A stretch of DNA of 48,372 nucleotides from Centipeda felix (GTDB lineage: Bacteria > Bacillota > Negativicutes > Selenomonadales > Selenomonadaceae), in NCBI RefSeq assembly GCF_900186465.1, contig NZ_LT891956.1:1-48372 (forward strand), in the 5' to 3' direction. Of this stretch, positions 1 through 48,372 are shown piece by piece; the first letter of the stretch is position 1; each line of letters opens with the position of its first letter. Made by a program: the position numbers and the translations under genes. The notes below the pieces were generated by a model, which saw nothing but the letters and a program-made list of their open reading frames with translations, searched no databases and was not told the DNA's origin.

Positions 1-227
1 ATAGAGGCCATCTTTCATCAGAGGAGGATGCCCTCCTCTGACTTCATTCGGTATTAGCATTCCTTTCGGAATGTTGTCCCCATCCTGTCGGCAGGTTGTC
101 TACGTGTTACTCACCCGTTTGCCACTAGATTCTCTAAAAGCAAGCTTTAAGATCATCCCGTTCGACTTGCATGTGTTAAGCACGCCGCCAGCGTTCGTCC
201 TGAGCCAGGATCAAACTCTCCATAAAA
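1..227 (-). rRNA. 16S ribosomal RNA, 5' end (partial)
   Basis: The minus strand reads the universal 16S 5' motif AGAGTTTGATCCTGGCTCAG at about 201-220, followed by the usual GACGAACGCTGGCGGCGTG block. Only the first ~227 nt are present and the gene runs off the left edge. The V1/V2 part and the leader are of Firmicute type and compatible with Selenomonas. The exact mature 5' end is estimated. Confidence 0.97.
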
Positions 228-450
228 GACCGGAGTCTATCTGAGAGCCTGTTGGCTCAAAATGTCATTCTTGTAAAAGAATTGTTGTTTCGTTGACCGA
301 AGGTGTTTCCACCTTCACAACGATGTTGCATCTGGCTGTTAGAGTTTCCTCTAACTTGTTTTGCATTGTGTAGTTTTCAGGGTACATCCTGCGCCGCTCT
401 AGTGCTGGGGCTTGCTTTCGCTCGCCCGCCGCTCTCATCGGCGCGACTGT
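228..450 (-). other. rrn leader region
   Basis: This is the transcribed leader between the rrn promoter and 16S. It holds no credible gene. On the minus strand it contains the anti-termination-like stretch TGAAAACTACACAATGC and two short hairpins (GTTAGAGGAAACTCTAAC and GAAGGTGGAAACACCTTC), typical of processed rRNA leaders. A 66-codon reading frame here is a shadow. Confidence 0.7.
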
Positions 451-453
451 CAT

Positions 454-506
454 AATATAACACACGCCACCAGTCCCGTCAACCCCTCTTTTCGACTTTT
501 TGTCAA
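454..506 (-). promoter_or_regulatory. rrn promoter
   Basis: On the minus strand a -35 TTGACG (477-482) lies 17 nt from a -10 TATATT (454-459). Upstream the DNA is A/T-rich (GTAAAAAAGTTGACAAAAAG), like an UP element. It contains a second TTGACA (501-506) that lacks its own -10. The stop codon of the upstream PP2C gene is only a few bases away, so no terminator fits between them. Confidence 0.8.
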
Positions 507-511
507 CTTTT

Positions 512-1264
512 TTACATTCGCACCATCAGCGCGATGCTGCAGTCATCACCAGTCGCCTGAATAACACTGTTCTCAAAGCTTCTGCGCAGCATTTCCTCCA
601 TGTTCGCGCGATCCTCTCCGCGGGCTGTGTTGAAGACACGGTGCAGGACAGGCGCGAGGGTCTTCTGTCGGCGATCATAGAGGCTCATTTCTGCGCCGTC
701 GGAGAGAAGGACGAAGCCGCATATATCTGCCACATCCCCTTTGACAAGTTTCATGGTGTCCGTCGCCTCAGGCGAGGTGATGAATACCGTGGTATTGATA
801 AACTCACCGTTAAGCGGCTGAGAGAGGACGACGAGCTGGTCTTCGCGTAGGCAGCCAATGACACCGTCACCAATATGAAGGAGAATGAAGCGATCCCCCT
901 TGACGGCAACAGCGAGCAGCGTAGAGGCAAGAGCATCAACATGACACGCACATTCGTCCGCCCGTGCGGCGAGTGCCGTACGCAGCTGTGTAAGGATCTG
1001 TTGTTTGACACGTGCCCCGTCTGTCTCCGCATCAAAAGCATCAAAGGAACCAGAAAATATTGCCGCAATCTCTTGGCAGGCAGTCTCTGCCCCCTCTTGG
1101 GAGAATGCAGCAGAGCCCGCGCCGTCAGCGAGAGCGATGACGGCAGTGCCCCCCGATTCACAGGCATAGGTCTTATCCTGGCACGGCAGGTCTCCGGCAC
1201 GGTGCCGCCGCCCTGTAACGGCACACTCTGCAAAGTTCCATAGAATACCGCGTTCTTCGCTCAA
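512..1264 (-). CDS. PP2C-family protein phosphatase (TerY-P type operon)
   Basis: This 250-aa soluble protein should be a metal-dependent Ser/Thr phosphatase that opposes the kinase encoded two genes upstream. PP2C motifs are visible in order: a DGAG metal-site motif at residues 47-50, GDGVIG at 132-137, SDG at 188-190 and GDD near 239-241. The start ATG overlaps the stop of the vWA gene (ATGA), which indicates translational coupling. It is the last gene of a five-gene minus-strand operon. A PP2C phosphatase next to a vWA protein and a zinc-ribbon kinase is the TerY-P triad known from tellurite/stress-response neighbourhoods. The substrate is unknown. The gene ends almost on the rrn promoter. 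Confidence 0.88.
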   Translation of the reverse strand: MSEERGILWNFAECAVTGRRHRAGDLPCQDKTYACESGGTAVIALADGAGSAAFSQEGAETACQEIAAIFSGSFDAFDAETDGARVKQQILTQLRTALAARADECACHVDALASTLLAVAVKGDRFILLHIGDGVIGCLREDQLVVLSQPLNGEFINTTVFITSPEATDTMKLVKGDVADICGFVLLSDGAEMSLYDRRQKTLAPVLHRVFNTARGEDRANMEEMLRRSFENSVIQATGDDCSIALMVRM

Positions 1265-2028
1265 GAGAGTGTGCTCCAGTCTTTGATACGATCGACATCG
1301 AGCTTGATTTTATCTCCTGGTGTGGAGTTCGATACGACCTTGATGCTGCTGCTGAGCCATGCAAAGAATTCTTGGAATTTCAGACCGTCGAGCCGCAGCG
1401 GCTCCCATTTCGGCGAGAGTGCAGCAAGCGCGTCCATGCCCGGCTCGCTCCCAATGCCGATAGGGAAGACGGTCAGCTTACCGGCATTCACAAGTTCCGT
1501 GACGCGCTGGGCGGCACGGCGCAGCTCAGCAGGATCGCCATTCGGTTCGCCGTCGCTCATGAGGACGAGCCACGGCTGATAGTAGTCGACCCCCTTATCC
1601 TGATACTCTTTCTTGCGCTGCGCCAGCAGGTCGAGGGCGAGGTTGACCCCCTCCCCCATCGCCGTGAGTCCATTTGCGTGCAGCTGTGGGACGGTCTGCC
1701 GTTCAATGTTGGCGAAGTCAAGCAGACATTTTGCCTCGTTGTCGAAGGTGACGATGCTGATCTCAGCAGAGTCGGCGGCGAGTATGTCGGTACGGATTGC
1801 CTCGAAGAACATTTCGATGCCCTTTTGAAGCTCCTGTATGCGGCTCTTCCCGCCCTCGACGATCTGCCAGAGTTTGCCGTCTTGGCGGATGGTCTCTCCG
1901 GTACCGACGTAGCTGCCCGCCTCGACTGCTGCCATGGAGCCGCTCGTGTCAAGGCAGAGGCAGACGGGTACACGCGGCGTCGGATTGGTGACGAGGTCGT
2001 CCATGCGGATGAGGTGCAGGTCTTTCAT
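1261..2028 (-). CDS. vWA-domain protein, TerY-like
   Basis: This 255-aa protein is a single von Willebrand factor A domain with an intact MIDAS metal site: DTSGS at residues 27-31, a Thr near 122 (LTAMGEG) and MSDGEPNGD around 157-165. It has no signal peptide, so it probably acts in the cytoplasm as a divalent-metal-dependent scaffold or switch for the kinase and phosphatase beside it. It resembles TerY of tellurite-resistance-type operons. It starts 15 nt after the kinase stop and overlaps the PP2C gene by 4 nt. The family assignment is secure from the motif and context; the cellular role is inferred. Confidence 0.88.
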   Translation of the reverse strand: MKDLHLIRMDDLVTNPTPRVPVCLCLDTSGSMAAVEAGSYVGTGETIRQDGKLWQIVEGGKSRIQELQKGIEMFFEAIRTDILAADSAEISIVTFDNEAKCLLDFANIERQTVPQLHANGLTAMGEGVNLALDLLAQRKKEYQDKGVDYYQPWLVLMSDGEPNGDPAELRRAAQRVTELVNAGKLTVFPIGIGSEPGMDALAALSPKWEPLRLDGLKFQEFFAWLSSSIKVVSNSTPGDKIKLDVDRIKDWSTLS

Positions 2029-2043
2029 GGTATTTCTCCCATA

Positions 2044-4239
2044 TTATAATAGAAAATGAACGACGGCATAGGCAATGGCAAGCCCGATGCCGATTCCGGC
2101 AACGGTCTCAAATGATGAGCTCTCCTCCGCACGGTCACTTTGCGGGACGGGCGTGCGCGAAGAGGTGTTTTGCTGTGGTGTCGTGAGCCACGTCTCGCGC
2201 TCCTTCTTTCGCGCCTCGCGGCATTCCCTGCAGTTCTCGGGCTGAGCCAGCCCCTTATCCACGAAGAAGGCGTGCTCGGCAGCGGTGATGCAGAAACGGC
2301 TGCCGCACGTTCTACATTGCTTCCATTCATAAATTTCTCCTCTGCACAAGGAACATACGCCGTGGTCGAGCTGCGTGACCGGCACCTCGCTCTTACAAAC
2401 GCGGCACGGGCGTTTTTCTGGTGACTTCGACTGCTTCGCTCCAGACTTTGTATGCGGCGTTGAGTGCCCCCATGTCTTCGTTTGCTGCGGGGACTTCGCG
2501 TCTGCATTTGGTTCAATGTGCTTGTAGCGATTCGGAAAAATCTCAAGTGAGAGGGCATCCTGCTCCGCATACTTCCCATTCGTGAGGAGGTTCTTGTACT
2601 CGCGCAGGTTTGCAAGCCACGCGTTCACATCGAGGCGGTCGCACTCTTCGTAGTGTGCTTCGCCCTTGCGGAAGGTCTGATAAAACGGTTCTTTCATCGC
2701 ACGGCGCGGGAGATGGCTCCAGATGAATCTCCACGGGCCGTCGGGAGCACGGCGATTCGAGTTCTCTCCGCAGGGATAGGAGAAATCACCGCGTGCAATG
2801 TTTTCCTGCAGATCGTTGCCGCCCTGCTGGGAGTAAGGCGTCTTACCCGGAAGCATGATGCGGAAAAGCAGGGTCGCGATAGCAAATGCCTCATTCCCCT
2901 TCGTGCGCAGAAAGCTTGAGAACGGTTGTCCCTGCACCTCGGGGGCGGTGTAAACGGGGGTGCCTACGGGACAGGGAAAGCCCTCAATCTGATAACTGTC
3001 CGTGTCAACAAAGTAGACCTCGGTCGCGGAAACGACGAGGATATTCTGGTCATTCAGGTCGCCGATGAGAATGTCGTGGTCGTGAAGGTACTTGATCTTC
3101 TCAAGGATGGTAATGCAAAGGATAACGAGGTCGACCTTTTTCCAGTGCGGGAAAAATCTCTGCAGCCGCCGCGGACTGAAGACGGCAATCTGCAGGGACT
3201 GCCCCTGTGCACGCGGCATTAGATAGCCGACGAAGTTCCCGCTCTTGTCCGAGAGCTCCGCAATGGGCCAGCAGATACCTGCGCAGGAGATGCTGCAGCT
3301 GAGCATACGGCGAATCTTTTCCCGCCGCCGTACAGTCAGGCAGTCCCGCGCGTAAATCTTCGCAACGTATGGCGTGCCCGTTTCGTAGATCCTGCCCTCG
3401 CCGCCCTTACCGATCTCCTTGCCGAGACGTATGCGCTCCGGCACGCCGTTCTGTACGCGGAAGACAATCTCGCCCTCGATGGGGATGTGTGCTGCAGGCA
3501 GCGGATCATCGGCGATGGCCGTGACGACGGTCTTTCGCGCAGTGGTCATGGCGGACGAGCGGCTGTCCGTGCGCTGCGGCGCGGGCCTCTGCCCTGCCGT
3601 GTGCTCATGCCCACCATGCGGTCGACGGTCACCGTCTGTCTGCGCGCGCGCGGAGTCCGTCCTTTTCGTATGCGGCTTCTTTCCATCCTGCGGGAAAAGG
3701 TTGCCGCCGCCATCGATGCGCCGTACATGGATTTTCTTGCCGCGCTGAACGGAACGCTGGTTGACAAGGTTGCGGATGTCCGCGCCGAGGTCTGCATCCT
3801 GCGTGATGAGAAGGAGGTTGTACGTCATGCGGTGACGCGTAAACTGCGTGATGAAGACGTTGTCTGCGTGACCTTCCCGATCAACCGGCTCTCCACGAAA
3901 TTCGAGCAGGTTCTCCTGCTGATACCGTGGCAAAAACTCTGACAAACAGCGTTCCGCATTTCGCACATCCACAGGATCATATACCCCCGCGGCGTTCCTG
4001 TAAATTTTCTGCAGTTCGTGAAGCACACGCTCCGGAACGATGACGGGGTTGTTGTACTTCAAAATATAGGGTCTGGCGCGTTCCCAGAACGTCGGCGCAG
4101 CCTCCTTGAGCAGACTGCAGGTGTCAATGAACACCTTCCAGTCCTTGAAATACATATCAAGCAGCTTCTCTTGCCGCTCCTTCATGTTGCGTCCCGTCCC
4201 TACGCGCACGCGCTCTCCACCCCCTACGTCTTTTCTCAT
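2044..4239 (-). CDS. PIN domain + protein kinase + zinc ribbons + C-terminal TM anchor
   Basis: The start chosen is the ATG that overlaps the upstream stop by one base (TGATG), giving 731 aa. Starts at 4257 and 4185 are also possible. Residues ~33-175 form a PIN-like nuclease domain with the acidic set D39, E75, D126 and D148. After a basic linker a protein kinase domain (~265-560) shows the glycine loop GKGGEG, Lys294, the catalytic IGDLNDQN (Asp394, Asn399) and VDTD in place of DFG (Asp412). Two CxxC...CxxC zinc ribbons follow (~610-685), and a hydrophobic tail (last ~21 residues) looks like a tail anchor. Kinases with C-terminal zinc ribbons are the third member of the TerY-P triad. The N-terminal PIN fusion is unusual and suggests signal-gated RNA cleavage at the membrane (inference). 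Confidence 0.85.
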   Translation of the reverse strand: MRKDVGGGERVRVGTGRNMKERQEKLLDMYFKDWKVFIDTCSLLKEAAPTFWERARPYILKYNNPVIVPERVLHELQKIYRNAAGVYDPVDVRNAERCLSEFLPRYQQENLLEFRGEPVDREGHADNVFITQFTRHRMTYNLLLITQDADLGADIRNLVNQRSVQRGKKIHVRRIDGGGNLFPQDGKKPHTKRTDSARAQTDGDRRPHGGHEHTAGQRPAPQRTDSRSSAMTTARKTVVTAIADDPLPAAHIPIEGEIVFRVQNGVPERIRLGKEIGKGGEGRIYETGTPYVAKIYARDCLTVRRREKIRRMLSCSISCAGICWPIAELSDKSGNFVGYLMPRAQGQSLQIAVFSPRRLQRFFPHWKKVDLVILCITILEKIKYLHDHDILIGDLNDQNILVVSATEVYFVDTDSYQIEGFPCPVGTPVYTAPEVQGQPFSSFLRTKGNEAFAIATLLFRIMLPGKTPYSQQGGNDLQENIARGDFSYPCGENSNRRAPDGPWRFIWSHLPRRAMKEPFYQTFRKGEAHYEECDRLDVNAWLANLREYKNLLTNGKYAEQDALSLEIFPNRYKHIEPNADAKSPQQTKTWGHSTPHTKSGAKQSKSPEKRPCRVCKSEVPVTQLDHGVCSLCRGEIYEWKQCRTCGSRFCITAAEHAFFVDKGLAQPENCRECREARKKERETWLTTPQQNTSSRTPVPQSDRAEESSSFETVAGIGIGLAIAYAVVHFLL

Positions 4240-5528
4240 CAGCCGATCTCGTCCCATCCACGCGGCAAAGCACTGCGGTCATGCTCCGGTACGCTGCTCT
4301 TCGGCGTGAACGGAGTGCTGTCATTGCTATTATCACCGCATTGCCGGTCCACGAGCTCAGCTGTCGCGACATCGTCCGCTGCGGCGGCGGGTGCGCTGCT
4401 CTCTATCATACCTTTCTCGAACGCCCGCATATCCGCTGCCATAGTCTCCAGCTCCGCAGCATCCGGCTCGTCGAAGATAATTACCTCGTCCGAACACGGA
4501 GGTATCTCCTCAGCGGAAGGCGGCACACGTTCAATCTCCTCAAGGTTCTCAAGAGGCGCATCGGAGGGTTCCGCAGGCACACCGTCAAGGTCATCCCATC
4601 CGATCACCGGTTCCCGCACGTCCGCATCATCCTCCTCGTCTGCATAGGAGGGTATGCCGCAGTCTGCGCCCGAAACCTGCCAGCGATAAAATCCGTGATC
4701 GGTCTGATATCCGACAAGGTCGATCTCCGCACCGCCGAGGTGAGCACGATTCAGCAGTGCGATCTGTGCTGCACAGTCAGACGTGTTCGTAAAGAGTACA
4801 ATCTGATGGGCATTTTTGAATCGCGCAAACACGGAAAAGAAAGTACTGAGCTCCGACCCGTCGTCATCTTCACCGCGCAGGTCGATCAGCCCCTCCTCCT
4901 GCAGCTGCACCAAATGCTGCATACCGTGCTTGGCTCTTCTGCGCACGGCATCATCCGTGCTGCGCATATCCCCTTCAAGAGCTCGCACAGTCGCGAGGGA
5001 GATGAAGAAAGCACTGCCATGTTCACGCAATGCAGCGATCAGCGGCTCTGCTGCCGCAAAGAAGCCCTCCGATGCGACGACGCTGTGGTCAAGGAAGATG
5101 CGGCAGTCCGTCGCGAAGGCATGGTAATCCTCCTCCGTCAGCCAGTCGCGTGTACTGTCCTGTGCATATATATCGAGAGGCGCAGGGAATGTGTCGAGCC
5201 ACCGCTGTGTGAGTGAGAGCGTACCGAGGTGATCGAAAAGACCTGCGTCCTCAGGTGCGTTGAGTGAGAGAATTGTCTCCATCCGCACGGCAATCTCTGG
5301 CCTCTCCCGCACAGCGCCGTCCAACACAGCGGCAATCGCGAGGAACATCGTCGCACCGAGCTCCTCGCCTCCCACCTCGATGTCCGCCATCTCCTGTTCG
5401 TGGATCCCCAGTACTGTCGCAAACTGCTTCGCATCCATTCGCAGGAGCCGCCGCAGGTACGGCAGAGATTCTTGCATGGCGGTACACATGAGTCCACGCT
5501 GCTCTTCATAATAGGTTCGGATATCCAT
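4239..5528 (-). CDS. HTH (Xre-like) + PIN-like domain protein
   Basis: The start is the ATG at 5528, preceded by GAGGAGGAA, giving 429 aa. The frame stays open further upstream but without a ribosome site. Residues ~24-70 look like a helix-turn-helix of the Xre type (RMDAKQFATVLGIHEQEMADI). Residues ~142-285 look like a PIN domain: FLDHSV (Asp147), Glu185 in ALEGD, an acidic cluster near 220-223, and FTNTSD (Asp251). The last ~140 residues are acidic and probably disordered. It overlaps the kinase gene by one base. Together with the PIN-kinase this gives the operon two candidate RNases. No toxin-antitoxin partner is evident. The PIN call is by motif and predicted fold only. Confidence 0.7.
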   Translation of the reverse strand: MDIRTYYEEQRGLMCTAMQESLPYLRRLLRMDAKQFATVLGIHEQEMADIEVGGEELGATMFLAIAAVLDGAVRERPEIAVRMETILSLNAPEDAGLFDHLGTLSLTQRWLDTFPAPLDIYAQDSTRDWLTEEDYHAFATDCRIFLDHSVVASEGFFAAAEPLIAALREHGSAFFISLATVRALEGDMRSTDDAVRRRAKHGMQHLVQLQEEGLIDLRGEDDDGSELSTFFSVFARFKNAHQIVLFTNTSDCAAQIALLNRAHLGGAEIDLVGYQTDHGFYRWQVSGADCGIPSYADEEDDADVREPVIGWDDLDGVPAEPSDAPLENLEEIERVPPSAEEIPPCSDEVIIFDEPDAAELETMAADMRAFEKGMIESSAPAAAADDVATAELVDRQCGDNSNDSTPFTPKSSVPEHDRSALPRGWDEIG

Positions 5529-5577
5529 ATCTATTCCTCCTCTATCAGCGGGCTGCGCGCCCCCGCGCAGCCCCGTC

Positions 5578-6186
5578 CTATAATTTGATCTCCGATATCG
5601 GCTGATTCGGCCCATGCGGCTGCACCAGTATCTTTGCGGGAGTCGCTCCCGCGGGCATGGCAAAAACAACACTTGCTGTCATCTGCATCCCTGGTGATAT
5701 GTTTTCCATGTGGAACGTGGCAACCCTGTTGTGAAAGAGCACGCCCATACCGCTGTCCGAGACTGCATAGCTGTTGCCATCCGTATCAACCATGCGTATG
5801 TTAAAACTCACGATGTGGATACTGCTCGAGCCTCGGTTTGCAAGCGTCAGTTTGACGAGAGCAAAAGGCCCCTGCACGGTGCCCATCGGACCTGTCAGCG
5901 AGGACGGGCGCGAGATGGACTCCACACGCCCGACAAGCGCAGGCTTCTGTGCAGATGCACTCTGCGCTGCAGGTTGGTCCGTACGCAGAGAGCCCCCCGT
6001 GGTTTTCTCGCTGCCCTTCTTTGTGCCGCGCTCCCCATTCTCCTTGGTTTTGGCATCCGTCTTTTCTGTTTGCGTCGCTGTCATCGGCTGTGCAGCAGGC
6101 GCATCTTTTTTCCAAAGCCCCAAGCCGGGGCCGAAAAAATAGATGAGCGCTCCCAGAATAAGCCCGAACAGGATCCCCTTCCTCAT
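5578..6186 (-). CDS. membrane-anchored DUF4352-like protein
   Basis: This 202-aa protein starts with a short N-terminal membrane segment (residues ~4-24), followed by a low-complexity Lys/Thr/Gln-rich linker (~27-85). The C-terminal beta-rich domain (GPFALVKLTLANRGSSS, then FNIRMVDTDGNSYAV) resembles DUF4352, an immunoglobulin-like extracellular domain. It lacks a lipobox Cys, so a membrane anchor is more likely than a lipoprotein. It is the first gene of the five-gene TerY-P-type operon, 49 nt before the HTH-PIN gene, and could be the surface sensor of the pathway (inference). The ribosome site is AAAGGA upstream of ATG. Confidence 0.72.
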   Translation of the reverse strand: MRKGILFGLILGALIYFFGPGLGLWKKDAPAAQPMTATQTEKTDAKTKENGERGTKKGSEKTTGGSLRTDQPAAQSASAQKPALVGRVESISRPSSLTGPMGTVQGPFALVKLTLANRGSSSIHIVSFNIRMVDTDGNSYAVSDSGMGVLFHNRVATFHMENISPGMQMTASVVFAMPAGATPAKILVQPHGPNQPISEIKL

Positions 6187-6362
6187 CTCTCTACGTCCTT
6201 TCTCATTGAACGCAAAATCATTTTATCGAGTATGAAATCATTCTACCATAAAACAAGATATGCAGCAGAAAAAATTTTCTATCCATAATTATATTTCCCC
6301 AGATGATTGTTCCTTGTTTCTTCCCCCTTCCTGTGGTATTCTATGATAGAATTTATTCTGGG
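6187..6362. promoter_or_regulatory. intergenic region upstream of the DUF4352 operon
   Basis: This A/T-rich stretch separates the minus-strand operon from the MITE-like repeat. A TAGAAT hexamer on the minus strand about 60 nt upstream of the ATG could serve as a -10, but no good -35 is seen. No gene is visible. Confidence 0.35.
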
Positions 6363-6520
6363 GGAAGTACTGATAAGTTCGGCACGACCATCTTGACGCA
6401 TCTTTTCGTCTGCTTGTCGTCGGCAAATTCTCCACATAGCCCTTGCTATGCGTCCGGTTTGCTGCCTCAATCGGACAAAAATCTACGCCGATCTGAGAGA
6501 CTGTTTTATCAGTGATTTCC
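6363..6520 (-). repeat. MITE-like repeat, copy A
   Basis: This ~158-bp element is flanked by imperfect terminal inverted repeats (GGAAGTACTGATAA and TTATCAGTGATTTCC). It contains an internal CATAGC/GCTATG hairpin and a GTCCG/CGGAC stem. It is the reverse complement of the copy at 34123-34283 and is related to 35701-35860. It has no coding capacity. It lies directly upstream of the ClpX-like gene, so it separates that gene from any older promoter. Confidence 0.85.
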
Positions 6521-6549
6521 TAGATGAAATACCCTGAAAGGAATTTGAA

Positions 6550-7845
6550 ATGCCGAAAAATCCGGTCAAGCATCAATGCACCTTCTGCAAGCGCATCATC
6601 GACGTGCGCGACCAATACGATATGCCGATCTACGATCCGAACACAGGCTTTGCGATCTGCAAGGACTGCGTGCGTGAGATCAACCGCTACCTCGACGAGC
6701 ACGACGCATCCGTCTCCTCGGAGGAGCGCACGACGTTCCGCAAGGAGCTGGGCGACGTACTGGAAAAGACGCGCCCTCACCTCATCAAGGAGTATCTCGA
6801 CACCTACATCATCAATCAGGACCGCGCGAAGAAAATCCTCGCCGTTGCCGTCTACAACCACTACAAGCGCATGAAATACGGCTACGAAAAGAAAGAGGAC
6901 GAGGGCACGGAGATCGAGAAGTCGAACGTCATCATGCTTGGTCCCTCGGGCTGCGGCAAAACCGCCCTCCTCTCCCATCTCTCAAAGCTCCTCGATGTGC
7001 CGTTTGCCGTGACAGATGCCTCCAGCCTCACCGAGGCGGGCTTCGTCGGCGCGGATGTAGAGGTCGCCGTCCGCAACCTCTACTATGCGGCGGACAAGGA
7101 CGTGGAGAAGGCGGAGCACGGCATCATCTACCTCGACGAGTTCGATAAAATCGCGCGCAAATCCGGTGCGAACAATTCCATCACTGCTGACCCCGGCCAC
7201 GAGGGCGTCCAGCAGGCACTCCTCAAGATGCTCGAAGGCAGTGTCGTCGAGTTCACGGCGCGCGGCCAGCGCAAGCACCCCGAGGCGCCGACCATCAAGG
7301 TCGATACGAAAAACATCCTCTTCATCGTCGGCGGCGCATTCGTCGGCATCGAGAAGATCATCGCCAAGCGCCTCAAGAAAGGCAACGTCGCCATGGGCTT
7401 TGGCGCGGAGGTGCGCGGCAAGGATCTCGAAAAGGAATACGACGCACTCATCCATCAGGTCACGCCGGAGGATCTCATGGAGTACGGCATCATCCCTGAG
7501 ATCATCGGCCGCCTGCCCGTGATCTGCACGCTCGAAACCCTTGACGAGGACGCACTCCTGCGCATCCTCACCGAGCCGATCAACGCGCCGGTACGCCAGT
7601 ACCAGCAGCTGCTCGCGATGGACGGCGTGGAGCTCGTCTTTACCGAGGACGCACTGCGTGCCGTCGCAAAAAAGGCAATCGAGCGCAAAACGGGCGCACG
7701 CAGCCTGCGCGGCATCATCGAGGAGGTCATGCTCGACGTGATGTTCGACATCCCGCGTGAGACCGCCCCGCGCCGCGTCACCGTGACGAAGGAATGCATC
7801 ACCGAGGGCGCGGCGCCGACCGTGGAGAACGCAGCGGCGGGGTGA
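6550..7845 (+). CDS. clpX: ClpX-like AAA+ unfoldase (paralogue)
   Basis: This 431-aa protein has the ClpX order: an N-terminal zinc-binding domain (C10, C13, C37, C40), Walker A GPSGCGKT (131-138), pore loop GFVG (164-167; GYVG in standard ClpX), Walker B IIYLDEFDK (192-200), an RKH loop (241-243) and a ClpP-docking loop MGFGA (282-286) in place of the usual IGF. It should unfold substrates for ClpP or act alone as a remodelling factor. No clpP or tig lies beside it, so it is probably not the housekeeping copy. The ribosome site is AAGGAA, 7 nt before ATG. Whether MGF still docks ClpP is open. Confidence 0.88.
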   Translation: MPKNPVKHQCTFCKRIIDVRDQYDMPIYDPNTGFAICKDCVREINRYLDEHDASVSSEERTTFRKELGDVLEKTRPHLIKEYLDTYIINQDRAKKILAVAVYNHYKRMKYGYEKKEDEGTEIEKSNVIMLGPSGCGKTALLSHLSKLLDVPFAVTDASSLTEAGFVGADVEVAVRNLYYAADKDVEKAEHGIIYLDEFDKIARKSGANNSITADPGHEGVQQALLKMLEGSVVEFTARGQRKHPEAPTIKVDTKNILFIVGGAFVGIEKIIAKRLKKGNVAMGFGAEVRGKDLEKEYDALIHQVTPEDLMEYGIIPEIIGRLPVICTLETLDEDALLRILTEPINAPVRQYQQLLAMDGVELVFTEDALRAVAKKAIERKTGARSLRGIIEEVMLDVMFDIPRETAPRRVTVTKECITEGAAPTVENAAAG

Positions 7846-7856
7846 TAAATTTATCC

Positions 7857-7884
7857 TTGCAAAACAGAATAAACGTGTTATACT
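7857..7884 (+). promoter_or_regulatory. promoter of putative antitoxin RNA
   Basis: TTGCAA (7857-7862), a 16-nt spacer and TATACT (7879-7884), with TG one base upstream of the -10 (extended -10). It would start a transcript near 7891 that ends at the hairpin at 7919-7966. The same TGTTATACT string occurs on the opposite strand at the toxin promoter. Confidence 0.65.
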
Positions 7885-7890
7885 GTGTGT

Positions 7891-7967
7891 AGAAGTCAAC
7901 GATGGTCATTGACAACCAAAAGAAAGAAATCCCCTGCGGCTGGTTACCGCAGGGGTCTTTCTTTGCA
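7891..7967 (+). ncRNA. putative antitoxin RNA of an Fst/par-like type I TA locus
   Basis: A short RNA of about 77 nt is predicted between the promoter at 7857-7884 and the hairpin/T-tract at 7919-7966. Its segment at 7901-7917 (GATGGTCATTGACAACC) matches 8093-8111 (GATGGTCATCGTGACAACC) as a direct repeat. The RNA could therefore pair in trans with the ribosome site and start codon of the small convergent gene at 8012-8101. It can also pair across the shared terminator. This matches the known RNA II architecture of par of pAD1. Expression is not shown by sequence alone. Confidence 0.6.
7919..7966. terminator. bidirectional terminator shared by the type I TA transcripts
   Basis: A strong hairpin with stem CCCCTGCGG/CCGCAGGGG, extended by AAAGAAAGA/TCTTTCTTT and with a 7-nt loop. 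It gives a U-rich tail in both directions. It terminates both the plus-strand antitoxin RNA and the minus-strand toxin message, and probably also read-through from clpX. Confidence 0.85.
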
Positions 7968-8011
7968 ACTGGTGAGGTCGCATCTGGCTGGTGCCACAAC
8001 GGCGGTCGCTT

Positions 8012-8101
8012 CTACCGCCCCAGCCTCTGCAGAATCAGCGCCCCGAGAATACTCCCGAGTACGCTGGTCAGCAGGGAAAGCATAACATCTCCGATGGTCA
8101 T
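8012..8101 (-). CDS. putative small hydrophobic type I toxin (29 aa)
   Basis: A 29-codon gene with a strong ribosome site (GGGAGG, 8 nt before ATG). The peptide begins MTIGDVMLSLL, has a hydrophobic helix of about 18 residues (SLLTSVLGSILGALILQ) and a basic end (QRLGR), the profile of small membrane-active toxins such as Fst or Ldr. The transcript would run from an extended -10 at 8155-8160 to the hairpin at 7919-7966, about 230 nt. Its start region is complementary to the convergent antitoxin RNA. It is too short for usual gene callers. The toxin role is inferred from architecture; no homology search was possible. Confidence 0.6.
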   Translation of the reverse strand: MTIGDVMLSLLTSVLGSILGALILQRLGR

Positions 8102-8154
8102 CGTGACAACCTCCCTTCCTTGCCGGATTGGGTTGGTTGGGCCGTGGCAGTTTC

Positions 8155-8160
8155 AGTATA
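8155..8160 (-). promoter_or_regulatory. extended -10 of the putative toxin gene
   Basis: On the minus strand TGTTATACT provides a TATACT -10 with an upstream TG. There is no good -35 at 16-18 nt. It sits about 55 nt upstream of the toxin ATG. Confidence 0.5.
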
Positions 8161-8178
8161 ACACAACGGACGACAAAG

Positions 8179-8212
8179 CTCCCACTGCGATGCCAGCCGC
8201 AGTGGGAGTTTT
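8179..8212. terminator. terminator after the small-molecule kinase gene
   Basis: Perfect stem CTCCCACTGCG/CGCAGTGGGAG with a 8-nt loop, followed by TTTT on the plus strand. It lies just past the stop of the minus-strand kinase gene at 8224 and upstream of the toxin promoter. Confidence 0.75.
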
Positions 8213-8223
8213 CATATGGAAAT

Positions 8224-9009
8224 TTATACCCGCGCGAAGTCGCCGTCTGCCTCCATACGCCAGATCTCGTCCGCCGCACCTGCGTGTGCGGCAAAGCGTT
8301 CGACGTTGCGGGCATCGCTCGCCTCGTAGAAGGCGGTCGCCTCCGCCTCGGAGAGCCCCCCCTGCACCTTGCGGGCGATGAGACGAGCCCGCAGGAACGC
8401 GGCGGGTGCGTCGATACGGACGGCATAGTCGGCGAGCGGACGGAGGCCGCTCCACGGCTCCTCGTCCAAGAGCAGCCAGTTGCCCTCGACGAGGAGGATT
8501 GGCGCATCCGCCGTGACGGCATTGGGCACGACATCGTGAATGCGGCGGTCATAGACGGGGAATGTCACGCTCTCCTCCCGCGCCGCGCCGAATTTCGCCG
8601 CGAGTGCAGCGACGTCAAAGGTCTCGGGTGCGCCCTTGATGGATTTCAGGGGGATTTCTTCCCCGCCCTGCCGGATGGTATGCGCCGCGAGACAGCGATT
8701 TGGGTAGTGAAAGCCGTCCATGCCGAGTGCCTGCACGGGGGTCAGCCCCGCCTCGGTGCGTGAAAGCTGCGCCAAGAACTGCGCGAGCGTCGTTTTCCCC
8801 GTAGCGGGCGGCGCGGCAAGGAAGACGATGCATCGCCGCCCGCTGCGCCGCTGCAGCTCCGTGAGACGACGCAGCAGCGGCAGAAAGAGATGCTCCACCG
8901 TGTCGGTACGGTAACGAACACGCTGCGGCAGTCCGTTGACGCTCATCGCGCAGGTACGCCACTCTTTTTCACGCACAGAGATCCCCTCCTCGATGGAATA
9001 TTTTAGCAA
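8224..9009 (-). CDS. nucleoside/nucleotide kinase-family P-loop protein
   Basis: This protein of 261 aa or slightly shorter (ATGs at residues 1 and 22) has a Walker A motif APPATGKTT near residue 66 and the MDGFHYPN motif that follows it in the uridine kinase / phosphoribulokinase / pantothenate kinase-like family. LLVEGNWLLLDEEPW is the typical Walker-B-like strand of this family. It probably phosphorylates a sugar or nucleoside; the closest type by memory is the YggC/FrcK group. It is cytoplasmic and monocistronic, between two terminators. The substrate is not predictable. Confidence 0.78.
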   Translation of the reverse strand: MLKYSIEEGISVREKEWRTCAMSVNGLPQRVRYRTDTVEHLFLPLLRRLTELQRRSGRRCIVFLAAPPATGKTTLAQFLAQLSRTEAGLTPVQALGMDGFHYPNRCLAAHTIRQGGEEIPLKSIKGAPETFDVAALAAKFGAAREESVTFPVYDRRIHDVVPNAVTADAPILLVEGNWLLLDEEPWSGLRPLADYAVRIDAPAAFLRARLIARKVQGGLSEAEATAFYEASDARNVERFAAHAGAADEIWRMEADGDFARV

Positions 9010-9050
9010 AAGTATGCCCGTGGTTCAACTGTAGATAAGTTTCCATATAA

Positions 9051-9092
9051 AAAGGACTGCTGAACGAGTCAAGCCTCGTACGGCAGTCCTTT
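9051..9092. terminator. terminator hairpin between nrdD and the kinase gene
   Basis: Stem AAAGGACTGC/GCAGTCCTTT with an inner ACGAG/CTCGT stem. It is followed by TTTTT on the minus strand, so it can end transcripts coming from nrdD. Confidence 0.75.
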
Positions 9093-9114
9093 CTTGTGCC
9101 CCCGCCACCGCTTG

Positions 9115-9230
9115 CTGACCTGTCCAAGAAGCAAGTCCGTAGGACGAAGCTGATTGGGAAACAGGCCGTATGCGAAAACGTCCCAAGAACACGAGCGTTA
9201 GCGATGTGTGATTGGCTGACGTTGACCGCT
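9115..9230 (+). repeat. S element, copy 1 (~117-bp structured repeat)
   Basis: It runs from CTGACCTGTCC to GTTGACCGCT. It shares stems GACCTGT/ACAGG(T/C)C (imperfect here, ACAGGCC), GTCC-GTA-GGAC and CGTTAGC/GCTGACG with the copies at 39144-39260 and 40574-40689. It is inserted in the loop of a GC-rich palindrome (CCACCGCTT | CGCGGTCCCC). Confidence 0.85.
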
Positions 9231-9334
9231 CGCGGTCCCCCTCCCCCGTCACAGCGGAGGAGGCTTTAGCGAAATCACGGCATAGCAGCTTCCCCATTTG
9301 CGAGGGAGGCTAGGGAAGCTAAGGATATGCTTTC
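9231..9334. repeat. GC-rich palindromic repeat fragment downstream of nrdD
   Basis: CGCGGTCCCCCTCCCCCGTC...GGAGGAGGC is the half of a GC-rich hairpin repeat interrupted by S element copy 1. It abuts the 3' end of nrdD. No gene is seen. Confidence 0.6.
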
Positions 9335-11599
9335 TCAGTCCTTCATGCGCGGTACGGTCATCGTGCCGAAGGCAGTCTCCTTGCGATGGCAGTGCGGGCA
9401 CTCGTTCTCGATGAGTCCCGTGTAGCCGCAGACGGGGTCGCGGTCGACGGGGTGGTTGATGGAGAAGTAGCCCATGTCCGCGTCGTGCATGGCGCGGACG
9501 ACTTTCTCGAAGGCCTTGACGTTCTTCGACGGGTCGCCGTCCATCTCGATGTAGGCGATATGCCCTGCGTTCTCGAGCGCGTGATACGGTGCCTCGATGC
9601 GGATCTTGTCGTAGGCGCTGATGTCGTAGTAGACGGGCACATGGCTTGAGTTCGTCATGTAAGAGCGGTCGGTGACGCCGGGGATCGTCCCATAGACGCG
9701 CTTGTTCGCACGCTGGAACTGTCCTGCCGTGCTCTCCGCGGGGGTGCCGAACGTCGACCAGTTGCGGTGCTCCGCCTCGGTGTAGGCATCGGTACGCTCG
9801 CGCATGTGCCCGACGATCTCGAGCCCGAGTTTCTGCGCCTCCTCGCTCTCGCCGTGGTGCTTTCCGATGAGTGCGACGAGGCATTCGGCGAGTCCGCAGA
9901 AGCCGATCGAGTACGAGGCGTGCTTCAGCACTTCCTTGATGGAGTCGACGGGACTCGCCTTTTCGCTGTCGAGCCAGACGCCCTGCCCCATAAGGAATGG
10001 ATAGTTGTAGATGTGCTTTTCCTCGATAATCTTCAGCCGATCGAGCAAATAGTCGTGGCAGAGGTCAATATAGTAATCGTAGAGTTCCCAGAATTTCCCC
10101 AGATCGCCCTTGGCCTCGAGCGCAAGCTTCGGCAGGTTGATCGTCGTAAAGGAAAAATTCCCGCGGCTGCCCGACTGCTCGGGGCCGTTGACGTTGCTCA
10201 TGACGCGCGTGCGGCAGCCCATGGTTGCGACGCAGCTGTTATAGTCGCCGGGCTTGTAGTACTGGAGGTTGTACGGCGCATCGAGGTTGACGTAGTTTGG
10301 AAACAGGCGGCGCGCACTGACGCGGCAGGACTCGATAAAGAGGTCGTAGTTCGGATCCTCGGGGTTGTAGTTGACACCCGCCTTAAGCTGAAAGACAGAA
10401 ATGGGGAAGATCGCCGTCTCGCCGTTGCCGAGCCCCTGCCAGATCGCGCTCAGCACCTCGCGGATGACGAGCCGTCCCTCGGGCGAGGTATCCATGCCGT
10501 AGTTGATGGAGCTGAACGGCACCTGTGCCCCCGCACGTGAGTGGAGTGTGTTGAAGTTGTGAATGAGCGCCTCCATCGCCTGATGCGTCTCCTCCTCGAC
10601 ACTCTCGCAGGCGAGCTGGTAGATCGTCCGCACGTCCGCCTCGAGTTCCTGCTCCGCCGGGGTGTCGAATGCTGCACTGTAGACGATGTTCAGTGCACGC
10701 ATGAGTTCGGCACGGGCGCGCTCCGCACGCGCGTCGTCCTGCTTTTCCGCATAGACGCAGACGGCAAAGTCGAGCTCCGCGCGCAGTGCCTTCTTGAACG
10801 CCTCGTGGGTAAAATAACCATGCCCGATGTGGTAGAGCAGCGCCTTCCACGCCTCCTCGAGGATTGCCTTGCGGAAGGACTTCTTTACGCCGTCTGCCAT
10901 GGCGTAGTCAAACGCGTTGATGCTCTGCCCGCCGAACATGTCGTTCTGGTTCGACTGGATCGCGATGCACGCGAGGCTCGCGTAGGCACGGATGGAGTTC
11001 GGTTCGCGCAGGAAACCGTGTCCCGTCGAGAAGCCGCCGCGAAAGAGTTTCAGAAGATCGATCTGGCAGCAGTTGAACGTGATGAGTGAGAAGTCCTTGT
11101 CGTGGATGTGGATAAAGTTCTCGCGGTCAGCAGTCGCATAGCGTTCGTCGAGAACGTAGTTGTCGACGAAGTGCTTTGCCCCCTCCGCACCGAGCTTCAG
11201 CATGATGCCCATCGACGCGTCTGTGTTGATGTTCGCGTTGTCGCGCTTGAGATCGGAGTCCACCGCATCGGCAAAGAAGATGTCGCGGTAACTCTCCATG
11301 AGGTGCTTCTGCGCGCGGCGGCGCTGGGCATGCCGCTGGCGATAGGTGATGTAGCGGCGCGCAATGTCATAGTGCCCGTGCGCGAGCAGCTGTTTTTCGA
11401 CGAGATCCTGGATCTCCTCGACGCTGATCTCCGTGCGGTCGCCAAACGCCTCCTCGACGCTCTTCGTCACCGTGTCGATCTCAAGTGCCGTCATCGGGTG
11501 GACGTACTCCTTGCTCGCCGAGGTAATGGCATTGAGGATCTTCGAACGGTCGTAGGGCACCGCATTGCCCGCGCGTTTTGTCACCGTCGTCACTGTCAT
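9335..11599 (-). CDS. nrdD: anaerobic (class III) ribonucleoside-triphosphate reductase, apparently C-terminally truncated
   Basis: The start at 11599 follows AAAGGAGCG with good spacing, giving 754 aa; the frame is open further upstream but without a ribosome site. It has an N-terminal ATP-cone (~1-90), then the NrdD barrel with active-site segments NCCQID and GCRTRV, and ends with a Cys-rich zinc region (VCGYTGLIENECPHCH). NrdD reduces NTPs to dNTPs without oxygen, using a glycyl radical installed by NrdG. The usual C-terminal RxxGY glycyl-radical loop should come ~10 residues after CPHC. Instead the protein ends with 13 unrelated residues. No other frame supplies it, and repeats begin just downstream. 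No nrdG is in the window. Confidence 0.9.
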   Translation of the reverse strand: MTVTTVTKRAGNAVPYDRSKILNAITSASKEYVHPMTALEIDTVTKSVEEAFGDRTEISVEEIQDLVEKQLLAHGHYDIARRYITYRQRHAQRRRAQKHLMESYRDIFFADAVDSDLKRDNANINTDASMGIMLKLGAEGAKHFVDNYVLDERYATADRENFIHIHDKDFSLITFNCCQIDLLKLFRGGFSTGHGFLREPNSIRAYASLACIAIQSNQNDMFGGQSINAFDYAMADGVKKSFRKAILEEAWKALLYHIGHGYFTHEAFKKALRAELDFAVCVYAEKQDDARAERARAELMRALNIVYSAAFDTPAEQELEADVRTIYQLACESVEEETHQAMEALIHNFNTLHSRAGAQVPFSSINYGMDTSPEGRLVIREVLSAIWQGLGNGETAIFPISVFQLKAGVNYNPEDPNYDLFIESCRVSARRLFPNYVNLDAPYNLQYYKPGDYNSCVATMGCRTRVMSNVNGPEQSGSRGNFSFTTINLPKLALEAKGDLGKFWELYDYYIDLCHDYLLDRLKIIEEKHIYNYPFLMGQGVWLDSEKASPVDSIKEVLKHASYSIGFCGLAECLVALIGKHHGESEEAQKLGLEIVGHMRERTDAYTEAEHRNWSTFGTPAESTAGQFQRANKRVYGTIPGVTDRSYMTNSSHVPVYYDISAYDKIRIEAPYHALENAGHIAYIEMDGDPSKNVKAFEKVVRAMHDADMGYFSINHPVDRDPVCGYTGLIENECPHCHRKETAFGTMTVPRMKD

Positions 11600-11665
11600 A
11601 GATTTCGCTCCTTTATCCATACATAATACCATATCTTGTGGTTCGCATTTTTTGCTACGGAAGAT

Positions 11666-11694
11666 ATTGTAACAGAGAGGAAGATTCTTGGCAA
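11666..11694 (-). promoter_or_regulatory. nrdD promoter
   Basis: Minus strand: TTGCCA (11689-11694), 17-nt spacer, TACAAT (11666-11671) with an upstream TG. The start would be about 60 nt before the nrdD ATG. No NrdR box was recognised. Confidence 0.7.
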
Positions 11695-11712
11695 GGTATT
11701 TTTCACGCAAAA

Positions 11713-11777
11713 AGGCAGCGGTGCGTCACAATATGACATACCGCTGCCCATGTGCGCAGCGAGGCATCCTCGCTGCT
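11713..11777 (-). terminator. double hairpin terminator after the methyltransferase
   Basis: Two consecutive hairpins (GCAGCGAGG/CCTCGCTGC and GGCAGCGG/CCGCTGCC) follow the methyltransferase stop. The second is followed by TTTTT on the minus strand. Confidence 0.7.
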
Positions 11778-11782
11778 TTTTG

Positions 11783-12553
11783 TTACTTCTTGCTGACGAT
11801 GGCAATATAGGAAAACTCTTTGCCATGATCGAAAAAGAAATTGAACATCGTGCGGAAACGGTCGATGTTCTCCGTGCGCAGCCCGTTGCGGATGATCTTC
11901 ATCGCACCGTCGAACCCCTCGTCGCGCACCAATCCGGCAGGATCGAGCAGCGTCATCCGCCCCGTCTGCACCTCCGTCGTAAATCCCGCCTGTTGAAAGA
12001 GCTGGCGCCACATGCCCTCAGAGAGCGGATCGACGTTTACGCGAATCGCACGCGAGATCCCCGCGCGCAGCTCCGCCGCCTGCTCCTCGTCGTCCGTGCG
12101 CAGGGCAACGTCATGGGTCAGGAGTACGCCGCCCGGCTTCAGCACGCGGAAGTACTCGGCGATCGCCTTTGCCTTGTTCTCGCGCGGCAGCATGGTGAGC
12201 ATCGCCTCATTGATGACGACGTCGAACGCCGCGTCGGGGAACGGCAGCGCCATGGCGTTGCCCTCGACCACATCGACCACATCGGAAAGCCCGTGTGCCT
12301 CGATATTGGCACGCGCCTTCGCGAGGGCGGCGGGATTCATATCGAGGCCCGTGATGCGGCAGCCATGCTCCTCCGCCAGCGCGATCATCGTCGTGCCCAT
12401 GTTGCAGGCGACCTCAAGGACGCGCGTGTCAATGGTAAAATCCACATGGGAAAGGAGCCACTCCGTCGCCTCACGCCCGCCGGGACGCAGGCGCGTCTTG
12501 CCAAGGCGTGCAAGGAACTCATGGCCCATCTCGTTTTGCTTCTGTTCTGTCAT
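11783..12553 (-). CDS. class I SAM-dependent methyltransferase
   Basis: A 256-aa soluble methyltransferase (second of two adjacent ATGs, 7 nt after GGAGG; the first would add one Met). Motif I is VLEVACNMGTT, followed by the acidic GLDMNP and the VVINEAMLTMLP segment with a FRVLKPGG post-motif, the UbiE/COQ5-like Rossmann pattern. No substrate-specific domain is evident. It has its own hairpin terminator and a minus-strand TATAAT at 12574-12579, so it is probably monocistronic. Confidence 0.82.
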   Translation of the reverse strand: MTEQKQNEMGHEFLARLGKTRLRPGGREATEWLLSHVDFTIDTRVLEVACNMGTTMIALAEEHGCRITGLDMNPAALAKARANIEAHGLSDVVDVVEGNAMALPFPDAAFDVVINEAMLTMLPRENKAKAIAEYFRVLKPGGVLLTHDVALRTDDEEQAAELRAGISRAIRVNVDPLSEGMWRQLFQQAGFTTEVQTGRMTLLDPAGLVRDEGFDGAMKIIRNGLRTENIDRFRTMFNFFFDHGKEFSYIAIVSKK

Positions 12554-12700
12554 CATAACACCTCCGCTGGTCGATTATAGAACGATTCTCAGCATCATTC
12601 TACTGGGTATTGGCAGTCGTTTTCTGTAACGAATGTTACGGGCATAAAATTATTTCCGTATCTTCTATCTCCTTAACGGGAAATTCATTGCTCCGCGGCT

Positions 12701-12729
12701 TTGCTTATCTTTCTCTCATGAGATATAAT
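12701..12729 (+). promoter_or_regulatory. trpS promoter
   Basis: TTGCTT (12701-12706), 17-nt spacer, TATAAT (12724-12729). The leader to the trpS ATG is only about 30 nt, so there is no room for a T-box. Confidence 0.7.
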
Positions 12730-12764
12730 GAAAGAGATTCTATGTGTATAAGGAAGGAATATCC

Positions 12765-13769
12765 ATGAACGAAAACGATCCAGCCCGCCGCAGGATCATC
12801 CTGAGCGGCATTCAGCCCACCGGCACATTCACCCTCGGCAACTATCTCGGCGCGGTGAAAAACTGGCGCCAGCTGCAGAAGGAATACGACTGCTATTACT
12901 TCGTCGCCGATCTCCATGCGCTCACCGTCTATCACGAGCCTGCGATGCGGCGAAAGGCAAGCCGCGCGGCGTTTGCCCTCCTGCTCGCGTGCGGACTCGA
13001 TCCGGAGGAGAGTCTCGTCTTTATCCAGAGCCACGTGAGTGCACACGCGCAGATGGGATGGATGCTCTCCTGTCTCAGCCCGTTCGGTGATCTCAGCCGC
13101 ATGACGCAGTTCAAGGACAAGTCGGCGAAGCATCCCGAGGACATCAACGCGGGCCTCTTCACTTACCCTGCGCTCATGGCCGGCGATATTCTTCTCTATC
13201 AGGCGGACTACGTGCCCGTCGGGGCAGATCAGACGCAGCACCTTGAGTTTACGCGGAACGTCGCCGCGCGGTTCAACCACGTCTACGGCGAGACGTTCCG
13301 CCTGCCCGAGGGCTATTTCCCGAAGGCGGGTGCGCGCGTCATGAGTCTCGCGGAGCCGACGGCGAAAATGAGCAAGTCCGACGAGAACGCCAAGGCGACC
13401 ATCTTCATCCTCGACGATGAGAAGACGATCCTCAAAAAATTCAAGTCCGCCGTCACGGACAGCGATGCCGAGGTCGCATTTCGCGAGGGCAAGGACGGCA
13501 TCAACAATCTCATGACGATCTACTCTGCCATCACGGGGAAATCCTGCGATGCGATCACGGCGGAGTTTGCAGGAAAGGGCTACGGCGACTTCAAGACGGC
13601 CGTTGGGACGGTCGTCGCCGATGAGCTGCGCCCCATCCGTGAGCGTTATGCGGAGCTGCTCACGGATAAGGCGTACCTCGACGCAGAGATTGCGCGGGGG
13701 GCGGAGCGCGCCGCACACATCGCCGAAAAGACGCTCGCGAAGGCGAAACGCAAAATGGGGCTGTGCTGA
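12765..13769 (+). CDS. trpS: tryptophanyl-tRNA synthetase
   Basis: A 334-aa class I aminoacyl-tRNA synthetase charging tRNA-Trp. The N-terminal signature SGIQPTGTFTLGNYLGA stands for the HIGH motif region and AKMSKSDENAKATI contains the KMSKS loop near residue 205. Length is normal for bacterial TrpRS. The ATG at 12765 follows AAGGAAGGAA; a GTG start at 12744 is less likely. The stop overlaps the next start (TGATG), so the phosphonate genes downstream are probably co-transcribed from the trpS promoter. Confidence 0.95.
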   Translation: MNENDPARRRIILSGIQPTGTFTLGNYLGAVKNWRQLQKEYDCYYFVADLHALTVYHEPAMRRKASRAAFALLLACGLDPEESLVFIQSHVSAHAQMGWMLSCLSPFGDLSRMTQFKDKSAKHPEDINAGLFTYPALMAGDILLYQADYVPVGADQTQHLEFTRNVAARFNHVYGETFRLPEGYFPKAGARVMSLAEPTAKMSKSDENAKATIFILDDEKTILKKFKSAVTDSDAEVAFREGKDGINNLMTIYSAITGKSCDAITAEFAGKGYGDFKTAVGTVVADELRPIRERYAELLTDKAYLDAEIARGAERAAHIAEKTLAKAKRKMGLC

Positions 13770-14488
13770 TGAATGCACATCGTGTGATGCGCGCCGTCAT
13801 TCTCGCAGCCGGGCGTGGGTCACGGCTCGCGCCGCTGACCGATCACCTGCCGAAACCGCTCGTTCCCGTGAACGGCGTGCCGATCATCGCAACCATTTTA
13901 GATGCGCTTAATGCGGCGGGGATTTCGTCGATTACTATAGTACGGGGCTATTGCGGCGCGGCGCTTGACACGCTCAAGGACGCGTACCCGCACATTGCCT
14001 TTCTCGACAATCCGGACTGGGCGGCGGCCAATAACATCTCCTCCATCGCGCTCGCGGGTCGTGCAGGGCTGCTTGAGGACAGCTACGTCATCGAGGGCGA
14101 TCTCTACCTCGCGCATCCCGCCATCATCACGCCCACACAGGAGCGCACGAACTACATCGCCTTCCCCGTGGCAGCGACGGATGACTGGTGTTTCGACGCG
14201 GATGCCGACGGGAAGATCACGCACATCGCTACAGAGAGCTCACACCCCTGCCACCAGATGCTCGGTCTCTCCTACTGGACGGCAGAGGACGGGCGGCGGC
14301 TCGCGGCCTGTGCGGATGCGATGTACCGCGAAGAACGATACCGTCAGCTCTACTGGGACGAGATCATTTTGAAATACAATCCCGACACATGTGATGTGTA
14401 TATCAGGGAGTGCACGCGCGAGGACGTGTGGGAGATCGACACCGTGGCGGATCTGCGGGCGCTGGAGGCGCGGATAAGACATAATTGA
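13769..14488 (+). CDS. LicC/PntC-like cytidylyltransferase (putative CTP:AEP cytidylyltransferase)
   Basis: This 239-aa protein starts at the ATG overlapping the trpS stop. The sugar-nucleotidyltransferase signature RAVILAAGRGSRLAPLT followed by PKPLVPV sits at residues ~8-36. NNISSIALA and the acidic EGDLYL are the features of the choline-phosphate / AEP cytidylyltransferase branch rather than of glucose-1-phosphate enzymes. With the PEP mutase, decarboxylase and transaminase in the same operon, its most likely reaction is CTP + 2-aminoethylphosphonate to CMP-AEP. Phosphocholine as substrate cannot be excluded, but no choline genes are present. Confidence 0.8.
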   Translation: MNAHRVMRAVILAAGRGSRLAPLTDHLPKPLVPVNGVPIIATILDALNAAGISSITIVRGYCGAALDTLKDAYPHIAFLDNPDWAAANNISSIALAGRAGLLEDSYVIEGDLYLAHPAIITPTQERTNYIAFPVAATDDWCFDADADGKITHIATESSHPCHQMLGLSYWTAEDGRRLAACADAMYREERYRQLYWDEIILKYNPDTCDVYIRECTREDVWEIDTVADLRALEARIRHN

Positions 14489-14592
14489 GCACCGTCTGCT
14501 GGGTGCCTGTCTGTAGGGATGCCCGACGCGAAGCTACAGGAGGTTCTCTCTGCCGAGAAGACGGTGCATCCCCTGTAGCAAACCTAGTGAAG

Positions 14593-14752
14593 CAAAGCCT
14601 CCCCCTCCACTGAGGGGGAGGGGAACCGCGAAGCGGTGGAAGGGGCGCTTTGAGCAACAGCTTTTTTCTATCGTCAGAGATGCATACAAGCCACCAGCGC
14701 CCCTACCGTCACGCTGGCGCGTGCCACCTCCCCCGTCGCGGACGGGGGAGGC
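14593..14752. repeat. GC-rich palindromic repeat pair between the two cytidylyltransferase genes
   Basis: Two oppositely oriented GC-rich units: CCTCCCCCT/AGGGGGAGG plus ACCGC/GCGGT, then CACGC/GCGTG plus CTCCCCCGT/ACGGGGGAG. The units are inverted copies of each other, so the whole can fold as a large cruciform. Related units lie at 9231, 35538, 39002 and 40452. This makes up most of the 298-nt gap inside the phosphonate operon and may attenuate or process the transcript. Confidence 0.8.
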
Positions 14753-14786
14753 ATATATACAGCAAGAATGAAATAGAGGGAAAGAT

Positions 14787-16082
14787 ATGAAGAACGTTTA
14801 TACCTGCTTCTGCACGGACATCATCCACGCAGGACACAAGAACCTCCTGCGCGCGGCGGCGGAGCTCGGCCGGGTCACTGTCGGCGTCCTCTCCGACGCG
14901 GAGATGGTGCGCTACAACCGCTTTCCGACGAAGACACTCGAAGAGCGCATGGCGATGCTCAGCGAGCTGCCCGAGGTCGCGGAGGTCATCGTACAGGATC
15001 ACATCATGTACGACGAGGTACTGGATCGTCTGCGCCCCGACTACGTCGTCCACGGGAGCAACTGGGCGCAGGGTCCCGAGTCCTCCATCCGCAAGAACGT
15101 CCTCGCGGCGCTCGCGCGCTACGGCGGAAAACTGATCGAACCATCCTATACCTATAATGACGAGGTGCGCAAGATCGACTGGCAGATGCGCGAGCAGCTC
15201 GCCATGCCCGAGGCGCGCCGCGGCCGTCTGCGCCGTCTCCTCGATATTGTCCCCATCGTCAAGACCATCGAGGTGCACAACGGCCTCACGGGACTGATCG
15301 CGGAGAAAACCGTCGTCGAGAATGACGGCGGCCTCGACCAGTTCGACGCCATGTGGGTCTCCAGTCTCTGTGACTCGACCTCACGCGGCAAGCCCGACAT
15401 CGAGCTCGTCGACCTCTCCGACCGCATCCAGACCATCAACGAGGTCATGGACGTCACGACGAAGCCCATCATCCTCGACATGGACACGGGCGGAACGGCT
15501 GAGCACTTTGCCTACAACGTCCGCACCCTTGAGCGCATCGGCGTCTCCGCCGTCATCGTCGAGGACAAGACGGGCGCAAAGCGCAACTCCCTCTTTGGCA
15601 CGGAGGTCGCGCAGACGCAGGACACGATCGAAAATTTCTCCGAAAAGATTGCGGCGGGCAAATCAGCGCAGCGCACGGAGGAGTTCATGATCATCGCGCG
15701 CATCGAGAGCCTGATCCTCGAAAAGGGACAGGAGGACGCCCTCGCACGCGCCGAGGCGTATGTCGCGGCAGGCGCAGACGCCATCATGATCCACTCGCGC
15801 GCCAAATCGCCCGATGAGGTCATCGCATTCTGTGACACCTTCCACGCAAGCCACCCCGATGTCCCCATCGTCGCCGTCCCATCCTCCTACAACACGATCA
15901 CGGAGGCGGAGCTCGCGGCACATGGCGTCCGCATCGTCATCTACGCCAACCAGCTCACGCGCGCGGCATTCCCCTCCATGGAGAATGCGGCACGCTCCAT
16001 CCTCGTCCATCACCGCGCCCACGAGATCGACAAGGAACTCCTGCCAATCAAGGATATCATCCGACTGATCGAGGTGGTATAG
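14787..16082 (+). CDS. aepX: phosphoenolpyruvate mutase with N-terminal cytidylyltransferase-like domain
   Basis: This 431-aa fusion starts with a nucleotidyltransferase domain (~1-130) carrying the HxGH motif (HAGH, residues 14-17). The C-terminal part (~145-431) is PEP mutase of the isocitrate-lyase superfamily, with the diagnostic EDKTGAKRNS (E259-D260-K261) and MDTGGTAEH. PEP mutase rearranges PEP to phosphonopyruvate, the committed step of phosphonate biosynthesis. The same fusion is known as AepX in capsule loci. The N-terminal domain may transfer CMP to a product or substrate; its role is unclear because a LicC-like enzyme is already present. It is cytoplasmic. The methyltransferase follows with no gap. 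Confidence 0.93.
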   Translation: MKNVYTCFCTDIIHAGHKNLLRAAAELGRVTVGVLSDAEMVRYNRFPTKTLEERMAMLSELPEVAEVIVQDHIMYDEVLDRLRPDYVVHGSNWAQGPESSIRKNVLAALARYGGKLIEPSYTYNDEVRKIDWQMREQLAMPEARRGRLRRLLDIVPIVKTIEVHNGLTGLIAEKTVVENDGGLDQFDAMWVSSLCDSTSRGKPDIELVDLSDRIQTINEVMDVTTKPIILDMDTGGTAEHFAYNVRTLERIGVSAVIVEDKTGAKRNSLFGTEVAQTQDTIENFSEKIAAGKSAQRTEEFMIIARIESLILEKGQEDALARAEAYVAAGADAIMIHSRAKSPDEVIAFCDTFHASHPDVPIVAVPSSYNTITEAELAAHGVRIVIYANQLTRAAFPSMENAARSILVHHRAHEIDKELLPIKDIIRLIEVV

Positions 16083-16790
16083 ATGCAGGATGCGTGGAGA
16101 GCCATCTGGAACCGCAGAAAGGCAGTCACAGGCGGACTCGATGGGGATTGGAAACACGTTTTCCTCGAACTGAAGCGGCTCAATGGCTACGATGTCATGG
16201 AGGGCGGCATCTCTCTGGACGCATGGCTTGAACTGGATGCCGAGATCCAGCATCGGCTGCATCTCACGCATGGAGGCCGTGCCTTTGAGGTCGGCTGCGG
16301 TGCAGGGGCAAACCTCTACCTGCTGCAGCGTGCGGGGATAACGGTCGGCGGAACCGACTATGCCGAGGGCCTCGTCGCGATTGCGCGCGCGGTGCTCCCC
16401 CATGCCATCGAACTCTACGCCGGTGAAGCGGACGCCATTGATACAACGCAGAAATACGATGCCGTATACGCAAACAGCCTGCTCCACTACCTGACCGACA
16501 ATGCGTATGCCGAACAGCTGATGGAGCGAATGCTCGAAAAAACAACTGGTGCGATTGGCCTGATTGACGTACACGATCGTGACAAAGAAGAAGCGTTTCA
16601 CGCCTATCGCCGCTCTGTAATCCCTGACTACGACGCGCGCTACAAGGGACTCAGCAATCTCTTCTTTCCGCGCAGTTTCTTTGAGGACTTTGCCCGCGCA
16701 CATGACCTGCGCATTGTCTTCACGCCAATGCAGCTTAGGGGCTACTGGAACGCACCTTTCGTCTTCAACTGCTTTATGTACCGGGAGTAA
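16083..16790 (+). CDS. class I SAM-dependent methyltransferase of the phosphonate operon
   Basis: A 235-aa protein starting immediately after the aepX stop. Motif I is AFEVGCGAGANL (~residues 62-73), followed by GGTDYAEGL and a YANSLLHYL segment. No membrane segment is seen. Its place between PEP mutase and AEP transaminase suggests that it methylates AEP, CMP-AEP or the final phosphonate-bearing product (for example N-methyl-AEP or an O-methyl ester). This is inferred from context only; general methyltransferase motifs do not show the acceptor. Confidence 0.8.
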   Translation: MQDAWRAIWNRRKAVTGGLDGDWKHVFLELKRLNGYDVMEGGISLDAWLELDAEIQHRLHLTHGGRAFEVGCGAGANLYLLQRAGITVGGTDYAEGLVAIARAVLPHAIELYAGEADAIDTTQKYDAVYANSLLHYLTDNAYAEQLMERMLEKTTGAIGLIDVHDRDKEEAFHAYRRSVIPDYDARYKGLSNLFFPRSFFEDFARAHDLRIVFTPMQLRGYWNAPFVFNCFMYRE

Positions 16791-16793
16791 ATC

Positions 16794-17888
16794 ATGAACA
16801 TCCAGCGCAACATCCTCCTCAACCCGGGGCCTGCGACCACGACGGACACCGTCAAGATGGCACAGATCGTCCCCGACATCTGTCCGCGTGAGCGTGCATT
16901 CGGCCAGCTCATGCGCGCGCTCGGCACCGACCTCCTGAAGGTCGTCCACGCTGATGCGGCGGACTGGGCGACCGTTCTCTTCTGTGGATCGGGCACGCTC
17001 TGCATTGATTCGTGCGTCAGCTCGCTCGTCCCCGCCGGGAAAAGACTCCTCATCATCAACAACGGCGCCTACTCTGCGCGCGCGGCAGAAATCGCACGCG
17101 CCTACTCCGTGCCGCACATCAACCTGACCTTCCCGGCGGACGGTCTGCCCGATCTCGATGCGGTGGAGAGCACGCTCGCAGAGAATCCCGACATCGCCGC
17201 CGTCTACACGACGCATCAGGAGACGGGCACGGGCATCCTGAACCCCGTGCACGAGATCGGTGCGCTCGCCCACGCGCATGGCGCGGTCATGATCGCCGAT
17301 ACCATTTCGACCTATGCCATGATCCCCTTCTCCGCCGACGAGATGAACATCGACGTCTGCATGTCCTCGGCGCAGAAGGGCATCCAGGGCATGACGGGGC
17401 TCTCCTTCGTCATCGCCAAGAAATCCCTGCTCGCGGCGGCAAAGGACTATCCCGTGCGCTCCTACTATACGAACCTCGTCATGCAGTACGAGGGCTTCGA
17501 GGAGACGGGCGAGATGCGCTTTACCCCACCCGTGCAGACCGTATACGCGGCAAAGCGCGCCCTCGCCGAATACTTCGCCGAGGGAGAAACGAAGAAATGG
17601 GCGCGTCATACACGCACGATCAATGCCATCCACGAGGGAATCGCCCGTCTGGGGCTCACCGAGACCATCCCGCGTGCGATCCAGTCGGGGCTCGTCGTCG
17701 CCGTCAACTATCCGTCGGCAGACTTTGACTTCACCCGGGTGCACGACTACTGCTATGAGCGCGGCTACACCATCTATCCCGGCAAGATGCAGACGGCATC
17801 GACCTTCCGCCTGTGTGCACTCGGCGCGATCGACGCGCCCGACATTGCGGCGTTCTTCCGCGTATTCGAGGAAGCACTGAACGCATAG
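16794..17888 (+). CDS. phnW: 2-aminoethylphosphonate transaminase
   Basis: A 364-aa fold-type I PLP enzyme. It begins with the conserved LLNPGPATTTDTVK, shows the FCGSGTLCID cofactor-phosphate region and places the Schiff-base lysine at K195 in SSAQKGIQG. In a biosynthetic operon it would run from phosphonoacetaldehyde plus an amino donor to AEP. It starts 3 nt after the methyltransferase stop. No phosphonatase (phnX) is present, and the presence of PEP mutase argues for synthesis rather than breakdown. Confidence 0.92.
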   Translation: MNIQRNILLNPGPATTTDTVKMAQIVPDICPRERAFGQLMRALGTDLLKVVHADAADWATVLFCGSGTLCIDSCVSSLVPAGKRLLIINNGAYSARAAEIARAYSVPHINLTFPADGLPDLDAVESTLAENPDIAAVYTTHQETGTGILNPVHEIGALAHAHGAVMIADTISTYAMIPFSADEMNIDVCMSSAQKGIQGMTGLSFVIAKKSLLAAAKDYPVRSYYTNLVMQYEGFEETGEMRFTPPVQTVYAAKRALAEYFAEGETKKWARHTRTINAIHEGIARLGLTETIPRAIQSGLVVAVNYPSADFDFTRVHDYCYERGYTIYPGKMQTASTFRLCALGAIDAPDIAAFFRVFEEALNA

Positions 17889-17929
17889 CAACAGGAGCCC
17901 TATCGCGGCTTTGAGGAAAGGGACCCACC

Positions 17930-20083
17930 ATGCAGGACGACGATTTCAGCATATTCTGGCGCAACGATACGCACGCGCAGGGGCTCTTCTATGACCTCCT
18001 CGCACGGTCGGAGCAGGCCGCCTACGACGATGACTTTCTCATGCAGCTCGCCGCGTATCGTAAGGCAGAGCCCACGAGTGAGCGCGCCGATATCTTTGCG
18101 GCGAAGTATCTGCTCCATCACGGTGATATAGAAAACGCCGCCGTATGCGCAGAACGTGCCCGCGAAAAACGTCCACTCAACTACGAGATCTGGAAGATCC
18201 TCGCCGTCGCCTACAAAGCCCTCCACCGCGAGATGGACTCTATCGATATGCAGGGACTTTCCTACGGGCTCTACCGAGCGCCGAAACTTGCACTGAACTT
18301 GACCCCGTCCAATCTGCAGGAGGGACTGGGGCGCCTCACCATTGCACTGGGACATTGTCCGAATGCACCAACAGCAGAAAGCCGTGCCTATGTGGAAAAC
18401 GGCGCACTCTGTTTTTGCCATGATGTCTTTCTCGGTGAGGAGCTCCCGCTCACCATGCCCGCCGGCAGTGCACGGTTTTGGAGTGCGGTCTATACGGAGA
18501 ATGCCTTTCTGTCAGACCACAGCCGCCTGATGGAGGATCTGCGCCATCAGGAGTCATTCATCGGCTACGGACACCGCGATTTCCTCTTTGACCTGCAGAA
18601 GGCGACAGAGGTGCGCGGAACGGCAAAGATCGAGCTCCCTCCGGGAGAGGAGGCGATCATCCCCATCGCAGGGACAGCCATCAACCAGCCGCTCGCCGTA
18701 ACGACGGAGTCCCTCGGGACAAAGGAGGCCTATCTCGGCAAATGGGCATTCAGCTTCTTCCGTTTCAGTGAGAGTGCCACACTGCACGCCTCCGCGGATG
18801 CGCCCTATGCCGTTGGAACACCGATCCGCCTCGGTCACAGCCCGCAGCGGAGAAAGCTCGTCCTGAACCTCTTCGTCGATGGACTGTCCTGGGCGGTTGC
18901 ACGCCCCTATGCAGCGACGCATCTGCCGAATGTCATGCGTTTCTTTTCACGCGGAGTCATCTTCGATCAACATTTTTCGACCTCGGAGTACACCCTGCCG
19001 GCGCATCCTGCTATTGAGACGGGATACTATCCGCATCATACGCAGATCTTCAACGAGAAGGCAGGCTATGAGCTCCCGCTCCACATGACGACAATATCCG
19101 AGCAGATGAAGGAACAGGGCTACTACTGTGCTGCACCGCTCGCATGCACAAACGGTATTTCTCACGGCATACTGCGCGGATTTGATCGGCTGATCGCCAG
19201 CGGTTGGACACTAAACTCTGTTAACGCCGTGGACTCGGCCATTCGTCATCTCAAGGCGTTCGACGAGACCGATCTGTTCCTCTTTCTGCTCGCCAATGAC
19301 GTACATCCATACGACGCTCTTGATTTCAAGTTTGACACGGCGGTTGAGACGCACATGGCTCTCTCAGAGCGCATCTTCAACCAAAAAGTGCCTGCTGCCG
19401 CGGTGCGCCTCCCAAGTCTATACATCCATCAGGAGCAATATCTGGAGCGGATCAGGCAGGTTGACCGCAATCTTGGGCAGCTGTTCTCCTATCTGGAGAC
19501 ACACTTCAGCGAGGACGAGTATCTCGTCAATCTGTACTCGGATCACGGGGTTTCCATTTTCAACAACAGCACTGCCGCGGTGGACGTCATCTCAGAGAAT
19601 TCTACCTGCGCCGCGTGGATGATGCGCGGTGCAGGTGTGCCTGAGGGACGCATCGTCCACGACCTCACGAGTATTGCAGACATCTATCCGACCCTGGGGC
19701 ACCTCTGCGGATTCCCCGTCAATGACGACATTGACGGCCGTCTCCCCGCCGTCTTCGGGGGTACAGTCCGCGACGCAGCATACAGCATGTCAATGTTCCC
19801 GGGGCAGACGTATAAGCTCGCCGTGCGAAACCACGGACACGTACTTCGTCTGGAGACGCGTGAAGTGCTCGACGAGGACGGCACGGTGGATTTCACCGAT
19901 GCACGTGTGGGGATCTACCCGCGCAGCCATGAGCTCGATGAGAACTATGCTGAGGATAGTGCGGATCTGCGGAAATTCTTCTACCCGCGTGCCCGTGACT
20001 TCGTCCGCGAGATCGCAAACAACGGGGAGTTCTGGCCCGCGATGCGTGATGCACGCCCCACGTGGTTCGGCGGACAGCGCTAA
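17930..20083 (+). CDS. P1: TPR-like + alkaline-phosphatase-superfamily protein, subfamily A
   Basis: First of seven tandem paralogues; 717 aa. The N-terminal ~110 residues are helical and TPR-like (DIFAAKYLLHHGDIENAAVC). A family-specific middle region covers ~115-310. The C-terminal part is an alkaline-phosphatase/NPP-like fold with Asp317 (FVDGLSW), a candidate nucleophile Thr355 (SEYTLP), Asp457 and His459 (NDVHPY), and Asp538-His539 (YSDHG). The tail REIANNGEFWPAM...WFGGQ defines subfamily A. There is no signal peptide or membrane helix. Given the AEP genes around it, I infer a cytoplasmic phosphonate (AEP) transferase or hydrolase; a sulfatase role is less likely because no formylglycine CxPxR motif is present. 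Confidence 0.78.
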   Translation: MQDDDFSIFWRNDTHAQGLFYDLLARSEQAAYDDDFLMQLAAYRKAEPTSERADIFAAKYLLHHGDIENAAVCAERAREKRPLNYEIWKILAVAYKALHREMDSIDMQGLSYGLYRAPKLALNLTPSNLQEGLGRLTIALGHCPNAPTAESRAYVENGALCFCHDVFLGEELPLTMPAGSARFWSAVYTENAFLSDHSRLMEDLRHQESFIGYGHRDFLFDLQKATEVRGTAKIELPPGEEAIIPIAGTAINQPLAVTTESLGTKEAYLGKWAFSFFRFSESATLHASADAPYAVGTPIRLGHSPQRRKLVLNLFVDGLSWAVARPYAATHLPNVMRFFSRGVIFDQHFSTSEYTLPAHPAIETGYYPHHTQIFNEKAGYELPLHMTTISEQMKEQGYYCAAPLACTNGISHGILRGFDRLIASGWTLNSVNAVDSAIRHLKAFDETDLFLFLLANDVHPYDALDFKFDTAVETHMALSERIFNQKVPAAAVRLPSLYIHQEQYLERIRQVDRNLGQLFSYLETHFSEDEYLVNLYSDHGVSIFNNSTAAVDVISENSTCAAWMMRGAGVPEGRIVHDLTSIADIYPTLGHLCGFPVNDDIDGRLPAVFGGTVRDAAYSMSMFPGQTYKLAVRNHGHVLRLETREVLDEDGTVDFTDARVGIYPRSHELDENYAEDSADLRKFFYPRARDFVREIANNGEFWPAMRDARPTWFGGQR

Positions 20084-20098
20084 AAGGAAAGAAATATT

Positions 20099-22204
20099 AT
20101 GAACGACGATTTCAGTATATTCTGGCGCAATAACGAGCAGGCTTCTGCGCTCTTTTCCGACCTCCTCGCACGTGCGGAGCAGGACGCCTACGACGACGAC
20201 TTTCTCATGCAGCTCGCCGCCTATCGGGAGGCAGGCGGGGATGCCGCACACGCCGACATCTTTGCCGCACAGTATCTTCTCGCGAATGGAGATGCAGAAA
20301 GCGCCGTCATCTGCGCGGAACGTGCCTTTCGCCTGCGCTCTGTCGAGCCTGCACTCTGGGCAGTGCTGCGCCGTGCATACACAGCGACGGAACGCTATAC
20401 GGATGCGCTTGTCATGCAGGCGTATACGGCGAAGCTGCTGGACCATCCGCTCACACTCCCGGCGGATATTCCGCGCAGCGCGCTGACCCCCGAGGTGCTC
20501 GATCGTCTGTCCGTTGCCATGGGAAAACCAAGCTATGCGCCGATGGCGCTCAGCCGTATGAGCTGGGAGGACGAAAAGGGGCTGTGCGCCACGGAAGGTG
20601 TTTTTGCCGGTGAGTTTATCCCCACGACGGGTGTACATCGTCCGCCCTACTACGTCGCCACATATACGGAGCAGGAACAGCAGGGCAACAAGGCATGGCT
20701 CCTGCAGACGATCCAGTCGGCAGAGGGTTTTTCCTTCAATGTCGGTGGGGAATTCGTCTACGACATCATACGCGCTAACCGTGCCCCCGGACGCGCCGAG
20801 ATTCACTGCACCGGAGAGAATGTTCTGCCCGTCATCGGCGTGACACCGTTCCAGCGGCTACACATCAAAACAAAAAGCCTTGCGCAGGATGCGCCGCTCA
20901 ATCCCGCGACACCCAACTTCTTCCGTCTGACCGAAGATGCCTCCCTTTCCTCTGACCGTAGTTTTCTCGTGGGCACGCCAATCTCCATTGAACACAGTCC
21001 AATGCGGCGTCCACTCGTACTGAACATCCTCGCCGATGCACTGCCGTGGGCGATCCTGCGGGAGCATTTCGCCGAGTGGATGCCGAATACAGCCCGCTTC
21101 TTCGCGCGGGGAACGATCTTCGATCAGCATTTTTCTGTATCGGAGTATACCTATCCCTCCCTGCCAACCATCGAGACCGGGATGTATCCGCATCATAACC
21201 AAATCTTCAATGATAAGATCGCTACGCCACTGTCCGCGGACATCAGTACCCTCTCTGAGCGGCTGCACGCCCTCGGCTATGCGACGGCAAATCTCATGGG
21301 CGACGGCATCGGCATCTACAACGGGGCAACACGCGGTCATGACCGTATCATCGTCTCAGGATACCGCACACTCGCCTACGAGGGCGTCGAGCGAGTCATT
21401 CGCCACCTCGAAGGACTACGCGATAGTGACCACTTCATCTTTCTCCACACGATGGATGCCCACTCGTGGCCATATCCGCTCTTCCAGATCACGTCGAGTG
21501 TGCAGGCACGACTTCCTCTCACAGAGCGTCTCTCGGGCGCAGAGGGCAGCGACCCGAGCCCCTATCTGCGCGCAACGCCGCTCAGTGCTGCGGCATGCGT
21601 CCAGGGCATCCGTGATCTCGACCGGGCTCTCGGCACACTCTTTTCCTATCTGGAGCAGCACTACACACCGGATGAGTACCTCATCAGCCTCTACTCCGAC
21701 CACGGCGTTCCCATATTCAGCAAGCACCACTACATCGTCAGTCCGGACATGACACACACTGCATGGATGATGCGCGGGGCAGGCGTTCCCGCGGGGATCA
21801 CGGTGAGCGAAATGACCAGCACGGTGGACATCTATCCGACACTCGCATACCTTCTCCATTTCCCTGTCGGAGAACATGTGGATGGCGTCCTGCCGCAGAT
21901 CTTTGGTGGCAGCGGACGTGAGATCGCGTTCAGCAACTCGCTCTACCCCGGACGTACCTACTGTCTGCGCGCACGTACGCGGGCGCATACATTTCACCTC
22001 GAGTCATCAGATGCTCTCCTGCCGAATGGGACGGTGGATCTCGCGCGTGCTGTCACAGCATGCTACCCGCGCGGCGAGGAGGGGATCGCGGGACGTGAAA
22101 TTGACGATCCAGCGCTTCGTTCCTTCTTCTACCCGCGCGTGCGGGATTTCCTAATGGGCATCGCAAGTAATGGGGAGGTATTCCCGCCGCCAAAGGAGGC
22201 ATGA
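20099..22204 (+). CDS. P2: TPR-like + alkaline-phosphatase-superfamily protein, subfamily B
   Basis: 701 aa, 15 nt after P1 with ribosome site AAAGGAAAG. It keeps the catalytic pattern (LADALPW, SEYTYP, MDAHSW, YSDHG). It differs from P1 in its N-terminal signature (EAGGDAAHADIFAAQYLLAN), in the middle region (GEFIPTTGVHRPPYYVATYT) and in the end (GIASNGEVFPPPKEA). These define subfamily B, shared with P4 and P7. A and B members alternate, so they may act as a pair or on two positions of one acceptor (inference). Confidence 0.78.
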   Translation: MNDDFSIFWRNNEQASALFSDLLARAEQDAYDDDFLMQLAAYREAGGDAAHADIFAAQYLLANGDAESAVICAERAFRLRSVEPALWAVLRRAYTATERYTDALVMQAYTAKLLDHPLTLPADIPRSALTPEVLDRLSVAMGKPSYAPMALSRMSWEDEKGLCATEGVFAGEFIPTTGVHRPPYYVATYTEQEQQGNKAWLLQTIQSAEGFSFNVGGEFVYDIIRANRAPGRAEIHCTGENVLPVIGVTPFQRLHIKTKSLAQDAPLNPATPNFFRLTEDASLSSDRSFLVGTPISIEHSPMRRPLVLNILADALPWAILREHFAEWMPNTARFFARGTIFDQHFSVSEYTYPSLPTIETGMYPHHNQIFNDKIATPLSADISTLSERLHALGYATANLMGDGIGIYNGATRGHDRIIVSGYRTLAYEGVERVIRHLEGLRDSDHFIFLHTMDAHSWPYPLFQITSSVQARLPLTERLSGAEGSDPSPYLRATPLSAAACVQGIRDLDRALGTLFSYLEQHYTPDEYLISLYSDHGVPIFSKHHYIVSPDMTHTAWMMRGAGVPAGITVSEMTSTVDIYPTLAYLLHFPVGEHVDGVLPQIFGGSGREIAFSNSLYPGRTYCLRARTRAHTFHLESSDALLPNGTVDLARAVTACYPRGEEGIAGREIDDPALRSFFYPRVRDFLMGIASNGEVFPPPKEA

Positions 22205-22205
22205 G

Positions 22206-24359
22206 ATGAACGACGATTTCAGCATATTCTGGTACAATGATGAGCACGCGCAGGAGCTCTTCTATGATCTCCTCGCACGATCAGAGCGTAATGCCTACGA
22301 CGACGATTTTCTCATGCAGCTCGCCGTCTATCGTGAGGCAGCACCCGCGAGTGAGCGCGCGGATATTTTTGCAGCGAAGTACCTGCTCCATCACGATGAT
22401 GCGGAAAACGCCGCCGTATGCGCAGAGCGTGCCCGCGCAAAGCGCCCGCTCAACGCCGAGATCTGGAAGCTCCTCGCCGCCGCCGATAAGGCCCTCGGCC
22501 GCGAAAGCGATGCGGCCGCTATGCAGGGCCATCTCTACGGCCTTTACGGCGCGCCGATGCCATCGCTGGATATGGAATCACCGTCGCTGACAGAGGCACT
22601 GGATCGGCTCTCCCTCGCCATGGGAACATGCCTCAATATACCGACTGCCACGAGCCGTGCCTACGTGGAAAACGGGGAGCTTTTATTTCGTCCCGATATA
22701 TTTGTCGGTGAGGCACTCCCCCTCACCATGCCGGAGGGAAGCGCATCCTTTTGGGGTGGGATCTACGCCGAGAATGCCTGTCTGTCGGATCAGAGTCATG
22801 TGCTGACCGATCTGCGGCATGAGCGTTCCTTCTGTCGTCATGGCTACCACGACTTCTTCTTCGATCTGCAAAAGGCGCAGGAGGTCCGCGGCACGGTGTC
22901 CATCCAGCTTCCGCCGAGGGAGGAGGCGATCATCCCCATCGCGGGCACGGCACCGGAGCAGCCGCTCGCCGTAACAACGGCATCCGACGGCACACAGGAA
23001 ACCTGTCTGGGCAAATGGTCGTTTAATTTCTTTCGCTTCAGTGAAAATGCCACCCTGCACGCGCCTGCGGACAGCCCCTATACCGTCGGCACGCCAATCC
23101 GCCTTGGGCACAGCCCGCGGCGCAGAAAGCTCGTCCTGAGCATCTTTGTCGATGCGCTGTCATGGGCCATCGCACGCCCCTATGCAGAGACACATCTGCC
23201 GAACATCATGCGTTTCTTCTCGCGCGGAACGATCTTTGATCAGCAGTTCTCGAGCTCTGAGTATACCCTGCCCGCCTACCCCGCCATCGAGACCGGATAC
23301 TATCCGCATCATACAAATATATTTAATCTGCGCGTCGGATACGAGCTGCCGCTCCGTATGCCGACCATCGCAGAGCGGATGAAAGGCCTCGGCTACCACT
23401 GCGCTGCCCCCATGGCGACGACACAGGGGATCGCACACGGTCTGCTGCGCGGGTTCGACCGTGTCATCGCCGCCGGATGGACGCTGCACACGGCGGTCGG
23501 TGTGGACTCCGTCCTCCGCCACATCGACGCGTTTGACGAGACCGATCAGTTCCTCTTCCTCTATCTGCTGGATGTGCATCCGTACAATGCACGCTGGTTC
23601 AAGTGCGATACGGCCGTTGAGGCACACCTGCCGCTTGCGGAACGGTTCTTCCCGCATGACTCAGATGTGGCGAGTGTCCGTCTGCCCAATCTCCGCATCT
23701 ATCAGGAGCAGTATCTGGAGCAGATGCGGCAGACGGATCGCACGCTCGGGCTGCTGTTCTCCTATCTGGAGCAGCATTTTAACGAGGATGAGTATCTCAT
23801 CAACCTGTATTCGGATCACGGGATTCCCATGTTCGGTGATACCATCGGCGGCAGCATCGACATCCTCAGCGAGCGCTCCACCAGTGCCACGTGGATGATG
23901 CGCGGTGCGGGCATCCCCGCGGGCACCGTTGTTCACGATCTCACGAGCACGGTGGACATCTATCCGACCCTAGGACATCTCTGCGGGTTCCCCGTCAATG
24001 ACGATATTGACGGCCGTCTCCCCGCCATCTTCGGCGGCACGCCGCGCGACGCGGTATACAGTGCATCGCAGTATCCCGGACAGACGTATAAGCTCGCCGT
24101 GCGCACCCACGATCATACGATGCGCGTTGAGACACAGGATCCCGTCGATGAGGACGGAACGGTGGACTTTATGATTACGCGCGCCGGTATCTATCCGCGC
24201 GGCCATGAGCTTGAGACAGGCTGCGCCGTCGATCAAGAGGATTTGAATGCGTTCTTCTATCCGCGTGCCCGTAACTTCGTCCGCGAGATCGCGAACAATG
24301 GGGAGTTCTGGCCCTCGATGCGCGCCGCACGACCGGAGTGGTTCGGTGGACAGCCCTAA
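22206..24359 (+). CDS. P3: alkaline-phosphatase-superfamily protein, subfamily A
   Basis: 717 aa, one base after the P2 stop, with AAAGGAGG inside the P2 3' end as its ribosome site. Closest by eye to P1 over the whole length (same HHDDAENAAVCAERARAKRPL block and same C-terminal WFGGQ tail). Catalytic motifs FVDALSW, SEYTLP, LDVHPY and YSDHG are intact. The one-base junction recurs between P4 and P5, as expected if an A-B gene pair was duplicated. Confidence 0.78.
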   Translation: MNDDFSIFWYNDEHAQELFYDLLARSERNAYDDDFLMQLAVYREAAPASERADIFAAKYLLHHDDAENAAVCAERARAKRPLNAEIWKLLAAADKALGRESDAAAMQGHLYGLYGAPMPSLDMESPSLTEALDRLSLAMGTCLNIPTATSRAYVENGELLFRPDIFVGEALPLTMPEGSASFWGGIYAENACLSDQSHVLTDLRHERSFCRHGYHDFFFDLQKAQEVRGTVSIQLPPREEAIIPIAGTAPEQPLAVTTASDGTQETCLGKWSFNFFRFSENATLHAPADSPYTVGTPIRLGHSPRRRKLVLSIFVDALSWAIARPYAETHLPNIMRFFSRGTIFDQQFSSSEYTLPAYPAIETGYYPHHTNIFNLRVGYELPLRMPTIAERMKGLGYHCAAPMATTQGIAHGLLRGFDRVIAAGWTLHTAVGVDSVLRHIDAFDETDQFLFLYLLDVHPYNARWFKCDTAVEAHLPLAERFFPHDSDVASVRLPNLRIYQEQYLEQMRQTDRTLGLLFSYLEQHFNEDEYLINLYSDHGIPMFGDTIGGSIDILSERSTSATWMMRGAGIPAGTVVHDLTSTVDIYPTLGHLCGFPVNDDIDGRLPAIFGGTPRDAVYSASQYPGQTYKLAVRTHDHTMRVETQDPVDEDGTVDFMITRAGIYPRGHELETGCAVDQEDLNAFFYPRARNFVREIANNGEFWPSMRAARPEWFGGQP

Positions 24360-24386
24360 AAAACGCAGCCGAAAAAGGAAAGAGAT

Positions 24387-26516
24387 ATGATGAGCGACGA
24401 TTTCAGCACATTCTGGCGCAACAACGAGCGGGCATCTGCGCTCTTTTATGATCTCCTCGCACGGTCGGAGCAGGACGCCTACGACGACGACTTTCTCGCA
24501 CAGCTCGCCGCGTACCGCGAGGCGGGCGGGGATGCGGCACACGCCGACATCTTCGCGGCGCAGTATCTTCTCGCGAATGGAGATGCAGAGAACGCCGTTA
24601 TCTGCGCGGAACGCTCCTTTCGTCTGCGCCCGCTCCAAGCGCCGATCTTCGAGGTGCTCGCGCGTGCCTGCAAGGCGCTCGGCCGCTATGCTGACGCGCT
24701 CCTCATGCAGGGCTACACCAACCGGCTCACCGATGTGCCAATCGCGGTGGATGACTATCCGCATGAATCGATCACACAGGAGGCACTTGACCGCCTGTCC
24801 GTCGTCCTGTCTCATCCTTCGTTCGTGCCGCTCGCCACACGCGCATCCTATGATCCAGAGTCGGGCATCACCACGACGGACGGGCTCTTTGCCGGCGAGT
24901 TTCTCCCCGCATCCGAAAATCACCACTGCGCCTACTATGTCGGTGTCCACGCGGAGCAAGGGCAGCAGGGCGATAAGGCATGGCAGCTGAAGAACGTCCG
25001 TGATGCGCAGGGCGTCGGTTACTTCGCCGCAGGCGACTTTGTCTTTGATCTGATGCGCGCGCAGCGTGCCCCCGGGGCAGCACATATCGAGCTTGCTCCC
25101 GGACAGGAGGTCGTCCTCCCCATCATCGGCACCGTGCTCCCCGCTATCGGCGTGTGCCAGCCACAGCAGATCCACGTGCATTCTGCATCGGTCGACGCGC
25201 CCGGCTGGCTGAACGTTGCCACACCCAATTTTTTTCGGCTTCGTGAGACGACTGACTTCTCCTCCGATCACGCATTTCTCGTCGGCACCCCGATCCAGAT
25301 CGGACATCATCCACGACGCCGCCGTCTGGTACTGAATATCCTCGTCGATGCGCTCCCCTGGGAGATCGTCGGCAGCTGCTTCGCAGAGATGATGCCGCAG
25401 ACGGCACGCTTTTTTGCGCGCGGGTTGATCTTCAATCAGCAATTCTCTGTCTCCGAGTACACCTATCCGTCGCTGGCGACCATCGAGACCGGGCTCTATC
25501 CACACCACAGCAAGATGTTCCACGACAAGATCCCCGTGGAGCTCTCCTCTAGCATCGCAACGATCTCGGAGCGTGCACGGGACCACGGCTATGCAACGGC
25601 ACAGCTGATGGGATTCGGCATGGGGCTGTACGACGGGTGCATGCGCGGCTATGATCGCCTCATCGCAGCAATGTACCGTACGCCTGCCTACGAGGGGACA
25701 GAGCGCATCATCCGCCATCTGGACGGCATGCCCGACGCAGATCACTTCATCTATTTTCACACGGCAGATGCCCACCCATGGCCTGCGCCGCTCTTTCAGC
25801 AGGTGACTGCAGTGCAGGCCTCGCTGCCGCTTGCCGCACGTATGACGGATGAGATTCACGCGCCGCATAGCCCCTATCTCCGTCCGAGCCCCATCAATCA
25901 GGCATCGTTCCGCTATGGGGTGCGCAGTACGGATCGGGCTCTTGGCACACTGTTTTCCTATCTGGAGGAACACTATGCGCCGGAGGAGTACCTCGTAAAC
26001 CTCTACTCCGACCACGGCGTCTCCATCTTCAGCCCAACGCCCTACATCGTGGACAGCCCGCTGACCCATACGGCATGGATGATGCGCGGCGCGGGCATTC
26101 CCGAAGGGGTTATCACCGAGGAATTGACCAGCACAGCAGACATCCATCCGACGATAGCGCATCTGCTGGATTTCCCCGGCGATGCCGATGTGGACGGCGT
26201 ACTCCCGCACGTATTGGGCGGCCCAGGACGGGATGTTTCATTCAGCAACTCCCTCTACCCCGGCAAACCGTACTTTCTCGCGGTCCGCTCGGCATCGCAT
26301 ACGCTCTGCCTTGAAACGAAGGAACCGGTCCACACCGACGGCACCGTCGATCTCGCACGGGCAAACGTCGCCATCTATCCGCGTGAGCACGAGCGGGAAA
26401 ATGGATATGAAATCGACGACCCTGCCCTGCGCGCATTCTTCTACCCGCGCGTACGGGATTTCCTAAAAGGCATTGCAGATAACGGAGAGATATTCCCGCC
26501 GCCGAAGGAGGCATGA
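24387..26516 (+). CDS. P4: alkaline-phosphatase-superfamily protein, subfamily B
   Basis: 709 aa (or 708 from the second ATG). Subfamily B by its EAGGDAAHADIFAAQYLLAN block, AGEFLPASENHHCAYY middle and PPPKEA end. Motifs LVDALPW, SEYTYP, ADAHPW and YSDHG are intact. The 27-nt P3-P4 spacer (ending AAAAAGGAAAGAGATATG) closely resembles the 27-nt P5-P6 spacer, further evidence of unit duplication. Confidence 0.78.
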   Translation: MMSDDFSTFWRNNERASALFYDLLARSEQDAYDDDFLAQLAAYREAGGDAAHADIFAAQYLLANGDAENAVICAERSFRLRPLQAPIFEVLARACKALGRYADALLMQGYTNRLTDVPIAVDDYPHESITQEALDRLSVVLSHPSFVPLATRASYDPESGITTTDGLFAGEFLPASENHHCAYYVGVHAEQGQQGDKAWQLKNVRDAQGVGYFAAGDFVFDLMRAQRAPGAAHIELAPGQEVVLPIIGTVLPAIGVCQPQQIHVHSASVDAPGWLNVATPNFFRLRETTDFSSDHAFLVGTPIQIGHHPRRRRLVLNILVDALPWEIVGSCFAEMMPQTARFFARGLIFNQQFSVSEYTYPSLATIETGLYPHHSKMFHDKIPVELSSSIATISERARDHGYATAQLMGFGMGLYDGCMRGYDRLIAAMYRTPAYEGTERIIRHLDGMPDADHFIYFHTADAHPWPAPLFQQVTAVQASLPLAARMTDEIHAPHSPYLRPSPINQASFRYGVRSTDRALGTLFSYLEEHYAPEEYLVNLYSDHGVSIFSPTPYIVDSPLTHTAWMMRGAGIPEGVITEELTSTADIHPTIAHLLDFPGDADVDGVLPHVLGGPGRDVSFSNSLYPGKPYFLAVRSASHTLCLETKEPVHTDGTVDLARANVAIYPREHERENGYEIDDPALRAFFYPRVRDFLKGIADNGEIFPPPKEA

Positions 26517-26517
26517 G

Positions 26518-28671
26518 ATGAGAGAAGACAACCGCGTATTCTGGCGCAACAACGAACAGGCCTCTGCGCTCTTTTATGGTCTCCTCGCACGCACGGAACA
26601 GGGCGCCTACGACGACGATTTTCTCATGCAGCTCGCCGCGTACCGCGAGGCAGCGCCCACGAGTGAGCGCGCGGATATCTTTGCGGCGAAGTATCTCCTC
26701 CATCACGGTGACGCGAAGAATGCGGCGGTCTGCGCGGAACGCGCCTACCGAAAGCGCCCCGTCAACCGCGAGGTCTGGCTTCTATTGGCCGAGGCATACA
26801 CGCAGCTGGATCGTCCCGTCGATGCGCTCACGATGTATGGATACGCCTATGGGCTCTATCTCTCCCCCGAGATTCCCACGGAGCTGCTCATGCGCGGCGG
26901 AACGGAAGGTCTTGACCGGCTCTCCATCGCCGCAGGCATCGGAACGGGGGTACCGACGACGCAGACGCGCGCCTGCCTTGCCGATCATGCACTGGAGTTT
27001 CAGCTCGACGCCTTCGTGGGAGAGTATCTCCCGCTCACGCCGCCCGCAGGAAACGCGCGCTACTGGGTCGCCGCCTATGTCGATAATGCGTTTCTCTCGG
27101 ATCAAAGCCAACTGCTCGAGGAGGTACGGCACAGCGGCGTCTTCGTCGATAAGATGCAGCGGGATTATCCGTTCTGCCTGCAAAAGGCGCAGGAGGTGCG
27201 CGGCCCTCTAACGATCGAGGTGCCGGAGGGGGCGGAGGTCATTCTCCCCATCGCAGGAACAGAGCCGCTGCAGGAGCTGACGATCACGACAGAAACCCAG
27301 CCGCCGGCATCCGCCTATCTCGGCAAATGGGCGTTCAGCCAGTTCCGCCTCGCGGAGACGACCGAGATCACCCCGGCCTCCGATGCCGTCTATGCCGTCG
27401 GCACGCCGATCCGCCTCGGGCACAGCCCCGTGCGGCGAAAGCTTGTGCTGAACATCCTCATCGACGGGCTCGCGTGGAATATCGCGCGCACGCGCTTTCC
27501 CGATGCGATGCCGAACATCGCGCGCTTTTTCGCGCGCGGCACGATCTTCGATCAGCATTTCTCCACATCGGAGTGCACCTATCCGTCCCTCCCCGTGATC
27601 GAGACGGGACGCTATCCGATCCATACGCAGGTGTTCAATGAGCGGGACAGTCACGAGATTCCGCTCGACATCAAGACCATCTCGGAGTGCATGACAGATC
27701 TCGGCTACTATGCCGCCGCTCCGGCAGGGGCAAGCGACAGCCTCTGCTGCGGTGCGCTGCGCGGCTACGATCAGATGAATGTGACGGCGTGGAAGCAGCC
27801 CTCGGCAGAGTGTGTTGACCGCACCATCATGCAGCTCGAAGCGTTCGACGAGACGGATCAATTCCTCTATCTGCATCTCTCCGACGTGCATCCGTGGAAT
27901 GCCAAGGGCCTTAAATTCCACCCTGCCGTAGAATCGCATCTGCCGCTCTCAGAGCGGCTGTTTGAGATCGATGAGCATATCGCCAGTGTGCGCCTGCCAC
28001 GGCTCAAGATCTATCAGGAGCAGTTCTGGCGGAGTCTTCGCCGCGTGGACCGCAATCTGGCGCAGCTGTTCACCTATATCGAGGAGCACTACGCGGAGGA
28101 GGAGTATCTCGTCAGCGTCTACTCCGACCACGGTAACTCGATCTTCAGCACGCCCGTGAACGGAGTGATGGACGTGATCGCCGAGAACTCAACGCGTGCC
28201 CTCTGGATGATGCGCGGGGCGGGTGTCCCTGCGGGACGCATCGTAAACGAGCTGACCAGCACGGCAGATCTCTATCCGACACTCGGTGCGCTCTGCGGCT
28301 TCCCCGTGGCAGAGGACATCGACGGCAATCTGCCGGCGGTCTTTGGCGGGAAAGAGCGTGACGCGGTATATAGCATGTCGATGTTCCCGGGACAGACCTA
28401 TAAGCTCGCCGTGCGCACCTACGACTACGCGCTGCGCCTTGAGACGCAGGACCCCGTCGATGAGGATGGTACAGTGGATTTCGCCGGTGCACGTGTGGGG
28501 ATCTATCCGCGCGCCCACGAGCTCGAGGAGGACTACGCCTTGGGCAGTGAGGAACTGCGCGCATTCTTCTACCCGCGTGCGCGCAGTATTGTCCGTGAGA
28601 TCGCGAACAACGGGGAGTTCTGGCCTGCCATGCGCGCCGCACGACCGGAGTGGTTTGGCGGACAGCCCTAA
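26518..28671 (+). CDS. P5: alkaline-phosphatase-superfamily protein, subfamily A
   Basis: 717 aa, one base after P4. Subfamily A by APTSERADIFAAKYLLHHGD and the REIANNGEFWPAM...WFGGQ end, but the N-terminus (MREDNRVFW) has diverged. Motifs: LIDGLAW, SECTYP (Tyr to Cys beside the candidate nucleophile Thr), SDVHPW and YSDHG. Its AERAYRKRP segment is shared with P6 rather than with P1/P3. Confidence 0.78.
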   Translation: MREDNRVFWRNNEQASALFYGLLARTEQGAYDDDFLMQLAAYREAAPTSERADIFAAKYLLHHGDAKNAAVCAERAYRKRPVNREVWLLLAEAYTQLDRPVDALTMYGYAYGLYLSPEIPTELLMRGGTEGLDRLSIAAGIGTGVPTTQTRACLADHALEFQLDAFVGEYLPLTPPAGNARYWVAAYVDNAFLSDQSQLLEEVRHSGVFVDKMQRDYPFCLQKAQEVRGPLTIEVPEGAEVILPIAGTEPLQELTITTETQPPASAYLGKWAFSQFRLAETTEITPASDAVYAVGTPIRLGHSPVRRKLVLNILIDGLAWNIARTRFPDAMPNIARFFARGTIFDQHFSTSECTYPSLPVIETGRYPIHTQVFNERDSHEIPLDIKTISECMTDLGYYAAAPAGASDSLCCGALRGYDQMNVTAWKQPSAECVDRTIMQLEAFDETDQFLYLHLSDVHPWNAKGLKFHPAVESHLPLSERLFEIDEHIASVRLPRLKIYQEQFWRSLRRVDRNLAQLFTYIEEHYAEEEYLVSVYSDHGNSIFSTPVNGVMDVIAENSTRALWMMRGAGVPAGRIVNELTSTADLYPTLGALCGFPVAEDIDGNLPAVFGGKERDAVYSMSMFPGQTYKLAVRTYDYALRLETQDPVDEDGTVDFAGARVGIYPRAHELEEDYALGSEELRAFFYPRARSIVREIANNGEFWPAMRAARPEWFGGQP

Positions 28672-28698
28672 AAAGAGCAGTCGAAAAAGGAAAACGAT

Positions 28699-30813
28699 AT
28701 GATAAGCGACGATTTCAGCGTATTCTGGCACAACAACGAGCGGGCTTCTGCGCTCTTTTACGATCTCCTCGCACGCGCGAAGCAGGACGCCTACGACGAC
28801 GACTTTCTCACGCAGCTCGCCGAGTATCGAGAGGCAGGCGGGGATGCAGTGCACGCCGATATCTTCGCGGCGCAGTATCTTCTCGCGAATGGAGATGCAG
28901 AGACCGCTGCCGTGTGCGGAGAACGCGCCTACCGCAAGCGCCCCCTAAATCCTGCTGTATGGAATGTACTGGCCTCGGCCGATGAGCAGCGTGGCGACGG
29001 CCTGAGCGCTGCGATTTTTAGAATCTATCTCCATCGTTTTACACATACGCCGCTCCCCGCTTCTCTGCCGCAGGGACTAAATGCGGCCGCCCTTGCCCGG
29101 CTCACACGCGCGATGAACGGTGCGCTAAACGCACCGCTGGCAAAGTCTCGTGCCATGTGCGATGGCGGTGTACTCGTATTTCGTCCCGATGTCTTTGTCG
29201 GAGAATACGTCCCGATCACCACGCCGGAGGGAAGTGCTAGCTATTGGTGCGGGACCTATGCCGACGGCGGTTTTCTCTCCGACCGCTCCTATATGATGGC
29301 AGACGCACGTTCAAAGGATTGGTTCCAGGACAATATCTGCCGCGATTTCCCATTTGATCTGCAAAAAGCGCAGGAAGTACACACGACGGTGAATATCGAC
29401 GTACCAGAGGGACGTGAGGTGCTCCTGCCCATCGCAGGAACAAAGCCGCTGCAGGAGCTCATCATCAGCACGCCCACCCACGCAGATCAGCTCGCCTATC
29501 TCGGTCAATGGTTCTACAGCTATATGCGTCTCTCCGCCCCTACGACGATCACCTGTGAGGAGCCCGCGCCATTCGCTGTGGGAACGCCGATCCTCCTCGG
29601 GCACAGCGCGCGGCGGCATAAACTCGTACTGAATATCCTCGTCGATGCGCTGCCATGGAATATCGTGCGTACGCATTTTTCCGAATGGATGCCGAATATC
29701 GCGCGATTTTTTTCCAAGGGCACGATTTTCGATGCACATTTCTCCACATCGGAGTACACGTACCCCGCACTCCCCGCAATCGAAACGGGACGATACGCCC
29801 ACCACACACAGCTTTTTCAGGCGGATGCCAGTCACGAGCTCTCACGCGCGTTCCTGACGCTGGGCGAATGCATGAAGGATCTCGGGTACTACACCGCCGC
29901 CCCCATACTGACGACAGACAGCATCTACAACGGAACCATGCGCGGCTACGACCGGCTGATTTCAACGGTATGGAATCAGCCCTCCGGCATCGGTGCAGAG
30001 CGAGCCATCCATCACATCGAGGCATTTGGCGAAGCGGATCTCTTCACCTTTCTCCATTTCTCTGATATCCACCCGTGGGATGCGATGGGGTTCAATTTCC
30101 ATACGGCGGTCGAGACGCATCTGCCGCTCGATCAGCGCCTCTTCGCTTGGGAGAAGGCGACGGCGAGCGTCCGCCTGCCGGATTTTGAGATCTACAAAGC
30201 GCAGTTCCGGGCAGGTCTGAGGGATGTTGACCGCAATATCGGTATGCTGCTTTCCTATATCGAAAATCACTACGAGGACGATGAATACATCGTCAGTCTC
30301 TACTCCGATCACGGCAGCTCTGTCTTCACCCCGCGCCGGGATGAGGATCCGCTCGACATCATCGGAGAGAACTCGACCATGGCGGCATGGATGATGCGCG
30401 GGGCGGGCGTGCCAAGAGGCGTGATCGCAAACGAGCTGACCAGTGCCGTCGATCTCTATCCAACCCTGGGGGCTCTTTGTCATTTTCCCGTCGCCTCTGA
30501 CATTGACGGAAATTTGCCCGCTGTCTTCGGCGGTACGGCACGCGACGCTGTATACTCTTTCTCCCTTTACCCAGGGCAGACGTTCAAGCTCGCTGCACGG
30601 ACAGCCACGCACGCGCTGCGGCTGGAAACAAAAGATGTCACGCAGCCGGACGGTACGGCGGATTTTGCGGAGGCATGCGTCGGGATCTATCCACGCGGGC
30701 ATGAGCTCGCGGCGGGCTGCTCCTTAGACAGCGCAGAACTGCAGGCGTTCTTCTACCCCCGCGCACGGGATTTTATCCGCGAGATCGCAAACAATGGGGA
30801 ACTCTTCATGTGA
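28699..30813 (+). CDS. P6: mosaic alkaline-phosphatase-superfamily protein (B-type N-terminus, A-type body)
   Basis: 704 aa. The first ~68 residues (SDDFSVFW...EAGGDAVHADIFAAQYLLANGDAE) are of subfamily B and nearly those of P4. The rest (GERAYRKRPLN, VGEYVPITTPEGSASYW, DLQKAQEV, REIANNGE) is subfamily A. The A-type tail is cut short, ending NNGELFM. Catalytic motifs LVDALPW, SEYTYP, SDIHPW and YSDHG are intact. The switch near nt 28900 suggests recombination between neighbours in the array. Confidence 0.78.
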   Translation: MISDDFSVFWHNNERASALFYDLLARAKQDAYDDDFLTQLAEYREAGGDAVHADIFAAQYLLANGDAETAAVCGERAYRKRPLNPAVWNVLASADEQRGDGLSAAIFRIYLHRFTHTPLPASLPQGLNAAALARLTRAMNGALNAPLAKSRAMCDGGVLVFRPDVFVGEYVPITTPEGSASYWCGTYADGGFLSDRSYMMADARSKDWFQDNICRDFPFDLQKAQEVHTTVNIDVPEGREVLLPIAGTKPLQELIISTPTHADQLAYLGQWFYSYMRLSAPTTITCEEPAPFAVGTPILLGHSARRHKLVLNILVDALPWNIVRTHFSEWMPNIARFFSKGTIFDAHFSTSEYTYPALPAIETGRYAHHTQLFQADASHELSRAFLTLGECMKDLGYYTAAPILTTDSIYNGTMRGYDRLISTVWNQPSGIGAERAIHHIEAFGEADLFTFLHFSDIHPWDAMGFNFHTAVETHLPLDQRLFAWEKATASVRLPDFEIYKAQFRAGLRDVDRNIGMLLSYIENHYEDDEYIVSLYSDHGSSVFTPRRDEDPLDIIGENSTMAAWMMRGAGVPRGVIANELTSAVDLYPTLGALCHFPVASDIDGNLPAVFGGTARDAVYSFSLYPGQTFKLAARTATHALRLETKDVTQPDGTADFAEACVGIYPRGHELAAGCSLDSAELQAFFYPRARDFIREIANNGELFM

Positions 30814-30833
30814 CTTCCACGAAAGGGATATGT

Positions 30834-32945
30834 ATGCCAAACGAGCTCACATCTTTCTGGCGCAACGATGAATATACGCAGGGGCTCTTTTACGGTCTCC
30901 TCGCACGCGCGGAGCAGGATGCCTACGACGACGACTTCCTCATGCAGCTCGCCGCGTACCGCGAGGCGGGCGGGGATGCGGCGCACGCCGATATCTTCGC
31001 GGCGCAGTATCTTCTCGCCAATGGGGATGCGGAGAATTCTGTCACCTGCGGGGAGCGCGCCTTTCGGATGCGTCCCGCCGAGCCTGCGGTCTGGTCTGTC
31101 CTCAGCCGTGCCTATCTGGAGGCAGGACGCCATGCAGATGCTCTCGTCATGCAGGGCTACGCACTGAACTTCTTTCACGTCCCGATCACTCTCGACCTCC
31201 CCGCCTCAGTGCTGACGCAGGAGACACTCGACCGTCTGTCCATCGCGGCCGGAAAGGCGAACTATGCCCCCTATGCGCTGAGCCGAATGCACTACTCGCC
31301 AGAGACGGGGCTGGAGGCAGAGTCCTCCGTGTTCTTTGCGGAGTTCCTGCCCGTCTCCCAGCACATCACGCCTGCGTACTATGTCGCTGCCTACGCAGAG
31401 CAGGAGGTGCTCGGAAACAAGCACTGGCTGATGAATGCCATGCGCAATACGCCTGGACTTGCCGAAAATGTCGGCGGGGATTTCACCTTTGACATCATGC
31501 GCGGTACGCGCGCGCCAAAGGAGGCAGCGATTCACGTTGTGCAGGGGACGGAGATCATTGTCCCCGTCATCGGCACAGCAGCAGGACAGATGCTCCGTGC
31601 GCAGACGACAGCGGTCAGCGACGTTGCACCGCTCAATCCCGATGCGCCGAACTATTTTCGGCTAAATGAAGACACGGCACTCTCATCGGAGGAGGACTTT
31701 ATCGTCGGCACACCGATTCATATCGGTCACAACCCTACGCGCCGAAAGCTCGTGCTGAACATTCTCCTCGATGCGCTCCCGTGGGAAGTGATGGAGGCTT
31801 CTTTCGCGGATGATATGCCACACACGTCGCATTTCTTTGCACGCGGCACGACATTTCACCAGCATTTTTCCGTTCACGAGTATACCTATCCCTCGCTTGC
31901 GACCATTGAGACGGGGATGTATCTGCAGCATACGGGGATATTCAGTGAGTGGCAGGCCATCGAGCTGCGTGAGGAGATCATCACCATCGCAGAGCGCGCA
32001 CGCAGCGCGGGATATGCGACGTCGAACCTCGTCGGCGATGCCATCGGAATATATAACGGTGTGACGCGCGGCTATGACCGCCTCGTCGTTACGCCCTATT
32101 GTACCTTCGCCCACGATGGGACGGAACGAACCATACGCTGTCTGGAGGGCTGCGGCGATGCAGATCACTTTATTTTTCTGCACCTGAACGATATCCATCC
32201 GTGGAACAGTGGACTTTTTCAGATTCCTGCTGCGGCACAGATGCGCCTCCCCCTCGTGGATCGTCTCCCTGAGGCCAAGGCACACGTCCCCAGTCCCTAT
32301 CTGCGTCCGAGCGGATTTTACCAAGCAGCGTTCCGGCAGTCCGTGCATAGCGCGGATCGTACGCTCGGCATGCTGTTCTCCTACATCGAGGAGCACTATG
32401 ACCCCGCTGATTATCTCGTGAGTCTTTACTCCGACCACGGAGTATCCATCTTTAGTCCGAACCCCTATATCGTCGATGCCCCGCTGACGCATGCCGCATG
32501 GATGATGCGCGGGGCGGGGGTGCCCGAGCACGCAGTCGTGGACGATCTGACCAGTGCCGTGGACATCTACCCGACGCTGTGTGCGCTCCTCGGGTTTCCC
32601 GTCGATGCCCCGGTGGACGGCATCCTCCCGCGTGTCTTCGGGGGAGCAGGACGGGAGATTGCATTCAGCAACTCCATCTTCCCTCGTAAGGAATACTTTC
32701 TCGCGGCGCGCAGCAGGGACTACACCCTCTGTCTGGAAACACCGAATGTCGCCTCCGTCAGTGGGACAATCGACCTGCAGTATGCCAAGGCGGAGATCTA
32801 CCCCCGTGCACACGAGAAAGAGGCTGGATATGAAATCGACGATCCTGCCCTGCGCGCCTTCTTCTACCCGCGCGTGCGGGAGTTCCTAAAGGGCATCGCG
32901 AGCAACGGGGAGGCATTCCCGCCGCCGAAAGAATCAAACGCATGA
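30834..32945 (+). CDS. P7: alkaline-phosphatase-superfamily protein, subfamily B
   Basis: 703 aa from the ATG at 30834 (ribosome site AAAGGG); the open frame upstream overlaps P6 and lacks a ribosome site. Subfamily B over its whole length, ending PPPKESNA. Motifs LLDALPW, HEYTYP, NDIHPW and YSDHG are intact. It is the last member and is followed after 15 nt by the decarboxylase gene, so the whole array sits inside the AEP biosynthetic operon. Confidence 0.78.
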   Translation: MPNELTSFWRNDEYTQGLFYGLLARAEQDAYDDDFLMQLAAYREAGGDAAHADIFAAQYLLANGDAENSVTCGERAFRMRPAEPAVWSVLSRAYLEAGRHADALVMQGYALNFFHVPITLDLPASVLTQETLDRLSIAAGKANYAPYALSRMHYSPETGLEAESSVFFAEFLPVSQHITPAYYVAAYAEQEVLGNKHWLMNAMRNTPGLAENVGGDFTFDIMRGTRAPKEAAIHVVQGTEIIVPVIGTAAGQMLRAQTTAVSDVAPLNPDAPNYFRLNEDTALSSEEDFIVGTPIHIGHNPTRRKLVLNILLDALPWEVMEASFADDMPHTSHFFARGTTFHQHFSVHEYTYPSLATIETGMYLQHTGIFSEWQAIELREEIITIAERARSAGYATSNLVGDAIGIYNGVTRGYDRLVVTPYCTFAHDGTERTIRCLEGCGDADHFIFLHLNDIHPWNSGLFQIPAAAQMRLPLVDRLPEAKAHVPSPYLRPSGFYQAAFRQSVHSADRTLGMLFSYIEEHYDPADYLVSLYSDHGVSIFSPNPYIVDAPLTHAAWMMRGAGVPEHAVVDDLTSAVDIYPTLCALLGFPVDAPVDGILPRVFGGAGREIAFSNSIFPRKEYFLAARSRDYTLCLETPNVASVSGTIDLQYAKAEIYPRAHEKEAGYEIDDPALRAFFYPRVREFLKGIASNGEAFPPPKESNA

Positions 32946-32960
32946 TAACAGGAGGATACG

Positions 32961-34076
32961 ATGAACGCAAACGATCTCATTGCCGCCCTTGGAGCAGAGT
33001 TCTTTACGGGCGTGCCCGACTCGAAGCTCCGCCCGCTCGTCGACGCTCTGATGGATACCTACGGGGCGAACAGTCCGTCGCACATCATCGCGGCGAATGA
33101 GGGGAATGCGGCGGCACTCGCGGCGGGCTATCATCTCGCGACGGGCAAGGTGCCGCTTGTCTACCTGCAGAACAGCGGGCTCGGCAACATCGTCAATCCC
33201 CTGCTCTCCCTCCTCCACGCGGGGGTCTACGGCATCCCGTGCATCTTTGTCATCGGCTGGCGCGGCGAGCCAGACCTCCACGACGAGCCGCAGCATCTCG
33301 TACAGGGGCGCCTCACGCTGCCGCTCCTCGAGACGATGGGCGTCAAGACGATGGTGCTCACGGAGGCGTCCCAGCCGGAGGATGTCTCCGCGTGGATGGA
33401 GCAGATCCGCCCGCATCTCGCTGCCGGCGGACAGTGCGCGCTCCTCGTCCGCAAGGGAGCGCTCACGCATCCGAAACACAAATACGCAAATGAAAATCCC
33501 CTGCGGCGCGAGGATGCCATCGCACGGATCCTCGATGCGGCACAGGGCGCTGTCGTCGTCGCAACCACGGGGAAGACGGGGCGTGAGCTATTTGATCTGC
33601 GCGAGGTACGCGGCGAGGATCACGCCCATGACTTTCTCACCGTCGGCTCGATGGGGCATGCGGGGGCGATTGCTCTCGGCATCGCCCTCCACCGCCCGTC
33701 GCAGCGCGTCTTTCTCCTCGACGGGGACGGTGCAGCCCTCATGCACATGGGCGCGATGGCGACCATCGGTGCCGCTGCACCGCCGAATCTCGTCCACGTC
33801 CTCCTCAACAACGAGGCACATGAGAGCGTCGGCGGCGCACCGACAGCGGCGCATACGGTGGACTTCCCCGCCGTCGCGCGTGCCGTCGGCTACCGTCTGG
33901 TGCAGACGGCGGCAGATGCGGCAGAGCTCGCGCAGGTGCTCCCTGCGGTAGGGAGGAGTGATGTGCTCACCTTCCTTGAGGTGCGCACCGCCATCGGCTC
34001 GCGCGCTGACCTCGGCCGTCCGACAACAACGCCGACGGAGAATAAGGAAGCTCTGATGCGGACACTACGGGAATAA
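32961..34076 (+). CDS. aepY: phosphonopyruvate decarboxylase
   Basis: A 371-aa thiamine-diphosphate enzyme: N-terminal pyrimidine-binding part with the AANEGNAAALAAGYHLATGK motif (Glu for cofactor activation) and the NSGLGNIVNPL segment of this family; C-terminal cofactor domain with GDGAALMHMGAMATIG...LLNNEAHESVGG. It converts phosphonopyruvate to phosphonoacetaldehyde, the irreversible step that pulls the unfavourable PEP mutase reaction. AepX, AepY and PhnW thus make a complete AEP pathway, although aepY is ~15 kb downstream of phnW. The ribosome site is ACAGGAGG. A terminator follows. Confidence 0.94.
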   Translation: MNANDLIAALGAEFFTGVPDSKLRPLVDALMDTYGANSPSHIIAANEGNAAALAAGYHLATGKVPLVYLQNSGLGNIVNPLLSLLHAGVYGIPCIFVIGWRGEPDLHDEPQHLVQGRLTLPLLETMGVKTMVLTEASQPEDVSAWMEQIRPHLAAGGQCALLVRKGALTHPKHKYANENPLRREDAIARILDAAQGAVVVATTGKTGRELFDLREVRGEDHAHDFLTVGSMGHAGAIALGIALHRPSQRVFLLDGDGAALMHMGAMATIGAAAPPNLVHVLLNNEAHESVGGAPTAAHTVDFPAVARAVGYRLVQTAADAAELAQVLPAVGRSDVLTFLEVRTAIGSRADLGRPTTTPTENKEALMRTLRE

Positions 34077-34077
34077 A

Positions 34078-34120
34078 AAAAGAGCATTGCATTGGCGAAT
34101 CACCCGTGCAGTGCTCTTTT
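34078..34120 (+). terminator. terminator of the phosphonate operon
   Basis: Stem AAAGAGCA.TGCA / TGCA.TGCTCTTT followed by T residues, directly after the aepY stop codon. Confidence 0.85.
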
Positions 34121-34122
34121 AA

Positions 34123-34283
34123 GGAATCGCTGATAAAATGAGGTCTGCCATATTGACGTAGATTTTTTGTCCGATTGAGGCAGCAAGCCGGACGCATAGC
34201 AAAGGCTATGTGGAGGATTTGCTAACGAAAAGCGGGCGAAAAAGATGCGTTAAGATGGTAGCGCCGAATTTATCAGTGCTTCC
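34123..34283 (+). repeat. MITE-like repeat, copy B, with TTAA flanks
   Basis: A 161-bp element with terminal inverted repeats GGAATCGCTGATAAA and TTTATCAGTGCTTCC. It is bounded on both sides by TTAA (34119-34122 and 34284-34287), a likely target duplication. Internal hairpins are GTCCG/CGGAC and CATAGC/GCTATG. It is inserted against the T-tract of the operon terminator. The remaining 34288-34348 holds nothing recognisable. Confidence 0.85.
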
Positions 34284-34348
34284 TTAATATGTGATGTTGT
34301 TAATAATCAAGTTGGAACGTCCCAGCAAAGAGGCTTTGTTTTTCCCCA

Positions 34349-35444
34349 TTACTGTTTCCCGTGAATTAGTCCCAATGCGAGCTCGGCGTTGCGTGCGGCG
34401 AGGCTGCGCATCTGTGCGAGGAGGTCCGCGTTCGCCGCCGTAAATTCGCTGCGTGCCGCCCATTTGCGGCGGACTTCCTTGAGGACGCTCACGGTGGTGA
34501 TGTCCTGCAGGTCGTTGACGGGTTTTTCCCCGATGGAGCGCAGGAAGCGGTCGACCTTCGGATCGTAGGAGATGCCGATCATGGGGACGCCCATGACACC
34601 TGCAAAGATGAGGGCGTGCAGGCGCACGCCGATCATGAGGTCCATGTTCGCGACGAGGGAGAGGAGCTCTGCGGTGGTGTATTCGCCCGTGAGGACGGTG
34701 CAGTCCTCCTTTGTCCATGCGGCGACGGTCTCCGCCGTCCGCACGTCCTCGGGGTACTGCATGGGGAGAAAGATGACGCGTGCATCGAGCTCGCGGACGA
34801 TGGCGTCGCTGATCTCGGCAAGGATTTCCTTGTAGTGCTGCCAGCCCTGCCAGTCGCGTACGGAGATGCCAACGACGGGGCGCGCGCCGTCCGCTCCGCA
34901 GGCGGCGAGGATGGCGCCCTGCCTCGCGCCCGACGGGATGGATGCCGAGTACGGGGTCGGCGGTGCACTCCATCGGCGGACGGCGGATGCCGAGGCGGCG
35001 CAGCTCTGCCATGGAGCCCTCGTCGCGCACGGTAATGAGGGAGACGCGGTTGCCGAGCCAGCGCATGCAGCGGCAGGCGAATTTCCCCGTGACGGGACCG
35101 ATGCCCTGCGCGTAGAGCATCGTGCGTTTGCCGAGGAGGAGGGCAAGCAGGATGACCGCCATGTAGTAGTAGAGACTGCGGCGGCTCGTGACGTTCTGGA
35201 GCAGGCTGCCGCCGCCGCTGATGAGGAGGTCGGCGTGCCGCATGGCGCGGAAGATTCCGCGCGCGTCAAGCGAGCCGACCGCATGGACGCCGTGGCGCCG
35301 CTCAGTGTCGGCAGGGTTGGCTGAGATGACCGTGATATGAAGTTCCGGGTCCAAATCTCCGAGCACCTCGAGCATCGCCGCGAGCATGGCCTCATCGCCC
35401 GCGTTCTTCGCACCATAGTACCCGGATACAACGATCCGCTTCAT
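34349..35444 (-). pseudogene. csaB: polysaccharide pyruvyl transferase CsaB, frameshifted
   Basis: The start at 35444 gives MKRIVVSGYYGAKNAGDEAM, the CsaB N-terminus, and the frame continues through SGGGSLLQ to DPVLGIHPVGREAGR. The C-terminal half (QGAILAACGADGARP, then VGISVRDWQGW and IGVRLHALIFAGVMGVP) is in the next frame, so one base is gained or lost near 34915-34935. CsaB adds pyruvate ketals to a secondary cell-wall polymer that SLH-domain proteins bind, and in diderm Firmicutes this can tether the outer membrane. Either a sequencing/assembly error or a true inactivation; everything else in both halves looks functional. Confidence 0.82.
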
Positions 35445-35537
35445 CAGGTAAAGCGCCCTCCGTTCCGTTTTCCCATTCCTATGACGATTTTCCTGCGCCG
35501 CCCATGGCGCCCCTTCCACCATGCTCCGCATGGTCCC

Positions 35538-35562
35538 CCTCCCCCGTGTCGCACGGGGGAGG
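35538..35562. repeat. GC-rich hairpin repeat
   Basis: CCTCCCCCGTG/GCACGGGGGAGG, a single unit of the GC-rich palindrome family, directly left of the R2 element. Confidence 0.75.
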
Positions 35563-35602
35563 CTTTTGTTTCACCGTAATCGCAGCCATGCAGTACTCCG
35601 TA

Positions 35603-35903
35603 GCAAACCCTAGTGGAGCGAGCGGAAGAGAGGGCACGTTCTGCCCCCCTGCGGATTTTAACCGTTTAAGCGAAGCGCGTTTGGAATCCGCAGGTATTGG
35701 GGAATCACGAACGCAATGATGCTGTTCAGATTGGTGCAGATTTTCCGTCCTATCAAGGAGATAAACCGGAAGCATAGCGGTGGCTATGCTGAGGATTTAT
35801 CGACACAGAGAGGGCGAAAAAGATGTGCCAAGATGGACAACTGAATGCGTCCGTGATTCCCTCGCAGATAAGTGCCCGACCGCTTGCGTAACGAGGGTTC
35901 TGC
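35603..35903 (+). repeat. R element, copy 2 (long palindrome), interrupted by MITE copy C
   Basis: It starts GCAAACCCTAGTGGAGCGAG and ends near GGGTTCTGC. The central stem CTGCGGATT (35649-35657) pairs with AATCCGCAG (35685-35693) around the family loop AAGCGAAGCGCGTTT (35668-35682). The right arm continues after the 160-bp MITE at 35701-35860. Without the insert it is ~141 bp, matching the other copies. Confidence 0.82.
35701..35860 (+). repeat. MITE-like repeat, copy C, nested in R2
   Basis: 160 bp with terminal inverted repeats GGAATCACGAACGCA and TGCGTCCGTGATTCC. It shares the inner GGGCGAAAAAGATG and AAGATGG strings and a GCATAGC/GCTATGC hairpin with copies A and B. The stem GTCCG/CGGAC of A and B is here TTCCG/CGGAA, a compensated change. 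Confidence 0.83.
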
Positions 35904-35979
35904 GAGGAGTAGCAGGGCACTCATACACGGATGCCGAGCGAGGTCCTCTCGCAGGGGAGGCTTCGTTTACGGCAGCAGT

Positions 35980-38031
35980 TCAACCAGCCCGCTTCACCCG
36001 CTCCAAGAGTCCATTCCACGCCGCGACGAGGGCGACGAGGACGGCACCGATCGCACCGCCGAGGAAGATGCCGCCGATGCCGCGCACGAGCGACATCTCG
36101 ATCGGCGTGCGCATGTGTGCGAACGTCTCGACCATGGAGCCCTGTCCGATGGTTGCCACGAGGACGAGGGCAAAGATGATCCACGTCCGCCACCGCCGTA
36201 CCGCCGCGCAGAGTGCGAGCAGGAAGGCGGGGTGTCCGATCATGAACTCCTTCGTGCGCGGACGTGCGTAGAAGAGCTGCTCGAGCGCGGCGCGCATTTT
36301 CAGCTCGATCCCGGGCACGGGCATTCCTGAGGTGTGCCCACTGCGCAGGACGAGGACGATGAGCGCGCCGATGAGGACAAGGCCGCCGAGGAGCGAGCCG
36401 ATGCGCACGGGGGTCGCGAGTATCTCGCGCACCTGTCCGAGGACGCCCGCCGACGCGTCGAACTGCCCATCAAAGATATCAAAGCGCTGCATGAACGCAA
36501 TCGCCACGAGCACCATCGGCAGGACAAAGGTCAGCTTGATCCCGCGGAAGATGTCGAACTCGAGGAGATAGCGCGTATCGACGAGTGAGCCTGAGAGATA
36601 GCCCGCGCCGACGAGGGAGAGCGCACTCGTGATGCCGAGGAGCACCCAGCCCGCGACGATGATGCGCCATGTGGGCGTATCCTTTGCGAAACGCCGTCCG
36701 CCGAGGAGATCGAGCAGCCCCGTGATGGCGAGTGCCGGAAAGAGGTTCGCGCTCGCGAGTGCCGCGAGCATGCGGATCTTGCTCCCCGCACCGAGCAGGA
36801 CGGGCATCATACCGATGAGCGCGAGCACGACGAAGGCGAGGAGCACTGCACGACGGCGGCGGTTCAGCGCCGGAATGACGAGCGAGAGATAGAGCACGCC
36901 CGCCGCGGCGACACCCATGATGACGAGTGCGCGCAGGAGGCGGGACGGCGCGTAGTCCGCAAACGTCCCCGCATGGCCAAGGGCAAAGCCGTGTGCCTCA
37001 AGTGCCTTGCGCGTATCGGTGAAGTACTTCATATTCGTCTCAAGGAGAGACATATTGGGCGCAGGCGTATCATAGATGCGCAGGAGATTGATGCGGATGT
37101 TGCGCTCCTCATCCGTCGTCACCCAGCGCTCGACCGCCTCGGCGATCTTGAGTTTTTTCTGCTCATCGGGCGGGATGGCGTAGAGACGCGCGACGTGCTC
37201 CTCTCCGAGCCCCTTTGCGATCTCGTCCATCCCCTGCTGACGGTAGAACTGCAGCTGCGTGATGCCCTCGATCAGGCCGAGCGTCAGCCGACGCTCCTTC
37301 ATCTCGTCGATGGTCGTCTGCAGTGCCTTCGGTGCGCCGAGCGTCTCCTGTCCCGAGAAGACAATGGCAGAGACACGGATGCCCTCCATGCGGTCAAAGA
37401 CAGCGCGTACATCATCCGGCGTGCAGTCGTGGTAGTTCGACGGGCGCGCGAGTACGTCAAAACCTGCTGCGTTGACGGCGCGCATCTCGTCCGCCGGCAT
37501 CCCGATGTTCTGTTTCAGGAACGCCTCATAGAACGCCTTGACCGCGATGACCTCCTCATCGCCGACCGTATCGACGGTGACGCGATCCGCGCCGAAACGG
37601 CGCAGGAGGTCATCCTTTAGCTGTGCGTAGGTCTCGGGGTCGCTCCCCACGACGTAGACCTCCGTGCCGACGATCTTCCCCTCGTCCACCAGCGTGCGCC
37701 AGCGCGGATCCATGAGCATCCCGCTGTGATAGCGCGCGAGGATGTCCGCGCCCGAGAGGACGGCCGCCTTGCCGTTCGCGTTGAACTTCTTAAACGTCGT
37801 CTCATAGACGGCGAGCGAGGTGATGCCCGCCTCCTTTGCCTGAGCGAGCACCTCATCGGCGGGGAGCCCCTCGCGCTGTGCGAGCTCCAAAAGCCCCTCG
37901 TAGTCGATGGCGAGCTCCACCGTGCGCGAGTTCACCTCGACGGCGTGCCGCTGGAAGCCGATCACGACACTCGCGACAAAGCCGATGAGAATCGCCGCCA
38001 GCAGAATCGGATGATAGTAAAATTTCTTCAT
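35980..38031 (-). CDS. DUF5693-family membrane protein
   Basis: 683 aa. One N-terminal membrane segment (residues ~8-25), then a large outward-facing domain (~30-375) with EVLAQAKEAGITSLAVYETT and glycosidase/deacetylase-like secondary structure, then eight or more membrane helices (~380-675). This two-part layout is that of DUF5693 proteins, which regularly sit beside csaB in Firmicutes; here it is directly upstream of csaB on the same strand. It probably helps export or assemble the pyruvylated wall polymer. That is inference from neighbourhood; no catalytic motif was recognised. Confidence 0.82.
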   Translation of the reverse strand: MKKFYYHPILLAAILIGFVASVVIGFQRHAVEVNSRTVELAIDYEGLLELAQREGLPADEVLAQAKEAGITSLAVYETTFKKFNANGKAAVLSGADILARYHSGMLMDPRWRTLVDEGKIVGTEVYVVGSDPETYAQLKDDLLRRFGADRVTVDTVGDEEVIAVKAFYEAFLKQNIGMPADEMRAVNAAGFDVLARPSNYHDCTPDDVRAVFDRMEGIRVSAIVFSGQETLGAPKALQTTIDEMKERRLTLGLIEGITQLQFYRQQGMDEIAKGLGEEHVARLYAIPPDEQKKLKIAEAVERWVTTDEERNIRINLLRIYDTPAPNMSLLETNMKYFTDTRKALEAHGFALGHAGTFADYAPSRLLRALVIMGVAAAGVLYLSLVIPALNRRRRAVLLAFVVLALIGMMPVLLGAGSKIRMLAALASANLFPALAITGLLDLLGGRRFAKDTPTWRIIVAGWVLLGITSALSLVGAGYLSGSLVDTRYLLEFDIFRGIKLTFVLPMVLVAIAFMQRFDIFDGQFDASAGVLGQVREILATPVRIGSLLGGLVLIGALIVLVLRSGHTSGMPVPGIELKMRAALEQLFYARPRTKEFMIGHPAFLLALCAAVRRWRTWIIFALVLVATIGQGSMVETFAHMRTPIEMSLVRGIGGIFLGGAIGAVLVALVAAWNGLLERVKRAG

Positions 38032-38149
38032 CTAAAATAAGTCCTTCGATATAATGCAGCGTCCATGCTGCGCGCTCTGTATCAAATAAGTGTGAAAATG
38101 AGGGTGAAAAATAATGGTATCTATTCCCACGCAGGCTGCGGTGACAGCA

Positions 38150-38285
38150 GCAAACCCTAGTGGAACGAGCGAGGAAAACGTGCGGTACACCCCGACGAAT
38201 TTCTTCGTCCAAGCGAAGCGCGTTTAGAAATTCGTCGGTATTTAAGTGTACAAGCACGTGATCGCTCGTGCAGCGAGGCGTTTGC
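38150..38285 (+). repeat. R element, copy 1 (intact long palindrome)
   Basis: A 136-bp uninterrupted copy. It folds as one long hairpin: GCAAAC/GTTTGC, CGAGCGA/TCGCTCG, ACGTGC/GCACGT, TACAC/GTGTA and GACGAATTTCT/AGAAATTCGTC around the loop AAGCGAAGCGCGTTT (38211-38225). It fills most of the gap between the LmeA-like and DUF5693 genes. No ORF is present. Confidence 0.85.
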
Positions 38286-38305
38286 GATGTTACCGCACCG
38301 AAGCC

Positions 38306-38980
38306 TTACTTTCCAGCCGTCAGCACCACCACGCCGTCCCGCGCCTCGACGCTCTCAAAGGCGAGCCCGAGAGGCAGACTGTTGGCACGCGCGACAAGAA
38401 TGTCGGGGAGGATGCTGTCGAGGCTCAGTGCATTCAGTCCGAGCCCGCGCGCGGAGATGCGGCGTGCCTTGTAGTAGAGATCGCCGTCCGCGACGCTGAA
38501 CGCGCCGTCGATGGTCACGTCAAACGTCTGCCCGAGCGCCTTCGTCTCTGCCGTTGCGAGCACCTTGCCGGGCTCCACCTTCACCTCGACGCCCTCGAAC
38601 TTGCCCGAGGAGCTGCCGATCAGCTCGCGCACGGCATCGGCATCGACGACGCCGCGCATCTGGACGCTGTCGGCGGAGGTGAGTTCCACCTTGTGCTCGC
38701 GCAGGAGGGTCATCATATCCACCTTGAGCCCCGTGCCGCTGACGGTCAGCTCACGCACGAAGAGCTTGCCGACGCGTCCCTGCCGCATGACGCCGTCGAC
38801 GGCACCGATCTCACCGAAGACGAGACGCGGGCTGTCCGTGATGGAGATCTGCACATCCTCCGCCGCCGTCTGCTGCTTCAGCGCATCGACGATGTGCTCC
38901 TCGACGACGGTCGGCAGGACGAATACCGCTCCCGCCGCAATCAGCGCGAGGATGAGAATGGCCGTGACTGCCTTCCACAT
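38306..38980 (-). CDS. LmeA-like (DUF2993) phospholipid-binding protein
   Basis: 224 aa from the ATG at 38980, which follows AGGAGGGTT; the open frame extends upstream through repeat DNA but without a ribosome site. An N-terminal signal/anchor helix (residues ~4-24) precedes a domain with the DUF2993 features: FVRELTVSGTGLKVDM, a Val/Ala-rich middle and a KARRISARGLGLNAL segment. Family members bind phospholipid-like molecules at the cell envelope. It is co-oriented with DUF5693 and csaB, fitting an envelope role. The ligand is unknown. Confidence 0.75.
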   Translation of the reverse strand: MWKAVTAILILALIAAGAVFVLPTVVEEHIVDALKQQTAAEDVQISITDSPRLVFGEIGAVDGVMRQGRVGKLFVRELTVSGTGLKVDMMTLLREHKVELTSADSVQMRGVVDADAVRELIGSSSGKFEGVEVKVEPGKVLATAETKALGQTFDVTIDGAFSVADGDLYYKARRISARGLGLNALSLDSILPDILVARANSLPLGLAFESVEARDGVVVLTAGK

Positions 38981-39001
38981 GATGAACCCTCCTGTCAATA
39001 A

Positions 39002-39283
39002 TCGCCTCCCCTGCCACAGCGGGGGAGGGGAACCGCGCAAGCGGTGGAAGGGGCACCTCAGACGACTGCAATGATGCGTCTGCATCGATGCAGATGTTCC
39101 TCAGGCACCGGCGCCCCTATCGGCACGCGAAGCGTGCCACATACTGACCTGTCCGAGAGGCAAGTCCATCGGACGCAGCCGATTCGGGTAATAGGTCGTA
39201 CGGGAAAACGTCCCAAGAGTATGAGCGATAGCGAAATACGATTGGTCGACGTTGACCGCTCCCCCATTGCGATGGGGGAAGCC
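39002..39283. repeat. GC-rich palindrome pair interrupted by S element copy 2
   Basis: Left unit (CCTCCCCTG...CGGGGGAGG with ACCGC/GCGGT) and right unit (GGCACGC/GCGTGCC, CCCCCATTGCGATGGGGG) mirror the pair at 14593-14752. The right unit is split exactly between GTGCCAC and CTCCCCC by the S element. No gene is seen in this 312-nt gap. Confidence 0.8.
39144..39260 (+). repeat. S element, copy 2
   Basis: ~117 bp, the most diverged copy. Stems are kept: GACCT/AGGTC outer stem, GTCC-ATC-GGAC, and GGGAAAACGTCCC. It ends GACGTTGACCG like the other two copies. Confidence 0.83.
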
Positions 39284-39292
39284 AAACTTCTC

Positions 39293-40399
39293 TTAAAACT
39301 CGTGATTTGCCTTGGCGTTGAGATACGCGCGGATGAATGGGTCGAGTTCGCCGTCCATGACCGCCTGCACGTTGCCCGTCTCGGCGTTCGTGCGCACGTC
39401 CTTCACCATCGTATAGGGCTGGAACACGTAGGAGCGGATCTGGCTGCCCCACTCGATCTTCTGCTGGACACCCTCGAGCTTTGCGATCTCCTCTTCCTTT
39501 TTCTCCTGTTCGAGCTCAAAGAGCTTCGCGCGGAGCATCTTCATGCACTGCTCCTTGTTCTGGAGCTGTGAGCGCTCATTCTGGCACTGCACAACGATGC
39601 CCGTCGGCTCATGCGTCATGCGCACGGCGGACGAGGTCTTGTTGATGTGCTGTCCGCCCGCGCCGCTCGCGCGATAGTAGTCGACGCGCACATCGTCCAT
39701 GTTGATCGGCACCTCGACCGCGTCGTCGATCTCGGGCATGACATCGCACGCGGAGAACGACGTGTGTCGCCGTGCCTGCGAGTCAAACGGCGAGATGCGC
39801 ACGAGACGGTGTACGCCTTTCTCCGACTTCAAAAAGCCATAGGCGTTGTGCCCCTTGATAAAAAGCGTTGCGGACTTGACGCCCGCCTCATCGCCCGGCT
39901 GCAGGTCGGCCGTCTCCACGGTAAAGCCGTGTCGCTCCGCCCAGCGTCCATACATGCGGAGGAGCATCTGCGTCCAGTCCTGCGCCTCCGTTCCGCCCGC
40001 GCCAGCATGGAGCGTCAGGATGGCATCGTTCGCATCGTAGTCGCCCGAGAGCAGCACCTCGAGCTGCAGCGTCTCAAGCCCCTCCGTGATGAGGTCGAGC
40101 TCGGCGCGGATATCGTCCTCCATGGACGCATCCCCCTCCTCGATGCCCATCTCGTAGAGCGTCTCGGCATCCTCGTACTTTGCCATAAGCCCCTTGTAGG
40201 TATCGACGCCGCCCTTCAGCGCGGCGAGTTCCTGATTCAGCTTCTGCGCCGCCGCCGCGTCATCCCAAAAGGACGGCTCGCCCATCTTGTACTCGAGCTC
40301 GGCGATCTTCTCCTCCTTCGCGGGGATCTCGAGCGAGATGCGCATCTGATCGAGCTTTTCGCCCAGATCATTCAGTGTCGGTTTCAGATCTTCCAGCAT
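39293..40399 (-). CDS. prfB: peptide chain release factor 2
   Basis: 368 aa. It contains the GGQ peptidyl-hydrolysis loop (SGAGGQHINKTSSAVR) and the SPF stop-codon recognition tripeptide (VRISPFDSQARRHTSF), so it is RF2, reading UGA and UAA. The N-terminal coiled region runs without interruption: the in-frame UGA and slippery CUU around codon 25 that drive autoregulatory frameshifting in many bacteria are absent. It is adjacent to secA, a common order (secA-prfB) in Firmicutes, though here repeats separate them. Confidence 0.95.
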   Translation of the reverse strand: MLEDLKPTLNDLGEKLDQMRISLEIPAKEEKIAELEYKMGEPSFWDDAAAAQKLNQELAALKGGVDTYKGLMAKYEDAETLYEMGIEEGDASMEDDIRAELDLITEGLETLQLEVLLSGDYDANDAILTLHAGAGGTEAQDWTQMLLRMYGRWAERHGFTVETADLQPGDEAGVKSATLFIKGHNAYGFLKSEKGVHRLVRISPFDSQARRHTSFSACDVMPEIDDAVEVPINMDDVRVDYYRASGAGGQHINKTSSAVRMTHEPTGIVVQCQNERSQLQNKEQCMKMLRAKLFELEQEKKEEEIAKLEGVQQKIEWGSQIRSYVFQPYTMVKDVRTNAETGNVQAVMDGELDPFIRAYLNAKANHEF

Positions 40400-40451
40400 A
40401 GTTTATTCCTTAAAATGTAAGTTCAACGTGATATAACAACGGACCGTTCAA

Positions 40452-40510
40452 AGCGCCCCCACCGGCTCACTCCGTTCGCCACCTCCCCCGTACCGACGGG
40501 GGGAGGCTTT
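40452..40510. repeat. GC-rich palindromic repeat
   Basis: CCTCCCCCGT/ACGGGGGGAGG with the upstream GCGCCCCCACCGGCTCAC half, same family as 14593-14752. Confidence 0.75.
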
Positions 40511-40543
40511 CGTATTCAGTAGAATGCGGCAGGATGCTCATAA

Positions 40544-40799
40544 GCAAACCCTAGCGGAGCAAGTGAGTAAATACTGACCTGTCCAAGAAGCAAGTCCGTA
40601 GGACGAAGCTGATTGGGAAACAGGTCGTATGGGAAAACGTCCCAAGAACACAAACGTCAGCGAAGTGTGATTGGATGACGTTGACCGCTCGGGCGACTCG
40701 CCCCCGGCGTACTTCTTTCGTTCAAGCGTAGCGCGTTTAAGAAGTGCGCCAGTATTTAGGCGAACGAGCACGCGATCACTTGCGCAACGAGGCGTTTGC
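40544..40799 (+). repeat. R element, copy 3, interrupted by S element copy 3
   Basis: It starts GCAAACCCTAGCGGAGCAAG and ends GCGTTTGC. The central stem GCGTACTTCTT (40707-40717) pairs with AAGAAGTGCGC (40739-40749) around loop AAGCGTAGCGCGTTT. Its left arm is split by the S element; without it the length is ~140 bp. Confidence 0.83.
40574..40689 (+). repeat. S element, copy 3, nested in R3
   Basis: 116 bp, nearly identical to copy 1. Stems: GACCTGT/ACAGGTC, GTCC-GTA-GGAC, GGGAAAACGTCCC and AACGTCA/TGACGTT. Confidence 0.87.
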
Positions 40800-40827
40800 G
40801 TTGAGCATCCGTCGCAAAGCCTAATAA

Positions 40828-43463
<2,636 letters not shown>

Positions 43464-43523
43464 ATATTTCACACTCCTGTGCTGCTGGTCACCATAAACC
43501 GATTGAAAGACAGTATTCGTTTC

Positions 43524-43553
43524 ATTATAGCACACGGTAACGTCTTTGCACAA
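43524..43553 (-). promoter_or_regulatory. secA promoter
   Basis: Minus strand: TTGTGC (43548-43553), 18-nt spacer, TATAAT (43524-43529), about 60 nt before the TTG start. It ends within ~25 nt of the IS30-related DNA, so the insertion just spared it. Confidence 0.7.
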
Positions 43554-43574
43554 GAAATCTTCAAGAGCCCCCGT

Positions 43575-44090
43575 TCGTGGGCAAATTGCAAGTTTAATTG
43601 TCGCAAGGTCCCGTTAAACTTTTAGCGAGTTATATCATCGCAGCATACATATCATTTGCTGACTTATATCCGAAAATCTTGCGCGGATAGTTGTTAACCC
43701 AATCTTCGATCCGCTGCAGTTCCTTCGGCTTCAATTTGCTGAAGTCCGTTCCCTTGGGAAGAAACCTGCGCAGCATCCGATTTCCGTTTTCGTTGCTTCC
43801 ACGCTCCCAGCTGCTGTACGGATGCGCGTAATATACCTCGCCGCATTTGGCGGCACGCTTCATTCCTTCGCCATCCAAAAACGCTGACCCGTTGTCTGCC
43901 GTGATACTCTTGAATACGTGCGTAAAGTCTCCTTTGACGCGCCGCTGCAACCGACGAAGTGCTTGCAGTACTTCTTTTTGGCTCTTGTTCTTTATCAGAA
44001 CATAGAGTGATTTCCTCGTCTGCCGTTCGACCAATGTTAAAATTACCGGCTTTGTCCCTTTGCGACCGACAACCAAGTCAATATCTTACG
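43575..44090 (-). mobile_element. IS30-family insertion sequence remnant (3' part)
   Basis: A partial IS. The minus strand from ~44089 encodes the C-terminal DDE catalytic part of an IS30-type transposase, from DIDLVVGRKGTKP (first catalytic Asp) through SITADNGSAF (second Asp) to SSWERGSNENGN (Glu). It ends YKSANDMYAAMI at 43630. The N-terminal DNA-binding half is missing: the IS frame meets TAA just before DIDLVVG, where restriction-gene sequence begins. The terminal inverted repeat probably lies near 43577-43606 (GCAAATTGCAAGTTTAATTG). It cannot move on its own. Confidence 0.85.
43630..44088 (-). pseudogene. IS30-family transposase, N-terminally truncated
   Basis: About 150 codons of the integrase-like core remain, with all three catalytic acidic residues (D in DIDLVVG, D in TADNGS, E in WERGSNEN). 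No start codon with a ribosome site exists at the junction; the first Met is at 44076. It is a remnant and not an active gene. Confidence 0.85.
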
Positions 44091-46553
44091 TCCGAGCGGG
44101 ATGAGTTCGGCAGCCGTCGTCCCATTGATGTAATCAGAAAATGCCGTCCGATTGTGATATTGGATGAGCCGCAAAAAATGGGCAGAAAAGCTACGCAGAA
44201 GAGCCTCAAGGAGTTTGATCCGCTCTTTTGCCTGAACTATTCCGCGACGCACAAGGATTGTCATAATCTGGTCTATGTATTGGATGCTCTGGACGCCTAC
44301 CAAAAGAAACTGGTCAAGCAGATCGAGGTCAAGGGATTTGACATCAAGAATCTCGGCGGGATGAACCGCTACCTGTTTTTAGAGAGCATCGTCATCGCGG
44401 GGGACAAGCCGCCCACGGCGCGTCTCGAGTTTGAGATCAAGCATCATAAGGCCATCAAGCGAGAAACACGTCTCGTGACAGCAGGCGACGATATTTTTTC
44501 GCTGTCGAAGAACATGGAGCAGTATCGTGGCTATCGCATCAATCAGATTGACCCCATCGAGAGAACGCTCTCTTTTACCAATGGCGAGGAAATCCAGGTC
44601 GGGCAGGTGCAGGGGGACGTATCGGAGGAGACGCTTCGCCGTGTGCAGATCAGGGAGACCATCCGCTCCCATTTCGAGAAGGAGAAGGAGCTGTTCGGCA
44701 AGGGGATTAAGTGCCTGTCTCTATTCTTCATTGACGAAGTGGCAAAGTATCGGAGGTATGATGAGGATGGCAACGAGATCAACGCCGTGTACGGCGATAT
44801 TTTTGAGGAAGAATACACAGCGATCCTCAATGAATATCTGACTCTTTTTTCTACCCCCTACGAGGAATATCTGAAGGATATCGAAGCGGCGAAGACGCAC
44901 GCCGGATATTTCTCCATCGATAAAAATGGACATAAGGTGAACAGCACGTTGAACCGGGGCTGTGACGAAAGTGACGATATTTCCGCCTATGATCTCATCA
45001 TGAAGCACAAGGAACGGCTGCTCTCCTTTGAAAATCCCGTGCGGTTTATCTTTTCGCACTCGGCACTCCGCGAGGGCTGGGACAATCCCAATGTGTTCCA
45101 GATCTGTACGCTGAAACACGGCGGCAGCAGTGCCACGCAAAAGCGACAGGAGGTCGGACGTGGGCTGCGGCTGTGTGTCAATCAAAACGGCGATCGACAG
45201 GACGTCCATGTTTTGGGCAGCCAGGTGCAGAGGGTGAACCATTTGACGGTCATCGCCGCCGACGGGTACAAGGAGTTCGTCGCGGATTTGCAGCGCGGTA
45301 TTCGAGAGGATCTCTACGACCGTCCCACCGAGGCGACCGCAGAGTATTTTATCGGCAAGACGCTGATACTGAATGGCCAAGATGTAACGATCAGTGAAAA
45401 ACAAGGACGCAGCATATACAATTATCTCGTTCGCAATGACTACGTAGACGATGACGGGCATATCACCGACAAGTACAGAAATGATAAGGAAGCGAATACG
45501 CTCGTCCCTCTGCCGGAATCCGTCGAGGACATCAGTGACGGGGTGCACGCCCTGATCGGCAGTATTTTCGATCCGCATGCACTGGATGGCATGATCCGAG
45601 ACGGACGCGAGACGACGGTGATGGAGAACCCGCTCAATGATAATTTCTACAAGGCAGAGTTCAAACGTCTGTGGGATCTGATCCATCACAAGTACGCCTA
45701 TACGGTGGAGTTTGATGACGAGGAGCTGATCCAAAAGGCCATTGCACACATTGACGAAAAAATGTTCGTGACCCGCCTCCAGTACACGGTGACAAGCGGG
45801 CAGCAGGAGGAACACCTTACGGCAGACGATCTCAAAAATGGAACCGCCTTTAAGGAAGAGCGACGTAAGACTCTTACGCTCGAGCGTAGTGGAGGCTCTA
45901 GCGTGAAGTATGATGTGATCGGCAAGATCGCCGAAGGTGCGAAATTGACCCGCCGCAGTGCTGCAAAAATTGTGGCGGGGATAAAGCGACCTGTCTTTGC
46001 GATGCTCCAGAACAACCCAGAGGAATTTATCGTCAAGGCGATCCGATTGATCAATGAGGAAAAGGCTGCGATGGTTGTGGAGGAGATTACCTATAATCGG
46101 ACGAATGAGGTTTTCGAGAGTTCCATTTTCACCGATGAGAAGAACCGAGATTACGCCCGTGCCTACCGTGCGAAGAAGAATGTGCAGAACAACTACCTCT
46201 TCGCCGATGGCTATGCAAAGGATGGCCTAAGTGTCGAGCGTCGCATGGCGGAGGACATGGACGTCGCCAAGGAGGTGTGCGTCTACGCGAAGCTGCCCAA
46301 GGGGTTCTATATCCCGACGCCGATGGGAAATTACTCCCCGGACTGGGCGATTGCCTTCAATAAGGGGGCAGTGAAACACATTTTCTTTATCGCAGAGACC
46401 AAAGGGACGATGGAGAGCCTGAATCTAAAACCCATCGAGCAGGCAAAAATCAAATGCGCCAAAAAACTCTTTGCCAGGCTCACCGATGATGACGTAGTGT
46501 ATCATGAGGTGGACAGCTACCAGAGTCTCCTGAATATCATGGGAAAACTATAG
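44091..46553 (+). pseudogene. type III restriction enzyme Res subunit, 5'-truncated
   Basis: About 820 codons of a type III R-M Res protein. Motif II DEPQ (VILDEPQKMG) comes at the very start; motifs V (SALREGWDNPNVFQ) and VI (QEVGRGLRLC) follow, and the C-terminal nuclease shows PDWAIAF...IAETKG (PD-ExK type). Motif I (Walker A) and everything before it are lost, replaced by the IS30 fragment. The frame stays open back into the IS (to 43959) but that part is meaningless. No mod methyltransferase gene is present, so the R-M system is dead here. A terminator follows the stop. Confidence 0.85.
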
Positions 46554-46562
46554 AACGATAGA

Positions 46563-46597
46563 AAAACCCTGTGGGCCATGACACCCACAGGGTTTAT
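46563..46597. terminator. bidirectional terminator between res remnant and lysR
   Basis: Stem AAACCCTGTGGG/CCCACAGGGTTT with an 8-nt loop and A/T-rich flanks on both sides. It serves both convergent genes. Confidence 0.85.
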
Positions 46598-47500
46598 TTA
46601 TTCGTCTTTCTTGTCGTCGCCCAGCAGTTTCTTCGTCAGTGCGCGCAGGTAGTTCATGACGAGGCGGACGTCGTCGAATACCTGCCGTCCCTTTTTCGTG
46701 ACGAGGCCGCTGTTGATGAAGAGGGGGTCGATGAGGGGGATCTGGACGAAGCCGTCGGTCGGGAGGACGGACGGACGCGCGAGGAAGGTCGAGCCGATGC
46801 CCGTGTGAACGAGATTTTTGACGGTGTGGAGGTAGGGCGAGTAGTGGACGACGTTCGGCTTTTCGCCAGCACGCCCGTACGCGTCCTGCACGAGGCGATC
46901 GACGAAGAATTTGCTGTCGAGCATGATGAGCGGCTCGTCCTTGAGTTCGCTGATGCTGAGCGCATGCCGCGCGGCGAGCGGATGATCGGGGCGCGTGACA
47001 AAGGTGCACTCGCAGTCAAAGAGTTTCGCATAGGAGAGCCGCGCGCTGAAATCCGCCGTATAGTTCGTCAGGGCAAAGTCGAGTTTCTCCTCCTCAACCA
47101 TCTGCAGGGCGCTCACGCCGCCCGTCTCGATGATCTCGAGCTCGATCTCGGGATGCTCCGCGCGGAACTCACCGAAGATGTGCGGGAGAAAGACGACGCC
47201 GAGCTGCAGCGGCATGGCAACGCGCACCTTTGCGTGGCGGTGCGCCATGTCGCGGATCTCATCGTCGAGCCGCGCGACCTCCGTGAGGATGTAGGAGACC
47301 TTACTGAGGAGCTTTGCCCCATCCACCGTTACGGTGATCTTGCGTCCCTCGCGGTGAAAGAGGTTCAGCCCCGTCTCCGCCTCGAGCGCCTGCATGGCGA
47401 CGGTGACGGTCGGCTGTGAGACGTGCAGATGCTCTGCGGCCTTTGTGATGTTTTGCCATTGGCATACCTCGTAGAAATACCGCATCTGAACCAGCGTCAT
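46598..47500 (-). CDS. LysR-family transcriptional regulator
   Basis: 300 aa. The N-terminal winged HTH (MRYFYEVCQWQNITKAAEHL, then SQPTVTVAMQALE) covers residues ~4-60. The effector-binding LysR-substrate domain starts at ~90 (KVRVAMPLQLGVVFLP) and runs to ~295. The ribosome site is GGAAGGAGATG. It is divergent from a 55-aa gene at 47740 across an A/T-rich gap with an inverted repeat, the usual set-up for LysR control of a neighbour. The inducer is unknown. Confidence 0.92.
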   Translation of the reverse strand: MTLVQMRYFYEVCQWQNITKAAEHLHVSQPTVTVAMQALEAETGLNLFHREGRKITVTVDGAKLLSKVSYILTEVARLDDEIRDMAHRHAKVRVAMPLQLGVVFLPHIFGEFRAEHPEIELEIIETGGVSALQMVEEEKLDFALTNYTADFSARLSYAKLFDCECTFVTRPDHPLAARHALSISELKDEPLIMLDSKFFVDRLVQDAYGRAGEKPNVVHYSPYLHTVKNLVHTGIGSTFLARPSVLPTDGFVQIPLIDPLFINSGLVTKKGRQVFDDVRLVMNYLRALTKKLLGDDKKDE

Positions 47501-47582
47501 CCGATCATCTCCTTCCGCGCCTCTGCGGCGACAGAACGTAGTGTATTCCTATATCATCATTAGTCTACTATATAAAGAACCG

Positions 47583-47611
47583 GGACAATATTTCAAATAT
47601 CACATTTGTCC
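47583..47611. promoter_or_regulatory. candidate LysR operator
   Basis: Inverted repeat GGACAA-N17-TTGTCC enclosing an A/T-rich centre (ATATTTCAAATAT) in the divergent lysR/47740 region. Minus-strand TTGGAC-17-TATTGT overlaps it and may be the lysR promoter, which would allow autoregulation. Confidence 0.45.
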
Positions 47612-47661
47612 AATAGATTTTTTTAATAAAGTTACACTATTATTTTATCAGAAAGAAATAT

Positions 47662-47690
47662 TTTCCACAAGTCCCAAAAAATGATATGCT
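47662..47690 (+). promoter_or_regulatory. candidate promoter of the 55-aa gene
   Basis: TTTCCA (47662-47667), 17-nt spacer, TATGCT (47685-47690); each hexamer matches consensus at four of six positions. Confidence 0.45.
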
Positions 47691-47739
47691 CGGTTCGAAA
47701 TAAAGATCACCATCAACGGTCATAGGAAGGGGTTTTACG

Positions 47740-47907
47740 ATGAAGGTATATTGTGCAGATGCAGTGGAGCGTTTTGTCGAGGATATGCTCAAGGCGAACG
47801 AGGACAATCTGAAGGCGTATGAGACGAAGCCGGGCGTGTATGCCAACGTCGACCCGGACACGCATCATGATACGGTCGAGATTCCCGACGTACATCTGAC
47901 GAAGTAA
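47740..47907 (+). CDS. small acidic protein of unknown function (55 aa)
   Basis: ATG at 47740 after AGGAAGGGG, 55 codons, then TAA and a strong terminator 11 nt later. This complete small transcription unit supports a real gene. The protein starts MKVYCADAVERFVEDMLK and is acidic, probably helical at first, with a polar His/Asp-rich middle (DPDTHHDT). It has no signal peptide, membrane segment or recognised motif; the one Cys is at position 5. It is divergent from lysR and may be its target. Function unknown. Confidence 0.7.
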   Translation: MKVYCADAVERFVEDMLKANEDNLKAYETKPGVYANVDPDTHHDTVEIPDVHLTK

Positions 47908-47917
47908 GACGTTTGAT

Positions 47918-47949
47918 AAAAAGCGAGCGGACGATCCGCTCGCTTTTTT
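47918..47949 (+). terminator. terminator of the 55-aa gene
   Basis: Perfect stem AAAAAGCGAGCGG/CCGCTCGCTTTTT with a 5-nt loop and a run of T. Confidence 0.9.
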
Positions 47950-48019
47950 GTTCGTAAAAAATCATGTCAGTAAAAATCATGCAAACATCATCCATGGAGG
48001 TGGGTGTTCCTGCCGTATC

Positions 48020-48372
48020 CTAGCAAATGCGCGGCACCAGTTCCCCAAGCGGCAAATCCACGACGCGGATGCCGCCGAGTGCCGTCCTGAGCCCCACCGT
48101 ACCGGGCGCATCGGCCGTCGTGTGTCCGATCACGCACGCCTCGCGTCCGTAGGTGTTCTCGTGCATCACATCGAGAACACGCGCCGTGAGCTCGGGACGG
48201 ACGAAGGCAAGGAGTTTGCCTTCGTTCGCGAGCGTCAGCGGGTCGAACCCGAGCATCTCGCAGACGCCCTGCACGGCGGGACGCACGGGGATCTGCTCCT
48301 CATCGAGCAAGACGCCGACGCCCGCCGCGCCCGCCAGCTCGTTCAGCGACGCCGCCACACCGCCGCGCGTCG
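48020..48372 (-). CDS. hypE: hydrogenase maturation protein HypE, C-terminal part (partial)
   Basis: The last ~117 codons of a gene entering from the right edge. RGGVAASLNELAGAAGVGV and the ANEGKLLAFV segment are typical of the AIR-synthase-like C-terminal domain of HypE. The protein ends with the invariant PRIC, whose terminal Cys receives the carbamoyl group from HypF and is dehydrated to thiocyanate, the cyanide source for the [NiFe] centre. The organism therefore probably makes a [NiFe]-hydrogenase. No downstream hyp gene is visible in the window. Confidence 0.9.
   Translation of the reverse strand, partial: TRGGVAASLNELAGAAGVGVLLDEEQIPVRPAVQGVCEMLGFDPLTLANEGKLLAFVRPELTARVLDVMHENTYGREACVIGHTTADAPGTVGLRTALGGIRVVDLPLGELVPRIC

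Follow-up and report, generated by a model that had tools for sequence, protein, structure and literature searches.

A covarying long-hairpin repeat of Selenomonas and its relatives, probably a MITE-like mobile element with a conserved fold

Three R copies and the repeats that interrupt them

The window analyzed here, a 48,372-nt stretch of Centipeda felix (contig NZ_LT891956.1), carries three copies of a long palindromic repeat, R, which a preliminary description had presented as three palindromes with a common loop and central stems of entirely different, yet paired, sequence. We recovered the shared loop, AAGCG(A/T)AGCGCGTTT, at positions 35668, 38211, and 40724, always on the plus strand; allowing up to two mismatches, the motif has three matches in the window against 0.28 expected, a number that none of 100 shuffles reached. 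The three central stem pairs are likewise present, having been quoted with copy 2 first, then copy 1, then copy 3. As for the palindromes themselves, copy 2 is whole as described, whereas copies 1 and 3 are not single intact units, each being split by an insert.

Copy 1 (35602–35904) is divided by a 163-bp repeat, GGGAATCACG...CGTGATTCCC, annotated without strand at 35699–35861, with similar stretches at 34123–34283 and 6388–6496. The 5′ part of its core, containing the central stem and apical loop (35602–35698, plus strand), was delimited by the loop and stem match, a covariance-model hit, and the fold, and its 3′ part (35862–35904, plus strand) by the fold obtained without the insert (−90.4 kcal/mol). 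The complete core of copy 2 (38149–38286, plus strand) scores 139.2 bits against the covariance model and is bordered by plus-strand flanks holding the left arm of an outer stem (38127–38148, from the fold and outer-stem covariation) and its right arm (38287–38308, from the fold). Copy 3 (40543–40800) is divided by the 120-bp repeat S, annotated without strand at 40572–40691, with other copies at 9115–9232 (94%) and 39142–39261 (82%). The 5′ part of the core was placed by the fold at 40543–40571 (plus strand), and the remaining core with its apical loop, at 40692–40800 (plus strand), is a covariance-model hit that also folds.

The RNA fold of copy 2 (38149–38286) reaches −65.6 kcal/mol (z −7.0), equaled by none of 200 shuffles, while for the cut or interrupted stretches of copies 1 and 3 the z-scores are only −2.1 and −2.3. 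Once the inserts are removed, the whole-copy folds are −90.4 (copy 1) and −83.1 (copy 3) versus −87.5 kcal/mol (copy 2), and all three copies form one long hairpin, with the third stem shortened in copy 3. The stem described earlier is one level of this hairpin: additional nested stems lie outside it, and so does an outer stem, which varies from copy to copy. Elsewhere in the window (17930–32945), seven neighboring plus-strand ORFs of 701–732 aa, with repeated DNA between them, form a tandem array of paralogous genes.

Phyletic distribution of R

A covariance model built from 36 copies returned 20 hits in the genome of the window; seven further genomes of the genus each have between 19 and 63. 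With at most 17 candidates scored per genome, 12 of the 14 genomes examined in the genus, and 42 of the 189 in the family, contained R hits. A longer loop pattern matched 27 stretches in named genomes, every one labeled Selenomonas or Centipeda. Of 380 genomes of the class, 32 contain the exact 19-nt apical motif; every one of these belongs to the family (189 genomes), and the other 191 have none. The reversed control had no match in the same 380 genomes. No published description of R appeared among the literature matches listed. In the two genomes of the genus without R hits, we observed by eye that the prfB–secA intergene (L145 in G032; L146 in G024) contains different repeats of a comparable style (AACCTAAGTGACGCG...).

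Part of the fetched copies was chosen from score-ordered listings and is thus biased toward uninterrupted copies. Ten places with weak hits in genome G034 were read as well. In five of them (L311–L315), a repeat like that of copy 1 is inserted at the corresponding position, and two (L316 and L319) include the terminal part of an insert resembling S. L310 carries a short deletion, L317 has no loop match, and at L318 only its intact neighbor is shown. The low scores of these hits accordingly reflect mostly interruption and not decay.

Hairpin architecture and covariation

Across the family, an R copy is a single hairpin consisting of the outer stem and a 141-nt core, in which nested stems alternate with fixed internal and apical loops. 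The apical loop is GTTCAAGCGNAGCGCGTTT; the stem sequences vary while their arms stay matched. Covariation could not be proven from the three window copies alone, so family-wide copies were needed, and these show it. Among 14 copies from the genome of the window, 22 of 44 pairs have changed on both sides. The corresponding figures are 23 of 44 in 36 copies, 26 of 44 in 96 distinct copies of the genus, and 41 of 44 in 39 distinct copies of other genera, and in neither of the last two sets did any of 500 shuffles attain values as high, although alignments fitted to the R model lean toward the model's own pairs. In the copies from other genera, 93.9% of cells pair versus 59.4% after shuffling, and the covariation score is 0.748 versus 0.195 for shuffled alignments and 0.10–0.16 for slid partners; most stem letters have changed there, and what can still be recognized is the apical loop together with several motifs of the internal loops. 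The outer stem covaries too, though it lies outside the model, its third base pair being Watson–Crick in 89% of cases versus 42% after shuffling. The proposal that stem covariation reflects selection for structure is thus supported family-wide, both within the genus and between genera.

Mispairs and the probable folding strand

Mispairs in the stems bear on which strand is folded. Read on the loop strand, G–T and A–C mispairs in the modeled stems number 103:12 (76:12 once a single tied pair is set aside) and 127:35, and in the outer stem 60:20 over six positions. This excess is unevenly distributed: a single pair accounts for 44 of the 127, a single outer-stem position for 28 of the 60, and at the innermost position of the outer stem the ratio runs the other way (1:6). 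Counting without the model gave 165:94 for the loop strand and 30:180 for its complement. Folding energy is good for both strands; the G–T excess on the loop strand fits folding of that strand, as RNA or as single-stranded DNA. Covariation within and between genera, its extension to the unmodeled outer stem, and the preponderance of G–T over A–C on the loop strand together support the conclusion that R is selected as a folded single strand. Integron attC sites also fold as single-stranded DNA, with the stem sequence free to vary.

Relative to replication, the loop strand lies in the lagging sense in 76 cases versus 37 in the leading sense (genomes G034, G025, G036, G030, and G035), a post hoc count that took in 45 of the 63 hits of G025 and for which origins were set by eye from the GC skew of the fetched loci, after the data had been seen.

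Mobility and ISL3-type ends

The sites of the window copies are, in related genomes, empty, or occupied by the same copy, a different copy, or an inverted copy; that of copy 2 is an empty intergene of 15 bp in five genomes. In four pairs of occupied and empty sites, compared by eye in part, only the occupied site shows the outer-stem arms, which indicates that the outer stem arrives with R. As neither arm occurs in the empty site of these pairs, we rejected a pre-existing target hairpin or an inverted target copy as its source.

Many R copies in G034 and G028 have common ends such as GGCTCTTTGTCATATGTTACGG. For the count of ends and target duplications, 161 of 167 rows were kept after duplicates, N runs, and short flanks were dropped. 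Under a loose pattern, which found both ends in no shuffled set, at most 19 of these 161 copies carry both ISL3-type ends (two of them, L054 and L163, look spurious), and among these 19 we found six perfect 8-bp target duplications and three matching at 7 of 8 positions. ISL3 elements generate 8-bp target duplications. Neither end is present in 126 of the 161 copies, the three of the window among them. The preliminary description had suggested looking for an associated transposase or RAYT. Genes for ISL3 transposases do occur in G034, G028, and G030, and at two of 14 ISL3 loci the IS ends lie within two mismatches of the R end pattern; no ISL3 transposase gene was found in the genome of the window, and a link to RAYT was not supported.

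Inserts, possible segment exchange, and composite repeats

Repeat S (GACCTGTCC...GACGTTGACCGCTC) forms hairpins of its own and occurs alone or inside R. Within R it sits at a recurring place, namely in window copy 3, in L008, and in the I2 copies of G034 and G027. The repeat that splits copy 1 is a second small palindromic repeat, and by eye it interrupts R at this same place in G034 (L311–L315).

Stem types are only weakly linked between nesting levels, and by eye chimeric R copies are seen; nested segments have perhaps been exchanged between copies. In G025, copies whose cores are 3–5 nt apart have outer stems that are paired, yet as unlike as those of unrelated copies.

In other genera, two R hairpins in opposite orientation occur at 14 of 30 fetched loci (13 places). 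In G158 such doublets (L271, L278, L284, and L290) are composite repeats of about 660–710 bp, 92–96% alike, with opposed R hairpins near both ends and termini (AAATTGCAGTTT) other than the ISL3 type.

Constraint on the core and behavior at single sites

Nine mobile units of G034, drawn from a score-ordered listing with L220 excluded for its different core, show a mean pairwise difference of 1.1% for the 142-nt core and 31–32% for the spacers. The left end differs by 5%, the right end by 17% (0 once two units whose right ends have decayed are set aside), and the outer-stem arms by 6% and 18%. Only three core columns vary, all of them in loops. In spreading lineages, constraint on the core is hence no weaker than on the left end.

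From 164 of the 167 rows, kept by criteria other than those of the 161-copy set, we assembled 27 groups of copies that occupy one locus in several species. Their core identity is either at least 97% or at most 90%, and in some orthologous copies cores 98–100% identical stand between flanks of 77–91%. In the 11 ortholog groups that could be compared, which are small numbers, stem changes comprised five neutral (G–U), six breaking, one in a pair already broken, and none that compensated. The selection evident between lineages was therefore not seen at single sites.

With ORFs called by length only and 17 ORF-crossed copies left out, 130 copies lie between genes as follows: 37 in the same sense as codirectional genes, 32 opposite to them, 39 between convergent, and 22 between divergent genes. 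A fixed orientation to a gene, as for a gene-linked cis-regulatory RNA, was thus not found between codirectional genes.

Comparison with known repeats and RNA families

Searches against Rfam identified SSU rRNA as the only match above the gathering score in the window. For copy 2 at a lax threshold, the best match was mir-278 (25.2 bits versus 55 needed; E 0.0005), which we take as chance, and among the loci of other genera a tRNA lies beside R in L267, with nothing above threshold on R itself. As no Rfam family reaches threshold on R, we rejected a known RNA family. Beside two copies in G141, where we looked for a partner gene, the ORF translations gave only ordinary-looking neighbors.

R resembles ISL3-related MITEs in that some copies carry ends resembling those of ISL3 elements from the same genus, together with 8-bp target duplications; it differs from them in being filled by a conserved, covarying core that is shared between genera and is also present in copies without these ends. 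By description, not by sequence, R is also like BOX and RUP of Streptococcus pneumoniae, interspersed repeats that fold tightly, have paired terminal repeats and split copies, and are presumed to be non-autonomous mobile elements (PMC3049150): R too is folded, interspersed, and represented by split copies. Unlike what we describe for R, the words "compensatory" and "covaria" are absent from the main text of that report (PMC3049150). Members of the REP/BIME, GTAG, and CGTC families are palindromic, have GT pairs and alternative but complementary residues in their stems, and also occur as dimers (PMC3733652, PMC8266576); R shares with them its palindromic form, alternative complementary stems, GT pairs, and doublets. 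REPs are 20–40 bp long, carry a tag tetranucleotide, and have a Y1 partner (PMC3733652, PMC8266576), whereas R is longer, and no Y1 partner was found in the genomes searched.

Candidate explanations for the conserved fold

Taken together, R has a covarying fold, some of its copies are mobile, and in mobile units its core is conserved at least as well as the left ends. We consider it somewhat better than an even bet that R, in Selenomonas and related bacteria, is a MITE-like element, mobile but not autonomous, whose core fold is kept for its own spread. The loop strand would fold when single-stranded, either as single-stranded DNA at replication or as RNA, and its loops would be read by a trans-acting factor of these bacteria; the core would then be kept because the fold helps the element to spread or survive. 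In spreading lineages the stems may drift by compensatory change, and nested segments may also have passed from one copy to another; such a history would account for stems that appear fully exchanged. The near-equal orientations between codirectional genes (37 vs 32) indicate that R is not tied to genes. We count against this explanation that most copies are without ISL3-type ends and that the genome of the window has no ISL3 gene, as well as the unevenness of the G–T excess and a model-free count of only 165:94. The unrelated outer stems beside near-identical cores are left unexplained by it.

A less probable but still plausible account is that the R core is a transmissible structured nucleic-acid module of this family, carried by small mobile elements of several kinds because a factor of these bacteria reads its folded loop strand (as single-stranded DNA or RNA). 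The carriers would be units with ISL3-type ends in one genus and inverted doublets with other ends elsewhere.

We regard it as unlikely that R is a host-serving RNA, such as an untranslated-region element, a small RNA, or an RNase substrate, which spread and was then kept for the benefit of the transcript to the host. The RNA-like covariation, the G–U excess on one strand, and the orthologous cores that are better preserved than their flanks (98–100% versus 77–91%) speak for such an RNA; however, R shows no orientation preference between codirectional genes (37 vs 32), its copies are gained, lost, broken, and inverted among related species, two of 14 genomes of the genus are without an R hit, and orthologs show no compensatory change.

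More doubtful still is that mutation alone upholds the pairing, with arms corrected through template switching and cores homogenized by gene conversion, so that the fold has no function. Such a process could change both arms together, and the weak linkage of stem types between levels, the chimeric copies, and the unique yet paired outer stems beside near-identical cores all speak for it. Arm correction, however, leaves unexplained why loops are fixed across genera. The mispairs are also unequal between strands, and core variation in the mobile units is limited to three loop columns, which gene conversion should have evened out as well.

A REP/BIME-like element moved by a RAYT (Y1) transposase is very improbable and was rejected: R is palindromic and intergenic, forms opposed hairpin pairs at 14 of 30 fetched loci (13 places) in other genera, and has its loop strand more often in the lagging sense (76 vs 37), but five of eight R-bearing genomes have no Y1 match, none of 15 Y1 loci (match plus 1.5 kb on each side) has an R hit, mobile copies carry 8-bp target duplications, and R measures about 140–240 nt.

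Implications for mobile repeats

The interior of a MITE is usually taken to be dispensable filler; that of R is as conserved as its ends and covaries across genera. R is therefore a natural setting in which to ask whether such a repeat depends on the folding of one strand, and what recognizes the folded form. Since a given site can be intact in one species and interrupted, deleted, or empty in a related one, effects on genes or replication can be compared among them.
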